DNA of 64,000 nucleotides. It comes from an uncultured Gammaproteobacteria bacterium. Its GTDB lineage: Bacteria; Pseudomonadota; Gammaproteobacteria; Steroidobacterales; UBA11654. The position numbers were made by a program, and so were the translations under genes. This document shows, piece after piece, positions 1-64,000 of the stretch. Position 1 is the stretch's first letter, and every line of letters begins with the position of its first letter. Below the pieces are notes generated by a model. That model was not told the origin of the DNA. It saw nothing but the letters and a program-made list of their open reading frames with translations, and searched no databases. The stretch spans positions 286,990-350,989 of the forward strand of contig CACDKD010000002.1 in the NCBI GenBank assembly GCA_902553145.1, read 5' to 3'.

Positions 1-220
1 GTTTTATTGGCAAAAGAAAACTCAATAAAATTACAAAAAGAAATAATATAGAGACTGATTTCGTATTAAAAAATCTTGAGTACTCATAAGATAGAAGAAG
101 TGTTAATAAAGCTAAGATGTAGATTGCCACATCAGGTATTGTCCTTACTGAGCTAACAACAAGAGATAGTAAAATCAGAAGAACCAAGCCTGATGAGATT
201 CTTTTTTGAAGGTTTGTCAC
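1..220 (-). CDS. cdsA: Phosphatidate cytidylyltransferase, N-terminal part (cut by window edge)
   Basis: Only the first 73 codons are inside the window. Translating the minus strand from a GTG at 220 gives a peptide starting MTNLQKRISSGLVLLILL, with two hydrophobic stretches and a YEYSRFF segment, as expected of the N-terminal membrane helices of CdsA. CdsA makes CDP-diacylglycerol from phosphatidic acid and CTP in the inner membrane. It starts 5 nt after the uppS stop, which is the standard uppS-cdsA order in gammaproteobacteria. That synteny is the strongest evidence, because the catalytic C-terminal signature lies outside the window. Confidence 0.75.
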   Translation of the reverse strand, partial: MTNLQKRISSGLVLLILLSLVVSSVRTIPDVAIYILALLTLLLSYEYSRFFNTKSVSILFLFVILLSFLLPIK

Positions 221-225
221 CTAAT

Positions 226-987
226 CTATGCTTCCTTTAGTTCAATGTCTTCATCAACATTGCCAAATCTTCTTTCTGATTGGGAATATGATTGAAGAAT
301 TTCGAGAAACTCTTGCTCTTCAAAGTTTGGCCACAATGTTTCTGTAAAATGAATCTCTGAATAAGCCGATTGCCATAGCATGAAGTTACTGAGCCTAGTT
401 TCACCTGATGTTCTGATTATCAAATCTAGCTCTGGAAGATCCTTGAATGATAGATAATCTTCAAATGATTCAACTGTCATCTGATTTATATCAATGACTC
501 GACTGTCGTGATCATCAATTAAGCGTTTAATTCCATTAATGATGTCTTGTTGTCCTCCATATGCAATTGCTAGTGTCAATTTGAGTCCTGTATTTTCTGA
601 TGTAATAGACTCCATTTGTTCCAATTTCCTTTTTAAAATCTTAGGTAACATTGAAGGATCGCCAACAGTTTTGAATCGAACATTATTGTCAATCAATAAA
701 CTAGTATATTTTTCGATTGTCCTTTCAAAAAGGCTCATTAAGCCACTGACTTCTTTTTTCGGTCTAGACCAATTCTCGGAGCTAAACGCATAGAGCGTCA
801 ATGCCTCAAGTTCAATTTTTACACTGGTTTCAACAAGCTCTCTCGCCTTAAGGACGCCTGCTTCATGACCAAATATTCTTCTCTTACCTCTGAGCTTTGC
901 CCATCTCCCATTGCCATCCATAATGATGCCAACATGTTTTGGCTGATTGGGGATTTTCTCTATGTGTGTATTTTGAGATGAACTCAT
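226..987 (-). CDS. uppS: Undecaprenyl diphosphate synthase (cis-prenyltransferase)
   Basis: Condenses farnesyl diphosphate with isopentenyl diphosphates to make the C55 lipid carrier for peptidoglycan and O-antigen. The 253 residues match the usual length. MDGNGRWA lies at 23-30, with D24 as the catalytic aspartate of the family. FSSENWSRP is near 68-76, and IRTSGETRLSNF at 191-202 is the pyrophosphate-binding and dimer region ending in ETLWP. ATG start at 985-987. It lies 4 nt after frr and 5 nt before cdsA in one minus-strand run. The usual RTGGE reads RTSGE here, a mild variant. Confidence 0.97.
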   Translation of the reverse strand: MSSSQNTHIEKIPNQPKHVGIIMDGNGRWAKLRGKRRIFGHEAGVLKARELVETSVKIELEALTLYAFSSENWSRPKKEVSGLMSLFERTIEKYTSLLIDNNVRFKTVGDPSMLPKILKRKLEQMESITSENTGLKLTLAIAYGGQQDIINGIKRLIDDHDSRVIDINQMTVESFEDYLSFKDLPELDLIIRTSGETRLSNFMLWQSAYSEIHFTETLWPNFEEQEFLEILQSYSQSERRFGNVDEDIELKEA

Positions 988-991
988 TCGA

Positions 992-1549
992 TTAAATTGT
1001 CATGACGTCTTTTTGTTTTTCCTGGCTGAGAGACTCAATTGAGCTAGTCATTCTGTCTGTAATTTCTTGAATATCACTCTGACCCTTATGAAAATCATCT
1101 TCTGAAATCATTTTCTCACTTAGATATTCTTTTAGATCTTGAATGGAGTCTCTTCTAATGTTTCTAATGGAAACTTTTGCTTGTTCCTCTTCAGTCTTCA
1201 CTTGTTTAGTGAGCTCAACTCTTCTCTCTTCAGTGAGAGGCGGGAGTGGAATTCTAATTATATTTCCAGTTGTGACTGGGTTAAGCCCAATATTGGCTTT
1301 AGTTATGGTTTGTTCAATTTCTGGAATAAATTTTTCTTCCCAAGGCGATATGGCCAATGTTTGTGAGTCTTCTACAGAAATATTTGATAGTTGATTTAAA
1401 GGAGTCTCATTTCCGTAATAATCAAGAGTGATGCTATCAAGGATATCCGGGGAAGCTCTGCCTGTTCTGATTTTGGTTAGATTTGACTTAAAGGCATCGA
1501 TGGTCTTTTGCATCCTTTGTTTCGTATCTTCGTAAATTTCTTCTAGCAT
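992..1549 (-). CDS. frr: Ribosome recycling factor
   Basis: Releases the 70S post-termination complex together with EF-G. At 185 residues it has exactly the family length. The N-terminal helix contains the conserved KIRTGRASPDILD segment, followed by the beta-rich domain (YYGNETPLNQL, ending RIPLPPLTEERR) and the long C-terminal helices of the three-helix bundle. It lies 7 nt downstream of pyrH, so the order rpsB-tsf-pyrH-frr-uppS-cdsA is intact as in other gammaproteobacteria. Confidence 0.97.
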   Translation of the reverse strand: MLEEIYEDTKQRMQKTIDAFKSNLTKIRTGRASPDILDSITLDYYGNETPLNQLSNISVEDSQTLAISPWEEKFIPEIEQTITKANIGLNPVTTGNIIRIPLPPLTEERRVELTKQVKTEEEQAKVSIRNIRRDSIQDLKEYLSEKMISEDDFHKGQSDIQEITDRMTSSIESLSQEKQKDVMTI

Positions 1550-1556
1550 GATAGAT

Positions 1557-2270
1557 TTATCCTATCAAAGTACCTACACTTTTGCCTTCAACAATATCTT
1601 GCAATGCTCCTTTGATTCCCATGTCATAAACCCTAACAGGAAGATTGTTGTCTCGACACATAACTATGGAAGTTGTATCCATAACTTTTAACCCCATCGA
1701 TATGAATTCGCTATATCCAATTTTTTCATAATGCTTTGCATCTGGGTTTGTTAATGGATCGTCTGAATAAACACCATTTACTCTGGTTGCCTTGATGAGT
1801 AAATCTGCTTCTATCTCTACAGCTCTTAAAGAAGCTGCTGAGTCTGTAGTAAAATAGGGGTTTCCGGTTCCTGCTGCAAAAATGGTAATGCGACCTTTTT
1901 CGAGATGTCTTGTTGCTCGCCTACGAATGTAGTCCTCACATACTTCATTTACCTTTAATGCAGACATCACTCTTGCATACATTCCCTGTCTCTCTAAAGC
2001 ATCTTGAATAGCCAATGCATTGATTATCGTTGCCAACATGCCCATTTGATCACCGGTTACCCTATCAATTCCTGATTGAGCTAGCCCTTCCCCTCTAAAG
2101 ATATTACCGCCACCGATTACAATGCCTATCTCAATGCCTTTACTGATAACCGATTGAATTTCTTCTGCTAGATAATTTAGTACCTTTGGATCAACTCCAA
2201 AAGCATGATCCCCTAACAAAGCTTCACCGCTTAGTTTAAGGAGTATTCTTTTTATATTCTGAGAAGACAA
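1557..2270 (-). CDS. pyrH: UMP kinase
   Basis: Phosphorylates UMP to UDP in pyrimidine nucleotide synthesis. It belongs to the amino-acid kinase fold and is usually hexameric in bacteria. Seen: KLSGEALLG near the N-terminus, the [11 protein letters not shown] loop around 50-59, the [14 protein letters not shown] helix, and [17 protein letters not shown] for nucleotide binding. The start codon is TTG (2268-2270), one base after the tsf stop. No ATG precedes the conserved core, and a GGTG Shine-Dalgarno sits 7 nt upstream inside the end of tsf, so translation is probably coupled to tsf. Confidence 0.96.
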
Positions 2271-2271
2271 C

Positions 2272-3147
2272 TTAATTCACCGCATCTACTTGCGCTTTGA
2301 CCTCATCTGCAAAGTTTACTTCCTCTACCTCGACACCTTCTCCCACCTCATAACGAATGAATGAAAGTACGGAAGCACCATTTTTTTCAAGAAGTTTTGC
2401 GACGGTCAGATCTGGATCTTTAATAAATTCCTGGCCCATCAATGTTATAGAGTTTAATTGCTTATTAAGCTTGCCTTCAACAATTTTAGGCACGATCTCA
2501 ACAGGTTTACCCTCATCTTCAACTTGCTTTGTGAGTATTTTTTTCTCCTGATTTAATAGATCCTCAGGGATGTCTGAAAATTGAATGTACTCTGGTTGTG
2601 AAGCAGCCACATGCATGGCAATATCCTTGGCGAGCTGCTCATCTCCATTTTCAATAATAGCTAACGAAGCAATCTTGTTTCCATGAATATATGAACCGGC
2701 AGTTCCATTGAGCGGAATCCTCTCGAATCTTCTAATCGTTATATTTTCTCCAATTTTAGAAACCACAAATTTTCTAAAATCTTCAACGGTTCCAAACTCA
2801 TCTATCCCCTGCACATTTAGCTGATCTATAGTATCGATTGAGTCTGATAGAATTAATTTTGATATCTTACTTACAAAATCATCAAAAAGAGTATCTTTAG
2901 CGGCAAAATCTGTTTCGCAATTAACTTCCAAGATGCTGATGTGATCATCATTAGTTTCAACCCTAACTAGTCCTTGTGCTGTAGTTCTTCCAGATTTTTT
3001 ATCAGCCTTAGATTGACCTTTTTCTCTTAATAATAATTTTGCTTTCTCAAAATCGCCATCAGACTCTAATAAAGCTTTTTTGCAGTCCATCATTCCTGCA
3101 TTAGTTTCCTCTCTGAGTTTTTTTACATCGATTGCCTTAATTTCCAT
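2272..3147 (-). CDS. tsf: Translation elongation factor Ts
   Basis: Guanine-nucleotide exchange factor for EF-Tu. The N-terminal UBA-like region holds [16 protein letters not shown], a close match to the family signature. [11 protein letters not shown] and [10 protein letters not shown] mark the core exchange domain. 291 residues is a normal length. It is 11 nt downstream of rpsB and 1 nt upstream of the TTG start of pyrH, so all are probably one transcript from the rpsB promoter. Confidence 0.97.
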
Positions 3148-3158
3148 GATTTCCTCAA

Positions 3159-4082
3159 TTACTTTTCTTCCTTATTTTCTTCCTCTGCTGGAGCTTCCTC
3201 TTTAGCTGGGGCTTCTTCCTCTGCTGGAGCTTCCTCTTTAGCTGGGGCTTCTTCCTCTGCTTGAGCTTCCTCTTCAGCTGGAGCTTCTTGTGAGGTTTTC
3301 TTTATAACTATTTTCTTTTTCTTTTTAATTTTCGTTGCAGAGATTTTCCCCTCACTATCAACTTCAACAAAATCGTCTTCAATTTCCTCTAATATCGGAA
3401 TAGTGCTCTTACCTTCTTGATAACTTTCTACAATAAGTGAAGTAATAAGTTCTGTTGTCAACCTCGAGTCATCATTTGAAGGAATTATATAATCAACTCC
3501 ATCTGGTGATGAATTTGTATCAACAATAGCCAAAATTGGGATCCCAAGAACAAGAGCTTCCTTAACTGCATTCTTTTCATAATTGACGTCAACGATAAAG
3601 ATTGCATCTGGCAATTTCTTCATATTCCTTATCCCACCTAAGCCCTTTTCAAGTTTTTCATGTGATCTTGTTAGCGTGAGAACCTCTTTTTTTGATAGTC
3701 CTTGTGTATTTTCTTCTTTAAGTGCTTCCTCTAGATTCTCAAGTTTCTTTATTGATTTAGAAATTGTCTTATTATTTGTAAGCGTTCCACCAAGCCATCT
3801 ATTTGAAACATATGGCATACCGCATGTATCGCCAGCACTCTTGATCGCATCTTTTACTGACTTCTTAGTTCCAACAAAAAGAATGGTTCCTGATTGTGCA
3901 GCGATGTTTTTAACAAAATCACAAGCACTTTCAATTTGAGGGATGGTTTTCTCAAGGTTTATTATATGAATCCCATTTCTATCGCCATAGATAAAGTCCT
4001 GCATCTTGGGATTCCAATATTTGGTCTTATGACCAAAATGTGCGCCTGCTTGAAGCAAGTCACGAATGTTTACTTTTTTCAT
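3159..4082 (-). CDS. rpsB: Small ribosomal subunit protein S2 with an Ala/Glu repeat tail
   Basis: S2 binds the neck of the 30S subunit. The protein begins MKKVNIRDLLQAGAHFGHKT, which is the conserved N-terminus. The frame stays open 16 codons further upstream, but the ATG at 4080-4082 is preceded by AGAGGA at good spacing, so that start is preferred (307 residues). Normal S2 is about 240 residues. The extra C-terminal part is a basic KIKKKKKIVIKK patch followed by six hexapeptides of the APAEEE / APAKEE type. The core motifs (FGHKTKYWNPKM, GTKK, NRWLGGTLTN, DAIFIVD) are intact, so the tail is an addition. Confidence 0.96.
   Translation of the reverse strand: MKKVNIRDLLQAGAHFGHKTKYWNPKMQDFIYGDRNGIHIINLEKTIPQIESACDFVKNIAAQSGTILFVGTKKSVKDAIKSAGDTCGMPYVSNRWLGGTLTNNKTISKSIKKLENLEEALKEENTQGLSKKEVLTLTRSHEKLEKGLGGIRNMKKLPDAIFIVDVNYEKNAVKEALVLGIPILAIVDTNSSPDGVDYIIPSNDDSRLTTELITSLIVESYQEGKSTIPILEEIEDDFVEVDSEGKISATKIKKKKKIVIKKTSQEAPAEEEAQAEEEAPAKEEAPAEEEAPAKEEAPAEEENKEEK
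3177..3284 (-). repeat. 18-bp tandem repeat coding the acidic S2 tail
   Basis: Six 18-bp units, partly organised as a 36-bp double unit, encode APAEEE, AQAEEE, APAKEE, APAEEE, APAKEE, APAEEE. Near-identity at the DNA level suggests recent slippage or unequal crossover, so copy number may vary between strains. Confidence 0.85.
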
Positions 4083-4180
4083 TTTTTTCCTCTTTGGGTT
4101 AAACTCCCACAAATCCCAATCAATAACCAAATAAGGGCACCCATTGACTGTGTCGAATTGTGTTCGATATTAATGCAAAA

Positions 4181-4209
4181 TTGCGCTGGGATTTATAACA
4201 TAATAAACT
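4181..4209 (+). promoter_or_regulatory. Possible promoter for map-glnD
   Basis: TTGCGC (4181-4186), 17 nt, TAAACT (4204-4209), about 40 nt before the map ATG. It overlaps the divergent rpsB promoter. The match is moderate. Confidence 0.3.
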
Positions 4210-4220
4210 CCGTGCAACAA
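4192..4220 (-). promoter_or_regulatory. Sigma70-type promoter for rpsB-tsf-pyrH-frr-uppS
   Basis: On the minus strand TTGTTG (4215-4220) and TATAAA (4192-4197) are separated by 17 nt. The leader to the rpsB start is then about 100 nt, long enough for an S2-type autoregulatory leader, though I did not find a convincing conserved fold. Confidence 0.5.
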
Positions 4221-4249
4221 TAAAAAAGAGAGTAAAATTCTAATAGAAG

Positions 4250-5017
4250 ATGTCTGTAGAAATAAAAACAATAGAGCAACAGGAAAAAATGAGGATTGCT
4301 GGAAAGCTTGCCTCTGAAGTGCTTAATATGATTGGTGAGCACGTAAAGCCAGGTGTAAGCACAATGGAACTTGATGAAATTTGCAATGATTACATTGTAA
4401 ATACTCAGAAAGCAATTCCAGCGAATGTTGGTTATAGAGGTTTCCCAGGAACAACATGCACATCAATTAATCATGTTGTGTGTCATGGAATACCTAGTGA
4501 AAAACGATTGAAGAATGGTGATATTGTAAATATTGATGTCACTGTAATTAAAGACGGCTTCCATGGAGACACTAGTAGAATGTTCATTGCTGGAAAAACT
4601 TCAAATCAAGCAAAAAAACTGATTGATGTCACATATGAATCAATGTGTAAAGGAATAAGAGCTGTAAAACCTGGAAATACCTTAGGTGATATTGGTCATG
4701 CAATCCAAAAGCATGCGGAAGGAAATTACTTCAGTGTCGTTAAAGAATATTGTGGTCATGGAATTGGAGAAATATACCATGATGAACCACAGATTCTTCA
4801 TTATGGTCTTCCTGATACTGGAATGGAGCTAAGTCAGGGAATGACATTTACTATAGAACCCATGGTTAATTTAGGTGGAGCCGGAGTTAGGCTCTTATCT
4901 GATGGATGGACAGTTGTAACCAAAGACCACTCTCTATCAGCACAGTGGGAACATACTATTCTTGTAACAAGTGATGGTTTTGAGGTGCTTACTCTTGCCC
5001 CAAATGAGTCAATTTGA
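4250..5017 (+). CDS. map: Methionine aminopeptidase, type I
   Basis: Removes N-terminal Met from nascent proteins. At 255 residues it has bacterial type Ia length. The five metal ligands can be placed: D96 and D107 (NIDVTVIKDGFHGDTSRMF), H170 (YCGHGIG), E203 (FTIEPM) and E234 (WEHTI), with H79 in VCHGIP as substrate-side His. It is divergent from rpsB, the usual map/rpsB arrangement, and 11 nt upstream of glnD, so the two are probably cotranscribed. Confidence 0.97.
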   Translation: MSVEIKTIEQQEKMRIAGKLASEVLNMIGEHVKPGVSTMELDEICNDYIVNTQKAIPANVGYRGFPGTTCTSINHVVCHGIPSEKRLKNGDIVNIDVTVIKDGFHGDTSRMFIAGKTSNQAKKLIDVTYESMCKGIRAVKPGNTLGDIGHAIQKHAEGNYFSVVKEYCGHGIGEIYHDEPQILHYGLPDTGMELSQGMTFTIEPMVNLGGAGVRLLSDGWTVVTKDHSLSAQWEHTILVTSDGFEVLTLAPNESI

Positions 5018-5028
5018 TTCTCGAATAA

Positions 5029-7668
5029 ATGATTAGTTTACAATCTTTAGAATCTGGAACTGAAAATAACTTTTCATCCTATGAAACCAGAAAGAAGGCG
5101 ATCTCTAACTTAAAGGAATTGATACAAAAAGAGTCCTCTCTAATTGAAAAACTAATCATAAAAGAACCGATTAAAGAAATTTTATCAAAGAGATGTGAAT
5201 TGAACGATGGTGTGATCCGCTATGTGGCAGAAAAATTTTTCAAAAAAGATGAATCAAAACTTAACATTATTGCAGTTGGCGGATATGGCAGAGGTGAATT
5301 TTATCCAAAATCAGATACTGACTTACTGATCCTTCTGGATAAAAACAGCAAAAATGATCTCAAAAATAATATTTCAAAATTTCTGACATTCCTTTGGGAT
5401 ATTGGCATTGAGGCAAGCCACAGCACAAGAACAATCAATGAATGCATAAAACAGTCTAAAAAAGATATTTCTGTTGGGACATCCCTCCTTGAGTCTAGGT
5501 CAATTTTTGGATCAGGCGAACTCTTCGCAGAGTATGAGAAAAGAGTTCTTTTAACACAATCATGGAAAAATGAAAAATTCCTTGCTGCAAAAATTGATGA
5601 GCAAAGTAACCGCCATAATAGATTCAACAATACTGCATATAACCTTGAACCTAATATAAAAGATGGTCCGGGTGGTTTGAGGGATGCTCATACAATTTTC
5701 TGGATTGCTAAGAAACTAGGATACGAAAGTATTGCTGGTTTGGAGAAAGATAACATTCTAAACAATGAACAAGTTAAATTACTCCTAGAATCATGGGGTT
5801 TGTTATCAAAAATAAGGTTTGCACTTCACTCATTGGCTAAACGTCCAGAAGATCGGCTTTTATTCGATTATCAAAGGATCCTTGCGGATAATTTTGGCTA
5901 TAAAGATTCCGAACACCTAATGGCCGTTGAAGTTTTCATGCAAGATTATTATAAAGCAGCAAAAACCATTTCGAGATTCAATGAAATATGTCTACAGATA
6001 TTCGATCAGAAGATTAATGCTAGACGGTTTATGGCGAAAAAAAATATTAATAAAAACTTTCACATAAGAAATAAGCTTATTGGATTGAGAAAGGACATAG
6101 GTTTCAAAGATAACCCAAGCTTGCTTCTTGAAATATTTCTTCACTTTCAGGAAAACAATATCATCGGGATTGAGTCTAAAACAATTAACCAAATACTGGA
6201 AAATCTAGATCTGATCAACGATGAATTTAGAGCTGACCCAAATAATAAGAAACTATTCATCAAGATACTTAAGGCCCCTGAAGGCGTCACACATGAACTC
6301 AAGAGAATGAATCTTTATGGTGTCCTTGGTTTATACCTTCCCATATTTGGTCAAATTGAAGGCAGAATGCAATTTGATCTCTTCCATACACTCACTGTTG
6401 ACGAACATACATTAAATGTAGTCAGTAATTTAAGAAGGCTTGCTCTAAAAAGATTTGATCACGAATATCCGGAAGACAGTAAAAAAATGCAATCTTTAGA
6501 ATCACAAGAAATACTCTACTTAGCAGGATTATTTCATGACATAGCAAAAGGCAGGGGTGGAGATCATTCTATTCTTGGAGCAAAAGATGCTGAAGATTTT
6601 TGTATTTCACATGGTTTGACAAGATATCAATCTAAACTTGTTTCCTGGCTTGTAGAAAACCATTTGATTTTTTCTTTGACTGCCCAAAAGAAAGATATTC
6701 ATGATCCATTGGTTATCAAAGAAATTGCTTCAATTATTGGAGATGAGGAACGACTAGAATACTTATTTCTTCTAACGGTTTGTGATGTGAGAGCAACAAA
6801 TCCAAATTTATGGAATAGCTGGAAAGAAAGACTCTTCAAAGATCTTTATCAATTAACAAAAAATGCCCTGAGAATGGGGCTTGAAAATACCCTTGATAAG
6901 GAAGAAATTGTTAAAGAGAAAATAGAAATAACGACAAAATATCTAGAGATTCAAGGCCTTGATATCACTGAAATGGACGCAGCTATTGGGAAGTTGAGTG
7001 AGGAATATTTCCTAAGATTTAATCAGGACGAAATCAATTATCATCTTGAGAAGCTCATATCGAATAAAGCCAAAGATGAGGAAAATACCATCATTGGACT
7101 GAAACTCATTGAGGAAGAAGGTTTGATGCTGCTATTCATAAAAACTGTTATTGATTTTGATACTTTCTCGATTATCACAAATAATTTGGTCGATAAAAAT
7201 GTATCCATTAGAGATGCAAAAGTCATTGAACTGAATGATGGTAGCTGCATATACAATTTCTATACTGATATGCCCAAAGGTGACGCTTACGATATAGATA
7301 ATAAGTTAGAATCTTTAATTGGAAACTTAAGCTTAAGACTCGAAAAAAAGCAAATAACTAGTAATAAGAAATTCAAACTGCCCCGAAGGCTAAGAAGCTT
7401 TTCAACATCAACAAAAGTAAATTTTTTAGAGGATCATGTTCATAATCGGACTGTTCTAGAGATGGTTTCAATAGATAGGCCAGGTCTTCTTGTCGATATA
7501 TCTGAGGTTCTAAGAAGAAATAATATTTGGATCGAATCAGCAAAGATAGCGACAATTGGCGAAAGAGCTGAGGATGTCTTTTATCTCAGAAACGAACATC
7601 AGGATGTCATTCCTCTTGAAACAACAAAGAGATTGGAGTCAGAACTGATTGAGTCATTGGATAATTAA
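5029..7668 (+). CDS. glnD: PII uridylyltransferase / uridylyl-removing enzyme
   Basis: Sensor of glutamine that uridylylates or deuridylylates PII proteins in nitrogen control. 879 residues. Domain order: nucleotidyltransferase with GGYGRGEFYPKSDTDLLILL (residues 84-103; D96 and D98 are the metal aspartates), then a GlnD-specific linker (EPNIKDGPGGLRDAHT), an HD phosphohydrolase with LFHDIAKGRGGDHS near residue 500, and two C-terminal ACT domains (the last begins near 807 with VSIDRPGLLVDIS). All catalytic elements look intact, so both activities are expected. Confidence 0.96.
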   Translation: MISLQSLESGTENNFSSYETRKKAISNLKELIQKESSLIEKLIIKEPIKEILSKRCELNDGVIRYVAEKFFKKDESKLNIIAVGGYGRGEFYPKSDTDLLILLDKNSKNDLKNNISKFLTFLWDIGIEASHSTRTINECIKQSKKDISVGTSLLESRSIFGSGELFAEYEKRVLLTQSWKNEKFLAAKIDEQSNRHNRFNNTAYNLEPNIKDGPGGLRDAHTIFWIAKKLGYESIAGLEKDNILNNEQVKLLLESWGLLSKIRFALHSLAKRPEDRLLFDYQRILADNFGYKDSEHLMAVEVFMQDYYKAAKTISRFNEICLQIFDQKINARRFMAKKNINKNFHIRNKLIGLRKDIGFKDNPSLLLEIFLHFQENNIIGIESKTINQILENLDLINDEFRADPNNKKLFIKILKAPEGVTHELKRMNLYGVLGLYLPIFGQIEGRMQFDLFHTLTVDEHTLNVVSNLRRLALKRFDHEYPEDSKKMQSLESQEILYLAGLFHDIAKGRGGDHSILGAKDAEDFCISHGLTRYQSKLVSWLVENHLIFSLTAQKKDIHDPLVIKEIASIIGDEERLEYLFLLTVCDVRATNPNLWNSWKERLFKDLYQLTKNALRMGLENTLDKEEIVKEKIEITTKYLEIQGLDITEMDAAIGKLSEEYFLRFNQDEINYHLEKLISNKAKDEENTIIGLKLIEEEGLMLLFIKTVIDFDTFSIITNNLVDKNVSIRDAKVIELNDGSCIYNFYTDMPKGDAYDIDNKLESLIGNLSLRLEKKQITSNKKFKLPRRLRSFSTSTKVNFLEDHVHNRTVLEMVSIDRPGLLVDISEVLRRNNIWIESAKIATIGERAEDVFYLRNEHQDVIPLETTKRLESELIESLDN

Positions 7669-7736
7669 TTTAATTCATCATCGTTAAAAGAAAATAGAAA
7701 AGATTGAGAAAGGCCGAAAGTCACTGATAAGAATTC

Positions 7737-8006
7737 TTATATTAGACTAACTATTTCAGTAATAACCATTGATAAACCTAATAGACTAGAATACCAAGCA
7801 TAAACAGTAACTAGCTCAACATCCTTGCCCATTTGTTTTGTAATGAATAAGTGGATAAGCACAGAGAATAGGTAACTTGCACCTATAATTCCTGCTGACT
7901 GAATAATGATACTATTCGCATTTAGATTATTGGGCGACAAATATAATAGAACTCCACAAATGAGTATGAATGTTCCACCGACTGCATTGATCCGGTCTAG
8001 GCGCAT
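7737..8006 (-). CDS. Small three-helix membrane protein, unknown function
   Basis: About 89 residues with three hydrophobic segments (FILICGVLLYL; SAGIIGASYLFSVLIHLFI; YSSLLGLSMVITEIVSLI). I do not recognise a family. The ATG at 8004-8006 is preferred over the TTG one codon upstream, and no clear Shine-Dalgarno precedes either. It sits alone, convergent to glnD and just downstream of dsbB on the same strand. Confidence 0.55.
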   Translation of the reverse strand: MRLDRINAVGGTFILICGVLLYLSPNNLNANSIIIQSAGIIGASYLFSVLIHLFITKQMGKDVELVTVYAWYSSLLGLSMVITEIVSLI

Positions 8007-8051
8007 CAAGAGATAAAATTCTGCTCAAACCAAAAGAATCGTTCTTTCATA

Positions 8052-8558
8052 TCAACTAATTGATCTTAAATTTGACCAGACTCCATAAATGGCAAGGATT
8101 GTTAGTGAAATTATCACCCATGCTGGCATGCTCAAACCGACAAAGGACCAATCTACGTTTGCACATTCGCCTGAACCAGAGAAAACCATTTCAAAAACCT
8201 CTGCAAGCGCAAAGTTCTCTATCATAAAATCAAGTCCAGGACCGCATCCAGGAACTTTATCTGCAGGAAGGTTTTGCAACCAAACATGTCTCGAGGCGAC
8301 AAGTATCCCTGAAAGAGAGGTGATGAATATTAAAGAAGTGATAAAAAACCTTGATAGTCGACTATTCAATGGGAAAGTTCCAATAAGAAACACTAAACCA
8401 AGCAGGATGACAGAAATCCTCTGAAATATGCACATTGGGCAAGGCTCTAAGCCAAGAGCATGTTCGGCATATAAAGCATAAGCCATTAAAAGAAAGCATG
8501 CGCAGAAACCAAGGAAGCTATGAGTTCTTATCGATAATTTTGTAAAAGCTTCTATCAA
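8052..8558 (-). CDS. dsbB: Disulfide bond formation protein DsbB
   Basis: Inner-membrane quinone-dependent oxidase that recharges periplasmic DsbA. 168 residues with four hydrophobic segments. The first periplasmic loop has C40-P-M-C43 followed by FQR. The second loop has C105 (VPGCGPG) and C132 (GECANVDW), matching the C41/C44 and C104/C130 pairs of E. coli DsbB. The start is TTG, overlapping the tsaB stop as TTGA, and no ATG precedes the first membrane helix. Translation is probably coupled to tsaB. Confidence 0.93.
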   Translation of the reverse strand: MIEAFTKLSIRTHSFLGFCACFLLMAYALYAEHALGLEPCPMCIFQRISVILLGLVFLIGTFPLNSRLSRFFITSLIFITSLSGILVASRHVWLQNLPADKVPGCGPGLDFMIENFALAEVFEMVFSGSGECANVDWSFVGLSMPAWVIISLTILAIYGVWSNLRSIS

Positions 8559-9217
8559 TTGACAACCTCATCAAAGAGGTAATTTGGCTTGAGGTTCATG
8601 CATTCTATTGTATTACCTTTGTCAAATTGTTCTAGTGCATGATCAATCATGGTCTTTGAATTAAGATATTCTTCGCCTGACTGCCTGAGCAAGGACTTTG
8701 AGTCTATTTTTATATTTGGATATCTGATCAAGCCACTGCCGGCAATTAGTGCATCTGTTTGAGAAATATCTATTTCATCGATATGTGCCACTCGATCATC
8801 GGATAAATTAATAAATTCTTGATCCTTCAAAGCATATGAACCTATATACAAGTTCTCCCTTCCGGCATCCTCTATCAAAATTACTTTTTCTTTATTATTC
8901 TGTTTCATCATCTCTCTTCCAATAAACTCTAGACTTGAGATTGCAACGATGGGTATTTTCAGAACATAGCTTATTGATTTAATTGCGCTTATGGAAACAC
9001 GAAGTCCTGAAAATCTTCCGGGACCAATGCCGACGGCAAGAAAATCAAGTTCTTTCAAAGAGACGCTGGCGATCTTCAATACATCATCAATTCTTTTGAA
9101 GATCTCCTTAGCATGATCAGTTGATTGCTCAATGGACAGGTCAAAATAATCACTGCTGCTTTTTGCTCCGAGACAGAATCGTTTAGTAGAAGTATCTATG
9201 GCTATGCATTTAGTCAT
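8555..9217 (-). CDS. tsaB: tRNA threonylcarbamoyladenosine biosynthesis protein TsaB
   Basis: Partner of TsaD and TsaE in making t6A37 of ANN-decoding tRNAs. 220 residues. The N-terminal ASKHA-fold strand CIAIDTSTKRF and the signature VGIGPGRFSGLRVSISAIKS are clear. It lies upstream of dsbB with a 4-nt overlap. The ATG start is at 9215-9217. Confidence 0.93.
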   Translation of the reverse strand: MTKCIAIDTSTKRFCLGAKSSSDYFDLSIEQSTDHAKEIFKRIDDVLKIASVSLKELDFLAVGIGPGRFSGLRVSISAIKSISYVLKIPIVAISSLEFIGREMMKQNNKEKVILIEDAGRENLYIGSYALKDQEFINLSDDRVAHIDEIDISQTDALIAGSGLIRYPNIKIDSKSLLRQSGEEYLNSKTMIDHALEQFDKGNTIECMNLKPNYLFDEVVN

Positions 9218-9322
9218 GGTTTGGTTAAAATAGCTCTCTTAAATTTAGTTGAATTTTCTGAATAATAACAAAAAGATTCACTGAAGTATTAACCATAAAA
9301 TCTATTTAAAAAAATAATAACT

Positions 9323-11071
9323 ATGTCTACATCAAATACAGAGCTTCAGAGTTGGGTTGAGGAAGTTTCAGAGATGACCAAGCCAGACAATATTTACTGG
9401 TGCAATGGTTCAAAAGAAGAATATGAAGAATTCATCCAACAAATGCTTGGAACTGGAGACTTGATGCAACTCAATGAAGAAACTTTTCCAAATTGTTACT
9501 TGCATAGATCAGATCCATCAGATGTAGCGAGAGTTGAGCATTTAACTTTTATCTGTACAGAAGATTCAGAGGATGCCGGTCCGAATAATAATTGGATGGA
9601 CCCCAAAGAAGCTCATGAGAAGCTTGATCAGTTGTTTGAAAATTGCATGGAAGGCAGAACCATGTATGTCATTCCTTACTGCATGGGGCCAATAGGATCG
9701 GAACTTTCGAGATGTGGAGTTGAGATAACTGACAGCCCCTATGTTGTTGCGAATATGTATCTGATGACAAGGATGGGCAATGAGGCACTTTCAAGAATTG
9801 AAAAAGAGGGAGGATTCGTCAAAGGGATTCATTCCACAGGTGACCTTGATCCTGACAAAAGATTCATCATGCATTTCCCGGATGAAAAAGTTATTAGAAG
9901 CATCGGATCTGGCTATGGCGGTAACGCCCTTCTCGGAAAGAAATGTCATGCTTTGAGAATTGCGAGTTATCAAGCGCTTGAGGAAAAATGGTTAGCTGAA
10001 CATATGCTGATTGTTGAAATTGAAAATCCACAAGGTGAAATTTTTAATATAGCTGCGGCATTTCCATCGGCATGCGGAAAAACAAATCTTGCCATGTTGA
10101 TTCCGCCGGATGAATACAAAGGATGGAAAGTAAGAACGATTGGTGACGATATCGCTTGGCTTCATATGGACGATGGTGGTCAAATATGGGCCATTAATCC
10201 AGAAGCAGGTTATTTTGGTGTGGTTCCTGGGACTAATGAAGATGATAATGAAAATGCATACAAGGCTATTCAATCGAATGCAATCTTCACCAATGTTGGT
10301 CTCACAGATAATAATGAACCTTGGTGGGAAGGCAGAAAAGATGGCAACCCAGTCATAGACTGGAAAGGCGACAAAATCGAGCAAGGTGAAAATGCCGTTT
10401 TTGCTCATCCCAACTCCAGATTCACCGTCTCAGCTAAGAATAATCCAAAATACTCTGATCTCGCTGACTCTTCAAAGGGTGTTCCAATCTCAGCCATCGT
10501 CTTTGGGGGCAGAAGAAGTGAATTGGCACCATTGGTATACGAGTCAAAGGATTGGAACCACGGTGTTCTTGTCGGCGCTAGTGTTGGCTCTGAAACCACT
10601 GCTGCTGCAATAGGCGAAGTGGGAGTGATCAGAAGAGATCCTATGGCCATGAAGCCATTTTGTGGGTATAACTTTGCAGATTATTGGACACATTGGCTTA
10701 GTTTTTCAGAACGCTCTGACAATCTTCCAAAGATCTTCCATGTGAACTGGTTTAGAAAAAATGAGAACGGATTCATTTGGCCTGGATTCGGTGATAATTT
10801 AAGAGTCCTTGAGTGGATCCTAAAGCGTTGCAACAACGAAATTGATGCTCAAGAAACACCCATCGGCTTCCTTCCAAAAACAGAAGATATCAATACTTCT
10901 GGATTAAAAATTACGGATGAAGCAATGGAAGAACTTGTGCTTGTTGATAATCAAAAATGGATCGATGAAATGGCTGGTATCAGAGAATATTTTGAAGAGT
11001 ACGAAGAAAGGCTTCCGGAGAAGTTGCTTGAGGAACATACCAAAGTCATCGAAGCGCTTAATGCTGAGTAA
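9323..11071 (+). CDS. pckG: Phosphoenolpyruvate carboxykinase (GTP)
   Basis: Converts oxaloacetate and GTP to PEP, GDP and CO2, the entry to gluconeogenesis. 582 residues, the size of the GTP-type family. Seen: SGYGGNALLGKKCHALRIAS, the P-loop FPSACGKTNLAML near 247, kinase-2 GDDIAWL, FGGRR, and VLVGASVGSETTAA. The ATP-type enzyme (pckA) is unrelated in sequence and is the usual one in enteric gammaproteobacteria. There is no clear Shine-Dalgarno; the 30 nt before the ATG are almost pure A/T. The 3' end overlaps the convergent dusA by 14 bp. Confidence 0.97.
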   Translation: MSTSNTELQSWVEEVSEMTKPDNIYWCNGSKEEYEEFIQQMLGTGDLMQLNEETFPNCYLHRSDPSDVARVEHLTFICTEDSEDAGPNNNWMDPKEAHEKLDQLFENCMEGRTMYVIPYCMGPIGSELSRCGVEITDSPYVVANMYLMTRMGNEALSRIEKEGGFVKGIHSTGDLDPDKRFIMHFPDEKVIRSIGSGYGGNALLGKKCHALRIASYQALEEKWLAEHMLIVEIENPQGEIFNIAAAFPSACGKTNLAMLIPPDEYKGWKVRTIGDDIAWLHMDDGGQIWAINPEAGYFGVVPGTNEDDNENAYKAIQSNAIFTNVGLTDNNEPWWEGRKDGNPVIDWKGDKIEQGENAVFAHPNSRFTVSAKNNPKYSDLADSSKGVPISAIVFGGRRSELAPLVYESKDWNHGVLVGASVGSETTAAAIGEVGVIRRDPMAMKPFCGYNFADYWTHWLSFSERSDNLPKIFHVNWFRKNENGFIWPGFGDNLRVLEWILKRCNNEIDAQETPIGFLPKTEDINTSGLKITDEAMEELVLVDNQKWIDEMAGIREYFEEYEERLPEKLLEEHTKVIEALNAE

Positions 11072-12032
11072 ACTTATCCTCCACAAATAATTTCATTGAT
11101 CTAACAAGATCTTTAGCTTTGCTTTTCTTGGAGTCTATCCCTCCAGCTAAGTTTCTCCATTCTTTTGCGCCCGGCATTCCTTTGAATAAGGATGTCATAT
11201 GTCTCGTAATAAAGTGAACGCCTGTCCCACTATCGGATTCTTTGAGAATATACTCAAACATCTTTTCGAAGAAATCCGTCATTTCCATAGGAATGTCTCC
11301 ATAGACAGAGCTTGATATCTCTCTAAGAAAAAGCGGATTATTGCAAGCCTCTCTTCCAATCATGACTCCATCGACGTATTTAAAATGCTCTTTAATCTCA
11401 CTGGTGTTTTTTATCTCGCCATTTATTTCAATGGTTAGGTCACTGAATTGCTCTTTAATTTTATAGACTCTTGGATAATTGATTGGTGGAATTGTCCTGT
11501 TTTCCTTAGGGCTTAATCCACTAAGCAGTGCCTTTCTGGCATGAAGAATGTAATGCTTGCAACCATATTTTGAGGTCGTTTCAATGAATTCACAAAGGAA
11601 TTCATATGAGTCGAGATCATCGATTCCTAATCGAGTTTTAATGGTGACAGGAAGGTCGCAAGTATGGCTGATTGATTCAACCATTTCTCCCACAGTTTTT
11701 GGTTCATCCATCAATGCTGCACCAACTTTGCAATTCTGAACCCTTTCACTTGGGCATCCTATGTTTAAGTTTATTTCATTGTAATTGCAATTTTTGATTA
11801 CCTTTGACGCATCCGAGACAGCAACTGGATCATTGCCAGCTATCTGGATACCAACTGCTTTTGAGTCCTTATTTTCTTTTTGTAAAAAATTTTTGTCGGA
11901 TTGATTGATTGCATCCACATGAATCATTGGCGTATAGAGAGAAACTTTATCGCATAGTAGGGATGCCATGAAACGGAAATGTCTATCCGTCATTCCCATC
12001 ATTGGGGCAACAGAAATACGCTTATCCGACAT
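11058..12032 (-). CDS. dusA: tRNA-dihydrouridine synthase A
   Basis: FMN enzyme reducing U20/U20a in the tRNA D-loop. 324 residues. RISVAPMMGMTDRHFRFM at the N-terminus, NLNIGCPSERVQ with the catalytic Cys region, KTRLGID, HARKALLSGLSPKENR (DusA-type) and GVMIGREACNNP for FMN phosphate binding. The C-terminal helical domain has LFKGMPGAKEWRN, typical of DusA rather than DusB or DusC. Its ATG overlaps the stop of the upstream ABC permease by 1 nt (TAATG). Confidence 0.95.
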   Translation of the reverse strand: MSDKRISVAPMMGMTDRHFRFMASLLCDKVSLYTPMIHVDAINQSDKNFLQKENKDSKAVGIQIAGNDPVAVSDASKVIKNCNYNEINLNIGCPSERVQNCKVGAALMDEPKTVGEMVESISHTCDLPVTIKTRLGIDDLDSYEFLCEFIETTSKYGCKHYILHARKALLSGLSPKENRTIPPINYPRVYKIKEQFSDLTIEINGEIKNTSEIKEHFKYVDGVMIGREACNNPLFLREISSSVYGDIPMEMTDFFEKMFEYILKESDSGTGVHFITRHMTSLFKGMPGAKEWRNLAGGIDSKKSKAKDLVRSMKLFVEDKFTQH

Positions 12033-13120
12033 TAGCCAGCAACGTCCCTCCAGACAAAATAGCGAGTGGCCAAAAAGAAACTAACAATTAACCAAATGAG
12101 AACACCCATAAGGTTTAAATCAAAAGACAATAAATTCAAGCCGTCGTTTGCAATTCCTCTCAAGCTTGAGGCAATTACACTCAATGGTAGCCATTGAGCA
12201 ATCGGTTGAATGATTTCTGGCAATGAACTGATTGGGAAAAATACACCTGAAAGTATCAGTTGTGGAAACGTAAAGGATGTGACAAGAGGTCTTATTGCCT
12301 CCTGTGTCTTTGCGATACTGCCAAAACAGAATCCAAAACATAAAAATATCAATGAGCCGAGCATAATCATTCCGTAAAGTGACAATAATCCGCCAATGAA
12401 TTGGATATCAAGCACCAAAAGAGCAAACCAAAGAATCACTGAGAGTTGTATGAGAACAATGGCCAACCTTGCTAAAACTATCGATACGATGAAGTCTTTT
12501 GGCATGATCGGGGTCACAAAAAGTCTTTTAAGAATACCTCTCCTTCTGTATTCAACCAAGTTGAATCCACTGCCAGCAATGCTCAGATTCATCAGCATAA
12601 ATGCCAATAAGCCAGGCACCAAGAAATCAATGTATCGTTGAGACCTCGCCTTCATGTCGACTATTTCAAGGGAAAACATCGCCTCATTGCCTCTTAGTTC
12701 TCTCTCAATTGATAAAAGGGTTTTTTCTATAGAATCTTTAATCCCATCAAGTTGTCTAACCTGCGAGGCATCTAATATAAGGTTTAGCTTTCCAGTCTGA
12801 TTTTCATAGTCAAATTGCTTGGGTATTTCAACTATGGCGATCAATTCTCCGTCAATCAGTTGTGTCTTCAAATCGGTTTCTAAGCCCTCTATTACCTCAA
12901 AGGTTGTGTCTTGATCCAATAAAGAGCTGAAGCTCCTGGATAATTGATTTTGAGCTTTATCGACAATGCCCACTTTAATTGGATCCGGTTCACCTCCAGT
13001 GAACAAAAAAACTCCGATGAATGCCATTGGGAAAAAAAGATTAAAGAATATCGATTGAATGTCTCTAAGAAACATCTTGAGAAAAACCATGGCTAAGTAA
13101 AGCTGAGACTCTGTGAACAT
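12032..13120 (-). CDS. ABC-2 type transporter permease
   Basis: Membrane subunit of an exporter. 362 residues: one N-terminal membrane segment (IFFNLFFPMAFIGVFLF), a large external domain (about 40-165), then five further hydrophobic segments including the ABC-2 signature region around EYRRRGILKRLFVTPI and FPQLILSGVFFPISSLP. It pairs with the ATPase gene 1 nt upstream. The substrate cannot be read from sequence; drugs, lipids or polysaccharides are possible for this family. Confidence 0.88.
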   Translation of the reverse strand: MFTESQLYLAMVFLKMFLRDIQSIFFNLFFPMAFIGVFLFTGGEPDPIKVGIVDKAQNQLSRSFSSLLDQDTTFEVIEGLETDLKTQLIDGELIAIVEIPKQFDYENQTGKLNLILDASQVRQLDGIKDSIEKTLLSIERELRGNEAMFSLEIVDMKARSQRYIDFLVPGLLAFMLMNLSIAGSGFNLVEYRRRGILKRLFVTPIMPKDFIVSIVLARLAIVLIQLSVILWFALLVLDIQFIGGLLSLYGMIMLGSLIFLCFGFCFGSIAKTQEAIRPLVTSFTFPQLILSGVFFPISSLPEIIQPIAQWLPLSVIASSLRGIANDGLNLLSFDLNLMGVLIWLIVSFFLATRYFVWRDVAG

Positions 13121-13121
13121 A

Positions 13122-13886
13122 TCAATCCCTTAATGAGTGTCCTGTTAGATTCAAGAAAACGTCTTCTATGTTTCCGGTCAATGGAATATCTGACGGTTTA
13201 GGTGCATATTTCTCAATCAATGCCTTCGGTGTGTCCTCTGCAATCAATTTGCCTTCGTCCATGATTGCGATTCTGTCGCATAGATGTTCTGCTTCTTCCA
13301 TGTTATGTGTCGTCAATACAATTGTCATGCCGGATGCATTAAGGTCCTTTACCAAATTCCATAAATTTCTCTTTGCTTGCGGATCCAGTCCTGTTGTTGG
13401 CTCATCTAAAAAGAGTATCTTAGGGTTATTGACTAAAGCACATGCAATTGAGAATCTCTGCCTTTGACCGCCAGAAAGATGTTGAGTTTTTGCATTTGCT
13501 TTATCCAGCAAATTAACTTGGTCTAGCAACTTCGAGTGATCAATATTTGTAGAATAGAGTTTAGAAAATAAAGTCAGTAGCTCGCTGAGATCCAGCTTGT
13601 CAAAATACTCATTGCTTTGCAGTTGAACACCTATGACTTTTTTAACTTCGTAAGGGTCCTTGCTTACATCAATGCCGTCGATGATTGCAGAGCCGTCATC
13701 AATTTCCTTAAGACCTTCTAACATTTCCAAAGTTGTGGTCTTCCCTGCCCCATTGGGACCAAGAATTCCATAGACCTCCCCTTTTTTGATTCCCAAGGAG
13801 ATGCTGTCTACGGCATTGAATGTTTTTGTTTTATCGCTTGGCAGTAGATAAGCTTTTTTTAAATCTTTTACTTCTATGATGTTCAT
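13122..13886 (-). CDS. ABC transporter ATP-binding protein (ABC-2 exporter)
   Basis: 254 residues. Walker A is GPNGAGKTTTLEML, the Q-loop is GVQLQSN, the signature is LSGGQRQRFSIA, Walker B is ILFLDEPTTGLDPQ, and the H-switch is LTTHNMEEAEHLCD. It resembles CcmA/NatA-type ATPases that pair with a single-fold ABC-2 permease, which lies directly downstream. The order ATPase-permease-dusA is tightly packed and probably one transcript. Confidence 0.93.
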   Translation of the reverse strand: MNIIEVKDLKKAYLLPSDKTKTFNAVDSISLGIKKGEVYGILGPNGAGKTTTLEMLEGLKEIDDGSAIIDGIDVSKDPYEVKKVIGVQLQSNEYFDKLDLSELLTLFSKLYSTNIDHSKLLDQVNLLDKANAKTQHLSGGQRQRFSIACALVNNPKILFLDEPTTGLDPQAKRNLWNLVKDLNASGMTIVLTTHNMEEAEHLCDRIAIMDEGKLIAEDTPKALIEKYAPKPSDIPLTGNIEDVFLNLTGHSLRD

Positions 13887-13925
13887 AATTTTTTGAATTT
13901 TAGCTTCTATGAAGCCAAAAATAAA

Positions 13926-14069
13926 TCAATCCTCTTCGGGTCGACCATAATAAAAGTGATGGTCTTTAACTGTCTTTAATATTTCTTTGTTTACTTCTTG
14001 CTGTTGATAATGAAAATAAAGAATAAGAATAGTATTCAATAAAGTCATTCCAAGTATAAATTCAACCAT
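13926..14069 (-). CDS. 47-residue single-pass membrane microprotein
   Basis: The ATG at 14067-14069 is preceded by AGGAGG with 7-nt spacing, the best Shine-Dalgarno in this part of the window, so this start is preferred over a longer frame. The product has an N-terminal hydrophobic helix (FILGMTLLNTILILYF) and a charged tail ending HHFYYGRPEED. No family recognised. It is 39 nt upstream of the ABC ATPase on the same strand and could be cotranscribed with the exporter. Confidence 0.55.
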   Translation of the reverse strand: MVEFILGMTLLNTILILYFHYQQQEVNKEILKTVKDHHFYYGRPEED

Positions 14070-14160
14070 AATCAATCCTCCTAAAAAACCAGATTGGATA
14101 AATATCAAACCATTATGTATATTTTTACTTAAGGGTGAGGTTTTTTTTGGAGAAAAATAT

Positions 14161-14964
14161 ATGAAAAAAATAATTGTAATGTCATTTTTGCTAGTTTTTA
14201 TTGTCTCATTTGGACAACCTGAGGCAACTAGTGAAAATCATGTGACCTTCGATCTTGTTGGATTTGAGTTTTACAATGAGTTCATACCGTGCGTTGGTGG
14301 AACAGACTTTAATCAAGAGAACGTTGATAAAATGATGAAGGGCTGGCGATCTTTAAATATCTCTGATGACCTTTTGGGTGCATGGGGTTATGTTCCTGCA
14401 TCTGATACAAGCCGATTTGAGAATGGCTGGTGGGAACTCTCTTGGGAGTCAAAAGAAGATGCTGATGCCGCTTGGGCTGAATGGGTTCAAGACGAAGAGG
14501 CAATGGCATTTCTTGCCGAAAATGAATCAGTGATGGTTTGCAATGGCGAGGAAAGAGCATCATGGGATATGTCTTTTCATAGAGATGTATATTCATTTGG
14601 GCCTATGACAGAAGATGGATCATTCTTTACTGAATTTTTTCCATGCAAATACAATGATGGAAAGTCATCTGATGATTTAATGGAATCAATTGCGCTCTAC
14701 AACAAGTGGTTAGACGGGTTAGATGCCAATGGTTTTTATGCATACGGAATATACGCTGGTGATGGAACCAATGAGTTAGCTGACTTTTGGTGGGGTAACT
14801 TTCATGAGAACTCAGATAGTGCTGCAACTGGACAATCTTCCTGGCTAGAAACGGGAGGTGAAGCTAGAGCATCACTCGAAGCAACAGCAACTTGTGGTGT
14901 ACCTGAGTTATACAATTCTGGAGTTATTTACGATCCATCTATTCCTGAATACTCAAAGTCATAA
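14161..14964 (+). CDS. Secreted protein with two tandem copies of an unrecognised Trp-rich domain
   Basis: 267 residues. There is an N-terminal signal peptide (MKKIIVMSFLLVFIVSFG). The remainder is an internal duplication: EFIPC (40-44) matches EFFPC (158-162), GYVPASD matches GIYAGDG, WW at 90-91 matches WW at 210-211, and C127 matches C245. Both Cys pairs are exactly 83 residues apart, so each repeat may have its own disulfide. The Trp-rich pattern and size of each half would fit a dimeric alpha-beta-barrel fold, but this is inference. It is probably a single transcription unit, ending at the hairpin at 14983-15012. Confidence 0.75.
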   Translation: MKKIIVMSFLLVFIVSFGQPEATSENHVTFDLVGFEFYNEFIPCVGGTDFNQENVDKMMKGWRSLNISDDLLGAWGYVPASDTSRFENGWWELSWESKEDADAAWAEWVQDEEAMAFLAENESVMVCNGEERASWDMSFHRDVYSFGPMTEDGSFFTEFFPCKYNDGKSSDDLMESIALYNKWLDGLDANGFYAYGIYAGDGTNELADFWWGNFHENSDSAATGQSSWLETGGEARASLEATATCGVPELYNSGVIYDPSIPEYSKS

Positions 14965-14982
14965 TTTAAAATAATCGGAATA

Positions 14983-15012
14983 AAAAAAGCCTGTTTAAAA
15001 GCAGGCTTTTTT
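14983..15012. terminator. Bidirectional intrinsic terminator
   Basis: AAAAAGCCTG, an 8-nt loop, then CAGGCTTTTTT. A-run and T-run on opposite sides let it serve both the plus-strand secreted-protein gene and the minus-strand tRNA-Glu, whose CCA end is 1 nt away. Confidence 0.85.
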
Positions 15013-15013
15013 A

Positions 15014-15089
15014 TGGCGTCCCCTAGGGGATTCGAACCCCTGTTGCCGCCGTGAAAGGGCGGTGTCCTAGGCCTCTAGACGAAGGGGAC
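15014..15089 (-). tRNA. tRNA-Glu(TTC)
   Basis: Cloverleaf on the minus strand with GTCCCCT/AGGGGAC acceptor, anticodon stem-loop CCGCC-CTTTCAC-GGCGG (anticodon TTC), T-arm GGTTCGAATCC, discriminator G and encoded CCA. Confidence 0.97.
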
Positions 15090-15146
15090 CCAAGAATATC
15101 AACAAAATAGTGATATTAGATGGCAAGTATATTTAAAAAACCAATA

Positions 15147-17876
15147 CTAATCCAATACTATAATCTCAACTTCTCCTAAACCTAAACTTCGAATATCTTC
15201 TTCGATTTTTGATAGATCTCCAACGATGAACCATGTCCATGTTTCAGGATCTAAGTATTTCTCTGCTGCAGCATTTACCTGGCCAATTGTAACGGCATTG
15301 TATTTTTCTGGCACAGCATTCAGATAATCATCGCCTCTCTCAAATGTAACAATTCCAGATACTCCAGAGAGTAAGCTACCAAAGGTCTCAAATTGGCCAT
15401 TCAATCCAAGTATGATTTGTTGCTTGATTGGATCAATCTCTTCATTTGAAGCTGGCCTTGAAGATAGATACTCACTGTATTCTTTTTGAATTTCTTTGAT
15501 CGAGTCAACTGTTCGGTCTGTCTGAACTGGCGCATAAACAAGCATCGGCCTTGGCCCTTTTCGTGATGACAGTCTTGCCCTTACACCGTATGACCAACTC
15601 TTATCCTCTCTAAGATTCATATTGAGTCTTGAAGTGAAGCTTCCTCCAATGACCCTGTTCATAAGATCAATGTCAACTTCATCATCCGTTCCATTGGCAG
15701 GTAGCAATTGACCTGCAACAATCAAAGACTGAATAGCGCCAGGTTTATCAAACAAAAAGACTTTCCTTGAGTTCGATTCAACAGAAACATCATAGTTAAC
15801 TTCGTTTGATTGGTTGGCTGTACTCTTCCAGCTTCCAAATTTAGATTCAAGTATAGGAAGCAGCTCGTCAAGATTCGTGTCTCCAATCACCACAATTGTA
15901 GAATTTTTTGCTGTGATAGTAGCTTCTTTATACCCAATCATATCTTCTTGGGACATCCATTGTATGGACTGCCTTGTTCCATTTCCACTCGAAGGTTTTC
16001 CATAAGGATGATTAGCTCCGTACATTAATTCGGGTATTAGATTTGAAACAATGCCATTGGGTGTTGACAGTGACTGATCTATAGATGCCAACCAACGTAA
16101 TTTTTTACGATCAATTTCTGTCTGGTCAAAAGTTGGCTCATTGATAACCTCGATCATCAAATCAAGCGACTCAGAGAAATTAGACTTTAACGCTGAAAGT
16201 GTCACGCTCGATGAATCCAGTCCAGTGCTTGTATACAAATCTGTACCCAATTCATCAAGTGCATCGCTTAATTCGAGTGCGTTATATCGCTTAGTGCCTT
16301 CTGTCAGCATTGACATAGTAAAGCTTGCTAAACCTGGCTTATCATTAGAGTCAGATGAATGACCTGATCCGAGTAATAAACTTAAGTTAATCATAGGAAC
16401 ATCGTGTCTTTCTGCAAAGACTACATCAATGCCATTACTCAACTTCGCTCTTTGAATATCGGGTAGATTCAACTTTGGGAATTTGTCAGGAAAAGGGAGT
16501 TTAGAACGGTCTGCCAAGGGCACTCTCTCAGATGTGAGTTGCGCTTCAGGCTGAACAACAAGAACATAAGAGCCATCAGTCAACCAATCGGATGCGGTTT
16601 TTTGAATTTCTTGTTTTGTTGTAGAGAGCATATCTGAATAGAAGTTATTAAATTGGCCTGGGTCTCCCGTATAAACTTCAGAGTATGCGAGAAGATCTGA
16701 TTTCCCTCCGAAACCTCCAATTCTCTGAAGCCCCTTTATGAAGGAAGCCCTGATAGAGGTTTTAGTATTTTTAAGATTTTTAGAGTTTGGTCCTTTTTTT
16801 ATAAATTTTGCTAATGTTTCATCAATTGCGTTTTCCAATTCTTGTAAAGAAACGCCGTTGGCCAAATCTGCTGCTATCCAAAATTGTCCAGCCAATTCCC
16901 TGTCATAATAAAATGATGAGACATTGGTTGCGAGCTGACGCTTGTAGACTAATTCTTGAAAAAGTGCTGAGTTTTTTCCGCCAGTTAAAAGAGCGGCTAT
17001 CAATTCAAAATGTGGGTGCTCCTCAGATCCAATCTCTGGAGTATTCCAAACCTTATAAATCCGTGCGTTTGGAACACGATCAAACATGATTTCCCTTTTT
17101 TCGCCCGTTCGTTTTGCGATCCACTTCTTTTTCTTTATTGGAGATGGTCCTGGAGGTATGTCTGCAAAATATTTATAAACCAATTCTTTTGCCTCTTGAA
17201 CATTTATATCGCCAGCGAGTGAAAGAACAGCATTATTGGGGCCATAAAAAGCCTTGAACCAATTTTGAACGTCGTCCATAGAGGCGGCATTTAGATCCTC
17301 CATTGATCCAATTGTAGTCCATGAGTAAGGATGTCCTTCAGGAAAGGTTGCCTTTGAGGCTTGTAAAAAAACTCTTCCATATGGCTGATTCTCGCCTTGC
17401 CTCTTTTCATTTTGTACCACTCCTCTTTGCTCATCGAGCTTTTCTTGATCCACAACACCAAGAAGATGCCCCATTCGGTCTGACTCCATCCATAAAGCCA
17501 GATCTATTGCGGTAGTAGGCACATTCTGGAAATAATTTGTTCTGTCATTGTTCGTGGTTCCATTCATATCTGTCGCGCCAACTTTCTGAAATGGAGCGAA
17601 ATATTCATCGTTATAATTCTCTGTTCCATTGAACATCAAATGTTCAAATAAATGTGCAAATCCTGTTTTTCCTGGTAATTCATCTTTTGATCCAACGTGA
17701 TACCAAACATTGACTGCAACTACAGGAATTTTTCGATCTTCATGAACAATTACCCTAAGTCCATTGGGCAGAGTAAATTTCTCATATTCGATTTCAGGCA
17801 ATTGATCGTTTGCAGAAATTGATAAAGAGAATAGAAGAGTGAGTGGAAAAATAAATATTCTTTTTATATTGTTCAT
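15147..17876 (-). CDS. Secreted M16 family zinc metallopeptidase (two-domain)
   Basis: 909 residues with a signal peptide (about 1-22). The first M16 domain has the inverted zinc motif HLFEH (75-79) followed by the downstream Glu region (VVQNEKRQGENQPYG). A second, inactive M16-like half starts near residue 450 (LSNGIDVVFAERHDVP) and keeps a YGVRARLSSRKGPR segment. This tandem architecture matches PqqL / pitrilysin-like periplasmic proteases that degrade peptides or imported protein. It is divergent from the serine hydrolase gene at 17934. Confidence 0.92.
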   Translation of the reverse strand: MNNIKRIFIFPLTLLFSLSISANDQLPEIEYEKFTLPNGLRVIVHEDRKIPVVAVNVWYHVGSKDELPGKTGFAHLFEHLMFNGTENYNDEYFAPFQKVGATDMNGTTNNDRTNYFQNVPTTAIDLALWMESDRMGHLLGVVDQEKLDEQRGVVQNEKRQGENQPYGRVFLQASKATFPEGHPYSWTTIGSMEDLNAASMDDVQNWFKAFYGPNNAVLSLAGDINVQEAKELVYKYFADIPPGPSPIKKKKWIAKRTGEKREIMFDRVPNARIYKVWNTPEIGSEEHPHFELIAALLTGGKNSALFQELVYKRQLATNVSSFYYDRELAGQFWIAADLANGVSLQELENAIDETLAKFIKKGPNSKNLKNTKTSIRASFIKGLQRIGGFGGKSDLLAYSEVYTGDPGQFNNFYSDMLSTTKQEIQKTASDWLTDGSYVLVVQPEAQLTSERVPLADRSKLPFPDKFPKLNLPDIQRAKLSNGIDVVFAERHDVPMINLSLLLGSGHSSDSNDKPGLASFTMSMLTEGTKRYNALELSDALDELGTDLYTSTGLDSSSVTLSALKSNFSESLDLMIEVINEPTFDQTEIDRKKLRWLASIDQSLSTPNGIVSNLIPELMYGANHPYGKPSSGNGTRQSIQWMSQEDMIGYKEATITAKNSTIVVIGDTNLDELLPILESKFGSWKSTANQSNEVNYDVSVESNSRKVFLFDKPGAIQSLIVAGQLLPANGTDDEVDIDLMNRVIGGSFTSRLNMNLREDKSWSYGVRARLSSRKGPRPMLVYAPVQTDRTVDSIKEIQKEYSEYLSSRPASNEEIDPIKQQIILGLNGQFETFGSLLSGVSGIVTFERGDDYLNAVPEKYNAVTIGQVNAAAEKYLDPETWTWFIVGDLSKIEEDIRSLGLGEVEIIVLD

Positions 17877-17933
17877 AATATTGTTAATACCTAATTCTTA
17901 TTTTTTCAGGACGATAATTGTAAATTAATTAAT

Positions 17934-19097
17934 ATGAAACAGCATCAAAAGAAGTTAAGTCTATTAGTAATTCTGATCTCATTTGCATCACTCTCTGTGA
18001 ATGCAAACATGTCAGATTTATCAAAAAAAATTGATTTGTTGTTTGACGATCGCTCTCAAAAGCCCGGTTGTGCGGTGGGGCTAGTAGAGAATGGAGAATA
18101 CATTCATTCAAAAGGATATGGCCTTGCCAACCTTGAGCATGAAATACCAATTGGCATGGATACCATTTTTAGAATAGGTTCTGTCAGCAAGCAATTCACC
18201 ACAATGGCTATCGCAATTCTTGAAGAAAAGGACGAACTTTCATTTGAGGATGAAATGAAAGTTCATATCCCAGACTTAGTCGATTATGGAGAAAAAGTCA
18301 CAATCAACCACATGATTCATCACTTTAGTGGCTTGGGGGATTATGAGTACATGGACTACCCAGGCCGTTTTAAGAATGCAGTGGGCGAGGAATTCAGATG
18401 GGGCAATGAAGATTACCTGACCAATAAAGAGTTTCATGACCTAATCAAGACTTTGCCTTTAATAAGAAAACCAGAAAAGAAATTTCACTACAGTAATACA
18501 GGATATGTTTTGCTTGCCCTTGTTGCAGAAAATGCTTCTGGCATGAGTCTGAGAGAATTTGCAGAAAAAGAAATCTTTAAACCGCTAGGAATGAATAATT
18601 CTTTTTTTAATGATGACGTAAATTTACCATTTAAAAATCGAGCCGATGCTTATACACCAATTGACGACGAATCCGATAAATACAAAATCAATGTTACTAA
18701 TTTAAGTTGGGTTGGTGATGGCGGGGTTTATACATCGCTCAATGATTTCATCAAATGGGATGAAAATTTTTATGAAAATAAACTCGGTATGGGAGGACAA
18801 TCCCTGATTCAAACGATGGAAATGACATTTGAAGAAACAAAAGTCAGTAAAAGGAATCAAAAGATGGATGAAGAAAAGGAAAATGAGAATACCTATGCCT
18901 TTGCTCAAAACCTCGCCTACTACAATGGTTACAAACGTTGGTCTCACTCAGGTTCATGGGTGGGATGGCTTGCTCATTATGCAAGATTCCCTGAGCTTCG
19001 TTTTTCAACCGTTGTGTTTTGCAATACAAATGAAATTGATGCGACTATCATCTCAGATAAAGTGGTTGATATATATTTTGAGACTCTCGGAGAGTAA
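17934..19097 (+). CDS. Serine hydrolase, beta-lactamase class C / esterase family
   Basis: 387 residues with signal peptide. Catalytic motifs of the beta-lactamase-related family: S83-V-S-K86 (GSVSKQF), YSNTGY near 182, and HSGSWVGW near 328 replacing the KTG box. Such proteins act as esterases, D-amino-acid peptidases or penicillin-interacting enzymes, and true beta-lactamase activity is not implied. It converges on gcdH with a 5-nt gap. Confidence 0.88.
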   Translation: MKQHQKKLSLLVILISFASLSVNANMSDLSKKIDLLFDDRSQKPGCAVGLVENGEYIHSKGYGLANLEHEIPIGMDTIFRIGSVSKQFTTMAIAILEEKDELSFEDEMKVHIPDLVDYGEKVTINHMIHHFSGLGDYEYMDYPGRFKNAVGEEFRWGNEDYLTNKEFHDLIKTLPLIRKPEKKFHYSNTGYVLLALVAENASGMSLREFAEKEIFKPLGMNNSFFNDDVNLPFKNRADAYTPIDDESDKYKINVTNLSWVGDGGVYTSLNDFIKWDENFYENKLGMGGQSLIQTMEMTFEETKVSKRNQKMDEEKENENTYAFAQNLAYYNGYKRWSHSGSWVGWLAHYARFPELRFSTVVFCNTNEIDATIISDKVVDIYFETLGE

Positions 19098-19102
19098 CTA
19101 TT

Positions 19103-20254
19103 TTAGAAGGCGTTTTTGCCTGTGAGTAATCGACCTACAGCTAGCTGATGGATTGTCTCAGTGCCCTCGTAAGTGACTACGCTCTCAAGATTAAGCATGT
19201 GTCTTATTGGGACATATTCAGCGCTTATGCCTGATCCGCCCAGCATGTCTCTGCAATCTCTTGCAACATCGAGCGCCATTCGCACATTATTCCATTTTGC
19301 AAGAGAGACTTGCGTGGGATTCATTTGATCAAGATCTTTTAATTGGCCCAGTCTATAAGAGAGAAGACTTGAAGTGACAATTCTTCTTTGCATATCAGCC
19401 AGTCTAATCTGAATCGCCTGATTTTCATCCAATGATCGATCAAATAATATCCTGGATTCTGTATAGTTTAAAAGCTCCTCTAGACATGACTCTGCAGCTC
19501 CTATCACACCCCATGATATTCCATATCTGGCTTGCGTGAGACAGCTTAAAGGTCCTTTTAATCCTTTTACGCCAGGCAGAACGTTTTCTTCCGGTACTCT
19601 AAGATTATCGAAAAATAACTCTGAGGTTACTGACGCTCTGAGAGAGAATTTATTCTCAATTTTATTAGCTGTGAAACCATCGGTATCCGTCTCAACAATA
19701 AAGCCTCTAATCCCTTCATCTGTGTGAGCCCAAATAATCGCTATGTCTGCGATAGAGCCATTTGTGATCCACATCTTGGACCCATTGATAATCCAGTCGC
19801 TGCCGTCTTTCTTTGCATGCGTATTCATATTTGAAGGATCTGATCCCCCTTGAGACTCTGTCAGACCAAAACAACCTATTGCTTCTGCTGAGGCTAATTT
19901 CGGAAGCCACTCTTGTTTTTGATCCTCACTCCCAAATGCATAGATCGGATACATCACTAGACTGCTTTGTACAGATACAAAGCTTCTCATTCCGCTATCC
20001 CCTTTTTCCATCTCTTTGCATATCAAACCATAAATGATTGCATTCATCCCGGGGCAGCCATATCCGTCGATTGAACTACCCAGAACGCCTAATTCTGCTA
20101 GCGGCTTTATAATATCCGTAGGAAATTCATGTTTCTCAAAGCACTCTTGAATAACTGGATCTACATTTTCCTTAACAAACCTTGAGACAGAGTCTTGAAC
20201 TGCCTTTTCCTCATCGGAGAGTAGTGAGTTGATATCGAATAAATCCAGATTCAT
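19103..20254 (-). CDS. gcdH: Acyl-CoA dehydrogenase, glutaryl-CoA dehydrogenase-like
   Basis: 383 residues. FAD and substrate motifs CFGLTESQGGSDPSNM, WITNGSIADI, and the catalytic Glu in VTYEGTETIHQLAVGR, whose C-terminal placement is typical of glutaryl-CoA dehydrogenase. SFVSVQSSLVMYPI and LTQARYGISWGVIGAAESC also fit GcdH, which converts glutaryl-CoA to crotonyl-CoA in lysine/tryptophan degradation. No other lysine-catabolic gene is adjacent, so another short dicarboxyl-CoA substrate remains possible. Confidence 0.88.
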   Translation of the reverse strand: MNLDLFDINSLLSDEEKAVQDSVSRFVKENVDPVIQECFEKHEFPTDIIKPLAELGVLGSSIDGYGCPGMNAIIYGLICKEMEKGDSGMRSFVSVQSSLVMYPIYAFGSEDQKQEWLPKLASAEAIGCFGLTESQGGSDPSNMNTHAKKDGSDWIINGSKMWITNGSIADIAIIWAHTDEGIRGFIVETDTDGFTANKIENKFSLRASVTSELFFDNLRVPEENVLPGVKGLKGPLSCLTQARYGISWGVIGAAESCLEELLNYTESRILFDRSLDENQAIQIRLADMQRRIVTSSLLSYRLGQLKDLDQMNPTQVSLAKWNNVRMALDVARDCRDMLGGSGISAEYVPIRHMLNLESVVTYEGTETIHQLAVGRLLTGKNAF

Positions 20255-20266
20255 GACGATTGGTAA

Positions 20267-20575
20267 CTAAATTATGGCGTGCTTGCCCTGAATAATTTCT
20301 TTGTACATCCTCCAATCCCCTCTTAAGCTATAAAGAGGAAAATAAAAGGTTGCAGGTTTATTTTTTTCAATAAAGAAGTGGCCTATCCATGCCCACCCAT
20401 ATCCTGACAAAAAACCATAGAAAATATATTTGGGTTCAAACGAGGAGATAAAAATAATCATAAAAATAAAGAAGATTGTCGTTCCTATAAAATGGAGCAA
20501 TTTGTTGTACTTACTCTTATGTTCATCAATGTAGTAAGGATAAAATTCTTCAAAGTTTTTAAATTCTTTTTTCAT
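20267..20575 (-). CDS. DUF962 / Mpo1-like small membrane protein
   Basis: 102 residues. LHFIGTTIFF, GYGWAWIGHFFIEKNKPATF and PLYSLRGDWRMY are the hallmark of the DUF962 (YGL010w/Mpo1) family. The yeast member is a dioxygenase in alpha-oxidation of 2-hydroxy fatty acids. Conserved His residues (H19, H28, H66) lie between three hydrophobic segments. It is upstream of gcdH with a 12-nt gap. The function in bacteria is not established. Confidence 0.85.
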   Translation of the reverse strand: MKKEFKNFEEFYPYYIDEHKSKYNKLLHFIGTTIFFIFMIIFISSFEPKYIFYGFLSGYGWAWIGHFFIEKNKPATFYFPLYSLRGDWRMYKEIIQGKHAII

Positions 20576-20593
20576 AACAAATATTCTATCAAA

Positions 20594-21643
20594 TCATTTC
20601 GAAATAAGTGCCGTTCTAAGATTCATTAATAAATCTTCTGTTGTTTCCCAATTAATGCAAGCATCGGTCAACGAAACGCCATATTTTAGATCATCAAGAT
20701 TCTCTGTTATTTTTTGATTGCCTTCATTTATATTACTCTCAAGCATTATGCCCATAATTGATTGATTGCCTTTCTTAACTTGATTGACAATGCTTTTTGC
20801 AACCTTTGGTTGCAATCTGTAGTCCTTGTTCGTATTGCCATGACTGCAATCAACCATAATCTTCATTGGTAACTTTGAATCATTGAGTTTTGTTTCGCAC
20901 GATTGAATACTTCGACTGTAATAGTTAGGCTTAGCTCCGCCTCTTAAGACAACGTGCGAGTATTTATTTCCCTTTGTTTGGTAAACAGTGATCCTCCCGC
21001 CGTCATTGAGACCTAGAAAATGATGCGACTGCCTTGATGACTTAATTGCATTTACAGCAACCGCAAGTGATCCATCGGTTCCATTTTTAAACCCAACTGG
21101 CGTAGATAATCCGCTTGCCATTTCCCTGTGTGTTTGAGATTCCGCTGTTCTAGCACCAATGGCAGTCCAGCTTGTTAGATCACCCAAATATTGAGGCATG
21201 ATTGGATCAAGTGCCTCTGTTGCAACTCCAAGACCCATTTCGTTTAGATCAATAAGCAATGATCTTGCAATATGAATGCCTTTATCGATCTGAAATGTAT
21301 CATCGATGTTAGGATCATTGATCAAACCTTTCCAGCCAGTGGTGGTTCTGGGTTTTTCAAAATATACCCTCATCAAGATCAAGAACGCATCCTCTAGCTC
21401 TTTGGAGAGCTCTTTTAGTCTCGAGGCATAATCTTTAGCCAAATCTGTGTCATGAATGGAGCAAGGCCCCACTACAACGACAAGCCTTGAATCTTTGCCG
21501 TCCAAAATACTCATTAATTCTTTTCGTTTAGATAAGACTGTCTTCCTTGCTTTATTGCTTAGAGGCAAGGTGTCTTTGAGTGCTTTTGGAGAAGGCAACT
21601 TCTCTTTGGCTACAACGTTTATATTATGTATTTTACTTTTCAT
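20594..21643 (-). CDS. aroG: 3-deoxy-7-phosphoheptulonate (DAHP) synthase, class I
   Basis: Condenses PEP and erythrose 4-phosphate, the first step of the shikimate pathway. The start at 21641-21643 (MKSKIHNINVVAKEKLPSP) has GGA upstream and matches the family N-terminus; the frame is open 13 codons further. Motifs: VVVGPCSIHD, FEKPRTTTGWKGLINDP, IGARTAESQTHREMASGLS, VGFKNGTDG, LRGG and VDCSHGNTNKDY. About 349 residues, the size of AroF/G/H. Which feedback type it is cannot be told by eye. Confidence 0.93.
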   Translation of the reverse strand: MKSKIHNINVVAKEKLPSPKALKDTLPLSNKARKTVLSKRKELMSILDGKDSRLVVVVGPCSIHDTDLAKDYASRLKELSKELEDAFLILMRVYFEKPRTTTGWKGLINDPNIDDTFQIDKGIHIARSLLIDLNEMGLGVATEALDPIMPQYLGDLTSWTAIGARTAESQTHREMASGLSTPVGFKNGTDGSLAVAVNAIKSSRQSHHFLGLNDGGRITVYQTKGNKYSHVVLRGGAKPNYYSRSIQSCETKLNDSKLPMKIMVDCSHGNTNKDYRLQPKVAKSIVNQVKKGNQSIMGIMLESNINEGNQKITENLDDLKYGVSLTDACINWETTEDLLMNLRTALISK

Positions 21644-21706
21644 TCTGTTCCATCTACTCAATGGGCTGAACAGTTTAATCAAAGAATATTAAGAAATATA
21701 TCTAAT

Positions 21707-23239
21707 TTAGGATGAGTTGGTGTGTTTTCTTATGATTTGTTGGCTGCACATGTATCCTGGAGTGCCTGCAATAGAGCCGCATGGATAAGCTGCAGCGCCA
21801 CAATAATAAATGCTTTCATGATCAAGAAAACCGTAAAAATTTTCACTTGGATCAGATGAAAAAGTACGATCAAAATACATCTGCTTATCGGTCAACATTG
21901 TCTGATCAATATTGCCAGAAGGAAAATAGAACATTTCTTTTAGGTCTTTTGGTGTTGTTAACTTACTCCAAAAGCAGTCCTCTGGATTATTGATGTATTT
22001 AAATAATTGTTGCTTGACCTCTTCTTCTATATGGCTCAATTCTTCTCCATTATAAGTGAGTGAAAGGTTTTTAAAGAAAACTGCAATTCGATCATGCTTG
22101 ATGGACGGATCCATCCTGCGATCGGCAGCTCCTTCGCAATAAATCTGCATAAATCCAGGTGTGTACTGAACTTTGTCATCTAAGATTCCCTGAGCAGCTT
22201 CCTCAAATGAATCAATTGTATCGACAGAAAAAATAAAACGAAATGCAGCGTCTGAATCTGGGTGTGTCACTCCCTCCTTCCACTGAATGGGCCTGGAGAA
22301 GAATAAATTTATTTTTCCACTGCTTCCAGTAAGCTTATTCTCAGAAAAGAATTGATCCGGACTTATATCAGCAATAATTAAATGAGCAGTCATAGGATCG
22401 GTTGCCAAAATTAGATCATCAAACCGAATCCACTCTTCTTTACCGTTGCATTCCACCATGACTTTTTTTTCATCCAAGTCTTTATCCACAAGGTTTGATG
22501 AAAGCCTTGTGTCAACTCCGAGTCCAATATTGATCTCTGATAATGTTTGTGTAAGATTCCATATCCCTTGAAAAACAAAACCGTAATATCCATTGAAAAC
22601 AGACCCTGAGTCCATAATTGGAATAGTGAATGCTGAGTATTTCTCTGATAGCGAAACCGGTCCGCTCTCCGTCACCGTCATTGCCATATAAATCTTTGAC
22701 AGATCACTTTCAAAATAGTGATCCAGCAGAGATCTTGCATCGCCCTTGATCCATAAATCAACCAGATCATTCCCAAGTACTGAATTTGCTTCATCGATGG
22801 AGGGCGTTCTACCTGCTCGATAACCGGATTGAATAAAATCTATGATCTTTGATTCATCTGCCCTGAAAGCCCTTGCATCTCCTGACTCTCCCCATTTATT
22901 TTTTAATTCAGCATCCAACTCATTTGGATCGCGATGTATATATGTGGGACCTTTATGATTTGGAAAGAAAGCAAGTTTTGGTGACTCCGGCACAAATGTC
23001 TTTAACCTTGTCGACAAACCTGTCTCCTCAAATACAAAGTGTTGCATTAAACCAAGCACCGATGCGCCTGAGGGATATTGATAACGTCTATTATCATGGA
23101 TAAATGACTCGTTGGCACAAGCACCGCCTGGTGATGGTTTTTTTTCAATCAGAGTGACTTCATGCCCAGACCTTTTAAGATAATTGGCAGCAACCAAACC
23201 ATTGATACCAGCACCAACAATAACAATAGACTTAGACAT
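21707..23239 (-). CDS. FAD-dependent oxidoreductase of the phytoene-desaturase / PYROXD2 group
   Basis: About 510 residues. The Rossmann FAD motif is IVIVGAGINGLVAANYL followed by VTLIEKKPSPGGACA. The middle has LILATDP, and the C-terminal FAD-closing region is YYCGAAAYPCGSIAGTPGYM. The family includes carotenoid desaturases and PYROXD2-like proteins. No other carotenoid genes are nearby, so the substrate is unknown. The ATG at 23237-23239 overlaps the end of the YeiH-like gene by 8 nt; a start 9 nt further upstream is possible. Confidence 0.82.
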   Translation of the reverse strand: MSKSIVIVGAGINGLVAANYLKRSGHEVTLIEKKPSPGGACANESFIHDNRRYQYPSGASVLGLMQHFVFEETGLSTRLKTFVPESPKLAFFPNHKGPTYIHRDPNELDAELKNKWGESGDARAFRADESKIIDFIQSGYRAGRTPSIDEANSVLGNDLVDLWIKGDARSLLDHYFESDLSKIYMAMTVTESGPVSLSEKYSAFTIPIMDSGSVFNGYYGFVFQGIWNLTQTLSEINIGLGVDTRLSSNLVDKDLDEKKVMVECNGKEEWIRFDDLILATDPMTAHLIIADISPDQFFSENKLTGSSGKINLFFSRPIQWKEGVTHPDSDAAFRFIFSVDTIDSFEEAAQGILDDKVQYTPGFMQIYCEGAADRRMDPSIKHDRIAVFFKNLSLTYNGEELSHIEEEVKQQLFKYINNPEDCFWSKLTTPKDLKEMFYFPSGNIDQTMLTDKQMYFDRTFSSDPSENFYGFLDHESIYYCGAAAYPCGSIAGTPGYMCSQQIIRKHTNSS

Positions 23240-24137
23240 GAAAAGCAATGAGAGTGATCGATATAATTATTACCCAGATTGATGCAGCGAAGATGACTGG
23301 CTTAAGAGACAGCTTCATTAATGTATGCAATTGAAATTTATATCCGATCATAAAAAGACCGATTTGAAAAAAAGCGATACTGATGGTCTTGATGGTGGAT
23401 TTAATCTCTCCGTCGATGTTGAAAATATTTCCCAAAACAACAAAAGCAATGAATACGAGTATGAAATAGGGAAATTCATATTCCTTATTTTCACTTTTGC
23501 TATAAATCGATGCCCCTATCAGAAGCGGCACAATCCATAATGTCCTGCCTAGCTTTATGATACTGGCATAAGTCACCGATTCATCGGAGTACAAACTTGC
23601 TGTCCCAACAACCGATGCAGTGTCGTGGATTGTTAAAGCAGAAAAGATTCCAAATTCAGCATCTGTCATTTCAAAAAATTCGCCAATGTATGGAAATAAA
23701 ATAATTGCGATTGCATTCAAAAGAAAAACAAGACTGATTGAAGCAACCAAGTCTTCGCTTTTTGCTTTAATGATTGGAGCAAGAGAGGCAATGGCTGTCC
23801 CTCCGCAGATTGCGGTTCCTGAAACCAGTAAAAGAGTCAGGTTATGAGGCAATCGAATTAATTTTCCAATCAAGATACCGAATATCATGATTGCAATGAC
23901 ATAAATGGAAACCAGAGGAATGTAGTCAAGACTGATTGTTCCGAGTGAATTAAGGCTAATCGTCCCCCCTAGACAAATGATTCCAGCCTTTAAAAACAAT
24001 GATCCGTTCACACTCACAGGGGTAAGGGAAAGTCTGCTATTGAAATACGACAAGAAAATTCCTAAAAAAAGGCTCAGTGCTGCTTGCTGAAGAAAGATAG
24101 CCAAACCCAGTAGAACTAAAAAAAATGCAATTGCCAT
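23232..24137 (-). CDS. YeiH/UPF0324 family membrane protein (putative sulfate exporter family)
   Basis: 301 residues with about nine hydrophobic segments. Family marks: LFLKAGIICLGGTISL, VSGTAICGGTAIASLAP and ALTIHDTASVVGTASLY. YeiH-like proteins are called putative sulfate exporters because some members sit in taurine/sulfonate loci; transport has rarely been shown. It lies in a tight minus-strand run (2 nt after the SDR, overlapping the FAD oxidoreductase). Confidence 0.85.
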   Translation of the reverse strand: MAIAFFLVLLGLAIFLQQAALSLFLGIFLSYFNSRLSLTPVSVNGSLFLKAGIICLGGTISLNSLGTISLDYIPLVSIYVIAIMIFGILIGKLIRLPHNLTLLLVSGTAICGGTAIASLAPIIKAKSEDLVASISLVFLLNAIAIILFPYIGEFFEMTDAEFGIFSALTIHDTASVVGTASLYSDESVTYASIIKLGRTLWIVPLLIGASIYSKSENKEYEFPYFILVFIAFVVLGNIFNIDGEIKSTIKTISIAFFQIGLFMIGYKFQLHTLMKLSLKPVIFAASIWVIIISITLIAFHV

Positions 24138-24139
24138 GA

Positions 24140-24883
24140 TCAGAAAGGCTCAATGTTTGGTCTTAAATCAACTTCATGTGTCCAAGCACTTTTATCTTGT
24201 TGGTGAATGCTCCAATAAGTTTGAGCAATGGCATCTAGATTTAACATCCCCTCTTCCCCAAGTTTTTCTGCAAATTCAGGAAAACCTTTGACTACATTAT
24301 CGCCATTGATTACGCCATCAATGATGAAATGAGCAATATGGATGCCCTTTGGGCCAAATTCCTTGGCGATTGATTGACACATAAAACGCATAGCGCCTTT
24401 GCCTGAAGCAAACGATGAAAACATCGCTTTGCCTCGCATAGAACCTGATGCGCCTGTATAAAAGATGGATTGCTTCGAAGCATCTTCTTTTTGATCTAAC
24501 ATCAATCTCAAGATTGACTGAGAAGATAAAAATGCACCATAACAAAGTATCCTCCACATGCCTTCAAATATCTCAGGTTTCATGTCCAAAAAAGATTCCA
24601 TTCGATTGTTTCCCGCATTGTAAACGGCAAGCTCAATAATAGATTCATTCTCGACAATGATTTCAGTCATTTGATCGATGTCATTCTTATCTGTGAGGTC
24701 TGCAACAATCGGTGTGGCATCATAACCTTCCTCAATGATCTCAGTGCAAACATCCTCAAGTTTTTCCCTGCTTCTGCCGCAGACATAAACGAATAAACCT
24801 TCTCTGGCAAACTTTCTACATAGTGCGGCACCAAGTCCCTGACTTGGCCCTACCCCCATTACCAATGCTGATGCCTTAGACAT
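24140..24883 (-). CDS. SDR-family protein with Phe in place of the catalytic Tyr
   Basis: 247 residues. The N-terminal nucleotide-binding loop is MGVGPSQGLGAALCRKFA (GxxxGxG type), followed by YVCGRSREKL and IVADLTD. The usual S...YxxxK is TGASGSMRGKAMFSSFASGK, so the Lys is present but the Tyr four residues before it is Phe. NAYNAGNN-type NAG is present as YNAGNN. Fold and cofactor binding look normal, but classical dehydrogenase chemistry is doubtful. Encoded 6 nt after the VOC gene. Confidence 0.85.
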   Translation of the reverse strand: MSKASALVMGVGPSQGLGAALCRKFAREGLFVYVCGRSREKLEDVCTEIIEEGYDATPIVADLTDKNDIDQMTEIIVENESIIELAVYNAGNNRMESFLDMKPEIFEGMWRILCYGAFLSSQSILRLMLDQKEDASKQSIFYTGASGSMRGKAMFSSFASGKGAMRFMCQSIAKEFGPKGIHIAHFIIDGVINGDNVVKGFPEFAEKLGEEGMLNLDAIAQTYWSIHQQDKSAWTHEVDLRPNIEPF

Positions 24884-24889
24884 ATTCTT

Positions 24890-25273
24890 CTATTGTCCCA
24901 TTACGCATAAAACCAGCTTATTCCCGTCCAAGTCTCTAACGTAACCGCCATAAAATGTTTCAATCTTTTGCTCAGGGGAACCATCATCTTTTCCACCAGC
25001 TTCAATGGCCCTTCTAAAGACTTCATCAACATCAGAAGGTGAACTGAATCTAATACCAGTCATTGATCCATTGCCAACTGTCGCTGGCTGGCCATCGAAA
25101 GGCGTAAATACAGCAAAATATGTATCGGTCTCGGTAAAGTAGTAAAAATAAGACCTATCATTACCTTTAAAGCTTTTATGATCTATGGGTTCAAGAACAT
25201 GATCATAAAATTTCTTGGCTGCTTCTAAGTCATTTGTTCCGACAGATATATAACCGCCAACATTTGCTTGCAT
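24890..25273 (-). CDS. VOC (glyoxalase/bleomycin-resistance) family protein
   Basis: 127 residues made of two beta-alpha-beta-beta-beta halves: YISVGTNDLEAAKKFYDHVL at the start and FYGGYVRDLDGNKLVLCV at the end. This form is common in lactoylglutathione-lyase-like proteins of unknown substrate. It lies between fetB-like and SDR genes in the same transcript. Confidence 0.85.
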   Translation of the reverse strand: MQANVGGYISVGTNDLEAAKKFYDHVLEPIDHKSFKGNDRSYFYYFTETDTYFAVFTPFDGQPATVGNGSMTGIRFSSPSDVDEVFRRAIEAGGKDDGSPEQKIETFYGGYVRDLDGNKLVLCVMGQ

Positions 25274-25283
25274 AATTTTCTCC

Positions 25284-25979
25284 TTAATATTTTTTGAATG
25301 ACATATAAGTTACTGCAGAAAGTCCTGCTGTACTGAATATCATACACATAACCATGATCTGATATCTAGCCGCCATAAGGGGTTCAATGCCCGATAGTAT
25401 CTGGCCTGTCATCATTCCAGGCAATGAGACCAGACCGACAGCAAACAAAGCATTGATTTGAGGTATTAAAGCAGTTTCTAATGCTATTTTTCTAGAGCAC
25501 TCATAATCTTCACCTCTATCCTTTTCGATAAAAAATCTTTCGCCAGCGAGACTTACCGTATTCATGCTGTTTGCAAATATCATTCCAGCAATTGGAACTA
25601 CAAAATTGGGTTCAAACCATCTTGGTAAATCCACAATGAATTGGCTGATCAGAAAAAGAACCGCCAACCCACTTAATGCGAGCGATAGAAAAATAACAAT
25701 AAAAGGATAAATTCCTTTTTCCTTCAACGGTCTCATTGCTATCCATGCAGACATGAATATCATGAAGAAAACCACCAATCCAATGATGATTGGCTGATCT
25801 GTTTCAAAGATAAATGTAAGAACGTATCCAATAAGAAGTAATTGGATCAACATTCTGAAATTGGCATAAATTGAATTGGAGATACTCAAGCCCCAAAGGC
25901 GCATAATTGAAATCAATACAATGACTGGGAGAAAACCCAGCATTAGGTTTGCAAGTGGTATAAAGTTAATTTGCTCCAT
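25284..25979 (-). CDS. fetB: FetB/YbbM-family ABC transporter permease (UPF0014)
   Basis: 231 residues with about seven membrane segments. Family marks: IMRLWGLSISNSIYANFRMLIQLLLIGY near the N-terminus, VPIAGMIFANSMNTVSLA, and ETALIPQINALFAVGLVSLPGMMTGQILSG. In E. coli FetAB exports iron and helps in oxidative stress. The ATPase partner FetA is not adjacent here, so it must be elsewhere or the protein works differently. Confidence 0.88.
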   Translation of the reverse strand: MEQINFIPLANLMLGFLPVIVLISIMRLWGLSISNSIYANFRMLIQLLLIGYVLTFIFETDQPIIIGLVVFFMIFMSAWIAMRPLKEKGIYPFIVIFLSLALSGLAVLFLISQFIVDLPRWFEPNFVVPIAGMIFANSMNTVSLAGERFFIEKDRGEDYECSRKIALETALIPQINALFAVGLVSLPGMMTGQILSGIEPLMAARYQIMVMCMIFSTAGLSAVTYMSFKKY

Positions 25980-25983
25980 TAAC

Positions 25984-27159
25984 TTACTTTATGTTTGGCT
26001 CTAGAGTGTCAATAATCCTTGATGATAGATATTCAATGGATGGCCTTTCAAAATCAAAGATATTCCACCCGTTAAAAACGATAACAAGTTCATATTCAGG
26101 CATCACCATAAGATATTGACCGCCATAACCGCTGCCACTAAAGATCCAACCCTCCATGCCATCATAAGGAACAAACCACCATTGAAATCCATACATTCTC
26201 TCGCTGCCTTCTATCTCAATTTTGGGAGTCATGGTTAAATCAACCCATTCTTTTGTTAAGATCCTTTTTCCATTCCAGATGCCTCCATTGAGATACAAGA
26301 GACCAACCTTTGAAAAATCCTTGGTTGATAAATAAAGCCCTCCTTCTGCATCTGTCAATCCAGTGGGTGTTTTTTTCCAGTAAAATTCTTCAATTTCCAA
26401 AGGCCCAAAAAAGAATTTTCTAGCAAATTCTTCTGTGTGCATACCGGTCGCCTTGTATAAAATGTGAGACAAAAGGACTGTGATACCGCTGTTGTAAACA
26501 AATCTGCTGCCAGGCTCACTCTCCATGGGTAAAGAGAGAATATAATCAATCCAATCCCCACTATTTTCCATGGTGGCTGCATTATTAAGGGGATCAGTAT
26601 AGGCATGTGTGAATTCATCCCACTCTATGCCAGCAGCCATATTTAATAGATCTCTAATTGTGATTGAGCGTTTCAGATCTGAGTCAAACAAAGAATTGTA
26701 TTCTGGAAAATAATCGATGATTAAATTATCGATACTCTCAATATGTCCTTGCTCTATTGCGATTCCAATCAATGCAGATGTCACACTTTTACTTACAGAT
26801 TGAATAGTATGAAGTTTTGTATCCTGGTAAAAAGGATGCCAGTCGGGATTGTAATAATTGTACTGTGGCGTGGCTAAACTTCCGTAGTTTTTATTCATTA
26901 TTTGGGCTTGCTCAGCCCTTCTATTTTTTGTGAGCTGTTTGTAATCAACCTCGTAGTATTCTTCTATGATTATTTCTTTATTTTTGATTACAAGAAAAGC
27001 ATCTATATAGCCATGCCCTCCTTCCTTAAGTTCGATATGAAGTTTATTTATTGCTGAACGATCAATCACATATGGTTCATTTGATGAGTGATTTGAATTA
27101 ATCATAGAGAAAGAATCTATACTAAATATTAGAGCTGATATGAGGATGAGTTTTTTCAC
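25984..27159 (-). CDS. Secreted serine hydrolase, beta-lactamase-related
   Basis: 391 residues with signal peptide. SVSKSVTSALIG gives the SxxK pair, VYNSGI the Y-x-S/N motif, and FSGSGYGGQYL the C-terminal box. It begins with GTG (27157-27159) behind a good AAGGA Shine-Dalgarno. The start is only 33 nt from the 3' end of tRNA-Ala, so the tRNA/gltX transcript probably continues into it. Substrate unknown; 6-aminohexanoate-dimer-hydrolase-like esterases share this layout. Confidence 0.87.
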   Translation of the reverse strand: MKKLILISALIFSIDSFSMINSNHSSNEPYVIDRSAINKLHIELKEGGHGYIDAFLVIKNKEIIIEEYYEVDYKQLTKNRRAEQAQIMNKNYGSLATPQYNYYNPDWHPFYQDTKLHTIQSVSKSVTSALIGIAIEQGHIESIDNLIIDYFPEYNSLFDSDLKRSITIRDLLNMAAGIEWDEFTHAYTDPLNNAATMENSGDWIDYILSLPMESEPGSRFVYNSGITVLLSHILYKATGMHTEEFARKFFFGPLEIEEFYWKKTPTGLTDAEGGLYLSTKDFSKVGLLYLNGGIWNGKRILTKEWVDLTMTPKIEIEGSERMYGFQWWFVPYDGMEGWIFSGSGYGGQYLMVMPEYELVIVFNGWNIFDFERPSIEYLSSRIIDTLEPNIK

Positions 27160-27192
27160 TTACTTCCTTTTTTCAGTTTGTCATTTAAATTG

Positions 27193-27265
27193 TGGAGCTA
27201 GACGGGATCGAACCGACGACCTTCTCGCTGCCAGCGAGACGCTCTCCCAGCTGAGCTATAGCCCC
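27193..27265 (-). tRNA. tRNA-Ala(GGC)
   Basis: Acceptor GGGGCTA/TAGCTCC contains the G3:U70 wobble that marks tRNA-Ala. The anticodon stem-loop is TCTCG-CTGGCAG-CGAGA. The CCA end is not encoded (CAA follows the discriminator A), unlike the other tRNAs here. It begins 3 nt after the gltX stop. Confidence 0.96.
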
Positions 27266-27268
27266 ATA

Positions 27269-28552
27269 TTAATCTGACTTTTCTTTTATATATGCTATTG
27301 CAGTCTCAATCCTATCAATTACTGTTTCTTGATCCAACAAGATTAAAGTTTGATCAATAGATGGTGATTGAGTGCCTCCTGTGACTGCAATTCGAATTGG
27401 TTGACCAATCTTGCCAAAACCAATTTCATGTTTTTCACAAACCGACTTTAATGCAACGGAAATTGATTCTTGATTCCAGTCGCATCCTCTTAGAGAAGTG
27501 GCAATATCTTCTAAGGGAGAAAGAATATCCAATGTCATAAATTTCTTTGCAGCAGCCTCATCATAGTTGATATCTTTGGAGAAAAGCTGATCACAGCTTG
27601 TAACCAAATCGGTGATTTTTTCTGCTCTATTCTTATACGCATTTATAAAACTCAGTATGACTTCGTCACTCAAGCCTTCAGCAATTTGTGATTCATTTTT
27701 TATCATCTGCCTTAACTGATCATCATCGGTATTCAATAGGTGTTGCTGATTAACCCATTGAAGTTTTTCGAGATCAAATTTAGCGCTTGATTTGTTGATG
27801 CCTGAAAGATCAAAGCCATCAATCATCTCTTCAATGCTGAATATTTCCTGATCACCCTTAGACCACCCAAGCCTGACCAAATAATTGAGCAAAGCCTCCG
27901 ATGAGAAACCCTGCTCTTTATAATGAAGAACATTCATGGCACCGTGTCTCTTTGAGAGTCTAGAGCCATCCGGGCCGAGAATCATTGGTAGATGAACAAA
28001 ATCAGGTATTGGATAGTTAAAAGCCTCCATGAGTTGAATGTGTCTTGCGGTATTCTTTAAATGATCGTCGCCTCTCATTACATGTGTAATCCCTGACTCA
28101 TAATCATCTATCACAACTGCAAAATGATAAGTGGGAGCCCCATTTGATCGCATGATAATAAAATCATCCAATTCATCGACATTAACCTCAACATCACCAA
28201 ACACGTGATCTGAAATTATGACATTTGAAGAGCGATCCGATTTAAATCGAATGGCGCCTTCTGATTCATAAGCCTTCCCATCAGCAATCAATTCATTGGC
28301 TTTTTCTTTATAGATCTCAAATCTTTCGGATTGATGAACAATCTCTTCATCGTGGTTTAGGCCAAGCCATTTTAACCCCTCTAGAATTGATAATTTTGAT
28401 TCTTCAGTAGATCGCTCTACATCTGTGTCTTCGATCCTTAATAAGAACTTGCCGCCCTGATTTCTTGCGAATAGCCATGCATAAAGAGCAGTCCGAACAC
28501 CTCCAATGTGAAGATATCCGCTGGGGCTTGGAGCAAATCGAGTTTTAACCAT
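27269..28552 (-). CDS. gltX: Glutamyl-tRNA synthetase, short form lacking the zinc-binding insert
   Basis: 427 residues, about 45 fewer than E. coli GltX. The class I signatures are HIGG (15-18) and LSKRHG (199-204). RFAPSPSGYLHIGGVRTALY and RIEDTDVERS are canonical. In most GltX proteins a segment with a CYC...C zinc site separates the GKAY motif from IRFK. Here AY (94-95) is followed within six residues by IRFK (101-104), so that subdomain is missing. The anticodon-binding C-terminal half is present, so it is not the truncated YadB (Glu-Q-RS) form. Confidence 0.94.
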   Translation of the reverse strand: MVKTRFAPSPSGYLHIGGVRTALYAWLFARNQGGKFLLRIEDTDVERSTEESKLSILEGLKWLGLNHDEEIVHQSERFEIYKEKANELIADGKAYESEGAIRFKSDRSSNVIISDHVFGDVEVNVDELDDFIIMRSNGAPTYHFAVVIDDYESGITHVMRGDDHLKNTARHIQLMEAFNYPIPDFVHLPMILGPDGSRLSKRHGAMNVLHYKEQGFSSEALLNYLVRLGWSKGDQEIFSIEEMIDGFDLSGINKSSAKFDLEKLQWVNQQHLLNTDDDQLRQMIKNESQIAEGLSDEVILSFINAYKNRAEKITDLVTSCDQLFSKDINYDEAAAKKFMTLDILSPLEDIATSLRGCDWNQESISVALKSVCEKHEIGFGKIGQPIRIAVTGGTQSPSIDQTLILLDQETVIDRIETAIAYIKEKSD

Positions 28553-28561
28553 TCTTTAATT

Positions 28562-29578
28562 CTAATTGATGGATTTAATTTTCTCTGAAATTTCTTCCAT
28601 TGCTCTAAAGCATTCTGGAGCAATAGTGAAATTTAAAAAACCATGAATAAGGCTTGGATACTCCTTATAATCAACTTTGACACCATTGTTTTGGAGTTTT
28701 TCTGCATATGCCTTGCCTTCGTCACGAAGCGGGTCAAATCCAGCTGTAATGATTAATGCGGGTGGGACCAAATCTAATTTTTCATAATTCATTGGGGCAG
28801 CATAGATATTCGTATAATCACTTTCATCAATGTAATTGTTAACAAACCACTCCAATAACTCTTTTGTTAGGAGAAAATAACCATCGGTGAATGTTTTTAT
28901 TGATTCGTAGTCCCCGCCTGTATCTACTCCAGGATAAAAGAGGATCTGCCTCTCTGGTTCTATCTTTCCTTCTTCAATTCTCTTTATGCATAAACAAGCT
29001 GCAATGTTGCCCCCAGCGCTGTCGCCTCCAACTGCAATTTTATCCGGATCTATCTCAAATTTGTCTGCATTTTCAATCAACCAATCCATGGATTGATCGC
29101 AATCCTCCAAAGGAATTGGAAATCGATTTTCAGGCGCAAGGCGGTATTCCACAGAAAAGATTTTCCAACCCAACATTTTTGCAAAGAATTTACACACAGG
29201 ATCATGCGTTCTAATGCTTCCAATTGAAAATCCCCCGCCATGAAAAAAAAGCATGGAATGATTATTAGCCTCAAAATTCTTCGGAATGTACTCTCTGATT
29301 CTAATTTGGCCGCCATCAACATCCATTTTGTGATCGATGGTCTTCATCCTTGGAGGTCTCTTCTGCAAAGCTCCTGCAGTCACATTGTAGAAATCACGAA
29401 TTTTTTTTGCTCCGATATTCTCTATATCCTTGGTGATTCTTCTCTTCTCTAGAATGTATAGAATGATCTGCATGGCCGGCGACATTTTTCTGCCATCTTT
29501 TTCAATGGATCTATCCCCAATCATTCGTTTGCGGAATGATTCTGGCAACATCATCATTAAATTTAATCGAAAGTCCAT
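28562..29578 (-). CDS. Alpha/beta hydrolase, hormone-sensitive-lipase family
   Basis: 338 residues. FFHGGGFSIGS is the HGGG oxyanion motif, GGDSAGGNIAA the nucleophile elbow with Ser, followed by FDPLRDEG with the acid and LIHGFLNF with the catalytic His. This is a complete HSL/family IV esterase triad. The N-terminal cap includes RKMSPAMQIILYI. It is likely cytoplasmic, since no signal peptide is seen. It is 9 nt upstream of gltX and 5 nt downstream of acyP. Confidence 0.92.
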   Translation of the reverse strand: MDFRLNLMMMLPESFRKRMIGDRSIEKDGRKMSPAMQIILYILEKRRITKDIENIGAKKIRDFYNVTAGALQKRPPRMKTIDHKMDVDGGQIRIREYIPKNFEANNHSMLFFHGGGFSIGSIRTHDPVCKFFAKMLGWKIFSVEYRLAPENRFPIPLEDCDQSMDWLIENADKFEIDPDKIAVGGDSAGGNIAACLCIKRIEEGKIEPERQILFYPGVDTGGDYESIKTFTDGYFLLTKELLEWFVNNYIDESDYTNIYAAPMNYEKLDLVPPALIITAGFDPLRDEGKAYAEKLQNNGVKVDYKEYPSLIHGFLNFTIAPECFRAMEEISEKIKSIN

Positions 29579-29583
29579 ATTAC

Positions 29584-29853
29584 TTAGCTCACCTTGAAGT
29601 CATTTAACTCCAGTTGCTGATCAATATCAACTTCAATGACAGATTCAACTTCTGCGAGCTCAGGACCAATATGTAGCCATGTTTCTAAAAGATTAATTTT
29701 ATTAATCTCACCTCTCAAACATACCTTGACTGTCCCGTCTGATAGATTCGTTGCTGAGCCACGAAGGCCTAGTTTTATAGCCTCTTTTTTGGTGCTATCC
29801 CTAAAGAATACGCCTTGAACACGTCCAGATATTAAGAAAGCACGATTAACCAA
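29584..29853 (-). CDS. acyP: Acylphosphatase
   Basis: 89 residues, full length. SGRVQGVFFRDSTKKEA carries the catalytic R18, and GSATNLSDGTV the catalytic N36. Hydrolyses acyl phosphates such as 1,3-bisphosphoglycerate or carbamoyl phosphate. The start is TTG (29851-29853), because no ATG precedes the conserved core. It begins 2 nt after the stop of the upstream hydrolase-fold gene. Confidence 0.93.
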   Translation of the reverse strand: MVNRAFLISGRVQGVFFRDSTKKEAIKLGLRGSATNLSDGTVKVCLRGEINKINLLETWLHIGPELAEVESVIEVDIDQQLELNDFKVS

Positions 29854-29855
29854 TG

Positions 29856-30656
29856 CTAGGAGCCTAAATAGCCGCTGACATGACTTATGATTTGATCGGT
29901 ATTCAGCTCAAATATTCCACCTTTTACATCTTCAAGCTCTACATATTCAGAATCTTTAACAAGCGACATTGCAATTTTTGTTGGTTCAGTCAGTGAACTG
30001 TCATCATTGATAATTAAAGGAACGTGCTGAAGTAAAGGAAGTCTTTCCTCTGAGGGATAATTAAACATCGAATAAAAACCATACCAACTGACCGGCATGT
30101 TTTTGACTTGATCAATAAAATTCTCAAACGCCCTTTCAATCGAAATGCCCTCACTTCGATTGGTGATGGTAAATTCCCACATCCCTTTTAAGCAATCAAT
30201 ACTCTCATCGATTGAACCTTTGGTTTGACTGCCTAAAAGCTCTGCTCTTTTGTCTATATCAAAGAAAGGGTAAGTAACGAAAATTACCTTATCGATGAGT
30301 TGAGGCTCATGTATTGCGATTTCATTGGCAATCGCTGATCCAGTGTGAAATCCAAGAAGAGTAATATCTCCTGAAAGCTCTTTTGAAGCTTTTAAAGATT
30401 TGATGACTTCAATGACATTTAATGCATAGTCCTCGATAGAAATCGGTTCTTCTATCTTTGATGACAGACCATAACCCAACATATCAAGTGAGATTGCAGC
30501 GATGTTGGTTTGAGATATGAGATCAGTGCAAAAAGTGTCGTAGTAACCACCACTGTATGGCATTGGGTGAAGGCAGATAATTGTCTGATTTGACTCACCA
30601 TATCTTCTTCCATGAACCTGGCCCAATTTTGTTTCTATGTAAAAATTCTTCCTCAT
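29856..30656 (-). CDS. Alpha/beta-hydrolase-fold protein with His at the nucleophile position
   Basis: 266 residues. The fold is clear: IICLHPMPYSGGYYDTF (HP oxyanion type), DMLGYGLSS, then the elbow LGFHTGSAIANEIA. The central residue, normally Ser, is H104 (GFHTG). The C-terminal place of the catalytic His reads DVKGGIFELN, with no His. So the triad is absent as usually defined. It could be a lyase, isomerase or binding protein. It heads the minus-strand run to acyP-HSL-gltX. Confidence 0.85.
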   Translation of the reverse strand: MRKNFYIETKLGQVHGRRYGESNQTIICLHPMPYSGGYYDTFCTDLISQTNIAAISLDMLGYGLSSKIEEPISIEDYALNVIEVIKSLKASKELSGDITLLGFHTGSAIANEIAIHEPQLIDKVIFVTYPFFDIDKRAELLGSQTKGSIDESIDCLKGMWEFTITNRSEGISIERAFENFIDQVKNMPVSWYGFYSMFNYPSEERLPLLQHVPLIINDDSSLTEPTKIAMSLVKDSEYVELEDVKGGIFELNTDQIISHVSGYLGS

Positions 30657-30739
30657 TCTCCATTCCTTAAAGAAAAAAGCCCCGTGGTGATTCTTAAGTT
30701 ATCTGCCGCAGAGCTGTAATTTTTAATCTTACATAAATC

Positions 30740-30762
30740 GACAGGATTCTGTCAATTTGACA
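30740..30762. promoter_or_regulatory. Overlapping inverted repeats, candidate MarR operator
   Basis: GACAG-GATT-CTGTC (30740-30753) overlaps the perfect palindrome TGTCAA-T-TTGACA (30750-30762). The second covers the -35 box of the plus-strand promoter. A MarR-family gene is second in the operon, so autoregulation is plausible but not shown. Confidence 0.5.
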
Positions 30763-30786
30763 CTCATAAGGATTTTCTTCAATAAT
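30757..30786 (+). promoter_or_regulatory. Sigma70-like promoter of the DUF1838-MarR-VOC-MFS operon
   Basis: TTGACA (30757-30762), 18 nt, AATAAT (30781-30786). Leader of about 95 nt before the first gene, which has AAGGAGA at proper distance. Confidence 0.5.
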
Positions 30787-30887
30787 GGATAGATTGAATT
30801 GAAATCCCTGGGATAGATTAAGTGCCAAAAGAATGCCTTACCTATATCAATAGTTATCTAAATAAACAGGGAAAATAAGGAGAAGCA

Positions 30888-31787
30888 ATGAAATTTAAAA
30901 TTAGTTTAATATCATCTTTTGCAGTTTTCGCTCTATTGCATGTCGATTTAGCGTCGGGATTTGAATTAACTCCTGGTGCTGGGCATCTTAAAGCACAAAG
31001 AAAAATAATATGCTCAACTGTCGATGATAAACCTATAGTTTATTGGTGGTATGGAAGAATGTATAGTCGGGTTCAAGGTGAAAAAGATCGATTACTTTTC
31101 AGGGTTGAAGGAATGAACATTAGAGCTTGCACAAGCATTGAAGATTCCGAGAGAGGAAATGGATTTAGAATGGTCAGCAGGGAACTTCTCTTCTACCAAG
31201 ACCCAGAAACAGGAGAAATCATGGATGAGTGGGAAAACCCTTGGACCGGAGAAACACTTCAGGTTCTTCATGTTGCAAATGATCCTGTTAATTGGGGAAA
31301 CTTCTATGAGATTGACAGCAATGGCAATCCCTTTGAGATGAGAAGTTTCAATACTCATCAGGACGATTGGTGGGATACAACTACAATTCCATTGTTTTAC
31401 AAAAATCCGCTTGCTGGAGACTTTCAGGAATATGTGGGTGGGACATACCATGCAACAGAGATGTTCAATACCACTGGCAGTATTAAAGATTTAACAGACG
31501 ATTATAAGGACACCGCAAAAGTTGGCATTGGTTGGGAAAGAATCTCATATTGGCTTCCTTGGATGAAGATGAATGGCAAAAATGGGATTGTTTATTTCCA
31601 TACATTTGGAAAGAAACTGGATGATTACAATGACTTACCTCAATCGATGAAAGATGTGATTAAGAAGCAATATCCAAAGTATGACAGCCCTCCTCCAACA
31701 ACTGACCAAAGGCGGAATGAGACCAGTTGGACATACTTCAAAAAAATGCTTGGTGGAACGGTTAGTGAAAATGAACCAGGTCACTAA
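30888..31787 (+). CDS. Secreted DUF1838-family protein
   Basis: 299 residues. A signal peptide (FKISLISSFAVFALLHVDLASG) is followed by the DUF1838 pattern: RKIICSTVDDKPIVYWWYG, LLFRVEGMNIRAC, SRELLFYQDPETGEIMDEW, NPWTGETLQVLHVANDPVN. The function of DUF1838 is unknown; members often occur near catabolic or oxidoreductase genes. Strong AAGGAGA Shine-Dalgarno. First gene of a plus-strand operon, overlapping the MarR gene by 17 nt. Confidence 0.85.
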   Translation: MKFKISLISSFAVFALLHVDLASGFELTPGAGHLKAQRKIICSTVDDKPIVYWWYGRMYSRVQGEKDRLLFRVEGMNIRACTSIEDSERGNGFRMVSRELLFYQDPETGEIMDEWENPWTGETLQVLHVANDPVNWGNFYEIDSNGNPFEMRSFNTHQDDWWDTTTIPLFYKNPLAGDFQEYVGGTYHATEMFNTTGSIKDLTDDYKDTAKVGIGWERISYWLPWMKMNGKNGIVYFHTFGKKLDDYNDLPQSMKDVIKKQYPKYDSPPPTTDQRRNETSWTYFKKMLGGTVSENEPGH

Positions 31788-32265
31788 AGATAAGAAATTA
31801 TCTGAAAGCATTGAGTTTCTTTCAGACTTTCAGTTGCTTTTTGGAAACATCATAAGAATCAATGGCGCATTCTTGGAAGTCGCTGAAAAAATCTGCTCAA
31901 ATGATGATTTAATTAGCGTTCCAATCTGGAGAGTGGTTGCCGTGATACGCTTAAACCCAATGACAGTATCTGATATAGCAAAATATCTAGGTCTAAAGAG
32001 ACAAAGTGTGCAGTCCACAGTGAATCAAATGAAGAGAAGAGGATTAATTAAATTTAGAAAAAATCCAAATCATAAAACCTCTCCTTTTGTGATACTCACT
32101 AAAAAAGGGGATGGCAAGATTGAAGATATCCTCAGGTATCAAAAAAAACTCACTGAGGTTTTCATTAGTGGAAGCGATATTACAATGAGGGATGTGGTTT
32201 CAAATAGAGAATTTCTGAGGGCTCTCAGGGAAAACTCAGAAAAAAATATTTCAAAATTAAACTAG
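31771..32265 (+). CDS. MarR-family transcriptional regulator
   Basis: About 164 residues. The winged helix-turn-helix is MTVSDIAKYLGLKRQSVQSTVNQMKRRGLIKF followed by a wing with NPNHKTSPFVILTKKG. Long flanking helices are typical of MarR dimers. The start at 31771 (MNQVTKDKK) is preferred: the frame is open 30 codons further upstream, but that would overlap DUF1838 by over 100 nt. Likely an autoregulator responding to the operon's substrate. Confidence 0.88.
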   Translation: MNQVTKDKKLSESIEFLSDFQLLFGNIIRINGAFLEVAEKICSNDDLISVPIWRVVAVIRLNPMTVSDIAKYLGLKRQSVQSTVNQMKRRGLIKFRKNPNHKTSPFVILTKKGDGKIEDILRYQKKLTEVFISGSDITMRDVVSNREFLRALRENSEKNISKLN

Positions 32266-32273
32266 GAGTCAAT

Positions 32274-32576
32274 ATGAAAGCATACATGATAGTAAGAGCT
32301 GTCATTCATGACAGAGAGAAATTTGTGAATGGGTACGGAGTCGAAGCAGCAAAATTAGTCAATAAGTTTGGGGGGAAATACTTGATAAGAGCACCTGGAG
32401 CAATGGCATTAGAAGGCATTGAAGATGAAAATAACTCTGTTGTGATTTCAGAATGGTCCTCCAAAGAGGCTGCAGAAGATTTCTGGAACTCTAATGAATA
32501 TCAGGAAGTAAAAAAACTCAGAGAAGGGATTGCGGATTGCTATGTCCTTGTAATCGAATCAGATTCATTATCTTAG
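32274..32576 (+). CDS. DUF1330-family protein
   Basis: 100 residues with the ferredoxin-like DUF1330 pattern: AYMIVRAVIHDREKFVNGYG, a glycine-rich KFGGKYLIRAPGAMALEG, and VVISEWSSKEAAEDFWNSNEYQE. Related dimeric alpha-beta-barrel proteins include monooxygenases and muconolactone isomerases. Shine-Dalgarno TAGGAG. It lies 8 nt after the MarR gene. Confidence 0.85.
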   Translation: MKAYMIVRAVIHDREKFVNGYGVEAAKLVNKFGGKYLIRAPGAMALEGIEDENNSVVISEWSSKEAAEDFWNSNEYQEVKKLREGIADCYVLVIESDSLS

Positions 32577-32585
32577 AAGATAGTG

Positions 32586-33053
32586 ATGGGAAATACGATT
32601 GTAAAGAGAACAACTCTCATTGTTCGCGATATGGAAAAATCGAGAGCATGGTACGAAGAAGTTCTAGAAATGAGCGCATACTATGATGATGAGGTTGTTT
32701 TGAGTGGCAACGGAATGGCCGCAGGCAAAAAAGGGGATAGAACTCATTTAGTTATTCTCAAGTGTCAAGACCCCGTAATAGGGATGATAGGGCTCCTTCA
32801 GTGGGTTAAACCAGTTTGGCCAGCACCTAAAGATATTCCCAGTGCGGTCGATTATGGAATGCCAACCTTTGTTGTTGATAGCGATGATGTCAGAGCCCTC
32901 CATGAGCGTGCAGTAAAATTGGACAGCATTATTCATAGCGAACCTCGAGAATGGTCTGTTCGAGGAGCAACCGGTGATATGATCGATTTCCTAGGTATGT
33001 CACTTTTTGATCCTGATGGACATTTTTTTGAGGTCAATCAACGCTTGGGATAG
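32586..33053 (+). CDS. VOC-family dioxygenase/glyoxalase-like protein
   Basis: About 155 residues. KRTTLIVRDMEKSRAWYEEVLEMSAYYD begins the first beta-alpha-beta module, and FDPDGHFFEVNQRLG ends with the metal-ligand-type E. The ATG at 32586 has AGAAG at 6 nt; a GTG one codon upstream is the alternative. It resembles the facing VOC protein at 35093 in its N-terminus (RRTTLIVRDIEES). Confidence 0.85.
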   Translation: MGNTIVKRTTLIVRDMEKSRAWYEEVLEMSAYYDDEVVLSGNGMAAGKKGDRTHLVILKCQDPVIGMIGLLQWVKPVWPAPKDIPSAVDYGMPTFVVDSDDVRALHERAVKLDSIIHSEPREWSVRGATGDMIDFLGMSLFDPDGHFFEVNQRLG

Positions 33054-33062
33054 GAGAGAATT

Positions 33063-33494
33063 ATGAGATTTCAACGTGCAAATTATCTGGTAAGCAATAA
33101 AGAAAGGGCATTATTGCTTTACAGAGATATATTAGGAATGAGTCTTGATTTTATGAAGGTGTCAGAAGAAGATTCATATTCTTATGATGTTTTTGATATT
33201 GATGACTCAATAGCAATTGAATTCGCCTTGCTGAGCTATCAAGATCAACCCAGAGTGATGGCACTGACTATACTTGGTGATGGTAATCTAGAGAAAAACC
33301 CCCTTCCGAGAAGAGCAGCAATCTGTATTGAAGTTGATGATGTTGACGATGCCGTATCTAAATGCAATGAAAATGGTTTTCATTGCTACGGAGAGGATCA
33401 CTTGATTACTCATGATGGGAGAGAAGGCAAAGAGGTGGGCATTCTTGATGACGATGGGAATCTTATTGTGATCTATAAAATAGAGAAAGCCTGA
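33063..33494 (+). CDS. VOC-family protein
   Basis: 143 residues. RANYLVSNKERALLLYRDILGMSLDF is the first module, and EVGILDDDGNLIVIYKIEK the last. Shine-Dalgarno TAGGAGAG. Its stop overlaps the MFS start by 1 nt (TGATG), so the transporter is translationally coupled. The sequence differs strongly from the neighbouring VOC gene, so they are not a recent duplication. Confidence 0.85.
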   Translation: MRFQRANYLVSNKERALLLYRDILGMSLDFMKVSEEDSYSYDVFDIDDSIAIEFALLSYQDQPRVMALTILGDGNLEKNPLPRRAAICIEVDDVDDAVSKCNENGFHCYGEDHLITHDGREGKEVGILDDDGNLIVIYKIEKA

Positions 33495-34822
33495 TGGATA
33501 ATACTGCAGCCGATAGTCAAAGATACAAGAACTCATCCTCCGCTTGGGTCATGGTGAGTCTCATGATGGTTGCATATATCTTTTCCTTTGTTGATCGTTA
33601 CATACTTGGGCTGCTGATTGAGCCCATAAAAGCTGACTTAAATCTAACGGATACTCAGATAGGCTTACTTCTCGGGCCGGCATTTGCAATTTTCTATGCC
33701 ACAATGGGTTTACCCCTGGGTTATCTGGCAGACCGATCAAAAAGAATTACGATCGTTTCTATTGGAATTTTTGTTTGGTCGCTCGCTACAGCTGCGTCTG
33801 GTTTTGCACAAAAGTTCTGGCATCTTTTTCTTGCCAGGATGATGGTTGGCATAGGTGAAGCTACCCTAAGTCCTTGTGCCCTTTCCATAATTAATGATAG
33901 TTTTCCTGCTGAAAGAAGAGGAAGACCAATCGGTCTTTATACAACTGGCATGTCCATTGGCCCGGCTCTTGCTTATCTCGGGGGTGCGGCAGTTTTAACA
34001 TGGACCAACAAAGCAGGGCTTATTGATATTCCAATACTCGGTGACATGGCACCTTGGCAATTAGCATTCATTATTGTTGGTCTGCCTGGTATTTTATTGG
34101 CCTTTTTGGTTTATTTGAGAAAAGAGCCTGAAAGGCCACCTGATCATAATCCAAGCGGTAACCTCAGAGAGGGAATTGGTGGTGCACTTAAGTTTTTTGC
34201 AAAAAAAAGATGGGTGTATGCAAGCTTCATACTTCCTGCATCTGTGATGACAACCATTGCGTACTCTCAGGCATGGGTGCCAGCAATGTTTGAAAGGACT
34301 TGGGGAATGGATGCGGCATATTTTGCATTCATTAATGGCTTGCTTCTGCTTGCTTTTGGTCCAATTTCAAATAATGGTGCTGGCTGGCTCTGTGATTACT
34401 GGGAAAAAAAAGGTTATAAGGATGCGGGATTGAGGGTCCTAATATTGGGCGCTGTGATTCTTTTGCCAACCGGTATTCTTGCGCCTCTAATGCCTAATCC
34501 AACATGGTGCTTTATCCTTTATAGCATCAATACAATCGGAACGGCTTTAACATCATCGTCCGCCTTGGTCACTCTTTTAAGAGTTGTGCCAGCAAACCTC
34601 AAGGGTCTCTCGGTTGCATTTTATTTGATGTGTATTAGTTTAGCTGGACTACTCATCGGTCCAACTGCTGTTGGAGTACTCAACGATAATCTTTTCGGAG
34701 AAGATGGGGTTAGATACTCAATGGCACTGGTTCCACTGATTATAGGAACACCAGTCATGATAATGATTCCTTTTATGAGAAAGCATTATTTAAGAGAGCT
34801 AGAGGAGATAAAAAAGTCATGA
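33494..34822 (+). CDS. MFS transporter (spinster-like)
   Basis: 442 residues with about 12 membrane helices. Motif A between helices 2 and 3 is GYLADRSKRITIV. SFVDRYILGLLIEPIKADL and the ARMMVGIGEATLSPCALSIINDSFP helix are typical of the spinster-like or sugar-phosphate/hexuronate MFS group. As the last gene of the operon it probably imports the substrate of the DUF1838/VOC proteins, or exports a product. Confidence 0.9.
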   Translation: MDNTAADSQRYKNSSSAWVMVSLMMVAYIFSFVDRYILGLLIEPIKADLNLTDTQIGLLLGPAFAIFYATMGLPLGYLADRSKRITIVSIGIFVWSLATAASGFAQKFWHLFLARMMVGIGEATLSPCALSIINDSFPAERRGRPIGLYTTGMSIGPALAYLGGAAVLTWTNKAGLIDIPILGDMAPWQLAFIIVGLPGILLAFLVYLRKEPERPPDHNPSGNLREGIGGALKFFAKKRWVYASFILPASVMTTIAYSQAWVPAMFERTWGMDAAYFAFINGLLLLAFGPISNNGAGWLCDYWEKKGYKDAGLRVLILGAVILLPTGILAPLMPNPTWCFILYSINTIGTALTSSSALVTLLRVVPANLKGLSVAFYLMCISLAGLLIGPTAVGVLNDNLFGEDGVRYSMALVPLIIGTPVMIMIPFMRKHYLRELEEIKKS

Positions 34823-34844
34823 AATATATTCTAGTTACTTCAGA

Positions 34845-35093
34845 TCAATCGAGAAGTTCTGATTGCTCTTGAATGACTCCTTCATCCTTTCTTGAATCAA
34901 CATCGCCAGTGATTTCTTTTGCGAGATCACTTGCAGTGGTTTCAAAAAGAAATGGGAAGACAGAGTGAATAATTGCTGCAAATCCAGCAAAAATCATTTT
35001 TAAACCGTAACCAGCAGCGCAAATCAAGTGCTCGAAGTAAGTTTCACCTATCGAATGTGGGTGTTCAGTAAAAATTTTTTTAATTTTATTCAT
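34845..35093 (-). CDS. DUF6356-family protein
   Basis: 82 residues. FTEHPHSIGETYFEHLICAAGYGLKM and HSVFPFLFETTASD are typical of DUF6356, a small protein with one or two hydrophobic segments and unknown function. The start overlaps the VOC stop by 1 nt (TGATG). The gene converges on the MFS gene with a 22-nt gap. Confidence 0.8.
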   Translation of the reverse strand: MNKIKKIFTEHPHSIGETYFEHLICAAGYGLKMIFAGFAAIIHSVFPFLFETTASDLAKEITGDVDSRKDEGVIQEQSELLD

Positions 35094-35587
35094 CAGTCTT
35101 TATCCATTCCGCTGACTATGTGATTAAGTTCAACCAAGTAACCATCGGGATCATAGAATTTTGAAACGTTGACACAAATGACATCCTTTCCATCATAAGA
35201 TGGATATTCTGTCAAAGTTGGTTCTTGAATAACTTCTATTGAATTCATTTTCTGAATAGCCTCCCATCGAGAATCTAAATCATTGGTATTGAATACAAGC
35301 ACCATATTCTGCGGAGTAAAGCCCTCTCTCCTGACGGGCTTTTGTTTAATCTCGGCATTGGGATCATCGTAAGCATAATCAACCAGTCCAATAACGCCTA
35401 TATGTTCGTCAACAGTCTTAAGGAAGATCAATCGAATAGTTTTTTCACCATGGGTGTAAACTTGGTCATAAATAGACTCCATTCCAAGGATATTTCCATA
35501 GAGATTTAGCGACTCTTCGATGTCTCGAACAATGAGCGTTGTTCGTCTAAATATAATGTCAGAGTTTAATGGATTATTCTTCTCCAT
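35093..35587 (-). CDS. VOC-family protein
   Basis: 164 residues: RRTTLIVRDIEESLNLYGNILGMESIYD, LIFLKTVDEHIGVIGLVDY, and KFYDPDGYLVELNHI. It closely resembles the plus-strand VOC protein at 32586 in both modules (TTLIVRD; V-I-G-M/V-I-GL; DPDG). This suggests the two facing units belong to the same system. Heads a two-gene minus unit with DUF6356, behind GATAT repeats. Confidence 0.85.
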   Translation of the reverse strand: MEKNNPLNSDIIFRRTTLIVRDIEESLNLYGNILGMESIYDQVYTHGEKTIRLIFLKTVDEHIGVIGLVDYAYDDPNAEIKQKPVRREGFTPQNMVLVFNTNDLDSRWEAIQKMNSIEVIQEPTLTEYPSYDGKDVICVNVSKFYDPDGYLVELNHIVSGMDKD

Positions 35588-35606
35588 ATCAATATAACCA
35601 AAAATA

Positions 35607-35641
35607 ATATCGATATAATATCAATAGGATATACCGATATC
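35607..35641. promoter_or_regulatory. Cluster of GATAT inverted repeats, candidate operator
   Basis: ATATCGATAT (35607-35616), GATAT-A-ATATC (35612-35622) and GATAT-accg-ATATC (35628-35641) lie in the 84 nt between phosphomannomutase and the VOC-DUF6356 unit. The symmetrical arrangement suggests a dimeric repressor site, although the region is also simply AT-rich. Confidence 0.4.
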
Positions 35642-35671
35642 AATTCAAATGATTTCTATGTGATTTTTATA

Positions 35672-37027
35672 TCAGCCAAGCTTTTCAATAAGCTCTAGGA
35701 CTTCTTGTGTTTTTGTTTGCATGAGATGAGTATCATTTCTCGATTCAACATTTAGGCGAACCAAAGGCTCTGTGTTGGACATACGAAGATTGAACCTCCA
35801 TGAACCAAAATCAAAACTGTATCCATCTAAGTTGTCAATTATTGGATCAAATGAAAGGTAATGATCTTTGATCTTTTGAAGCAACTTCTCTGGCTCACTC
35901 ACGGTTCGATTAATTTCACCACTCACAGGAAACTTGCCGATCATGTTTTTTACTAAATCAGTGAGTGTTGATCCCGAGACAGATGCATTCTCGATGAGTA
36001 AAAGCCAGGGAATCATTCCGCTGTCACTGTAATAGAAATCTCTGAAATAATGATGCCCACTCATCTCACCGCCATAAACAGAGTTGTTCTCTCGCATCGC
36101 TTCTTTAATGAATGAATGCCCAGACTTAGAAATGACAGGAGTGCCACCAAACCCATCAACTTCTTCAACAGTATTCCAAACCAGTCGTGGATCATGAACA
36201 ATGCTCTCCCCCGGCGACTGTTTTAATAATTGCTCACCCAACAAAGCAATCAGGTAATAGCTCTCTATAAATTCACCATTCGAATCAAAGAAAAAGCATC
36301 GATCAAAATCTCCGTCCCAGGCAATCCCAAGATCAGCAGAATGTTCAATCACTGCTTTGGAGGTTATTTCTCTATTCTCTGGCAATAAGGGATTGGGAAT
36401 TCCATTGGGAAATGAACCGTCCGGTTCATTCTGAATTTTGATGAATTCAATTGGAAGCTTATCCTCAAGCATATCTAAAATTGGACCTGCACAACCATTG
36501 CCTGAATTGGTGACAATCTTCATGGGTTTGATTTTTTTTGGGTCAATGAATTCCATGAGTTTATCGATGTATTCGTTTTTTACATCAATGATCTCAATGA
36601 CAGGCTCATTATCGGTCTTAGATTGTGATGCTTCAGCAATATTCTTTATTTCATCAAGTCCGCTGTCCATGCTGACTGGTTTTGCACCTTTGCCAACAAT
36701 TTTCAATCCATTGTAATCTGCCGGATTATGGCTGGCAGTGATCATTACACCTGCATCCGTATTTAAATGATTTGTGGCAAAGTAAATTTCTTCTGTGCCG
36801 CAAAGCCCAATTGAGTATACTTTTGCGCCCTTGCTATTGATGCCTTTTGTCAGCGCATTGAGAATATCGATGGAAGAGGGTCTAACGTCATATCCAACGA
36901 CAACCGATTCTGCTGCAAAATAAGTCGCGACTCCAGCTCCAATCCGATAGGCGACATCTTCGTTTAATTCAGAAGGTATCCTGCCTCTGACATCGTATGC
37001 CTTAAAGCAGGATATCTCTTTTGTCAT
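35672..37027 (-). CDS. Phosphomannomutase / phosphoglucomutase
   Basis: 451 residues of the alpha-D-phosphohexomutase family. CFKAYDVRGRIPSELN at the N-terminus, the catalytic phosphoserine loop MITASHNPADYNGLK, the metal loop WDGDFDRCFFFD, the sugar-specificity loop GGEMSGHHYFRDF (GEMSGH as in mannose/glucose mutases), and RMSNTEPLVRLNVE for phosphate binding. It resembles bacterial ManB/AlgC used for GDP-mannose and surface polysaccharide. The start overlaps the transporter stop by 1 nt. Confidence 0.93.
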   Translation of the reverse strand: MTKEISCFKAYDVRGRIPSELNEDVAYRIGAGVATYFAAESVVVGYDVRPSSIDILNALTKGINSKGAKVYSIGLCGTEEIYFATNHLNTDAGVMITASHNPADYNGLKIVGKGAKPVSMDSGLDEIKNIAEASQSKTDNEPVIEIIDVKNEYIDKLMEFIDPKKIKPMKIVTNSGNGCAGPILDMLEDKLPIEFIKIQNEPDGSFPNGIPNPLLPENREITSKAVIEHSADLGIAWDGDFDRCFFFDSNGEFIESYYLIALLGEQLLKQSPGESIVHDPRLVWNTVEEVDGFGGTPVISKSGHSFIKEAMRENNSVYGGEMSGHHYFRDFYYSDSGMIPWLLLIENASVSGSTLTDLVKNMIGKFPVSGEINRTVSEPEKLLQKIKDHYLSFDPIIDNLDGYSFDFGSWRFNLRMSNTEPLVRLNVESRNDTHLMQTKTQEVLELIEKLG

Positions 37028-38397
37028 TACTCAAGTGGTAGAGAATAGTAATCGAAGAAGAGCCACATGATAATTGTGCAAATTACCAACGTAAGCAACA
37101 TCACTGGCAGGCCTTTTTTCGCCCACATAAGCGGTGTAATTGCCATGCTCTTATCGCCTGTGTCTCTAGCAAGCCTTTCTGAGACAGTCACAATAAAGAC
37201 GTTTGCTGTTGAACCAATGTGAGTTCCATTTCCACCCATTCCAACTCCAAGTGCCAGACACCACCAAAGTGCAGCGGCATTTATGCCTTGCGCTTCGAGT
37301 GACATGATGATTGGTATCATGGCTGCTGTGAAAGGAATATTGTCGATTGCAGCTGACATAATCGCAGCAACCCACATAAGGATAATGCATGCAAGCAAGA
37401 AATCTTCTTTAACAAAAGGAATAATGAACGTTCCTAAGTACTCCAAGAAGCCGCTCCCTTCAACGCCGCCGACAATCATAAAGAGTGCGATGAAGAACAT
37501 CAATAATGGAATCTCGACATCGTGCATGATGTCCTCAAGCTCCAAATGCTTTTGAAGAAATACCAAAGCAATAAGGCCTGCTCCAGCAACCATCCATGGA
37601 TCCCAGTTGATGACATTATGAATCACAAAAAGAACAACCATCGCCCCTAATACAAACAGTGATTTATTCCAAAGACCTTTGTCTTTGTAATCCAAGGTAT
37701 CCGTGAATTGCCCTTCTGCTTTAAGGTCTAGCTCTTTCTTGAAAAGAACTCGCATAAAGAAGAGTGTAGCAATCCATGCGACAAATACGATTGGACCCAT
37801 CTTTTCCACGAAAGGCATAAAAGCAATGTCTTTGGCAGAGCCAATCATCAAGTTGGGAGGATCACCAACCAATGTTGCAACACCGCCAGTATCAGAGAGA
37901 AGTGCAGCAGCCATTAAATACGGAATTGGAGTGACCTTCATTTTCTGACAAATCAACACTATGAGAGGCCCGAATATCACCACCGTGGTGACATTATCAA
38001 GAAGTAGAGAAATAAAAGTTACAGCAGTACCGATAAGGGCCAACATTAGGAATTGCCTTCCTTTTGCGAATCGTCCGATTTCATAAGCTAAAACCTCAAA
38101 ACCGCCGGTCTTAATCATGATTGCAACAATTCCCATCATCGCTGCTAAAAGAAAAACAACGTTCCAATCTACTGCTTGAAAAGCACAACTTGGGGTATAG
38201 AACCCGTACATCTGTCCGACAACCACCATGGCACCGGCGCCAAGCATCGCAACTTTAACGCGATGAAATCCGTGTAAGGTCTCTGTAAATATTCCAATAA
38301 AACTGATAGCTAATATAATTCCTGAGACTAACATGCCCTCATTCATAGCTGTTGGTATTGCTCCAACTGTGCATTGAGCCATTTCCGCTGCTGCCAT
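37027..38397 (-). CDS. ArsB/NhaD-family ion transporter
   Basis: 456 residues with about 11-12 membrane segments. SLLLDNVTTVVIFGPL, DTGGVATLVGDPPNLMIGSA and the second-half repeat SAAIDNIPFTAAMIPI with GGNGTHIGSTAN are characteristic of the ArsB/NhaD/P-protein superfamily. The substrate may be Na+/H+, arsenite or a dicarboxylate. No arsR is next to it, and the arsC-like gene at 61317 is far away, so arsenite export is not favoured. Confidence 0.88.
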   Translation of the reverse strand: MAAAEMAQCTVGAIPTAMNEGMLVSGIILAISFIGIFTETLHGFHRVKVAMLGAGAMVVVGQMYGFYTPSCAFQAVDWNVVFLLAAMMGIVAIMIKTGGFEVLAYEIGRFAKGRQFLMLALIGTAVTFISLLLDNVTTVVIFGPLIVLICQKMKVTPIPYLMAAALLSDTGGVATLVGDPPNLMIGSAKDIAFMPFVEKMGPIVFVAWIATLFFMRVLFKKELDLKAEGQFTDTLDYKDKGLWNKSLFVLGAMVVLFVIHNVINWDPWMVAGAGLIALVFLQKHLELEDIMHDVEIPLLMFFIALFMIVGGVEGSGFLEYLGTFIIPFVKEDFLLACIILMWVAAIMSAAIDNIPFTAAMIPIIMSLEAQGINAAALWWCLALGVGMGGNGTHIGSTANVFIVTVSERLARDTGDKSMAITPLMWAKKGLPVMLLTLVICTIIMWLFFDYYSLPLE

Positions 38398-38458
38398 TGG
38401 TTATACTCCTCTGAAATAGAAATAAAGTCTAGATTCTAATACAAAATGACTGAAAAAG

Positions 38459-39151
38459 TCACCAATTCAACTTCTTATTTGAAGCTTTTGTTAACTTCTC
38501 GAGATATGCTTTGTGTGCTTCTTTTTGATCCTTGCTTGGAGTTGCATTAATTATCTTTCTATTAGAATAGTCAAATGTTTCATTTGATGCATGAATGCCT
38601 TTATCATCCTTATCCTCATTTGAGAAAAACCCCACCTGACCCCCTGTCATCAATAGATAAACTCTCGCGAGGAGTTTTGCATCAATCAAAGCGCCGTGGA
38701 CGTCTCTTGATGTTCCATCGACTTCATACCTATTGATGAGTGCGTCCAGACTATTTCTTTGTCCCGGATGTTTTTCTCTAGCAAGAGTTAAGGAATCCGT
38801 GATTTCACAAAGGTCCTCGAGTCGATCCTTATAACCCAGAAGCTCTAACTCCTTATTGATGAACGATGAATCAAACGGTGCGTTGTGCATGATCACTTCT
38901 GATCCCTCAATGTAATCAATGAATTCGGAAATTACTTCGGAAAACTTTGGCTTGTTTGATACAAAATCATCTGTGATCCCATGGATTGGAATTGTTGCGG
39001 GATCAATTTTTCTGTCCGGATTGAGATATGTTTGATAATCATTCCCGGTTAATCTCCGATCAACAATCTCAACCACCCCGATTTCAATGACTCGATGCCC
39101 GGATTCTGGCGAAATACCCGTTGTTTCAGTATCCAGAATAAGTTGTCTCAT
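38459..39151 (-). CDS. dnaQ: DNA polymerase III epsilon subunit (3'-5' proofreading exonuclease)
   Basis: 230 residues. Exonuclease motifs Exo[13 protein letters not shown], Exo[12 protein letters not shown] and ExoIII with [14 protein letters not shown] are all present (DEDDh type). The C-terminal tail is lysine-rich. The start overlaps rnhA by 4 nt (ATGA), the usual rnhA-dnaQ pairing in gammaproteobacteria. Confidence 0.95.
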
Positions 39152-39591
39152 GAATTCTCCAACATATCATCCAAGCCCTTGTTGGCAAGCATATCGGCTC
39201 TTTCATTGAACTCGTGACCCGCATGGCCTTTGACCCAAAACCAATTGATTTTATGTTTATTCGTTAAATCATCCAATTGAACCCATAGATCCGCATTGAC
39301 CACAGGTTTCTTTTTTGAGTTTTTGAATCCATTAGTTTTCCATTTGATGATCCACTCGGTAATGCCCTGTTTGACATATTTAGAATCCGTATACAAATCG
39401 ATCTCACAGGTTTCTTTAACGGACTCAATTGCCTTGATTGCTGCCAAAAGCTCCATTCGATTATTCGTTGTATTGTCCTCCCCTCCAGAGATCTCTTTTT
39501 CGTGATTATCAAATTTCAGCAAAGCGCCCCAACCGCCAGGCCCAGGATTGCCTCTGCATGCTCCGTCTGTGTATATCTCGATACGTTTCAT
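39148..39591 (-). CDS. rnhA: Ribonuclease HI
   Basis: 147 residues. Catalytic DEDD set: D10 in [17 protein letters not shown]48 in [11 protein letters not shown]70 in LYTDSKYV, and the final D in [25 protein letters not shown] is canonical. Removes RNA from RNA-DNA hybrids. Divergent from fabI. Confidence 0.96.
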
Positions 39592-39699
39592 CTGTCAGTT
39601 TAAAAATTTGAAATCCAATTAAACATTTTAATGTAAAATGGCGAAGTTGTATTCTAGAACTAAATAGAATTTAGATAAATTGCAATCAAGGGGGATCCA

Positions 39700-40485
39700 T
39701 TGGGAATCTTAGAAGGAAAAAAAGCATTAATTGCCGGAGTGGCTAGCAATCGGTCAATTGCCTATGGCGTGGCAAAATGCATGCATCGAGAAGGCGCAGA
39801 ATTGGCATTCACCTATCAAACAGAAAAATTAAAGCCCAGGGTGGAAAAATTTGCCAAAGAATTTGAATCCGATATTTGCATTGAAATGGAAGTCTCTTCG
39901 GATGATGGAATTTCTAAAGCATTTGATGACCTCAAAACCAGCTGGTCTGATTTTGACATCATGGTGCACTCCATAGCATTTGCTCCCACCGAAGAACTCA
40001 AGGGATCTTTCATTGAATCCGTTACACGAGAAGGATTCAAGACTGCACATGAGATCAGCTCCTTTAGTTTTGCCGCTATGGCAAGAGAAGCAAAATCAAT
40101 GCTCAATGAACATGCATCGCTGATGACAATGACTTATCTTGGTTCGATGAGATCTGTGCCAAACTACAATGTCATGGGGCCAGCCAAAGCCAGCCTTGAG
40201 TCCACTGTACGTTTCATGGCTGCTGATTTGGGTCCCGACTCAATTCGGGTCAACGGAATATCAGCAGGTCCCATAAAAACACTTGCCGCATCCGGTGTGA
40301 GTGGTTTCAGATCGATGTTAAAACACGTTGAATCAAAAACTTCGCTCAGAAGAAATGTCACCATTGAAGATGTTGGAAATACAGCCGCATTTTTAGGATC
40401 CGACCTTTCGGCTGGAATGACGGGAGAGATCCTATACGTCGATGCGGGTTACAGAAATCTAGGAATGAATTTTGATATGGAATAG
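39700..40485 (+). CDS. fabI: Enoyl-[acyl-carrier-protein] reductase (NADH)
   Basis: 261 residues. Reduces trans-2-enoyl-ACP in fatty acid elongation. GVASNRSIAYGVA is the FabI-type NAD loop, and Y-N-V-M-G-P-A-K gives the Y-x6-K catalytic pair. The start is TTG at 39700-39702 behind a strong AAGGGGGA Shine-Dalgarno; no ATG occurs before the core. Last codons end DME, 6 nt from the convergent ppiD. ppiD-fabI adjacency is known from pseudomonads. Confidence 0.96.
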   Translation: MGILEGKKALIAGVASNRSIAYGVAKCMHREGAELAFTYQTEKLKPRVEKFAKEFESDICIEMEVSSDDGISKAFDDLKTSWSDFDIMVHSIAFAPTEELKGSFIESVTREGFKTAHEISSFSFAAMAREAKSMLNEHASLMTMTYLGSMRSVPNYNVMGPAKASLESTVRFMAADLGPDSIRVNGISAGPIKTLAASGVSGFRSMLKHVESKTSLRRNVTIEDVGNTAAFLGSDLSAGMTGEILYVDAGYRNLGMNFDME

Positions 40486-40491
40486 ATCTGA

Positions 40492-42384
40492 CTAGAGATC
40501 AAATAATCCTTCGTAAAGACCTGGCTCAATAAATACTTCAGCATTGTCTCTCAACGATTGAGCAAGACTGCTCAGATCTTCAGAACCATACTGCTGAGAT
40601 AAATCCGACTTGGCATCGCTTCTTTCTTGATCCGAGAAAAAGCTTAGATTGCCTGTGCTAACAGAGGATACTTTTGCTAAATACACGCTGTCCATTTCTG
40701 AAAAAACCACTATCTCTTGATCGATAAGATCCTTATGCATTGAAAAAATGGCTTCAGTCAAACCTCTGGGATAGTTTGTGGAATTTCTAAGGATCTGAAA
40801 ATCTTCACTTTTAATGCCCTCTTCCGTTGCCAAATCAGCAAAGCTCAATGCCTCCTGACCTCTGAGTTCCTCGGCATAATCGTTTGCAAGACTCATGGCT
40901 CTATTGTTCATTAAGAAGTTCTCAATATCCGATTGAACAGAAGAGAACTCTCTGGTTGCTGGCAATCTATGAGACTTGGCTCTCGCTACAATCACGCTGT
41001 CCCCTATTTGGAACAATGGGGTATTCTCTCCTAGCTCAATAGAACCCGGACTAAAAAGAATATTCACCATCTCGGGATCTTGATGCAAGAATGTAGATCC
41101 GGTTCTGGAAAAAGAATCCAATGCATTCAATTCGAGATTCATTTTATCTGCAACTGAGGCAAGCTCATTGTAAGACTGAAGAGTGAGATCTGCCATCTGA
41201 TCTGCCAATTCAAATAATTCTTCTTCTGCGAGTTGTCTTGAATATTCAAGCTCAAGTTCGTATTCGATTTCATCAAAAGATTGTTGCTCTCCGGTCTTAA
41301 TATCATCCATCCTGATCAAATGATAGCCAAAGTCTGTTTTAACTGGGGCCGATACTTCCCCAACGTTCATGGAGAATAAAGCGCTTTCAAACTCTGGAAC
41401 AAAAAGTCCCGTTTCGGCCCAACCCAAGTCTCCGCCTTGAGCTGCTGAACCTGGATCATCCGAATATTGTCTTGCTAAATCTTCAAAGCTTTCTGTTTCA
41501 AGCTTTGATTGAATCTCCCCGATGAGATCAGCTGCCTGCTCATCGGTTGTATCTCCATCAATGGCTACAAGTATGTGGCTCGATTTTCTCTCTTCGTTGG
41601 TCACAAACCGATCGAGGTTATTTTCGTAATACTCTTTTAAATCATCAGCGCTGAATTCAACCTGCTGAGCGACATCTTCAATACTAATTTCAAGATACTC
41701 AACATCCACCTCTTCATTGCTTTGAAATAAATCTAGATTGTTCTGATAGTAATCATTGACTTCAGATGGATCGATTACTACTTGATCCAAAAATCTGGAT
41801 GAATCGACTGTGAGTAATTGTCCTGTGCGCTCTTGCATTTGAAGCTCAATGAACTGAGTGAACTCGGCATTGGTAATAAATGCGGTCTCAATGAATCCTC
41901 TTCTTAATTGATCGATTTCCAATTGCAGTCTCAGATCATTTTCGAATTGATCAATGGTTACGCCTTGGCTGGCAAGGATCGCTTTGTAGTTTTCAATATT
42001 AAATTCGCCCCCCAAAAGAAAGGTCTCATTTGTTCGAATCAACTCAGCCACATATTCAGGACTGACTCGATAGCCACTTTCAGATAAGTAATCCAATAAC
42101 AAGCGCCTGATAATTAAATCTTCTGCTGCTGATTCTTTAATGGATTGCTCAAGCACTTCAGGTACTTCGTCTCCGAGAAGATCTTGAAATTCAACCAGCT
42201 TGTTTGAAAACTCTTCCTGAAACTCAAACAAAGTAATCTCTTCACCATTCACTGTAATTACCACATCATCCTGAAGCGGTGTTTGATCCATATTTCCAAA
42301 ACTAATGACTAATGTCATGGATATCAAAACAATGAAAACAATGGCAATCCAACCAGTAAATTTATCTCTTATGGCTTGCAACAT
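40492..42384 (-). CDS. ppiD: Periplasmic folding chaperone PpiD
   Basis: 630 residues. N-terminal membrane anchor (WIAIVFIVLISMTLVISFG), a SurA-like chaperone domain (about 40-200), then a PpiC/parvulin domain with RKSSHILVAIDGD, ARQYSDDPGSAAQGGDLGW and VSAPVKTDFGYHLIRMDDI, and a C-terminal chaperone segment. It assists outer-membrane and exported proteins at the SecYEG exit. It lies 12 nt downstream of the thiolase gene, not next to hup as in E. coli. Confidence 0.93.
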   Translation of the reverse strand: MLQAIRDKFTGWIAIVFIVLISMTLVISFGNMDQTPLQDDVVITVNGEEITLFEFQEEFSNKLVEFQDLLGDEVPEVLEQSIKESAAEDLIIRRLLLDYLSESGYRVSPEYVAELIRTNETFLLGGEFNIENYKAILASQGVTIDQFENDLRLQLEIDQLRRGFIETAFITNAEFTQFIELQMQERTGQLLTVDSSRFLDQVVIDPSEVNDYYQNNLDLFQSNEEVDVEYLEISIEDVAQQVEFSADDLKEYYENNLDRFVTNEERKSSHILVAIDGDTTDEQAADLIGEIQSKLETESFEDLARQYSDDPGSAAQGGDLGWAETGLFVPEFESALFSMNVGEVSAPVKTDFGYHLIRMDDIKTGEQQSFDEIEYELELEYSRQLAEEELFELADQMADLTLQSYNELASVADKMNLELNALDSFSRTGSTFLHQDPEMVNILFSPGSIELGENTPLFQIGDSVIVARAKSHRLPATREFSSVQSDIENFLMNNRAMSLANDYAEELRGQEALSFADLATEEGIKSEDFQILRNSTNYPRGLTEAIFSMHKDLIDQEIVVFSEMDSVYLAKVSSVSTGNLSFFSDQERSDAKSDLSQQYGSEDLSSLAQSLRDNAEVFIEPGLYEGLFDL

Positions 42385-42396
42385 GATTAATTACCT

Positions 42397-43590
42397 TTAT
42401 TGAATGGATTCAAATAAGCCAGCTGCGCCCTGGCCGCCACCAACACACATTGTTACAACACCATACTTAGCTTTTCTTCGAATAAGTTCTCTGGTCAAAC
42501 AACCAACCAAACGAGAACCAGTCATGCCAAACGGATGCCCGACTGCGATTGATCCTCCATTGACATTTAAAATGTCGCTCGGAAGACCTAGATAATCTCT
42601 GATATAGACCACTTGTGAGGCAAAGGCCTCATTTAGTTCCCAAAGATCAACATCGTCTTGTGATAGCCCTGCAGATTCAAGTAATTTTGGTATAGCGTAG
42701 ATTGGACCAATACCCATTTCGTCTGGTTCGCAACCAACAACTGAAAAACCTCTGAAATAAGCCAAAGGCTCTAATCCAAGTTGCTCGGCTTTTTTCTCAC
42801 TCATCACCAGTGTGACCGATGATCCATCGGATAGCTGCGATGAATTCCCAGCTGTGACTGTGCCATTTTCTGGGTCGAATACAGGCTTCAAAGAAGAGAG
42901 GCCTTCGATGTTTGTATCTGGTCTATTGCAGTTGTCTCGATCAACTACAGTCTCTACCTCACTCTCTTCGCCTGACTCTTTATCGAAAACTTTCATCATC
43001 GTTTTCATTGGAACGATTTCATCATTGTATACTCCAACATTCTGAGCAGCCGCACATCTTTCTTGGCTGGATAAAGCATACTCATCTTGTGATTCTCTTG
43101 TGACATTGTATCTCTTCGCAACTGTCTCTGCAGTATCGCCCATCGCATGATAAATCCCTGGCTTCTTCTCCTTGAGCTTTTCATTTTCAAACATAAACAT
43201 ATTGATGTTATTTGGCTGAGTTGTACTGATTGATTCAACACCTCCTGCCATTATGCAATCGGCAAATCCACTTTGAATCTGAGTTGCTGCCATAGCTACT
43301 GTTTGTAATCCTGAAGAGCAAAAACGATTTACAGTGGTTCCTCCAACTGAAACAGGAAGATTTGATAGGACTGCGGATGTTCTTGCTACATTGCTTCCTT
43401 GAGAGCCTTCTGGATAACCACAACCTAAAATCACGTCTTCGACCATATCTGGTTCAACCTGAGGATGCTTTTCTAATAGAGTATTGATGAGATGAGCAGT
43501 CATATCATCGGCCCTAGTCTGATTAAATCCACCTCTATATGATTTTGCCAATCCAGTTCTTAGACTATCTACAATTACAGCTTGATTCAT
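42397..43590 (-). CDS. Acetyl-CoA acyltransferase (thiolase)
   Basis: 397 residues. Catalytic Cys in VNRFCSSGLQTVAMAA, His in GGSIAVGHPFGMTGSR, second Cys in VTMCVGGGQGAAGLFE, and GGVESIS. It fits the degradative thiolases (FadA/acetyl-CoA acetyltransferase family). No 3-hydroxyacyl-CoA dehydrogenase gene is adjacent. Transcribed into ppiD. Confidence 0.93.
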   Translation of the reverse strand: MNQAVIVDSLRTGLAKSYRGGFNQTRADDMTAHLINTLLEKHPQVEPDMVEDVILGCGYPEGSQGSNVARTSAVLSNLPVSVGGTTVNRFCSSGLQTVAMAATQIQSGFADCIMAGGVESISTTQPNNINMFMFENEKLKEKKPGIYHAMGDTAETVAKRYNVTRESQDEYALSSQERCAAAQNVGVYNDEIVPMKTMMKVFDKESGEESEVETVVDRDNCNRPDTNIEGLSSLKPVFDPENGTVTAGNSSQLSDGSSVTLVMSEKKAEQLGLEPLAYFRGFSVVGCEPDEMGIGPIYAIPKLLESAGLSQDDVDLWELNEAFASQVVYIRDYLGLPSDILNVNGGSIAVGHPFGMTGSRLVGCLTRELIRRKAKYGVVTMCVGGGQGAAGLFESIQ

Positions 43591-43627
43591 AGCAACTATC
43601 CAAATCTATTATAAATATGATCTTATG

Positions 43628-44272
43628 TTAAAAAGCATCATCATCTTGTGTCGTCTCAGCTTTGATTGCAGCCGATACAGTTTCAAGAGCTTGGCAGATC
43701 TCTAAAATATCATAGATCGTGCCTTGAGAAACCTGAACTCTCCATATCTTTAGTCGATCATTGACCCACTCTTTAGAAACATTTCCCTTTTCGATAGATT
43801 CATTGATTTCATCTCTCATATATGGCTTGACTGTATTTTTTACATCTTGTGATATTTGATACTCATCTCTACATCTATCTGCAGCTACCATCATTGCCAG
43901 ATTATTTTCAACAGCTTCTCTTTTTTTGCGTTTCTCACGTTCTGCCTGCCTAGCCAGTCTTTGCTCTTCTTCCTTTTTTTCTCTAGCTATCCTTTCTTGC
44001 TCTTCTTTTTTACGTTGTTCTTCGCGAGCTATTCTCTCCTGCTCCTTCCTTTTTTCTTCTTCTTTTCTCTTTGCTTCTGCTACAGCAGGATCCTCTATAA
44101 CTGTTTCATTAGCTTGCTCTATGGTCTTTTCATCCTTTTTTTCTTCCTTATTATTCATCATGCCTTCAAGGTCCTTCATTGCACCCAGACCCTTCTGCAA
44201 ATCATCAAATGGTCCCGCATAAGTTTGGAATGAAATTATCAAAGACAATGAAATAAATATTCTTGTAATCAT
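43628..44272 (-). CDS. Secreted coiled-coil protein, Glu/Lys/Arg-rich, unknown function
   Basis: 214 residues: signal peptide (about 1-19, ending TYAG), then a highly charged helical stretch from about 42 to 122 made of KEEEKRKEQERIAREE-type heptads, then a more ordinary C-terminal domain with two Cys (DRCRDEYQI and EICQALE). The coiled coil resembles TolA-like spacers, but no TonB-type C-terminal domain is recognised. AGGAG Shine-Dalgarno. It is 61 nt downstream of tRNA-Asp. Confidence 0.7.
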   Translation of the reverse strand: MITRIFISLSLIISFQTYAGPFDDLQKGLGAMKDLEGMMNNKEEKKDEKTIEQANETVIEDPAVAEAKRKEEEKRKEQERIAREEQRKKEEQERIAREKKEEEQRLARQAEREKRKKREAVENNLAMMVAADRCRDEYQISQDVKNTVKPYMRDEINESIEKGNVSKEWVNDRLKIWRVQVSQGTIYDILEICQALETVSAAIKAETTQDDDAF

Positions 44273-44333
44273 ATTTTAATCTCCTATTTTTTATTACTAA
44301 TTCATTTTATAAGATAATTTAACAATCAGGATC

Positions 44334-44411
44334 TGGCGGAGTGGACGGGATTCGAACCCGCGACCTCCTGCGTGACAGGCAGGCATTCTAACCAAGCTGA
44401 ACTACCACTCC
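44334..44411 (-). tRNA. tRNA-Asp(GTC)
   Basis: Acceptor GGAGTGG/CCACTCC, anticodon stem-loop CCTGC-CTGTCAC-GCAGG, T-arm GGTTCGAATCC, discriminator G, encoded CCA. Confidence 0.97.
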
Positions 44412-44425
44412 TTAATCGACCTAAT

Positions 44426-44442
44426 TGTGTCAAGATGACACA
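44426..44442. promoter_or_regulatory. Perfect 7-bp inverted repeat at the tRNA-Asp transcription start
   Basis: TGTGTCA-AGA-TGACACA. It lies between the -10 box and the tRNA-Asp gene on the minus strand and upstream of the divergent DUF4396 gene. It may be an operator or a short hairpin in the tRNA precursor. Confidence 0.45.
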
Positions 44443-44469
44443 GTTTAAAAATCACAATTTATCTGTCAA
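44442..44469 (-). promoter_or_regulatory. Promoter of tRNA-Asp
   Basis: TTGACA (minus strand, 44464-44469), 16 nt, TAAACT (44442-44447), about 30 nt upstream of the tRNA 5' end. It probably also serves the coiled-coil gene behind the tRNA. Confidence 0.55.
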
Positions 44470-44566
44470 TAATTTATTAAATAAATTAGGAAATAATTAT
44501 CTCACATGTGACTCAAATAAGCCTATATAATAAATTTTGAAAAGAACAATATTTTGTATAACTGCC

Positions 44567-45019
44567 ATGGAAACAGTAACGATAGAAAGTAGAGTCAGTT
44601 GGAAATGTAAACATACATGGAAAAGAGCTTCTGTGAATACGCTCTGGTGCCTTTTAGGGTGTTCAATCGGTGATTTTGGAACAATCTATTTCTTTCAAGT
44701 GACAGGAAATCCTTGGGAATTCTCAGTTCTTCTGATCATGAGCTTAGCGATCATGAATGGTCTGATTACATCGATCATGCTTGAAACATACATACTCTCA
44801 AGACAAATGGTCTTAAAAGAAGCATTTAGGGTTGCAATTGGCATGTCCCTGATCTCTATGATCGCAATGGAAGCAGCCATGAATATAACGGATGTAATAT
44901 TGACCGGAGGAGCAATGCTGACCTGGTGGGTCATTCCATTCATGCTCTTAGCTGGATTCATAACGCCATTGCCTTACAACTATTATCGACTAAAAAAATA
45001 CGGCAAAGCCTGCCATTAA
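44567..45019 (+). CDS. DUF4396-family membrane protein
   Basis: About 150 residues with four hydrophobic segments. WKRASVNTLWCLLGCSIGDFGTIYFFQ is the family signature, followed by AIGMSLISMIAMEAAMNITDV. The function is unknown; in other genomes the family is often found with copper or metal genes. The ATG at 44567 (METVTIES) is preferred over an upstream TTG. It begins a plus-strand unit with the ABM and quinone-reductase genes. Confidence 0.75.
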   Translation: METVTIESRVSWKCKHTWKRASVNTLWCLLGCSIGDFGTIYFFQVTGNPWEFSVLLIMSLAIMNGLITSIMLETYILSRQMVLKEAFRVAIGMSLISMIAMEAAMNITDVILTGGAMLTWWVIPFMLLAGFITPLPYNYYRLKKYGKACH

Positions 45020-45036
45020 ATACTAGGAACATTTAA

Positions 45037-45465
45037 ATGAGATTCTTGCTACTTCTATCATTACTATTCTCACCATTGAGCTTTGCTGGTCATCACTCAG
45101 AATCAAAAAACGAACAAATTATTTTTCTACTTGATCTCGAGGTCATCGAAGGCAAAGAAAATCAAGTGGATGATCTGATTGATAGACTTGTAGAAAATGT
45201 AGAAAAGACTGAGCCAGGAACCATTGCATATGAATATTACGCTTCCACTAAAGATCGAATTTTTCTATACGAAGTCTATGAAAATCATGCTGCCGCAGAG
45301 TTTCATGTGGATAGCTTCTTACAAGGCGATCTGATGCCTATATTTGTGGATACATTCAGGGTTTTGACATTTGAGGTCTTAGGCACCACCACAGATCAAT
45401 TGAAGGTAAAAATGAAAGACTTCACTAATGACCATAGGCCAAAAACTAAGGGGTTTATTAGGTAA
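45037..45465 (+). CDS. Secreted antibiotic-biosynthesis-monooxygenase-type (YgiN-like) protein
   Basis: 142 residues: signal peptide (MRFLLLLSLLFSPLSFAG), then a dimeric alpha-beta-barrel domain (IIFLLDLEVIEGKENQVDDLIDRL, PGTIAYEYYASTKDRIFLYEVYENHAAAEFH). YgiN is a quinol monooxygenase encoded beside the quinone reductase mdaB in E. coli; here too a quinone-reductase-like gene follows directly. A periplasmic location would differ from YgiN. TAA is followed immediately by the next gene's TTG in the same frame. Confidence 0.8.
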   Translation: MRFLLLLSLLFSPLSFAGHHSESKNEQIIFLLDLEVIEGKENQVDDLIDRLVENVEKTEPGTIAYEYYASTKDRIFLYEVYENHAAAEFHVDSFLQGDLMPIFVDTFRVLTFEVLGTTTDQLKVKMKDFTNDHRPKTKGFIR

Positions 45466-46038
45466 TTGAACAGCTTCTTTATTGTATATGCACATTATGA
45501 CGAAAGCTCATTCAATGCTGCAATCAGAGATACATTCATTAAAAGCGCAAATGAAGCTGGGCATAAAACTGATCTTCTAGATCTTTACAAGGAGCAGTAT
45601 GACCCAGTTTTCGGTGGAGAGGATCCGGATGAAAATGTTCTCGATCACCGTAAGAGAATTGAGGCAGCCGATACAATAGTTCTAATAGCGCCAATCTGGA
45701 ATTTTAGAATGCCTGCAATCATGGAGGGATGGATAGATAAGGTATTAGCACCGCCATGGGCATTCAGATTCAAGCAACTTGTTGGAAATTATGGATATCC
45801 AGATGGAAAACTTGGAGACAAAAAAGCCATTGTCTTCTGTACATATGGGTCTCCTCGTTTGGCTATAACTACATTCTTTCTAAATTTGCCAATTAGAAGA
45901 TTAAAGAGAGGAGTCTTTCATATTTGTGGAATAAGAAAGATTCTGTACAAGAGATATTTTGCTGTTCCATTTGTTGAAGAGTCTAGAAGAAAAGCCTTTC
46001 TGGTAGACGTGAAAAAGACTGCGGAAAACTTCAAATAA
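45466..46038 (+). CDS. NAD(P)H-dependent quinone oxidoreductase, flavodoxin-like (MdaB/KefF type)
   Basis: 190 residues. The N-terminal FMN loop is FFIVYAHYDESSFNAAIRDTF. Then comes IVLIAPIWNFRMPAIMEGWIDKVLAPPWAF, the family's flavin/NAD region, then KKAIVFCTYGSP. Two-electron reduction of quinones to quinols. The start is TTG immediately after the TAA of the preceding gene and in the same frame, so reinitiation (or rare readthrough) must express it. Confidence 0.88.
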   Translation: MNSFFIVYAHYDESSFNAAIRDTFIKSANEAGHKTDLLDLYKEQYDPVFGGEDPDENVLDHRKRIEAADTIVLIAPIWNFRMPAIMEGWIDKVLAPPWAFRFKQLVGNYGYPDGKLGDKKAIVFCTYGSPRLAITTFFLNLPIRRLKRGVFHICGIRKILYKRYFAVPFVEESRRKAFLVDVKKTAENFK

Positions 46039-46076
46039 AGTCGTTATTTATTTCAAGGGTTATTTGGTCATTAGCT

Positions 46077-46949
46077 CTAATGAAAATGTGGCTCACCATC
46101 TCCATGTGAATGCATCTTTGGCATCTCGGAGAGGGTTTTTTGCAATTCTGAAATTGAGCTTTGAGCTTCGCTTATATCTTGGCTATCACTTTCATGATGG
46201 TCCATTGTACCAGCCTCATAGGACCAATCCTCATGAATATGAGAATGTTCATCTTCATTAAACGGGAACTCATCAATATAACTGCTGTGTTGATAACCAT
46301 GCAACTGCATATTCAGAAGAAAAAATCCAGCCAACATCAAAAGAACGTTCGAGGCATTACTAAGCCTCTGAAATGACTCCATCTTTCTCCAGTATGAAAG
46401 AAAAATAAGCATGATGCTCAAAGCAGCAATCTGTCCAAGCTCAACACCAACATTGAAAGAAAGTATTCTTAATACCAGTCCCTCATCGGCCAATGGCAAC
46501 ATTTGCAGTCGGGTGGATAAACCGAATCCATGTATCAAGCCAAATGCAAAGACCATTCCCAGTAAATTTGGTGAATTGGCATTCAGATATCTCTTAAAAC
46601 CGTCAAGGTTGTCAAAAGCCTTATAGATAACCGTTAAGGCAATGACTGCGTCCACGAGATAGTAATTGGCTTGAATCTCATAAAGTGTTGCAAAAACAAG
46701 TGTAATGGAATGTCCAATAGTAAAAGCTGTAATAAATTTAACGATTTCTTTAAAGCTAGTAATAAAAAAGATCACACCAAATAAAAAAAGAAGGTGATCA
46801 TAGCCAGTAATCATATGAGTTGCTCCCAACTCTATGTATTCCCAATTACTAGCCTCTAATGCCTTGACCTTGTCTTCTTCGGACATGCCGTGGGCAAATA
46901 TATTAAAGGATGCCAATAAAGAAAATAAAGCGACGTATAATTTTTTCAT
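46077..46949 (-). CDS. HupE/UreJ-like membrane protein with His-rich tail
   Basis: About 290 residues. The true start is MKKLYVALF at 46947-46949, with AGGGAT upstream; the frame is open further but would run into tRNA-Val. After a signal peptide come HMITGYDHLLFLFGVIFF, FTIGHSITLVFAT, GLIHGFGLSTRL and FNVGVELGQIAALS, the HupE/UreJ metal-transport signature. The C-terminus (DEHSHIHEDW, MDHHESD, KMHSHGDGEPHFH) could bind Ni, Co, Cu or Zn. It starts 18 nt after the tRNA-Val CCA. Confidence 0.88.
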   Translation of the reverse strand: MKKLYVALFSLLASFNIFAHGMSEEDKVKALEASNWEYIELGATHMITGYDHLLFLFGVIFFITSFKEIVKFITAFTIGHSITLVFATLYEIQANYYLVDAVIALTVIYKAFDNLDGFKRYLNANSPNLLGMVFAFGLIHGFGLSTRLQMLPLADEGLVLRILSFNVGVELGQIAALSIMLIFLSYWRKMESFQRLSNASNVLLMLAGFFLLNMQLHGYQHSSYIDEFPFNEDEHSHIHEDWSYEAGTMDHHESDSQDISEAQSSISELQKTLSEMPKMHSHGDGEPHFH

Positions 46950-46967
46950 AATCAAATCCCTATCATC

Positions 46968-47043
46968 TGGTGGGTGCTGACGGGATCGAACCGCCGACAT
47001 TCGCCTTGTAAGGGCGACGCTCTACCAGCTGAGCTAAGCACCC
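46968..47043 (-). tRNA. tRNA-Val(TAC)
   Basis: Acceptor GGGTGCT/AGCACCC, anticodon stem-loop TCGCC-CTTACAA-GGCGA, T-arm GGTTCGATCC, discriminator A, encoded CCA. Confidence 0.97.
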
Positions 47044-47091
47044 ATCTGTAATGGTGACGTTGTATATTATCCCAGTTTAAAAAAGATAACA

Positions 47092-48174
47092 TCATAATTT
47101 CTCTTCCTCTAATTCAGACAATATCAAGTCCTTGTGCTGTCCTCTTTCTGGAATTTTTCCTATATCTTCTCTGGTATTATTAAATCGTGGAGCTGCTGTG
47201 GCCTGAAGGAGTCCATCGTTATCAACCCATGTTTTCCTATAATTCATATGAGGATCATTTTTTGATTGCGTTGGACTCAATACAGGAGCTACGCAAGAAT
47301 CTGTCTGATCAAAAATCTTGATCCATTCTTGTAATGATTTCTTCAAGAAATGATCTTCAAGAATTTCTGTCATCTCCTTCCAATTTTCTTTATTGAGCTG
47401 TTTTTTAAATTTGGAATGATCCGAAAGATCCATGACTTCCAAAAATTCACTATAAAATTTGGGCTCTAAACATTGCACAGAAATCCATAGATCATCCGAA
47501 GTCCTGTAACATCTGCTCCATGGAGGGCCATCCAGTAGGCTTTTGCCTCTCTCTTCGCTCAACATCCCAGTATTTTGCAGTGACATAAATAAATTCATCA
47601 TGTGGGCAGAACCGTCTACAATCGCTGCATCAACAACGGAACCTTTTCCAGATTCTTTTGAATTCAATATTGCTGATAGAACACCAATCACAAGATACAA
47701 TGCACCTCCCCCTACATCACCAACCAATGCAGGAGGGGGGAATGGAGGCGTATTCGGATGCGATGCAAACCAAAGTGCACCAGAAAGTCCAATGTAGTTT
47801 AAATCATGGCCTGCTTGTTTTGATTTAGGTCCATCTTGCCCCCATCCCGTCATCCGTCCGAATACCAAAGAAGGATTCTCACTAAATTCATTAGGGCCTA
47901 ATCCAAGCTTTTCCATAACGCCAGGTCTAAAGCCTTCAATGACAGCATCGGATCTAATAATTAACTTCTTAGCTACAACTAAATCATCAGGATCTTTGAG
48001 ATTTAATTCAATTGACCTCTTGCCTCGATCCAATATATTTTTATGATTTGAAAAATCAGATTTCTCTTTACGATGAATCACAGTCACCTCAGCACCAAGA
48101 TCTGAAAAAAGCATGCCTGCAAAAGGCGTTGGTCCAAGGCCTTCTATTTCAATAATTCTTATACCATTTAGCAT
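47092..48174 (-). CDS. Alpha-methylacyl-CoA racemase / class III CoA-transferase family
   Basis: 360 residues. RIIEIEGLGPTPFAGMLFSDLGAEVTVI, VIEGFRPGVMEKLGLGP, GHDLNYIGLSGALW with the catalytic-type His and VGDVGGGALYLVIG with the Asp match AMACR rather than CoA-transferases. It interconverts (R)- and (S)-2-methylacyl-CoA so branched chains or sterol side chains can enter beta-oxidation. It separates hup from tRNA-Val, where other gammaproteobacteria have no gene. Confidence 0.9.
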   Translation of the reverse strand: MLNGIRIIEIEGLGPTPFAGMLFSDLGAEVTVIHRKEKSDFSNHKNILDRGKRSIELNLKDPDDLVVAKKLIIRSDAVIEGFRPGVMEKLGLGPNEFSENPSLVFGRMTGWGQDGPKSKQAGHDLNYIGLSGALWFASHPNTPPFPPPALVGDVGGGALYLVIGVLSAILNSKESGKGSVVDAAIVDGSAHMMNLFMSLQNTGMLSEERGKSLLDGPPWSRCYRTSDDLWISVQCLEPKFYSEFLEVMDLSDHSKFKKQLNKENWKEMTEILEDHFLKKSLQEWIKIFDQTDSCVAPVLSPTQSKNDPHMNYRKTWVDNDGLLQATAAPRFNNTREDIGKIPERGQHKDLILSELEEEKL

Positions 48175-48213
48175 AGTGAATAAAGTATCAAATTTTATTT
48201 CATAAGGATAAAA

Positions 48214-48237
48214 AAAAGGGGCTTTGCAGCCCCTTTT
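48214..48237 (-). terminator. Intrinsic terminator after hup
   Basis: On the minus strand GGGGCT-GCAA-AGCCCC is followed by a run of eight T. It lies 19 nt beyond the hup stop codon. Confidence 0.9.
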
Positions 48238-48255
48238 AAAACGTGATGTTTGTTA

Positions 48256-48528
48256 TTAATTACAAGCGTCTTTAAGAGCTTTACCAGCCTTAAATTTAGG
48301 CACATTGCTTGCTTTAATTTGGATTGTCTCACCAGTTGCAGGGTTACGTCCGGCTCTGGCAGCTCTGTGGCTTACAGAGAAAGTACCAAATCCAACTAGC
48401 GCACAAGATCCACCGCTTGCAAGCTCACCAGCTACTGCTGATGTCATTGCGTCAATGGCTCTTCCAGCGTCAGCTTTAGAGAGTCCTGTGCTTGCTGCTA
48501 CTGCATCAATAAGTTCACCTTTATTCAT
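48256..48528 (-). CDS. hupB: DNA-binding protein HU
   Basis: 90 residues, full length. [27 protein letters not shown] forms the helical dimer body. [26 protein letters not shown] contains the DNA-intercalating arm with NP. It bends DNA and compacts the nucleoid. Downstream of lon as in E. coli, with its own strong promoter and terminator. Confidence 0.96.
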
Positions 48529-48629
48529 GTTGTTACATCCTATATATGTTTTTTTTTGTTAAATCCTCTGAAAACTAGTGTTTGCCTAGGATCCCCTGTT
48601 CAAAGTTTTTAATCACCTGGAACATACAA

Positions 48630-48659
48630 TTTATACCAGTCCTTTGAAACCCTTGTCAA
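48630..48659 (-). promoter_or_regulatory. Sigma70 promoter of hup
   Basis: TTGACA (minus strand, 48654-48659), 18 nt, TATAAA (48630-48635). Close to consensus. The leader of about 95 nt contains AGGAT before the ATG. Confidence 0.7.
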
Positions 48660-48672
48660 TAAAGGGTTTCAA
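48644..48672. repeat. Perfect 11-bp inverted repeat over the hup -35 region
   Basis: TTGAAACCCTT, a 7-nt loop, AAGGGTTTCAA. It starts 14 nt past the lon stop and covers the hup -35 box. There is no T-run, so it is not a standard terminator for lon. Confidence 0.7.
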
Positions 48673-48685
48673 TATTTTTAATTGA

Positions 48686-51103
48686 TTAATGAGGAAGATT
48701 TTTTTCTGATGAAGGTTTTGTCTTCGGGTTTTGCCTTGATTTTGAGCCCTGAATCTTGATTTCTGGCATCCTCTCTAGAGCAATTTCTAGAACCTGATCA
48801 ATCCACTGAACAGGCACAATATCAAGCTTTTCTTTGATATTCTTGGGTATTTCAGTGAGGTCTTTCTTATTCTCTTCTGGGATAATTACTGTCTCTATAC
48901 CACCTCTGTGTGCAGCAAGTAATTTTTCCTTAAGACCACCAATTGGAAGCACCTCGCCTCTTAAGGTTATTTCTCCTGTCATTGCCACGTTTGCCTTGAC
49001 CGGAATATCGGTCAAAGATGAGATTAGAGCAGTACACATTCCAATGCCTGCACTGGGCCCATCCTTAGGCGTGGCGCCCTCTGGGACGTGAATGTGCATG
49101 TCTTTTTTCTGATAAAAATCCTCTTTTATACCAAGAGCTTTGGCGCGACTTCTAACGACTGTTGTGGCTGCTTGAATTGACTCTTTCATTACATCACCAA
49201 GCTGACCAGTATTTATTAACTTGCCTTTGCCTGCAATCGTTGTGGATTCAATGGTGAGAAGCTCGCCGCCAACCTGTGTCCAAGCCAAACCAGTGACTTG
49301 TCCAATCTGATTGTCTTTCTCTGCAATGCCGTATTTGAATTTTTTGACGCCAAGGTATTTTTCTAGGCTGCCAGGCCTTATATGCACCTTTTCATCTTTT
49401 GATTTCATGATCAATGACTTCACCACTTTCCTAGCGATTTTTGCAATTTCACGATCTAGATTTCTAACCCCAGACTCACGGGTATAGTGACGAATAATTG
49501 AAAGAATTGCGCTATTTGTAATTTTGATCTCCGAATCTTTGAGGCCATTGGCTTCTGTTTGCTTATTGACTAGATACTTCTCAGCAATATTCATTTTTTC
49601 ATCTTCTGTGTAACCTTCAATACGTATTACTTCCATTCTATCCAGTAAAGGAGGAGGTATATTAAGTGTATTGGCAGTGCAAATGAACATGACATCAGAA
49701 AGGTCAAAATCGACTTCCATGTAGTGATCATTGAAGGTGGTGTTTTGCTCAGGATCTAGTACTTCAAGAAGTGCAGATGATGGATCGCCTCTGAAGTCCA
49801 TCGACATTTTATCAATTTCATCAAGCAAAAAAAGTGGGTTTCTAACGCCCGCCTTATTCAGGTTCTGCATGATCTTCCCTGGCATTGCCCCTATGTAAGT
49901 TCTTCTATGACCTCTGATCTCTGCTTCGTCTCTCACACCGCCTAGAGACATTCTCACGAATTTTCTGCCAGTTGCTCTTGCAATGCTTGCGCCCAAGGAT
50001 GTTTTACCGACCCCAGGAGGACCTACCAAACAAAGAATTGGCCCTTTGAGTTTCTTAACCCTTTTTTGAACAGCAAGGTATTCAATGATTCTTTCTTTTA
50101 CTGTTTTTAATCCATAATGATCCTCATCAAGGATTTTATGAGCTTGATCTAACGATACTTTTGCTTTTGTTTTCTTTTTCCAAGGCGCAGAAAGCAAAAC
50201 ATCAAGAAAATTTCTCACGACTGTGGCTTCGGCAGACATGGGTGACATCATTTGCAATTTTTTAAGCTCAGATGATGCTTTTTCATCTGCTTCTTTTGTC
50301 ATTCCAGACTTTTTAATCTTTTCTTCAAGTTCATCAAATTCACTGTTGGCATTGTCAAGATCGCCAAGTTCTTTCTGAATCGCTTTCATCTGTTCATTCA
50401 AATAGTATTCTTTCTGGCTCTTTTCCATCTGATCTTTGACTCGACCTCTGACTTTTTGCTCAACTTCAATCATGTCTATTTCAACTTCTATGAGGCCGAT
50501 GACATACTCAAGCCTCTCTTTGATATTGATTTGCTCTAATATTTTCTGTTTCTCATCCAACTTAAGTGACATGTGAGCAACAATCGTATCAACCAGTCTT
50601 CCGCTTTCCTTAATGCTTGCTAGAGTGTTCACAACCTCTGCTGGAACCTTCTTGGTCATGCGAACATAACTTTCTACCTGAGATATCATTGTTCTTCTGA
50701 GTGCTTGAATATCTTTATCGCTTTCATCGCCAAATTCATCAAGTGGACAATAGTCTGCCTTGAAGTATTGATCCGATCGGATATCCAAAAGGTCAACTCT
50801 TGAGACCCCTTCCACGAGCAACTTCACAGTTCCATCAGGAAGCGTGACAAGTTGCAGAATATTTGCGAGTGTACCAACCGTATTGATGTCTTTTATCGAT
50901 GGATCATCAATATCAGATCTTTTTTGGGACGATAAAAGAATTTTCTTGTCCTCACCCATTGCTTCTTCTAGAGCGAGCTTTGACTTTTCTCTGCCTACAA
51001 AGAGTGGAATTACCATGTGAGGATAGATAACCACATCCCTAAGAGGTAGGAGCGGCTTATCCGTTACTATGTCGAGTGATATGTTTTCTTTGTCTTCAAC
51101 CAT
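48686..51103 (-). CDS. lon: ATP-dependent protease Lon
   Basis: 805 residues. Lon N-terminal domain (LPLRDVVIYPHMVIPLFVGR), coiled linker, AAA+ module with Walker A GPPGVGKTSLG and Walker B PLFLLDEIDKM, and protease domain with the Ser of PKDGPSAGIGM and downstream Lys (GGLKEKLLAA). Degrades misfolded and regulatory proteins. Between clpX and hup. A heat-shock-like promoter precedes it. Confidence 0.97.
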   Translation of the reverse strand: MVEDKENISLDIVTDKPLLPLRDVVIYPHMVIPLFVGREKSKLALEEAMGEDKKILLSSQKRSDIDDPSIKDINTVGTLANILQLVTLPDGTVKLLVEGVSRVDLLDIRSDQYFKADYCPLDEFGDESDKDIQALRRTMISQVESYVRMTKKVPAEVVNTLASIKESGRLVDTIVAHMSLKLDEKQKILEQINIKERLEYVIGLIEVEIDMIEVEQKVRGRVKDQMEKSQKEYYLNEQMKAIQKELGDLDNANSEFDELEEKIKKSGMTKEADEKASSELKKLQMMSPMSAEATVVRNFLDVLLSAPWKKKTKAKVSLDQAHKILDEDHYGLKTVKERIIEYLAVQKRVKKLKGPILCLVGPPGVGKTSLGASIARATGRKFVRMSLGGVRDEAEIRGHRRTYIGAMPGKIMQNLNKAGVRNPLFLLDEIDKMSMDFRGDPSSALLEVLDPEQNTTFNDHYMEVDFDLSDVMFICTANTLNIPPPLLDRMEVIRIEGYTEDEKMNIAEKYLVNKQTEANGLKDSEIKITNSAILSIIRHYTRESGVRNLDREIAKIARKVVKSLIMKSKDEKVHIRPGSLEKYLGVKKFKYGIAEKDNQIGQVTGLAWTQVGGELLTIESTTIAGKGKLINTGQLGDVMKESIQAATTVVRSRAKALGIKEDFYQKKDMHIHVPEGATPKDGPSAGIGMCTALISSLTDIPVKANVAMTGEITLRGEVLPIGGLKEKLLAAHRGGIETVIIPEENKKDLTEIPKNIKEKLDIVPVQWIDQVLEIALERMPEIKIQGSKSRQNPKTKPSSEKNLPH

Positions 51104-51135
51104 TTCTAGTCTTCTCTTCTCATCATAGTTTATTT

Positions 51136-51161
51136 ATATGGGCATAAATAGCTTTTTCAAG
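51136..51161 (-). promoter_or_regulatory. Heat-shock (sigma32-type) promoter of lon
   Basis: On the minus strand CTTGAAA (51155-51161), 11 nt, GCCCATAT (51136-51143). This is within one base of the sigma32 consensus CTTGAAA / CCCCATnT and lies about 35-55 nt before the lon ATG, where E. coli lon has its heat-shock promoter. Confidence 0.65.
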
Positions 51162-51197
51162 CCTTCACTCAACTTCCCTGATTTTTTGGCGAACTAA

Positions 51198-52529
51198 TTA
51201 TTTTGTTCCAGTTCTTTTTGCAGGTTCTGATTTATTCTTTGTCTTCTCTACAGATGGCTCAGAATCATTTGATATCACAACAAATGGTTTTGATTTATTA
51301 ACCACAAATTGTTCATTTACGACCACTTTATCTAATTTCTTTTCATGGGATGGAATTTCATACATCGTATCGAGTAATGTCTCCTCGAGTATGGTTCTTA
51401 ATCCTCTCGCTCCCGTTTTTCTCAACATAGCAAGTTCAGCGATCTTAGTTAACGCTTCAGGCAAGAATTCTAGTTTTGTATCTTCCATTGAAAACAATTT
51501 TTGATATTGCTTGATCAGTGCATTCTTTGGTTCTGTCAGGATTCTAACCATTGCTTCTTTGTTGAGCTCATGCAGGCTTGAGACAATTGGAAGTCTTCCT
51601 ACGAATTCAGGAATGAGGCCGTATTTGATGAGATCTTCTGGTTCAACTTTCTCAAATATTGCTCCGAGATCACTTTGCTCTTCTGAATCTTTAACTTCAG
51701 CAAGGAACCCAATTCCTGATTTATTGGTTCTATAATCAATGACTTTTTCCAATCCAGAAAATGCTCCGCCGCAAATAAACAGTATGTTTGAGGTATCAAC
51801 TTGGATGAACTCTTGTTGTGGGTGCTTTCTTCCACCTTGTGGGGGAACGGATGCAGTGGTTCCTTCAATTAACTTTAAGAGAGCTTGCTGGACCCCTTCT
51901 CCCGATACATCGCGAGTGATTGATACATTGTCAGTCTTCCTGGAAATCTTATCAATCTCGTCGATATATATAATACCTCTCTCAGCTCGTTCAACATCGT
52001 AGTCGCAATTCTGCAGGAGTTTTTGAACAATGTTCTCAACATCCTCACCAACGTATCCTGCTTCTGTCAATGTAGTTGCATCTGCAATTGCAAATGGGAC
52101 ATTCAGGATGCGTGCAAGCGTTTGAGCCAACAGTGTTTTACCTGAGCCGGTTGGTCCTATAAGAAGAATGTTGCTCTTTCCAACTTCTACGTAATCTTCA
52201 TCTCTTGGTTTTGGCTTATCAAGTAATCGCTTGTAGTGGTTGTATACTGCCACAGACAAAACTTTCTTCGCGATGTCTTGATCAATCACATAATCATCAA
52301 GCATCGACTTAATCTCTTTGGGTTTATAGAGAACAAGATCTTTATTATCCTCATCACTGCTTAGCTCTTCCTCGATGATGTTATTGCATAAATCAACGCA
52401 CTCATCGCATATGTATACAGAAGGACCGGCAATGAGCTTTCTTACTTCATTTTGTCCTTTTCCGCAAAAGGAACAATAGAGAATCTTGTTCTCATCGCTT
52501 CCAGTGCTTTTAGTGTCTTTACCTGCCAT
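51198..52529 (-). CDS. clpX: ClpX unfoldase, ATP-binding subunit of ClpXP
   Basis: 443 residues. N-terminal zinc finger with CSFC (about 20-23) and CDEC (about 39-42). Walker A is [16 protein letters not shown], Walker [11 protein letters not shown], and pore/sensor segments [22 protein letters not shown] and [11 protein letters not shown]. Its ATG lies inside the end of clpP (11-nt overlap), so the two are coupled. Confidence 0.97.
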
Positions 52530-53148
52530 CTTGATTTAAAGCCTCTGTTCTTTCGTTAAGAATTTCATCAATCAATCCATATTTTAATGCTGATTCTGCA
52601 TCCATGAAGTTGTCCCTGTCTGTGTCTTTCGCAATTTGTTTTTCAGTCTTGCCTGTGTGTTTCGATAATATTGAATTGACCAGAGATTTCATCTTAAGAA
52701 CCTCTTTCGCATGGATATCGATGTCACTGGCTTGACCTTGAAACCCAGAAATTGGTTGATGAATCATCATCCTTGAATTGGGCAGAGAAAAACGCTTCGA
52801 TTCAGCTCCTCCTGCTAGCAGGATGGCTCCCATACTTGCTGCTTGGCCAACGCAAATTGTGCTCACATCAGGTTTGATGAATTGCATGGTGTCATAAATG
52901 GATAATCCTGATGTGATTGAACCGCCTGGCGAATTTATATATAGGTAAATGTCCTTACTGGGATTCTCACTTTCAAGAAATAACATTTGTGCAATGATCA
53001 AATTTGCCATGTGGTCTTCGATTGGACCAACTGCGAATATGACATTGTCTTTAAGCAGACGAGAGAAGATATCAAAAGCTCTCTCTCCTCTTGGAGTTTG
53101 CTCAACCACCATTGGAATCAGATTGTTGATTTCTTCTATGTTCGTCAT
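52519..53148 (-). CDS. clpP: ClpP protease, proteolytic subunit
   Basis: 209 residues. Catalytic Ser in [16 protein letters not shown], His in [14 protein letters not shown], and Asp in the [18 protein letters not shown] region. [19 protein letters not shown] is canonical. The start overlaps the tig stop (ATGA). Confidence 0.97.
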
Positions 53149-54449
53149 GCTTGATTATTAATTAATTCTTTAAATTCAGTTTCTTTGTCAGTAAATGTTG
53201 TTTTATCTATAAGCCAATCTACCACCTGATCCTCCATAACCATAGATCTTAATTGATCCATGAGCTCAGGTGTTTGCTCATACATTTTCTTAATCTCATC
53301 CCCATTAGGGTATGCATTCGTTATTTCCTCAAGTTTAGTTTTAACCCTATCTTGATCTAGCTCCATTTCTCTGGAAAGAACCAATTCATTCACCAATAAT
53401 CCCAAATGGACTCTTTCAGTAGCAATTTGATTGAAGTTCTCTAGTTCCGGTGCTTTGGAGTCATCCTCAATGCCTGATCTTCTCATCCAATCCTTCTGCA
53501 TAGCAGTTGCTTCATTTTTAATCATTACCTCAGGAATTTGGATCTGATTCTTTTCTCTCAGATGGTTCATCAGTCCGATTCTGACTTGCTCTTTTATCTT
53601 GGCATCCTTTTCCTTTTCCATGCTGTCAGATATCTCTTTAACTAAGTCGTCATATTTCCCGCTGTCGATTCCAAATCCTTTGACAAAGTCCTCGGTAACT
53701 TCGGCCAGTGCCAGTTCTCTCACTTCTTTCACTTTGACATTGAAGTTGGCAGTTTTTCCAGAAAGATCGGGTTGATGATATTCATCAGGAAATGTCACCT
53801 CAAAATCTTTTTCATCACTTGGTTTAACATCTTTTAATGCCTCTTCAAATTCAGGCAACATTTGACCGCCGCCTAACTGCATTACAAAATCTTCAGAACT
53901 TCCGCCCTCGAACACTTCTCCGTCCAAGGTTCCTTTGAAATCTATTAGAAGTTGATCGGTGTCACTTGCATTCCTGTCTACTGACTTCCATTCCCCTCTC
54001 TGCTTTTGAAGGTTTTCAACCATTTCATTGATATCGCTCTGCTTAACAGTAGCAGATGGTCTCTCAAGCTTAATTTTATCTAGTCCTTTTAATTTAAACT
54101 CAGGGAAAACTTCAATAGTCGCTGTGTACTGGAAATCGCTTCCATCCACAAACTGGTCAATGCTTACTTCGGGTGGTCCTGCAGGCTTGAGTTCTTTTTC
54201 TGTAATCGCCTCAGCATAAGATGACTCCAAGACGTCGCTCAGAGTCTCTTGGTTCACCTGATTGCCATACTGGCTCTGAATGATATTAATAGGTGCTTTG
54301 CCTGGTCTAAAGCCTGGCATTTTTGCAGTTTTAGCTATTTCTTCAAAACGTTTCATTTTCTTTGCTTCAACCACAGATGATGGCACTGAAACCTTTAATT
54401 CTCGTTTCAAATCTTTTTGTTTTTTTACTTTTACACTAATGCCTGACAT
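53145..54449 (-). CDS. tig: Trigger factor, ribosome-bound chaperone
   Basis: 434 residues. The N-terminal ribosome-binding domain has the [17 protein letters not shown] signature. FKBP-type PPIase domain about 160-240 ([41 protein letters not shown]), then a helical C-terminal chaperone domain. AAGGTGA at proper spacing precedes the ATG. The whole leader between the tRNA-Leu 3' end and the ATG is only 19 nt. Confidence 0.96.
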
Positions 54450-54468
54450 TTAATATTCACCTTATTAA

Positions 54469-54553
<85 letters not shown>

Positions 54554-54577
54554 ATGAAGAATTGTTTAAGGCGGAAG

Positions 54578-54606
54578 ATTATACAATAAATTTAAGAATT
54601 TTAACC
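54578..54606 (-). promoter_or_regulatory. Promoter of tRNA-Leu and probably tig-clpP-clpX
   Basis: Perfect TATAAT on the minus strand (54578-54583) 25 nt before the tRNA, with a weak -35 (GGTTAA, 54601-54606) 17 nt upstream. A C/G-rich stretch after the -10 resembles stringent discriminators. Confidence 0.45.
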
Positions 54607-54647
54607 ACTTCTGATTAAATCAGAAAAATTGTCTAGAAATTATAAAA

Positions 54648-54672
54648 AAAGCCGCCTTAATTAGGCGGCTTT
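54648..54672 (-). terminator. Intrinsic terminator of the TonB-receptor gene
   Basis: Minus strand GCCGCCT-aatt-AGGCGGC followed by seven T, 22 nt after the stop codon. Confidence 0.9.
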
Positions 54673-54693
54673 CTTTATTTTCAACAAACGTGC

Positions 54694-57600
54694 TTAGAAC
54701 TGATATTTAAGCCCCATTTGTATTTGCCATCTGGATTGTCCAGAGTTATCTCTAATGAAATAACTGTCATCGTCATCCACTCCTCGAATGATGAATCGAC
54801 CTTGGTCGTCAGTGCCATTAACAAGTATTTGTCTACTGTTATTGTAGTTGTACTCATATACGTGGCCATCTTCATCGTCAAGCATATTCAGGACATTAAG
54901 AAGGTCTAAGAAGAATATAAATTTATGACCATCCATTGGGCTCGGCAACTCTTGTGTCACTCTGACATCAAGTCTGCTATATCCTGGTGTTGTGAATGCG
55001 TTTCTAGGCGCATAAGTGCCTTTGTACTTAGCAAGTGGTCCACTGTTGATGTGGTCCATTACAGCAGCACCAGCAGCAGCATCTGTAAATACCACATTTG
55101 GATCATCAAGACCGGAAGGGACATATGCGAGACTATAATCTGCATAGAACTTACTATAGCAACGACCACTGCTTCCTTCGCAACCACCGACTGGTCTGTA
55201 TGAAGGCTCATCGAACGTGATACTGTATGGCTCTCCAGACTTTCTCACATAAATTGCTGAGATTCTGGTCTCATTGTCGCCAAAGAACATATTTCTATAT
55301 TCTAGTCCAGCTATGATCTTTCTTGAAGTCATGAACGATGAACGTGCTGCAGGAACGTTTTCACCATCCCAACGCTGTGTGTATCCATAGGACGATTCAG
55401 CTTGCGAAGATGTTAGAGCATAGACGTCTTCGGCATCAACTGTAGCCCAAGATGCAAAATAGCTGAAGCCATTATCAAATGATTTTCTGACAGAAGCAGA
55501 CCATGCTTCAGCGCCACCTTCACTGGTATTTGTCAAGAGGTAGTCCCCAGGGCCATGAGAGTATCGGCCTCTGCCATCAGCTAGAGTAGCCTCAAGCTCT
55601 ATTCCAAGCTCTCTATAGAATACTCCTTCGTTGGTACTATCTCTGTTGTACTCAAGTGTAAGCTCATATCCGTTTTCCGTTGTAATATCTAATGCGATAT
55701 TTCCTCTCCAGCTGCTTGGAGCCTCAAAATCCGGATCAGTTGTTTGAGCATCGTTATAGTATGGCGATGATGGAATGCAGTAATCGCTTGTTGGACCTAC
55801 CCAAAAAAATGTAGGATCGCCTGCTGGCATTTTACCAACTGTTCCACCACATCTAAACGATGGAAGATCGTCGTCCCAACCATAGATTCTCCAATAGTCG
55901 GAAGCTCCTCCGGAGCGGCTGTAGGCATTTCCATACCAAACATTGGGAATTCGACCCATAAAGAGTCCGTATCCACCTCTGATTTCTGCACTGATCACTC
56001 TATCGGAATTGCCGAATAGAGATTCTGATGCATCGTAATTAAAACCAATTCTTGGTTGAACAACGCTCATATCGAATTTTTGAGCGTTGCTGAATCCATT
56101 TCGTTCAACAAATTTTGGATTTTCTCTTGGTGCATCAGGTGTTTCAACTTGATCATATCTCACGCCCACATTAAGCGTTAGATCGCCCAAATAAATTTTA
56201 TCTCCAATGTAGAGAGTTGTTTTCTCAAGGTTGAAGTTTGCTGCAACTGGGTCAACCTCAAGTATGCCGCCTTGAGGAACATGTGCTCTTAAATAGCTGT
56301 ACTCGCCGGCCTCATAATCTGCAATCGAATTGAATCTAACTTCACCGTTGTAACGAGAAATAAACAGGTTATATAGACTGGTGTCTTCAATATCTATCCC
56401 TGCCGTTACGACGTGATTACCAAGATCGTATGTTGCCTTAAAGCTGATGTAGTCAGAGCTAGTTTCAATCTTATTGGCTGCTCTGTATCTCTCTCCACCC
56501 AATCGGATGCTGTCTTCTCCAACATAGATTGTCATTTCAGGAATCGTAAGCCCTGGAGAATAGGGGTCGCTGAGATATTCATAGGTTGAATACCTTACTT
56601 TTGTAGATAAACGATCATTCCAATCACTGTAGAGTGTAATGGAATTTCTTTCTATCTCAGGAGCATAGTACACCCAGTTACTACTAAATCGGTTGTAACC
56701 ACCTGCTGGAAGACTGTCTTCATCACTCTGATAGAGGAAAACTGCCCTGTGAATGTCATTGATGTTCGCATTCAACTTAATGATTGTTTTCTCACCAGTC
56801 TCAGGAGCAGTAAAGCCTGTGAATTCACCGGGATCAAAACCATATCGGTCCTTAGAAATTCTGACGAGTTCAGCAATATCAGCTTCGGTAGCACTTTCTG
56901 CTTTATTAGGAAAGTTGCTGTCTGCAGCACCATACAAAGCCGGAAGGCCTGATTCAAACTCTTCGTAACCAACAAAGAAGAAAAGCTTATCCTCTATGAT
57001 TGGACCGCTGAATGTGAAACCTTTTGTTTCTTCAGAAAATTCAGCGAAGTCCTGGTCAAATAGTTCGCCAACATCGTCCTCATCTCTTTCGATAAAGAAG
57101 ACGCTGCCATGAAACTCGTTGGAACCTGACTTTGTTACAGTGGCGATGGAGCCGCCAGTTGTGTTTCCTCTGGAAACATCATAAGGCGTTATATCAACTG
57201 AAATTTGATCAACAAATTCCATACTGATCGGATTACGCATACTGCCAAAACCATTGTCGTTTAGTCCGAATGGATCATTGAAGCTCACACCATCAACGGA
57301 AAAGTCATTGAAACGCTCATGAGCACCCATTACGGTGATTGAACTGTTTTTACTGTTTTCGGTATTGATGCTGACTCTTGGATCAAACTTTGCAAAGTCA
57401 GCAATTGAGCGGTTAATTGTTGGTACACCAGCAATTGCATCTTCTCCAAGAGAGATTCCTCCACCCATCCTTATCATGCCACTTGTCGCTGAAGCAGTTA
57501 CACCAATTTCTTCCATATCATTTGAAACTAAAGTGATTTCTATTGCTGCAGTCTTATTCAGAACAAGATATAAACCTGACTGTGATTGTGATTGATAACC

Positions 57601-57840
57601 TGACGCGCTTGCATTGATCTCATATGGACCACCAATGAGCAAATCAGATACAAAAAACAGGCCGTCTTCATTGGCCGTTCTTGTTTTCCTTGTACCAGTT
57701 GGTACGTGCGTTACTGTAACTTCAGCTCCAGGAACATTGGCAACACCTCTGATTGACGAAGTCGTTTCTACTTCGGCAAAAGTCGATGTTGAGAATACAA
57801 ATAGTGCTGAGAGTACAAATGCGTATAATTTTCTAGGCAT
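54694..57840 (-). CDS. Oar-like TonB-dependent outer-membrane receptor
   Basis: About 1048 residues. The start is placed at MPRKLYAFVLSALFVFSTSTFA, because GAGGA sits 7 nt before that ATG; a start four codons earlier is possible. After the signal peptide comes a carboxypeptidase-regulatory-like Ig domain (about 22-110: SSIRGVANVPGAEVTVTHVPTGT), then the plug (SIADFAKFDPRVS, TKSGSNEFHGSVFFIERD) and a large beta-barrel ending in Phe (MGLKYQF). This architecture is the Oar/TonB group, for large substrates such as peptides or glycans. No partner gene is adjacent, so the substrate is unknown. Confidence 0.92.
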   Translation of the reverse strand: MPRKLYAFVLSALFVFSTSTFAEVETTSSIRGVANVPGAEVTVTHVPTGTRKTRTANEDGLFFVSDLLIGGPYEINASASGYQSQSQSGLYLVLNKTAAIEITLVSNDMEEIGVTASATSGMIRMGGGISLGEDAIAGVPTINRSIADFAKFDPRVSINTENSKNSSITVMGAHERFNDFSVDGVSFNDPFGLNDNGFGSMRNPISMEFVDQISVDITPYDVSRGNTTGGSIATVTKSGSNEFHGSVFFIERDEDDVGELFDQDFAEFSEETKGFTFSGPIIEDKLFFFVGYEEFESGLPALYGAADSNFPNKAESATEADIAELVRISKDRYGFDPGEFTGFTAPETGEKTIIKLNANINDIHRAVFLYQSDEDSLPAGGYNRFSSNWVYYAPEIERNSITLYSDWNDRLSTKVRYSTYEYLSDPYSPGLTIPEMTIYVGEDSIRLGGERYRAANKIETSSDYISFKATYDLGNHVVTAGIDIEDTSLYNLFISRYNGEVRFNSIADYEAGEYSYLRAHVPQGGILEVDPVAANFNLEKTTLYIGDKIYLGDLTLNVGVRYDQVETPDAPRENPKFVERNGFSNAQKFDMSVVQPRIGFNYDASESLFGNSDRVISAEIRGGYGLFMGRIPNVWYGNAYSRSGGASDYWRIYGWDDDLPSFRCGGTVGKMPAGDPTFFWVGPTSDYCIPSSPYYNDAQTTDPDFEAPSSWRGNIALDITTENGYELTLEYNRDSTNEGVFYRELGIELEATLADGRGRYSHGPGDYLLTNTSEGGAEAWSASVRKSFDNGFSYFASWATVDAEDVYALTSSQAESSYGYTQRWDGENVPAARSSFMTSRKIIAGLEYRNMFFGDNETRISAIYVRKSGEPYSITFDEPSYRPVGGCEGSSGRCYSKFYADYSLAYVPSGLDDPNVVFTDAAAGAAVMDHINSGPLAKYKGTYAPRNAFTTPGYSRLDVRVTQELPSPMDGHKFIFFLDLLNVLNMLDDEDGHVYEYNYNNSRQILVNGTDDQGRFIIRGVDDDDSYFIRDNSGQSRWQIQMGLKYQF

Positions 57841-58163
57841 TTTTTTCCTCATTTACTTAGTAAATAACTTAATTTTAAACATGTTTTTATGGCATTTCTG
57901 CCGTTATTCAAATGCTAAAACTATTCCTTGATTATTACAAGATGATTACGGATAGATAGATATTAGATTAAGTTTAAAAAAAAAAATTGAATAATTCAAA
58001 CATTACCATAATTTATCTCTCTAAAATATTGATAAGAAAAGAATAAATTTTTTCAGTGAAATAGATTTCGTTTAGCGACCTGAAATGAAGGATATCTTGT
58101 ATTGGGACAATGTGTTACAAAAAAACAACAAAATAGTGGCGTCTAAAATTAATTAGCGCAATT
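57841..58163. other. 323-bp AT-rich intergenic region
   Basis: It separates the TonB-receptor start from the end of the oxidoreductase gene (both minus). It must contain the receptor promoter, but no convincing -35/-10 pair or Fur box was found. A short GGCA-TTTC-TGCC inverted repeat lies at 57891-57902. Confidence 0.5.
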
Positions 58164-58607
58164 TCAAATCTTTCTGCACACAAAAACAGGGATACTCCTT
58201 TCTGTTACTCTCTGATAATTTTCATACCCTGAGTATGCTGCAACAATCATCGGCCAGTATTCTTTTTTTTCTTCGTCTGATAATTCAAATGCTCTCATCT
58301 TGAAGTGGTCGGAAAAAACCTGCATCTCAATTTCAGGATTCTCCCTTAAGTTGTAATACCAAAGTGGATTTGTCTTGGCTCCTCCTTGGGATGCTACAAG
58401 AATGTAATCATCTCCATGCGGTATCGTGAGTAAAGCAATCTTGATCATGTTTCCTGTTTTTCTGCCTTTCACTATCATTATGCAAAATGGTAATCCGTTA
58501 TACTCACCGATGAACCTTCCATCGTACTTCTCGTAAATCCAAATATGAAATCGATTGAGTGATTTAATCAGAGGTTTAAATAATTCAGGTTTTCGCCATG
58601 GATACAT
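58164..58607 (-). CDS. Deazaflavin-dependent nitroreductase-family protein (Ddn/DUF385)
   Basis: 147 residues. The start is placed at MYPWRKPELFKPLIK (58605-58607); a longer frame would overlap fur. GRKTGNMIKIALLTIPHGDDYILVASQGGAKTNPLWYYNLRENPEIEMQV is the F420/FMN split-barrel signature of the Ddn family. Actinobacterial members use F420 to reduce nitro compounds or quinones. Whether this organism makes F420 cannot be seen here. Confidence 0.85.
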   Translation of the reverse strand: MYPWRKPELFKPLIKSLNRFHIWIYEKYDGRFIGEYNGLPFCIMIVKGRKTGNMIKIALLTIPHGDDYILVASQGGAKTNPLWYYNLRENPEIEMQVFSDHFKMRAFELSDEEKKEYWPMIVAAYSGYENYQRVTERSIPVFVCRKI

Positions 58608-58626
58608 ATGGTTAAATGTTATCAAC

Positions 58627-58654
58627 TTGATATTTGAATCACCACATATAAGAT
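58627..58654 (+). promoter_or_regulatory. Possible promoter of fur
   Basis: TTGATA (58627-58632), 16 nt, TAAGAT (58649-58654). It implies a very short leader before the fur ATG at 58662. Confidence 0.35.
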
Positions 58655-58661
58655 ACAAACA

Positions 58662-59069
58662 ATGAGCAAGAATAATGAAATCAGATCTGCAGGGCTCAAA
58701 GTTACTCATGCAAGAAAGAGAATCTTAGAGGTATTGGAGACAAGTCGTAAATCTCATTTGAGTGCCGATGATATCAATAAGATTCTTATAAAAAACAACG
58801 ATGAGGTTGGGGTTGCTACTGTATACCGTGTCCTCAATCAATTTGTGGATGCAGGGATATGCATTAAGCACAATTTTGATTCCGGACAAGCTGTTTTTGA
58901 GCTCACTCCTGCTCATCATCATGATCATATGGTTTGTGTGAAGACCGGAAAGGTCATTGAATTTGAAGACGAGGTCATTGAGGAAAGGCAAGAAGAATTA
59001 GCCAAGAAACAAGGATACAAAATCGTGGATCACTCATTGGTTCTTTTTGTCGAACCCCTAGACGATTAA
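58662..59069 (+). CDS. fur: Ferric uptake regulator Fur
   Basis: 135 residues. Winged-helix part: [43 protein letters not shown]. Metal and dimer part: HHHDH at 85-89, then C92[18 protein letters not shown]. The second Cys of the CxxC found in E. coli Fur is Thr here, as in Pseudomonas Fur, and the Cys-rich tail is missing. Represses iron-uptake genes with Fe2+. Divergent from the oxidoreductase; its end overlaps fhs by 4 bp. Confidence 0.95.
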
Positions 59070-60739
59070 AACAGACCCTGAATCAATCCTTCATCGTCAA
59101 CATCAATACCCTCTGCTGCTGGTATTCTCGGCAATCCTGGCATTGTCATAATTTCACCGCAAACAACGACTATAAATTCTGCGCCAGCAGAGAGTCTTAC
59201 TTCTCTGATCGGAACGTCATGTCCCGTAGGAGCGCCCATCAATAATGGATCCGTTGAGAAACTATATTGAGTCTTCGCCATGCATATTGGGTATTCACCA
59301 AAACCATCGTCTTCTAATTTCTTAAATTGATTTCTTACTTTCTTATCTGCAATGATTTCTGATGCACCGTAAATGTTTTTTGCTATGTATTCGGTTTTAT
59401 CCCACAGAGACATTTTATTGTCGTATAAAGGTTTAAATTCAGAAGAATTGGAGTCAGCAATTTTGACCACTTCTTCTGCTAGGTCCGATGCGCCCTTACC
59501 GCCTTTTTCCCAATGTGAGGAAATTCTGCACTCGACACCAATTTCTTTGCAGTAATTTATTATTGCGGCATGTTCATCTTTTGTATCAGTCACATAGTCA
59601 TTGATTGCAACAATGACAGGGACTCCAAATTTTGTGATATTTTCAATATGCCTTTCGAGGTTCTTACAACCCTTGGTTACCGCATCCACGTTCTCACCAC
59701 CTAGATTATCCTTGGCAATGCCTCCATGCATTTTTAGAGCCTTTGTCGTCGCGACTAGAACAACTGCATCTGGTTTTAGACCTGATTTTCTGCATTTGAT
59801 ATCGAAAAATTTCTCAGCGCCTAAATCGGCTCCAAATCCAGCCTCTGTAACCACATAATCGGCAAGTTTTAGTGCGAGCTTAGTTGAAACAACTGAATTG
59901 CATCCATGTGCGATATTGGCGAAAGGTCCGCCATGTATAAACGCGGGATTATTTTCAAGAGTTTGCACTAAGTTTGGTTGGAATGCGTCCTTTAGCAAGG
60001 CAGTGATCGCTCCATCGGCATTCAGTTGTTTTGCTCTTATGGGTTCGTTGGATCTTGAGTAGCCTATGACCATATTGCCAATCCTCTTTTTTAGATCGTC
60101 GATGTCTGATGCAAGACAAAAAACAGCCATGATTTCTGAAGCAACTGTAATGTCATAACCGCTCTGTCTCGGTATGCCATTGCCAACCCCACCAAGACCG
60201 CAAGTAATATCTCTTAACGATCGATCATTCATATCAACCACTCTCTTCCAAGTAATTCTTCTAGGATCAATATCTAATTGATTGTCCCAATGAATGTGAT
60301 TATCGATGAGTGCAGAAAGAAGGTTGTGGGCTGCTCCTATGGCATGAAAATCGCCTGTAAAATGCAAGTTAATGTCAGTCATTGGTATGACTTGGGCATG
60401 CCCTCCTCCTGCAGCACCGCCTTTCATTCCAAAACATGGCCCTAAACTCGGCTCTCTAAGACAGATCATTGCATTCTTGCCAATATGACAAAGCCCGTCG
60501 ACTAAACCAACGCTTGTGGTAGTTTTGCCTTCTCCTGCAGGAGTAGGAGAAATTGCGGTAACTAGGATTAACTTACCGTTCTTGGAATCCTTTAGCTTTT
60601 CATCATTGATTGAGAGGTCAACCTTGGATTTATATTTACCGTAACGTTCGAGATACTCCTCGCCGATACCCAACTGGTCTGCAATTTTATCAATAGTTTT
60701 AGGTTCTGCTTCTCTTGCTATTTCAATGTCTGTTTTCAT
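59066..60739 (-). CDS. fhs: Formate-tetrahydrofolate ligase
   Basis: 557 residues, full length. Makes 10-formyl-THF from formate, ATP and THF. P-loop [16 protein letters not shown] (about 65-80), [42 protein letters not shown], and [20 protein letters not shown] are family signatures. It starts 17 nt after tRNA-His. Together with folate genes elsewhere it can assimilate formate or one-carbon units, common in marine bacterioplankton. Confidence 0.97.
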
Positions 60740-60756
60740 CTATTACTCAACAATAA

Positions 60757-60833
60757 TGGGGTGGACGATGGGGCTCGAACCCACGACCACCTGGACCACA
60801 ACCAGGGGCTCTACCAACTGAGCTACGTCCACC
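60757..60833 (-). tRNA. tRNA-His(GTG)
   Basis: GGTGGACG/CGTCCACC acceptor includes the extra G-1 paired with C73. Anticodon stem-loop CCTGG-TTGTGGT-CCAGG. Encoded CCA. Confidence 0.96.
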
Positions 60834-60849
60834 ATTGATTGGAAAGGGT

Positions 60850-60877
60850 ATTTTGCCCGAGAAATTTTCTTAGTCAA
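60850..60877 (-). promoter_or_regulatory. Promoter of tRNA-His (and probably fhs)
   Basis: TTGACT (minus strand, 60872-60877), 16 nt, CAAAAT (60850-60855), 17 nt before the tRNA 5' end including G-1. Confidence 0.45.
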
Positions 60878-60883
60878 ATTTTC

Positions 60884-61309
60884 TCAGTCGCCAGGAACAA
60901 TCTCAACTGAGATTATTTCGTCGCCCTGTTCAATTGAATTTACTACATCCATATTTGCGGTGTGTCCAAAAACCGTATGCACACCGTCTAAATGAGGCTG
61001 AGGGCTGTGACAGATAAAGAATTGACTGCCGCCGGTATCTTTCCCTGCATGTGCCATGGAAAGAGTTCCTGCCTGATGTCTATTTACATTAATTTCACAA
61101 TCAATATGATACCCAGGTCCCCCGGTTCCAGTTCCTTGTGGACATCCGCCTTGGATGACAAAGTTTGGAATCACTCTGTGAAAATTAAGTCCATCATAGA
61201 ATCCTTTTTCGATTAAATCTGTGAAATTTTTTACTGTATTGGGCGCATCTTCATTAAAAAGATCGATCTGTATTTCGCCCTTTGCTGTTTTCATAATTAC
61301 TTGCATCAT
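60884..61309 (-). CDS. ppiB: Peptidyl-prolyl cis-trans isomerase B (cyclophilin type)
   Basis: About 141 residues, no signal peptide, so a cytoplasmic PpiB-type. [61 protein letters not shown] are the cyclophilin active-site segments. The reading frame opens with GTG, but AAGGTGA just before ATG 61309 sets the start there. The gap to arsC is 7 nt. Confidence 0.94.
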
Positions 61310-61316
61310 AGTCACC

Positions 61317-61724
61317 TTAATTTTTTGAATCGTTATTATCCATTTGTTTAATTAATTTTTCTACATGAAGGCCAATTTGATCCCTTACTCCGATAAAACT
61401 GTCGTCATCCATATTCTTCGGATCAGGGATTTCCCATTCCAATCGAATTGTTGCTGGTATCTGCGGACATGCGTCTCCACAACCCATCGATATCATTGCT
61501 GTTACTCCATCTTGAGGCAATGAATTGATGCCCTTGGATTTATGATCACTCATGTCATACCCAATATCTGACATGAATGCTATCGCCTTAGGATTGACTT
61601 TGCCACTGGGCTTTGAGCCCGCGCTTAAAAATTGATATCCATCGGTTCGCATCATTTTTCCAAAAGCTTCAGCAATTTGACTTCTACAAGAGTTTTCAAC
61701 GCATAAAAAAACAATGGTCTTCAT
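61317..61724 (-). CDS. arsC: Arsenate reductase / low-molecular-weight phosphatase-like protein (ArsC, thioredoxin-coupled type)
   Basis: 135 residues. The P-loop C8-VENSC-R14-S is the CX5R motif. MGCGDACP supplies two more Cys (C82, C86) in the position of the C82/C89 relay of the S. aureus pI258 enzyme, but with closer spacing. [12 protein letters not shown] carries the acid Asp (DP). Predicted to reduce arsenate to arsenite with thioredoxin. Other ars genes are not adjacent. Confidence 0.88.
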
Positions 61725-61767
61725 TCTATCTCCTTCATTCGAGTTGATGGCAGTGACTCGATTTCTG

Positions 61768-62379
61768 TCATTTTACAGCAGTCCCCCAGTAATTGTAGCC
61801 TAGGATCTTTGGAGTCTTAGGTAAGTACATTTGCTCCATATTAGGAATGGTGAATCCTGCTTCTTCTATCAATTGAGGGATGTTTTTATTGATGTTGCAG
61901 CCTCCTGAAATGTATGGCCAGAATTTATTGATGCGGTTCTGCCATTCCACTACTTTCTCTTCTGGCGCAAGACCATGCTCACAAAATAAAAGCTTTCCAT
62001 CTGGCTTTAGAACTCTCTTTATTTCCATAAGTGAAGCGGCAACATCCTCAACGGTACAAATGGTGTATGTCATTAAAACCGTATCGAATGCGTTATCATC
62101 AAATTTCATTTCTTCCGCCTTGGAGATAATAAAGTCAATTTTGGGCATTGAGTTATCGATTCTCTTTTCTGCAATCTGGATAAGCTCCTCTGATGGGTCA
62201 ATCCCTACTAAAGAACTAATATTGCTTGTGTTCAAATATGGCATGTTGAGTCCCGAGCCGATACCAACTTCAAGAACCTTGCCTTTGGCCATTGGAACAA
62301 GCTTTTGTCTCTGCTTAATGAACGGCTTTTGTCCGCATGTATAATTTAGAAGATATGGAAGAATATATTTTTCATACAT
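61768..62379 (-). CDS. Class I SAM-dependent methyltransferase
   Basis: About 203 residues. Motif I is VLEVGIGSGLNMPYL, followed by VGIDPSEELIQIAE, DTVLMTYTICTVEDV and LLFCEHGL. This matches UbiE/Methyltransf_11-type enzymes. The ATG at 62379 (MYEKYILPYLL) is preferred, since AGGCGGTG lies 9 nt upstream; a GTG four codons earlier is the alternative. Substrate unknown. Confidence 0.85.
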   Translation of the reverse strand: MYEKYILPYLLNYTCGQKPFIKQRQKLVPMAKGKVLEVGIGSGLNMPYLNTSNISSLVGIDPSEELIQIAEKRIDNSMPKIDFIISKAEEMKFDDNAFDTVLMTYTICTVEDVAASLMEIKRVLKPDGKLLFCEHGLAPEEKVVEWQNRINKFWPYISGGCNINKNIPQLIEEAGFTIPNMEQMYLPKTPKILGYNYWGTAVK

Positions 62380-62510
62380 AATCGAATGCACCGCCTAATT
62401 GACTTAATTTAATAAGTTTTTTTTATCATATAATTCATCAATGACTAAGAAATACTTTGTCTGCTAAGCAAGCAATTTCCCCATATTAGAATTTTTAAGT
62501 AGCCAGATTT

Positions 62511-62987
62511 CTAGGAAAGGAATGATTTTGATTCTTTGATAGAAAGTAAAAGTAAACCGATGAGTGCAATCACAACAAAAGGAGCAAAATCAGCTCCTGG
62601 TGTCACACCATTGCTATAGAGTTCATCGTTTGCTAAACCCAAATCAGTCAAGGGATAAATGATCAGACGTATGGCCCACTCGGAAATAAAAAGAATGTAC
62701 ATCAAAGGAATCAATTCTTTATACCTAAAAACCACAACCCAACAAAACAAACAGAAAATCAGTTGGGCAAGCCCCCAAAGCGAAAAGAAAAGATATATCA
62801 CCGGCATAGGGTCTGGATCACCTCCAATTAAATTGAAATTAGCAATCTGATGCAAACCGTATTCGTGGTAAGCCAGATGGATAATAGAACGCCATGTCAT
62901 TAAAGCTAAAAAAGCAATGAAACCCCAAAATGCAATGGGATGGCCTTGATATATATTTTTTATTTCTTTGGGAAGAATTTTATTCAC
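62511..62987 (-). CDS. Four-helix membrane protein, unknown function
   Basis: 158 residues with four hydrophobic segments (IAFWGFIAFLALM; VIYLFFSLWGLAQLIFCLFCWVVVF; LIPLMYILFISEWAIRLIIY; FAPFVVIALIGLLLL). No family recognised. The start is GTG (62985-62987), without a clear Shine-Dalgarno. Confidence 0.65.
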   Translation of the reverse strand: MNKILPKEIKNIYQGHPIAFWGFIAFLALMTWRSIIHLAYHEYGLHQIANFNLIGGDPDPMPVIYLFFSLWGLAQLIFCLFCWVVVFRYKELIPLMYILFISEWAIRLIIYPLTDLGLANDELYSNGVTPGADFAPFVVIALIGLLLLSIKESKSFLS

Positions 62988-63051
62988 GATGATGTCTAAT
63001 TTAATGCTTTTTTAAATTATACTCATTGTCTATATATTTTGGAGAATCAAT

Positions 63052-63255
63052 ATGAAAGTGGATGGGAAAACAATTGGTGATGCAAAGAAGTTTACCATTG
63101 AGGAACAGTTTCATGACTGGTTTCATGAGGGCTTAAGTTCAGATGATGTTTCGGTAAAAATTAAAAAAATGTATGAAGATTATTCTGTAAAGAAGGAAGC
63201 GAAACAAAAAGCCTTTGGAGAAAGCTTTAAAAATCTAGGAGAAAAACAAGACTAA
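63052..63255 (+). CDS. Small acidic/basic mixed protein, unknown function
   Basis: 67 residues, no membrane segment, mostly predicted helix (FTIEEQFHDWFHEGLSSDDVSVKIKKMYEDYSVK). GGAGA Shine-Dalgarno at good spacing before ATG supports translation. It ends 2 nt before the convergent basic ORF at 63258. Confidence 0.6.
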   Translation: MKVDGKTIGDAKKFTIEEQFHDWFHEGLSSDDVSVKIKKMYEDYSVKKEAKQKAFGESFKNLGEKQD

Positions 63256-63257
63256 AG

Positions 63258-63413
63258 TCAGTGAGTCTGTCTTTTTCTGATTTTCTTGATTTTTTCTCTC
63301 AAATGTTTGTTGTGAGCGTAGAGTCTTTTTAAAAGTTTTTTTCTTATTTCTCGAACTGTCCTTCTTCTGCTTCTGGCTCTATCTGATCTCTCTATTCTTG
63401 AAGCTTTATCCAT
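63258..63413 (-). CDS. 51-residue highly basic protein
   Basis: Minus-strand frame from ATG 63411-63413 to TGA 63258-63260. 22 of 51 residues are Arg or Lys (13 R, 9 K): begins MDKASRIERSDRARSRRR and ends IRKRQTH, with leucine/isoleucine spaced to form an amphipathic helix. No close family recognised. It could be a nucleic-acid or ribosome-associated peptide. The Shine-Dalgarno is weak. Confidence 0.45.
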   Translation of the reverse strand: MDKASRIERSDRARSRRRTVREIRKKLLKRLYAHNKHLREKIKKIRKRQTH

Positions 63414-63439
63414 CTTATAACTAAAGTAACATTTTCATT

Positions 63440-64000
63440 TTAGTTTGTGAGTAAAAATTTGGTGATTACCTCGTCATGCAATTCAGGATCCTCATAAAAC
63501 TGCCAACTACCAACGCCTGGAAGCTTTATGATTTTACTGCCCTTGATTCTTTTCTGAAGCCCTACAACATCTCCTGCGTAAATGTCTTCTTCACCCTCAA
63601 GAAGAAGGGTTTCTTTATCTAAATCGTCCAAATTGGGCTGATATCTAAAAATCGCGTAATGCATATCAAACTTTCTTTGTCGATTAATGAGACTGGTTAG
63701 GAATGGTCTAAAAGTGACCTCTGGTGAGGTAGCCTTGGCACTCATGTGTCTGTAAACATCCCATGTCTTATCCAGAAACTCCCCATCCACATCAACCGGA
63801 AGATCTCTGGTCATTGGCCTATCGATCAGAGCTTGAATCTGTTCCTCGGTTAAATTTTCATCTCTTCCAGCGCCTGAGAGAATCAACTTTCCAATTCTTT
63901 CTGGGTGACGAATGCCAAGATTGATTCCAATTGAAGCACCACCATGCTGACCCAAAAAATGAAATTCATCCACGCCAATATTGTCCATGACCTCTAAAAT
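63440..64000 (-). CDS. Alpha/beta-hydrolase-fold protein with His in the nucleophile elbow (5' end cut)
   Basis: The C-terminal 187 codons are visible; the frame runs off the window edge at 64000. The elbow FLGQHGGASIGINLGI has His instead of Ser. The acid is in LLEGEEDIYAG. The usual terminal GxHWxxxEDPE reads GVGSWQFYEDPE, so His is Ser here. This is the second such protein in the window (compare 29856). Confidence 0.85.
   Translation of the reverse strand: MLEVMDNIGVDEFHFLGQHGGASIGINLGIRHPERIGKLILSGAGRDENLTEEQIQALIDRPMTRDLPVDVDGEFLDKTWDVYRHMSAKATSPEVTFRPFLTSLINRQRKFDMHYAIFRYQPNLDDLDKETLLLEGEEDIYAGDVVGLQKRIKGSKIIKLPGVGSWQFYEDPELHDEVITKFLLTN

Follow-up and report, generated by a model that had tools for sequence, protein, structure and literature searches.

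A MarR-associated operon encoding two metal-less VOC proteins in a small gammaproteobacterial genome, probably the reduced part of a conserved catabolic system

The window (the whole stretch of 64,000 nucleotides that was analysed) belongs to a 1.44-Mb assembly that is 85% complete; the relatives named below are gammaproteobacterial MAGs. Six tightly packed genes lie on its plus strand: a DUF1838 protein (30888–31787; PF08894, 3.7e-73), which by eye has a likely N-terminal signal sequence; a MarR-family regulator (31771–32265; PF12802, 4e-12); a DUF1330 protein (32274–32576; PF07045, 6e-20); two single-domain VOC proteins, VOC1 (32586–33053; PF00903, 7e-10), without a canonical metal site, and VOC2 (33063–33494; PF00903, 3e-8), with 0/4 GloA metal ligands; and an MFS transporter (33494–34822; PF07690, 5e-46, and a weaker match to OATP). 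Facing them on the minus strand are a DUF6356 protein (34845–35093; PF19883, 1.5e-24) and a VOC paralogue, VOC3 (35093–35587; PF00903, 3e-11). In this layout the open reading frames and Pfam matches agree with the original prediction, which had been made from the letters of the DNA, as they do with its remark that the facing VOC protein resembles the one encoded at 32586: VOC3 and VOC1 are ~31% identical and have RTTLIVRD in common. A divergent neighbour was absent from that prediction, i.e., an alpha/beta hydrolase (ABH) gene on the minus strand (29856–30656; Pfam Hydrolase_4, 2e-6).

The start of the MarR gene is better placed at the ATG at 31771 than at 31681, because the orthologous open reading frame in a same-genus locus (L037) begins there. 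With this start, the DUF1838 and MarR genes overlap by 17 nt, and the successive gaps from DUF1838 to MFS are -17, 8, 9, 9 and -1 nt. The six genes appear to form one packed unit behind a single promoter-like site, and a logic of regulator, transporter and enzymes fits them. PADLOC returned nothing but weak HTH matches for MarR, so there is no sign of a defence system. Elsewhere in the window are a match to t44 RNA (RF00127; 4098–4184, minus strand) and six tRNA genes.

Ahead of the DUF1838 gene is a putative sigma70 promoter, TTGACA-N18-AATAAT (30757–30786, plus strand), recognised purely as an 11/12 match to the consensus. Over its -35 box lies a composite palindrome, GACAGN4CTGTCAATTTGACA (30741–30762, plus strand), which is a putative MarR operator and contains the 13-bp palindrome TGTCAATTTGACA at 30750–30762. 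Neither the promoter nor the palindrome was part of the original prediction. The 13-bp palindrome is present in 5/5 MarR-bearing loci (the window, L036, L037, L038 and L041) and absent from both loci that have no MarR gene (L039 and L040); in one further genome (G001) the operator is likewise directly before DUF1838. The long form, GACAGN4CTGTCAANTTGACA, has two exact sites genome-wide, and the reversed control pattern has none. The second site, at C6:21871, precedes a gene of ~113 amino acids (p113), a DUF4437 cupin gene and a CoA-transferase gene, and a one-mismatch copy of it is kept in the orthologous place in G005. Homologues of p113 (37% identity) and of the DUF4437 protein (58%) are encoded side by side in the f7 islands (see below) of G132 and G076, 17–20 kb from VOC2. 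It is unlikely that the second site stands before such a gene pair by chance, the probability being near 1% by our own estimate, which takes perhaps ten of the ~1,400 genes to be island homologues. As in autoregulated MarR operons, a winged-helix MarR gene lies within the operon and a palindrome lies at its promoter, and it is proposed that MarR acts at the palindrome at 30741–30762. The stretch upstream of VOC3 (35588–35660), conserved in L037 and L038, contains repeated GATAT motifs, which are a possible site for a separate regulator.

All or part of the gene set is present in six same-genus loci, and gene order is alike across independent assemblies and in other families. VOC2 has a match at E<=1e-20 in 39 of the 296 genomes of the order, the genus included. 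Strong matches outside the genus (more than ~165 bits) occur in 16 genomes, which are related and therefore do not represent independent events; VOC1, VOC2 and MFS adjoin in all 15 of those inspected, which belong to families f6, f7 and f15. DUF1838 lies no further than ~10.5 kb from VOC2 in 14/16 strong-match genomes (the exceptions being G089 and G161), and the DUF1838 gene near VOC2 is often the only copy in the genome. The ABH gene is co-conserved, in the same-genus loci and in L094–L102, L105 and L107; in other families its homologues come immediately after the MFS gene. Thus, the gene set spans families f1, f6, f7 and f15, and the conservation in other genomes on which the original prediction had staked itself is found in three other families, for VOC1, VOC2 and MFS in 15/15 genomes inspected.

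VOC2 matches of ~150 bits in f13 and elsewhere (L108–L112) are not in this cluster, and a second VOC1 paralogue in the same genome as the window (G000:C7) has an acyl-carrier-protein/ketosynthase/Rieske neighbourhood, which marks a different locus. That locus (L052, G000:C7:22000–41500) carries genes for an acyl carrier protein, a ketosynthase III-like protein, an FAD hydroxylase, a Rieske oxygenase and MFS proteins, interspersed with housekeeping genes; G005 and G008 have a similar layout, and these genes may constitute a small cluster for biosynthesis or modification.

The intergenic region between ABH and DUF1838 (30657–30887) is a deletion scar. By blastn against L036, it is a mosaic of three blocks (4146–4270, 6829–6881 and 7945–8062 of that locus), and the stretch 30600–30950 matches three separated blocks of L036/L037. 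The first corresponds to the junction after the ABH gene (the ABH–TonB receptor junction), the second to the promoter between the receptor and a CN-hydrolase gene, and the third to the CN-hydrolase gene at its 3′ end, continuing into DUF1838; read directly, the translation of the scar retains YINSYLNK, a remnant resembling DISRYLNK of the lost CN-hydrolase gene. In L036–L038, a TonB-dependent receptor gene (Plug domain, 4e-15) and the CN-hydrolase-fold gene sit between ABH and DUF1838. Two deletions, one of the TonB receptor and one of the CN-hydrolase gene, with the promoter spared, would be a simple account of the mosaic. A further gene, C15 (~312 amino acids), follows the MFS gene in L037, L038, L041 and L139. 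Orthologues of the receptor, the CN-hydrolase and C15 were not found elsewhere in the window assembly in a search of this 85%-complete genome; the missing genes could lie in the unsequenced remainder, although the scar itself is within one contig. G006 and G009 have no MarR, C15 or receptor, and in G004 the CN-hydrolase and DUF1838 genes alone remain. The locus has thus eroded repeatedly within the genus. In an alignment of the CN-hydrolase homologues from L037, L039, L096, L097 and L101, the Glu of the Glu–Lys–Cys triad is kept; as read from the alignments, the catalytic Cys is replaced by Ser in f7 and by Val in the genus, and the Lys by Arg in f7. Without the catalytic cysteine, even hydrolase activity is uncertain, and these island proteins are possibly a non-canonical or inactive branch of the fold. 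The scar can be seen as genome streamlining at work: genes for uptake and for the hydrolase-fold protein are gone, whereas the promoter and the core operon are retained. Since an outer-membrane receptor is among the losses, what is left of the operon may have a different function in the window genome.

Purifying selection acts strongly on the genes that remain, which are thus maintained rather than decaying. Compared with same-genus orthologues, dN/dS is ~0.03–0.06 for the operon genes where it can be calculated (~0.03–0.05 for MarR) and 0.046 for VOC3; a control gene, the neighbouring phosphoglucomutase/phosphomannomutase-like gene, has 0.07, near the operon values. For the same comparison pN is low (0.05–0.16), and most genes are close to saturation at synonymous sites. 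The ABH gene has a dS to L036 of only 0.38, in contrast to the near saturation of the operon genes, which hints at recombination.

VOC1 is predicted to have the VOC fold (AF2 model with pLDDT 91.7; Foldseek match to 1ss4, TM 0.80), and VOC2 is assigned to it by Pfam only. At the positions of H5, E56, H74 and E122 of Escherichia coli GloA, VOC1 has R/G/M/E (1/4 kept) and VOC2 has R/A/A/V (0/4), as judged by eye from hhalign alignments, with the E56 position and the VOC2 E122 position in gapped parts. By the same kind of evidence, VOC1 and VOC2 lack both positions at which extradiol dioxygenases carry their His ligands. The original prediction had spoken of ring-cleavage-type folds and had pointed to metal sites in the VOC proteins as a check; as the canonical ligands are missing, ring cleavage by VOC1 or VOC2 is not supported, and they are unlikely to be metal dioxygenases. 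They may be metal-free isomerases or hydratases, or binding proteins. The Foldseek matches of VOC1 include the antibiotic-binding proteins TnmS1/TnmS3 and TioX; those to glyoxalases and fosfomycin enzymes are equally good, so binding is not singled out. A sequence search of the PDB gave no close relative of DUF1838, VOC1, VOC2, C15 or ABH, and VOC1 has no match in a plasmid collection.

The DUF1838 protein is predicted to have an all-beta, barrel-like fold (AF2 pLDDT 84.7). Compared by VIA with calycins, the model gives Z 7.4 to CpeS (4tq2) and to a DUF3598 protein (2o62), and porins score as high (Z <=8.2). No firm structural relative emerged, with TM at most ~0.3 among the best-ranked Foldseek matches and porins and calycins mixed at VIA Z <=8.2. 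In the plasmid collection, DUF1838 occurs in unrelated contexts only (Novosphingobium, Streptomyces, Calothrix), and a full-text search, drawn mostly from outside the subscription literature, yielded a passing mention only. The order-wide survey found multiple copies in f13 and f15 (often at least nine matches) and one to three in f6/f7; judging by these counts, DUF1838 is a large uncharacterised paralogous family. Another DUF1838 locus (L053, G000:C3:23000–41500) encodes MFS, DUF1838, cytochrome c-like, b561, alpha/beta hydrolase and MFS proteins, together with a Rieske oxygenase and a CoA-transferase that is 58% identical to the island CoA-transferase.

In f6 and f7 genomes, the VOC1–VOC2–MFS block lies inside an island of ~50 kb with TonB receptors. 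The island encodes an FAD_binding_4 oxidase, curcumin-reductase-like ene-reductases, CN-hydrolase-fold proteins, a GntR protein, an isochorismatase-family amidase, a LeuC/LeuD-type hydratase, HMG-CoA-lyase-like proteins and CoA-transferases (including a CoA-transferase III); some islands add a class-A FAD hydroxylase, an aldehyde dehydrogenase and a maleate-isomerase-like protein. HyuA/HyuB (caprolactamase-like) and a cyclic amidase were found in only two of the islands read (G132 and G076), and the full enzyme set is therefore not universal. The island LeuC/LeuD proteins exceed the cut-offs that NCBIfam sets for isopropylmalate dehydratase subfamilies, and they could represent a second enzyme of the leucine type. 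An HMG-CoA-lyase homologue in L055 was dropped as evidence for a regulon, because it lies among phosphate genes.

Proteins of the CpeT/CpcT family are encoded no further than 30 kb from VOC2 in ten genomes, the family being present in 73 of the 296 genomes of the order. An island protein in L095 matches PF06206 at 1.3e-34 and CpcT at 4e-7, and the L095 and L154 proteins are over the cut-off. C15 of L037 has no Pfam match; in a profile comparison, C15 matches the L095 CpeT protein with 99.7% probability (8e-26) and is, on that basis, a divergent member of the family. No CpeT/CpcT family member was found in the window genome. Of the original proposal that the six genes are a pathway for uptake and breakdown of a small compound, the regulator–transporter–enzyme logic fits, but the pathway extends beyond these genes: in relatives the locus also encodes a TonB receptor, a CN-hydrolase-fold protein and a CpeT-like protein, and larger genomes have the ~50-kb enzyme set as well. 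This appears to be a conserved catabolic island for which no described counterpart was found.

Gene content, conservation, the deletion scar, selection and the co-occurrence of the operator with MarR are direct observations. The reading that we prefer, with a probability of roughly 60%, is that of a MarR-controlled operon for inner-membrane transport and early processing within a conserved catabolic system, reduced here from the island. Its catalytic steps are all assigned by family membership, and the direction of transport, the binding of MarR and the substrate are likewise inferred. In island-bearing relatives, an organic compound, possibly pigment-like, would enter through the TonB receptors, be bound by secreted proteins (CpeT-like, DUF1838) and be carried inward by the MFS permease. 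Its processing would fall to the metal-less VOC proteins, DUF1330, ABH and ene-reductases, and its end degradation would proceed through a branched dicarboxylate, by LeuCD-type hydration, CoA transfer and HMG-CoA-lyase-like cleavage. Ligand would relieve repression by MarR at the palindrome over the -35 box. In the 1.4-Mb window genome, the receptor, CN-hydrolase-fold and CpeT-like genes would have been lost, with the promoter kept and the operon actively maintained.

Bleomycin-binding and TnmS-type proteins sequester compounds, and they are the model for a different reading, in which the operon confers tolerance: MarR would sense a hydrophobic toxicant, which the metal-less VOC proteins would sequester and MFS would export. 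The absence of a metal site in VOC1, its matches to TnmS1/TnmS3 and TioX, the pairing of MarR with MFS that is typical of efflux operons, and the loss of the uptake receptor in the window genome are all consistent with this. However, in relatives TonB receptors and many catabolic enzymes accompany the operon, and export does not need a regulon with CoA-transferase and lyase; we regard efflux as unlikely. Aromatic catabolism with the VOC proteins as ring-cleavage dioxygenases, as originally suggested, would suit the class-A FAD hydroxylase, PcaD-like hydrolase and semialdehyde dehydrogenase-like enzyme of f7 islands and the UbiD-like decarboxylase adjoining the f15 cluster L095; yet the metal ligands that an extradiol dioxygenase needs are missing, the island stretches inspected gave no recognisable Rieske or intradiol enzyme, and the set of LeuCD, HMG-CoA-lyase and maleate isomerase is not a standard lower pathway of ring cleavage, all of which makes it quite improbable. 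That the assembly is at fault, or that unrelated genes are packed together by chance, is very improbable: tight packing is usual in streamlined 1.4-Mb genomes and DUF1838 is multi-copy in many relatives, but the order is alike in independent assemblies and other families, the G001 operator lies directly before DUF1838, and purifying selection is strong.

Returning to a catabolic system reduced from an island, its lactam, imide and maleate logic together with the CpcT-like proteins suggest linear tetrapyrroles as substrates. Perhaps, the island serves the uptake and degradation, by marine heterotrophs, of antenna bilins from cyanobacteria or algae, or of chlorophyll catabolites. Secreted CpcT-like proteins would bind the bilin; ene-reductases and oxygenases would break it into lactam and alkylmaleimide units; lactam and cyclic-imide hydrolases and amidases would open these; and the alkylmaleates would be hydrated by LeuCD and cleaved in the manner of HMG-CoA lyase, the window operon being a streamlined MarR-controlled remnant. 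This proposal is doubtful, because members of the CpeT family are common across the order and the lactam enzymes are in only two of the islands read. Among the papers found on degradation or catabolism of bilins or phycobilins, in a literature mostly outside subscription journals, none appears to describe such a bacterial pathway.

An uncharacterised, probably catabolic island is conserved across several families of gammaproteobacteria; its putative operator and short list of genes open its substrate to testing, and DUF1838, DUF1330, DUF4437 and DUF6356 would be placed in a biological setting. If the substrate were a bilin or another photosynthetic pigment, there would be a genetic handle on the degradation of an abundant, nitrogen-rich class of pigments by heterotrophs.

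Among known systems, the VOC metalloenzymes (glyoxalase I, fosfomycin-resistance and extradiol enzymes) share the fold of VOC1, but their metal ligands are not conserved in VOC1 or VOC2. The secreted island proteins are in the same family as the CpcT/CpeT phycobiliprotein lyases (PF06206; 4o4o); they differ in their catabolic context in gammaproteobacteria, C15 having no Pfam match and being absent from the window genome. Maleate/dimethylmaleate-type catabolism, as in nicotinate pathways, resembles the island in its maleate-isomerase-like protein, isochorismatase-family amidase, LeuCD/DmdAB-type hydratase and lyase, whereas the island shows no recognisable enzymes for nicotinate or 2,5-dihydroxypyridine and has additional enone reductases, FAD enzymes and TonB receptors. 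To our knowledge, the set of DUF1838, two metal-less VOC proteins and DUF1330 matches no known operon. Its architecture is like that of MarR-regulated catabolic operons for small ligands, with the MarR gene in the operon, a palindrome over the -35 box, and enzyme genes packed into a single unit with that for an MFS transporter.
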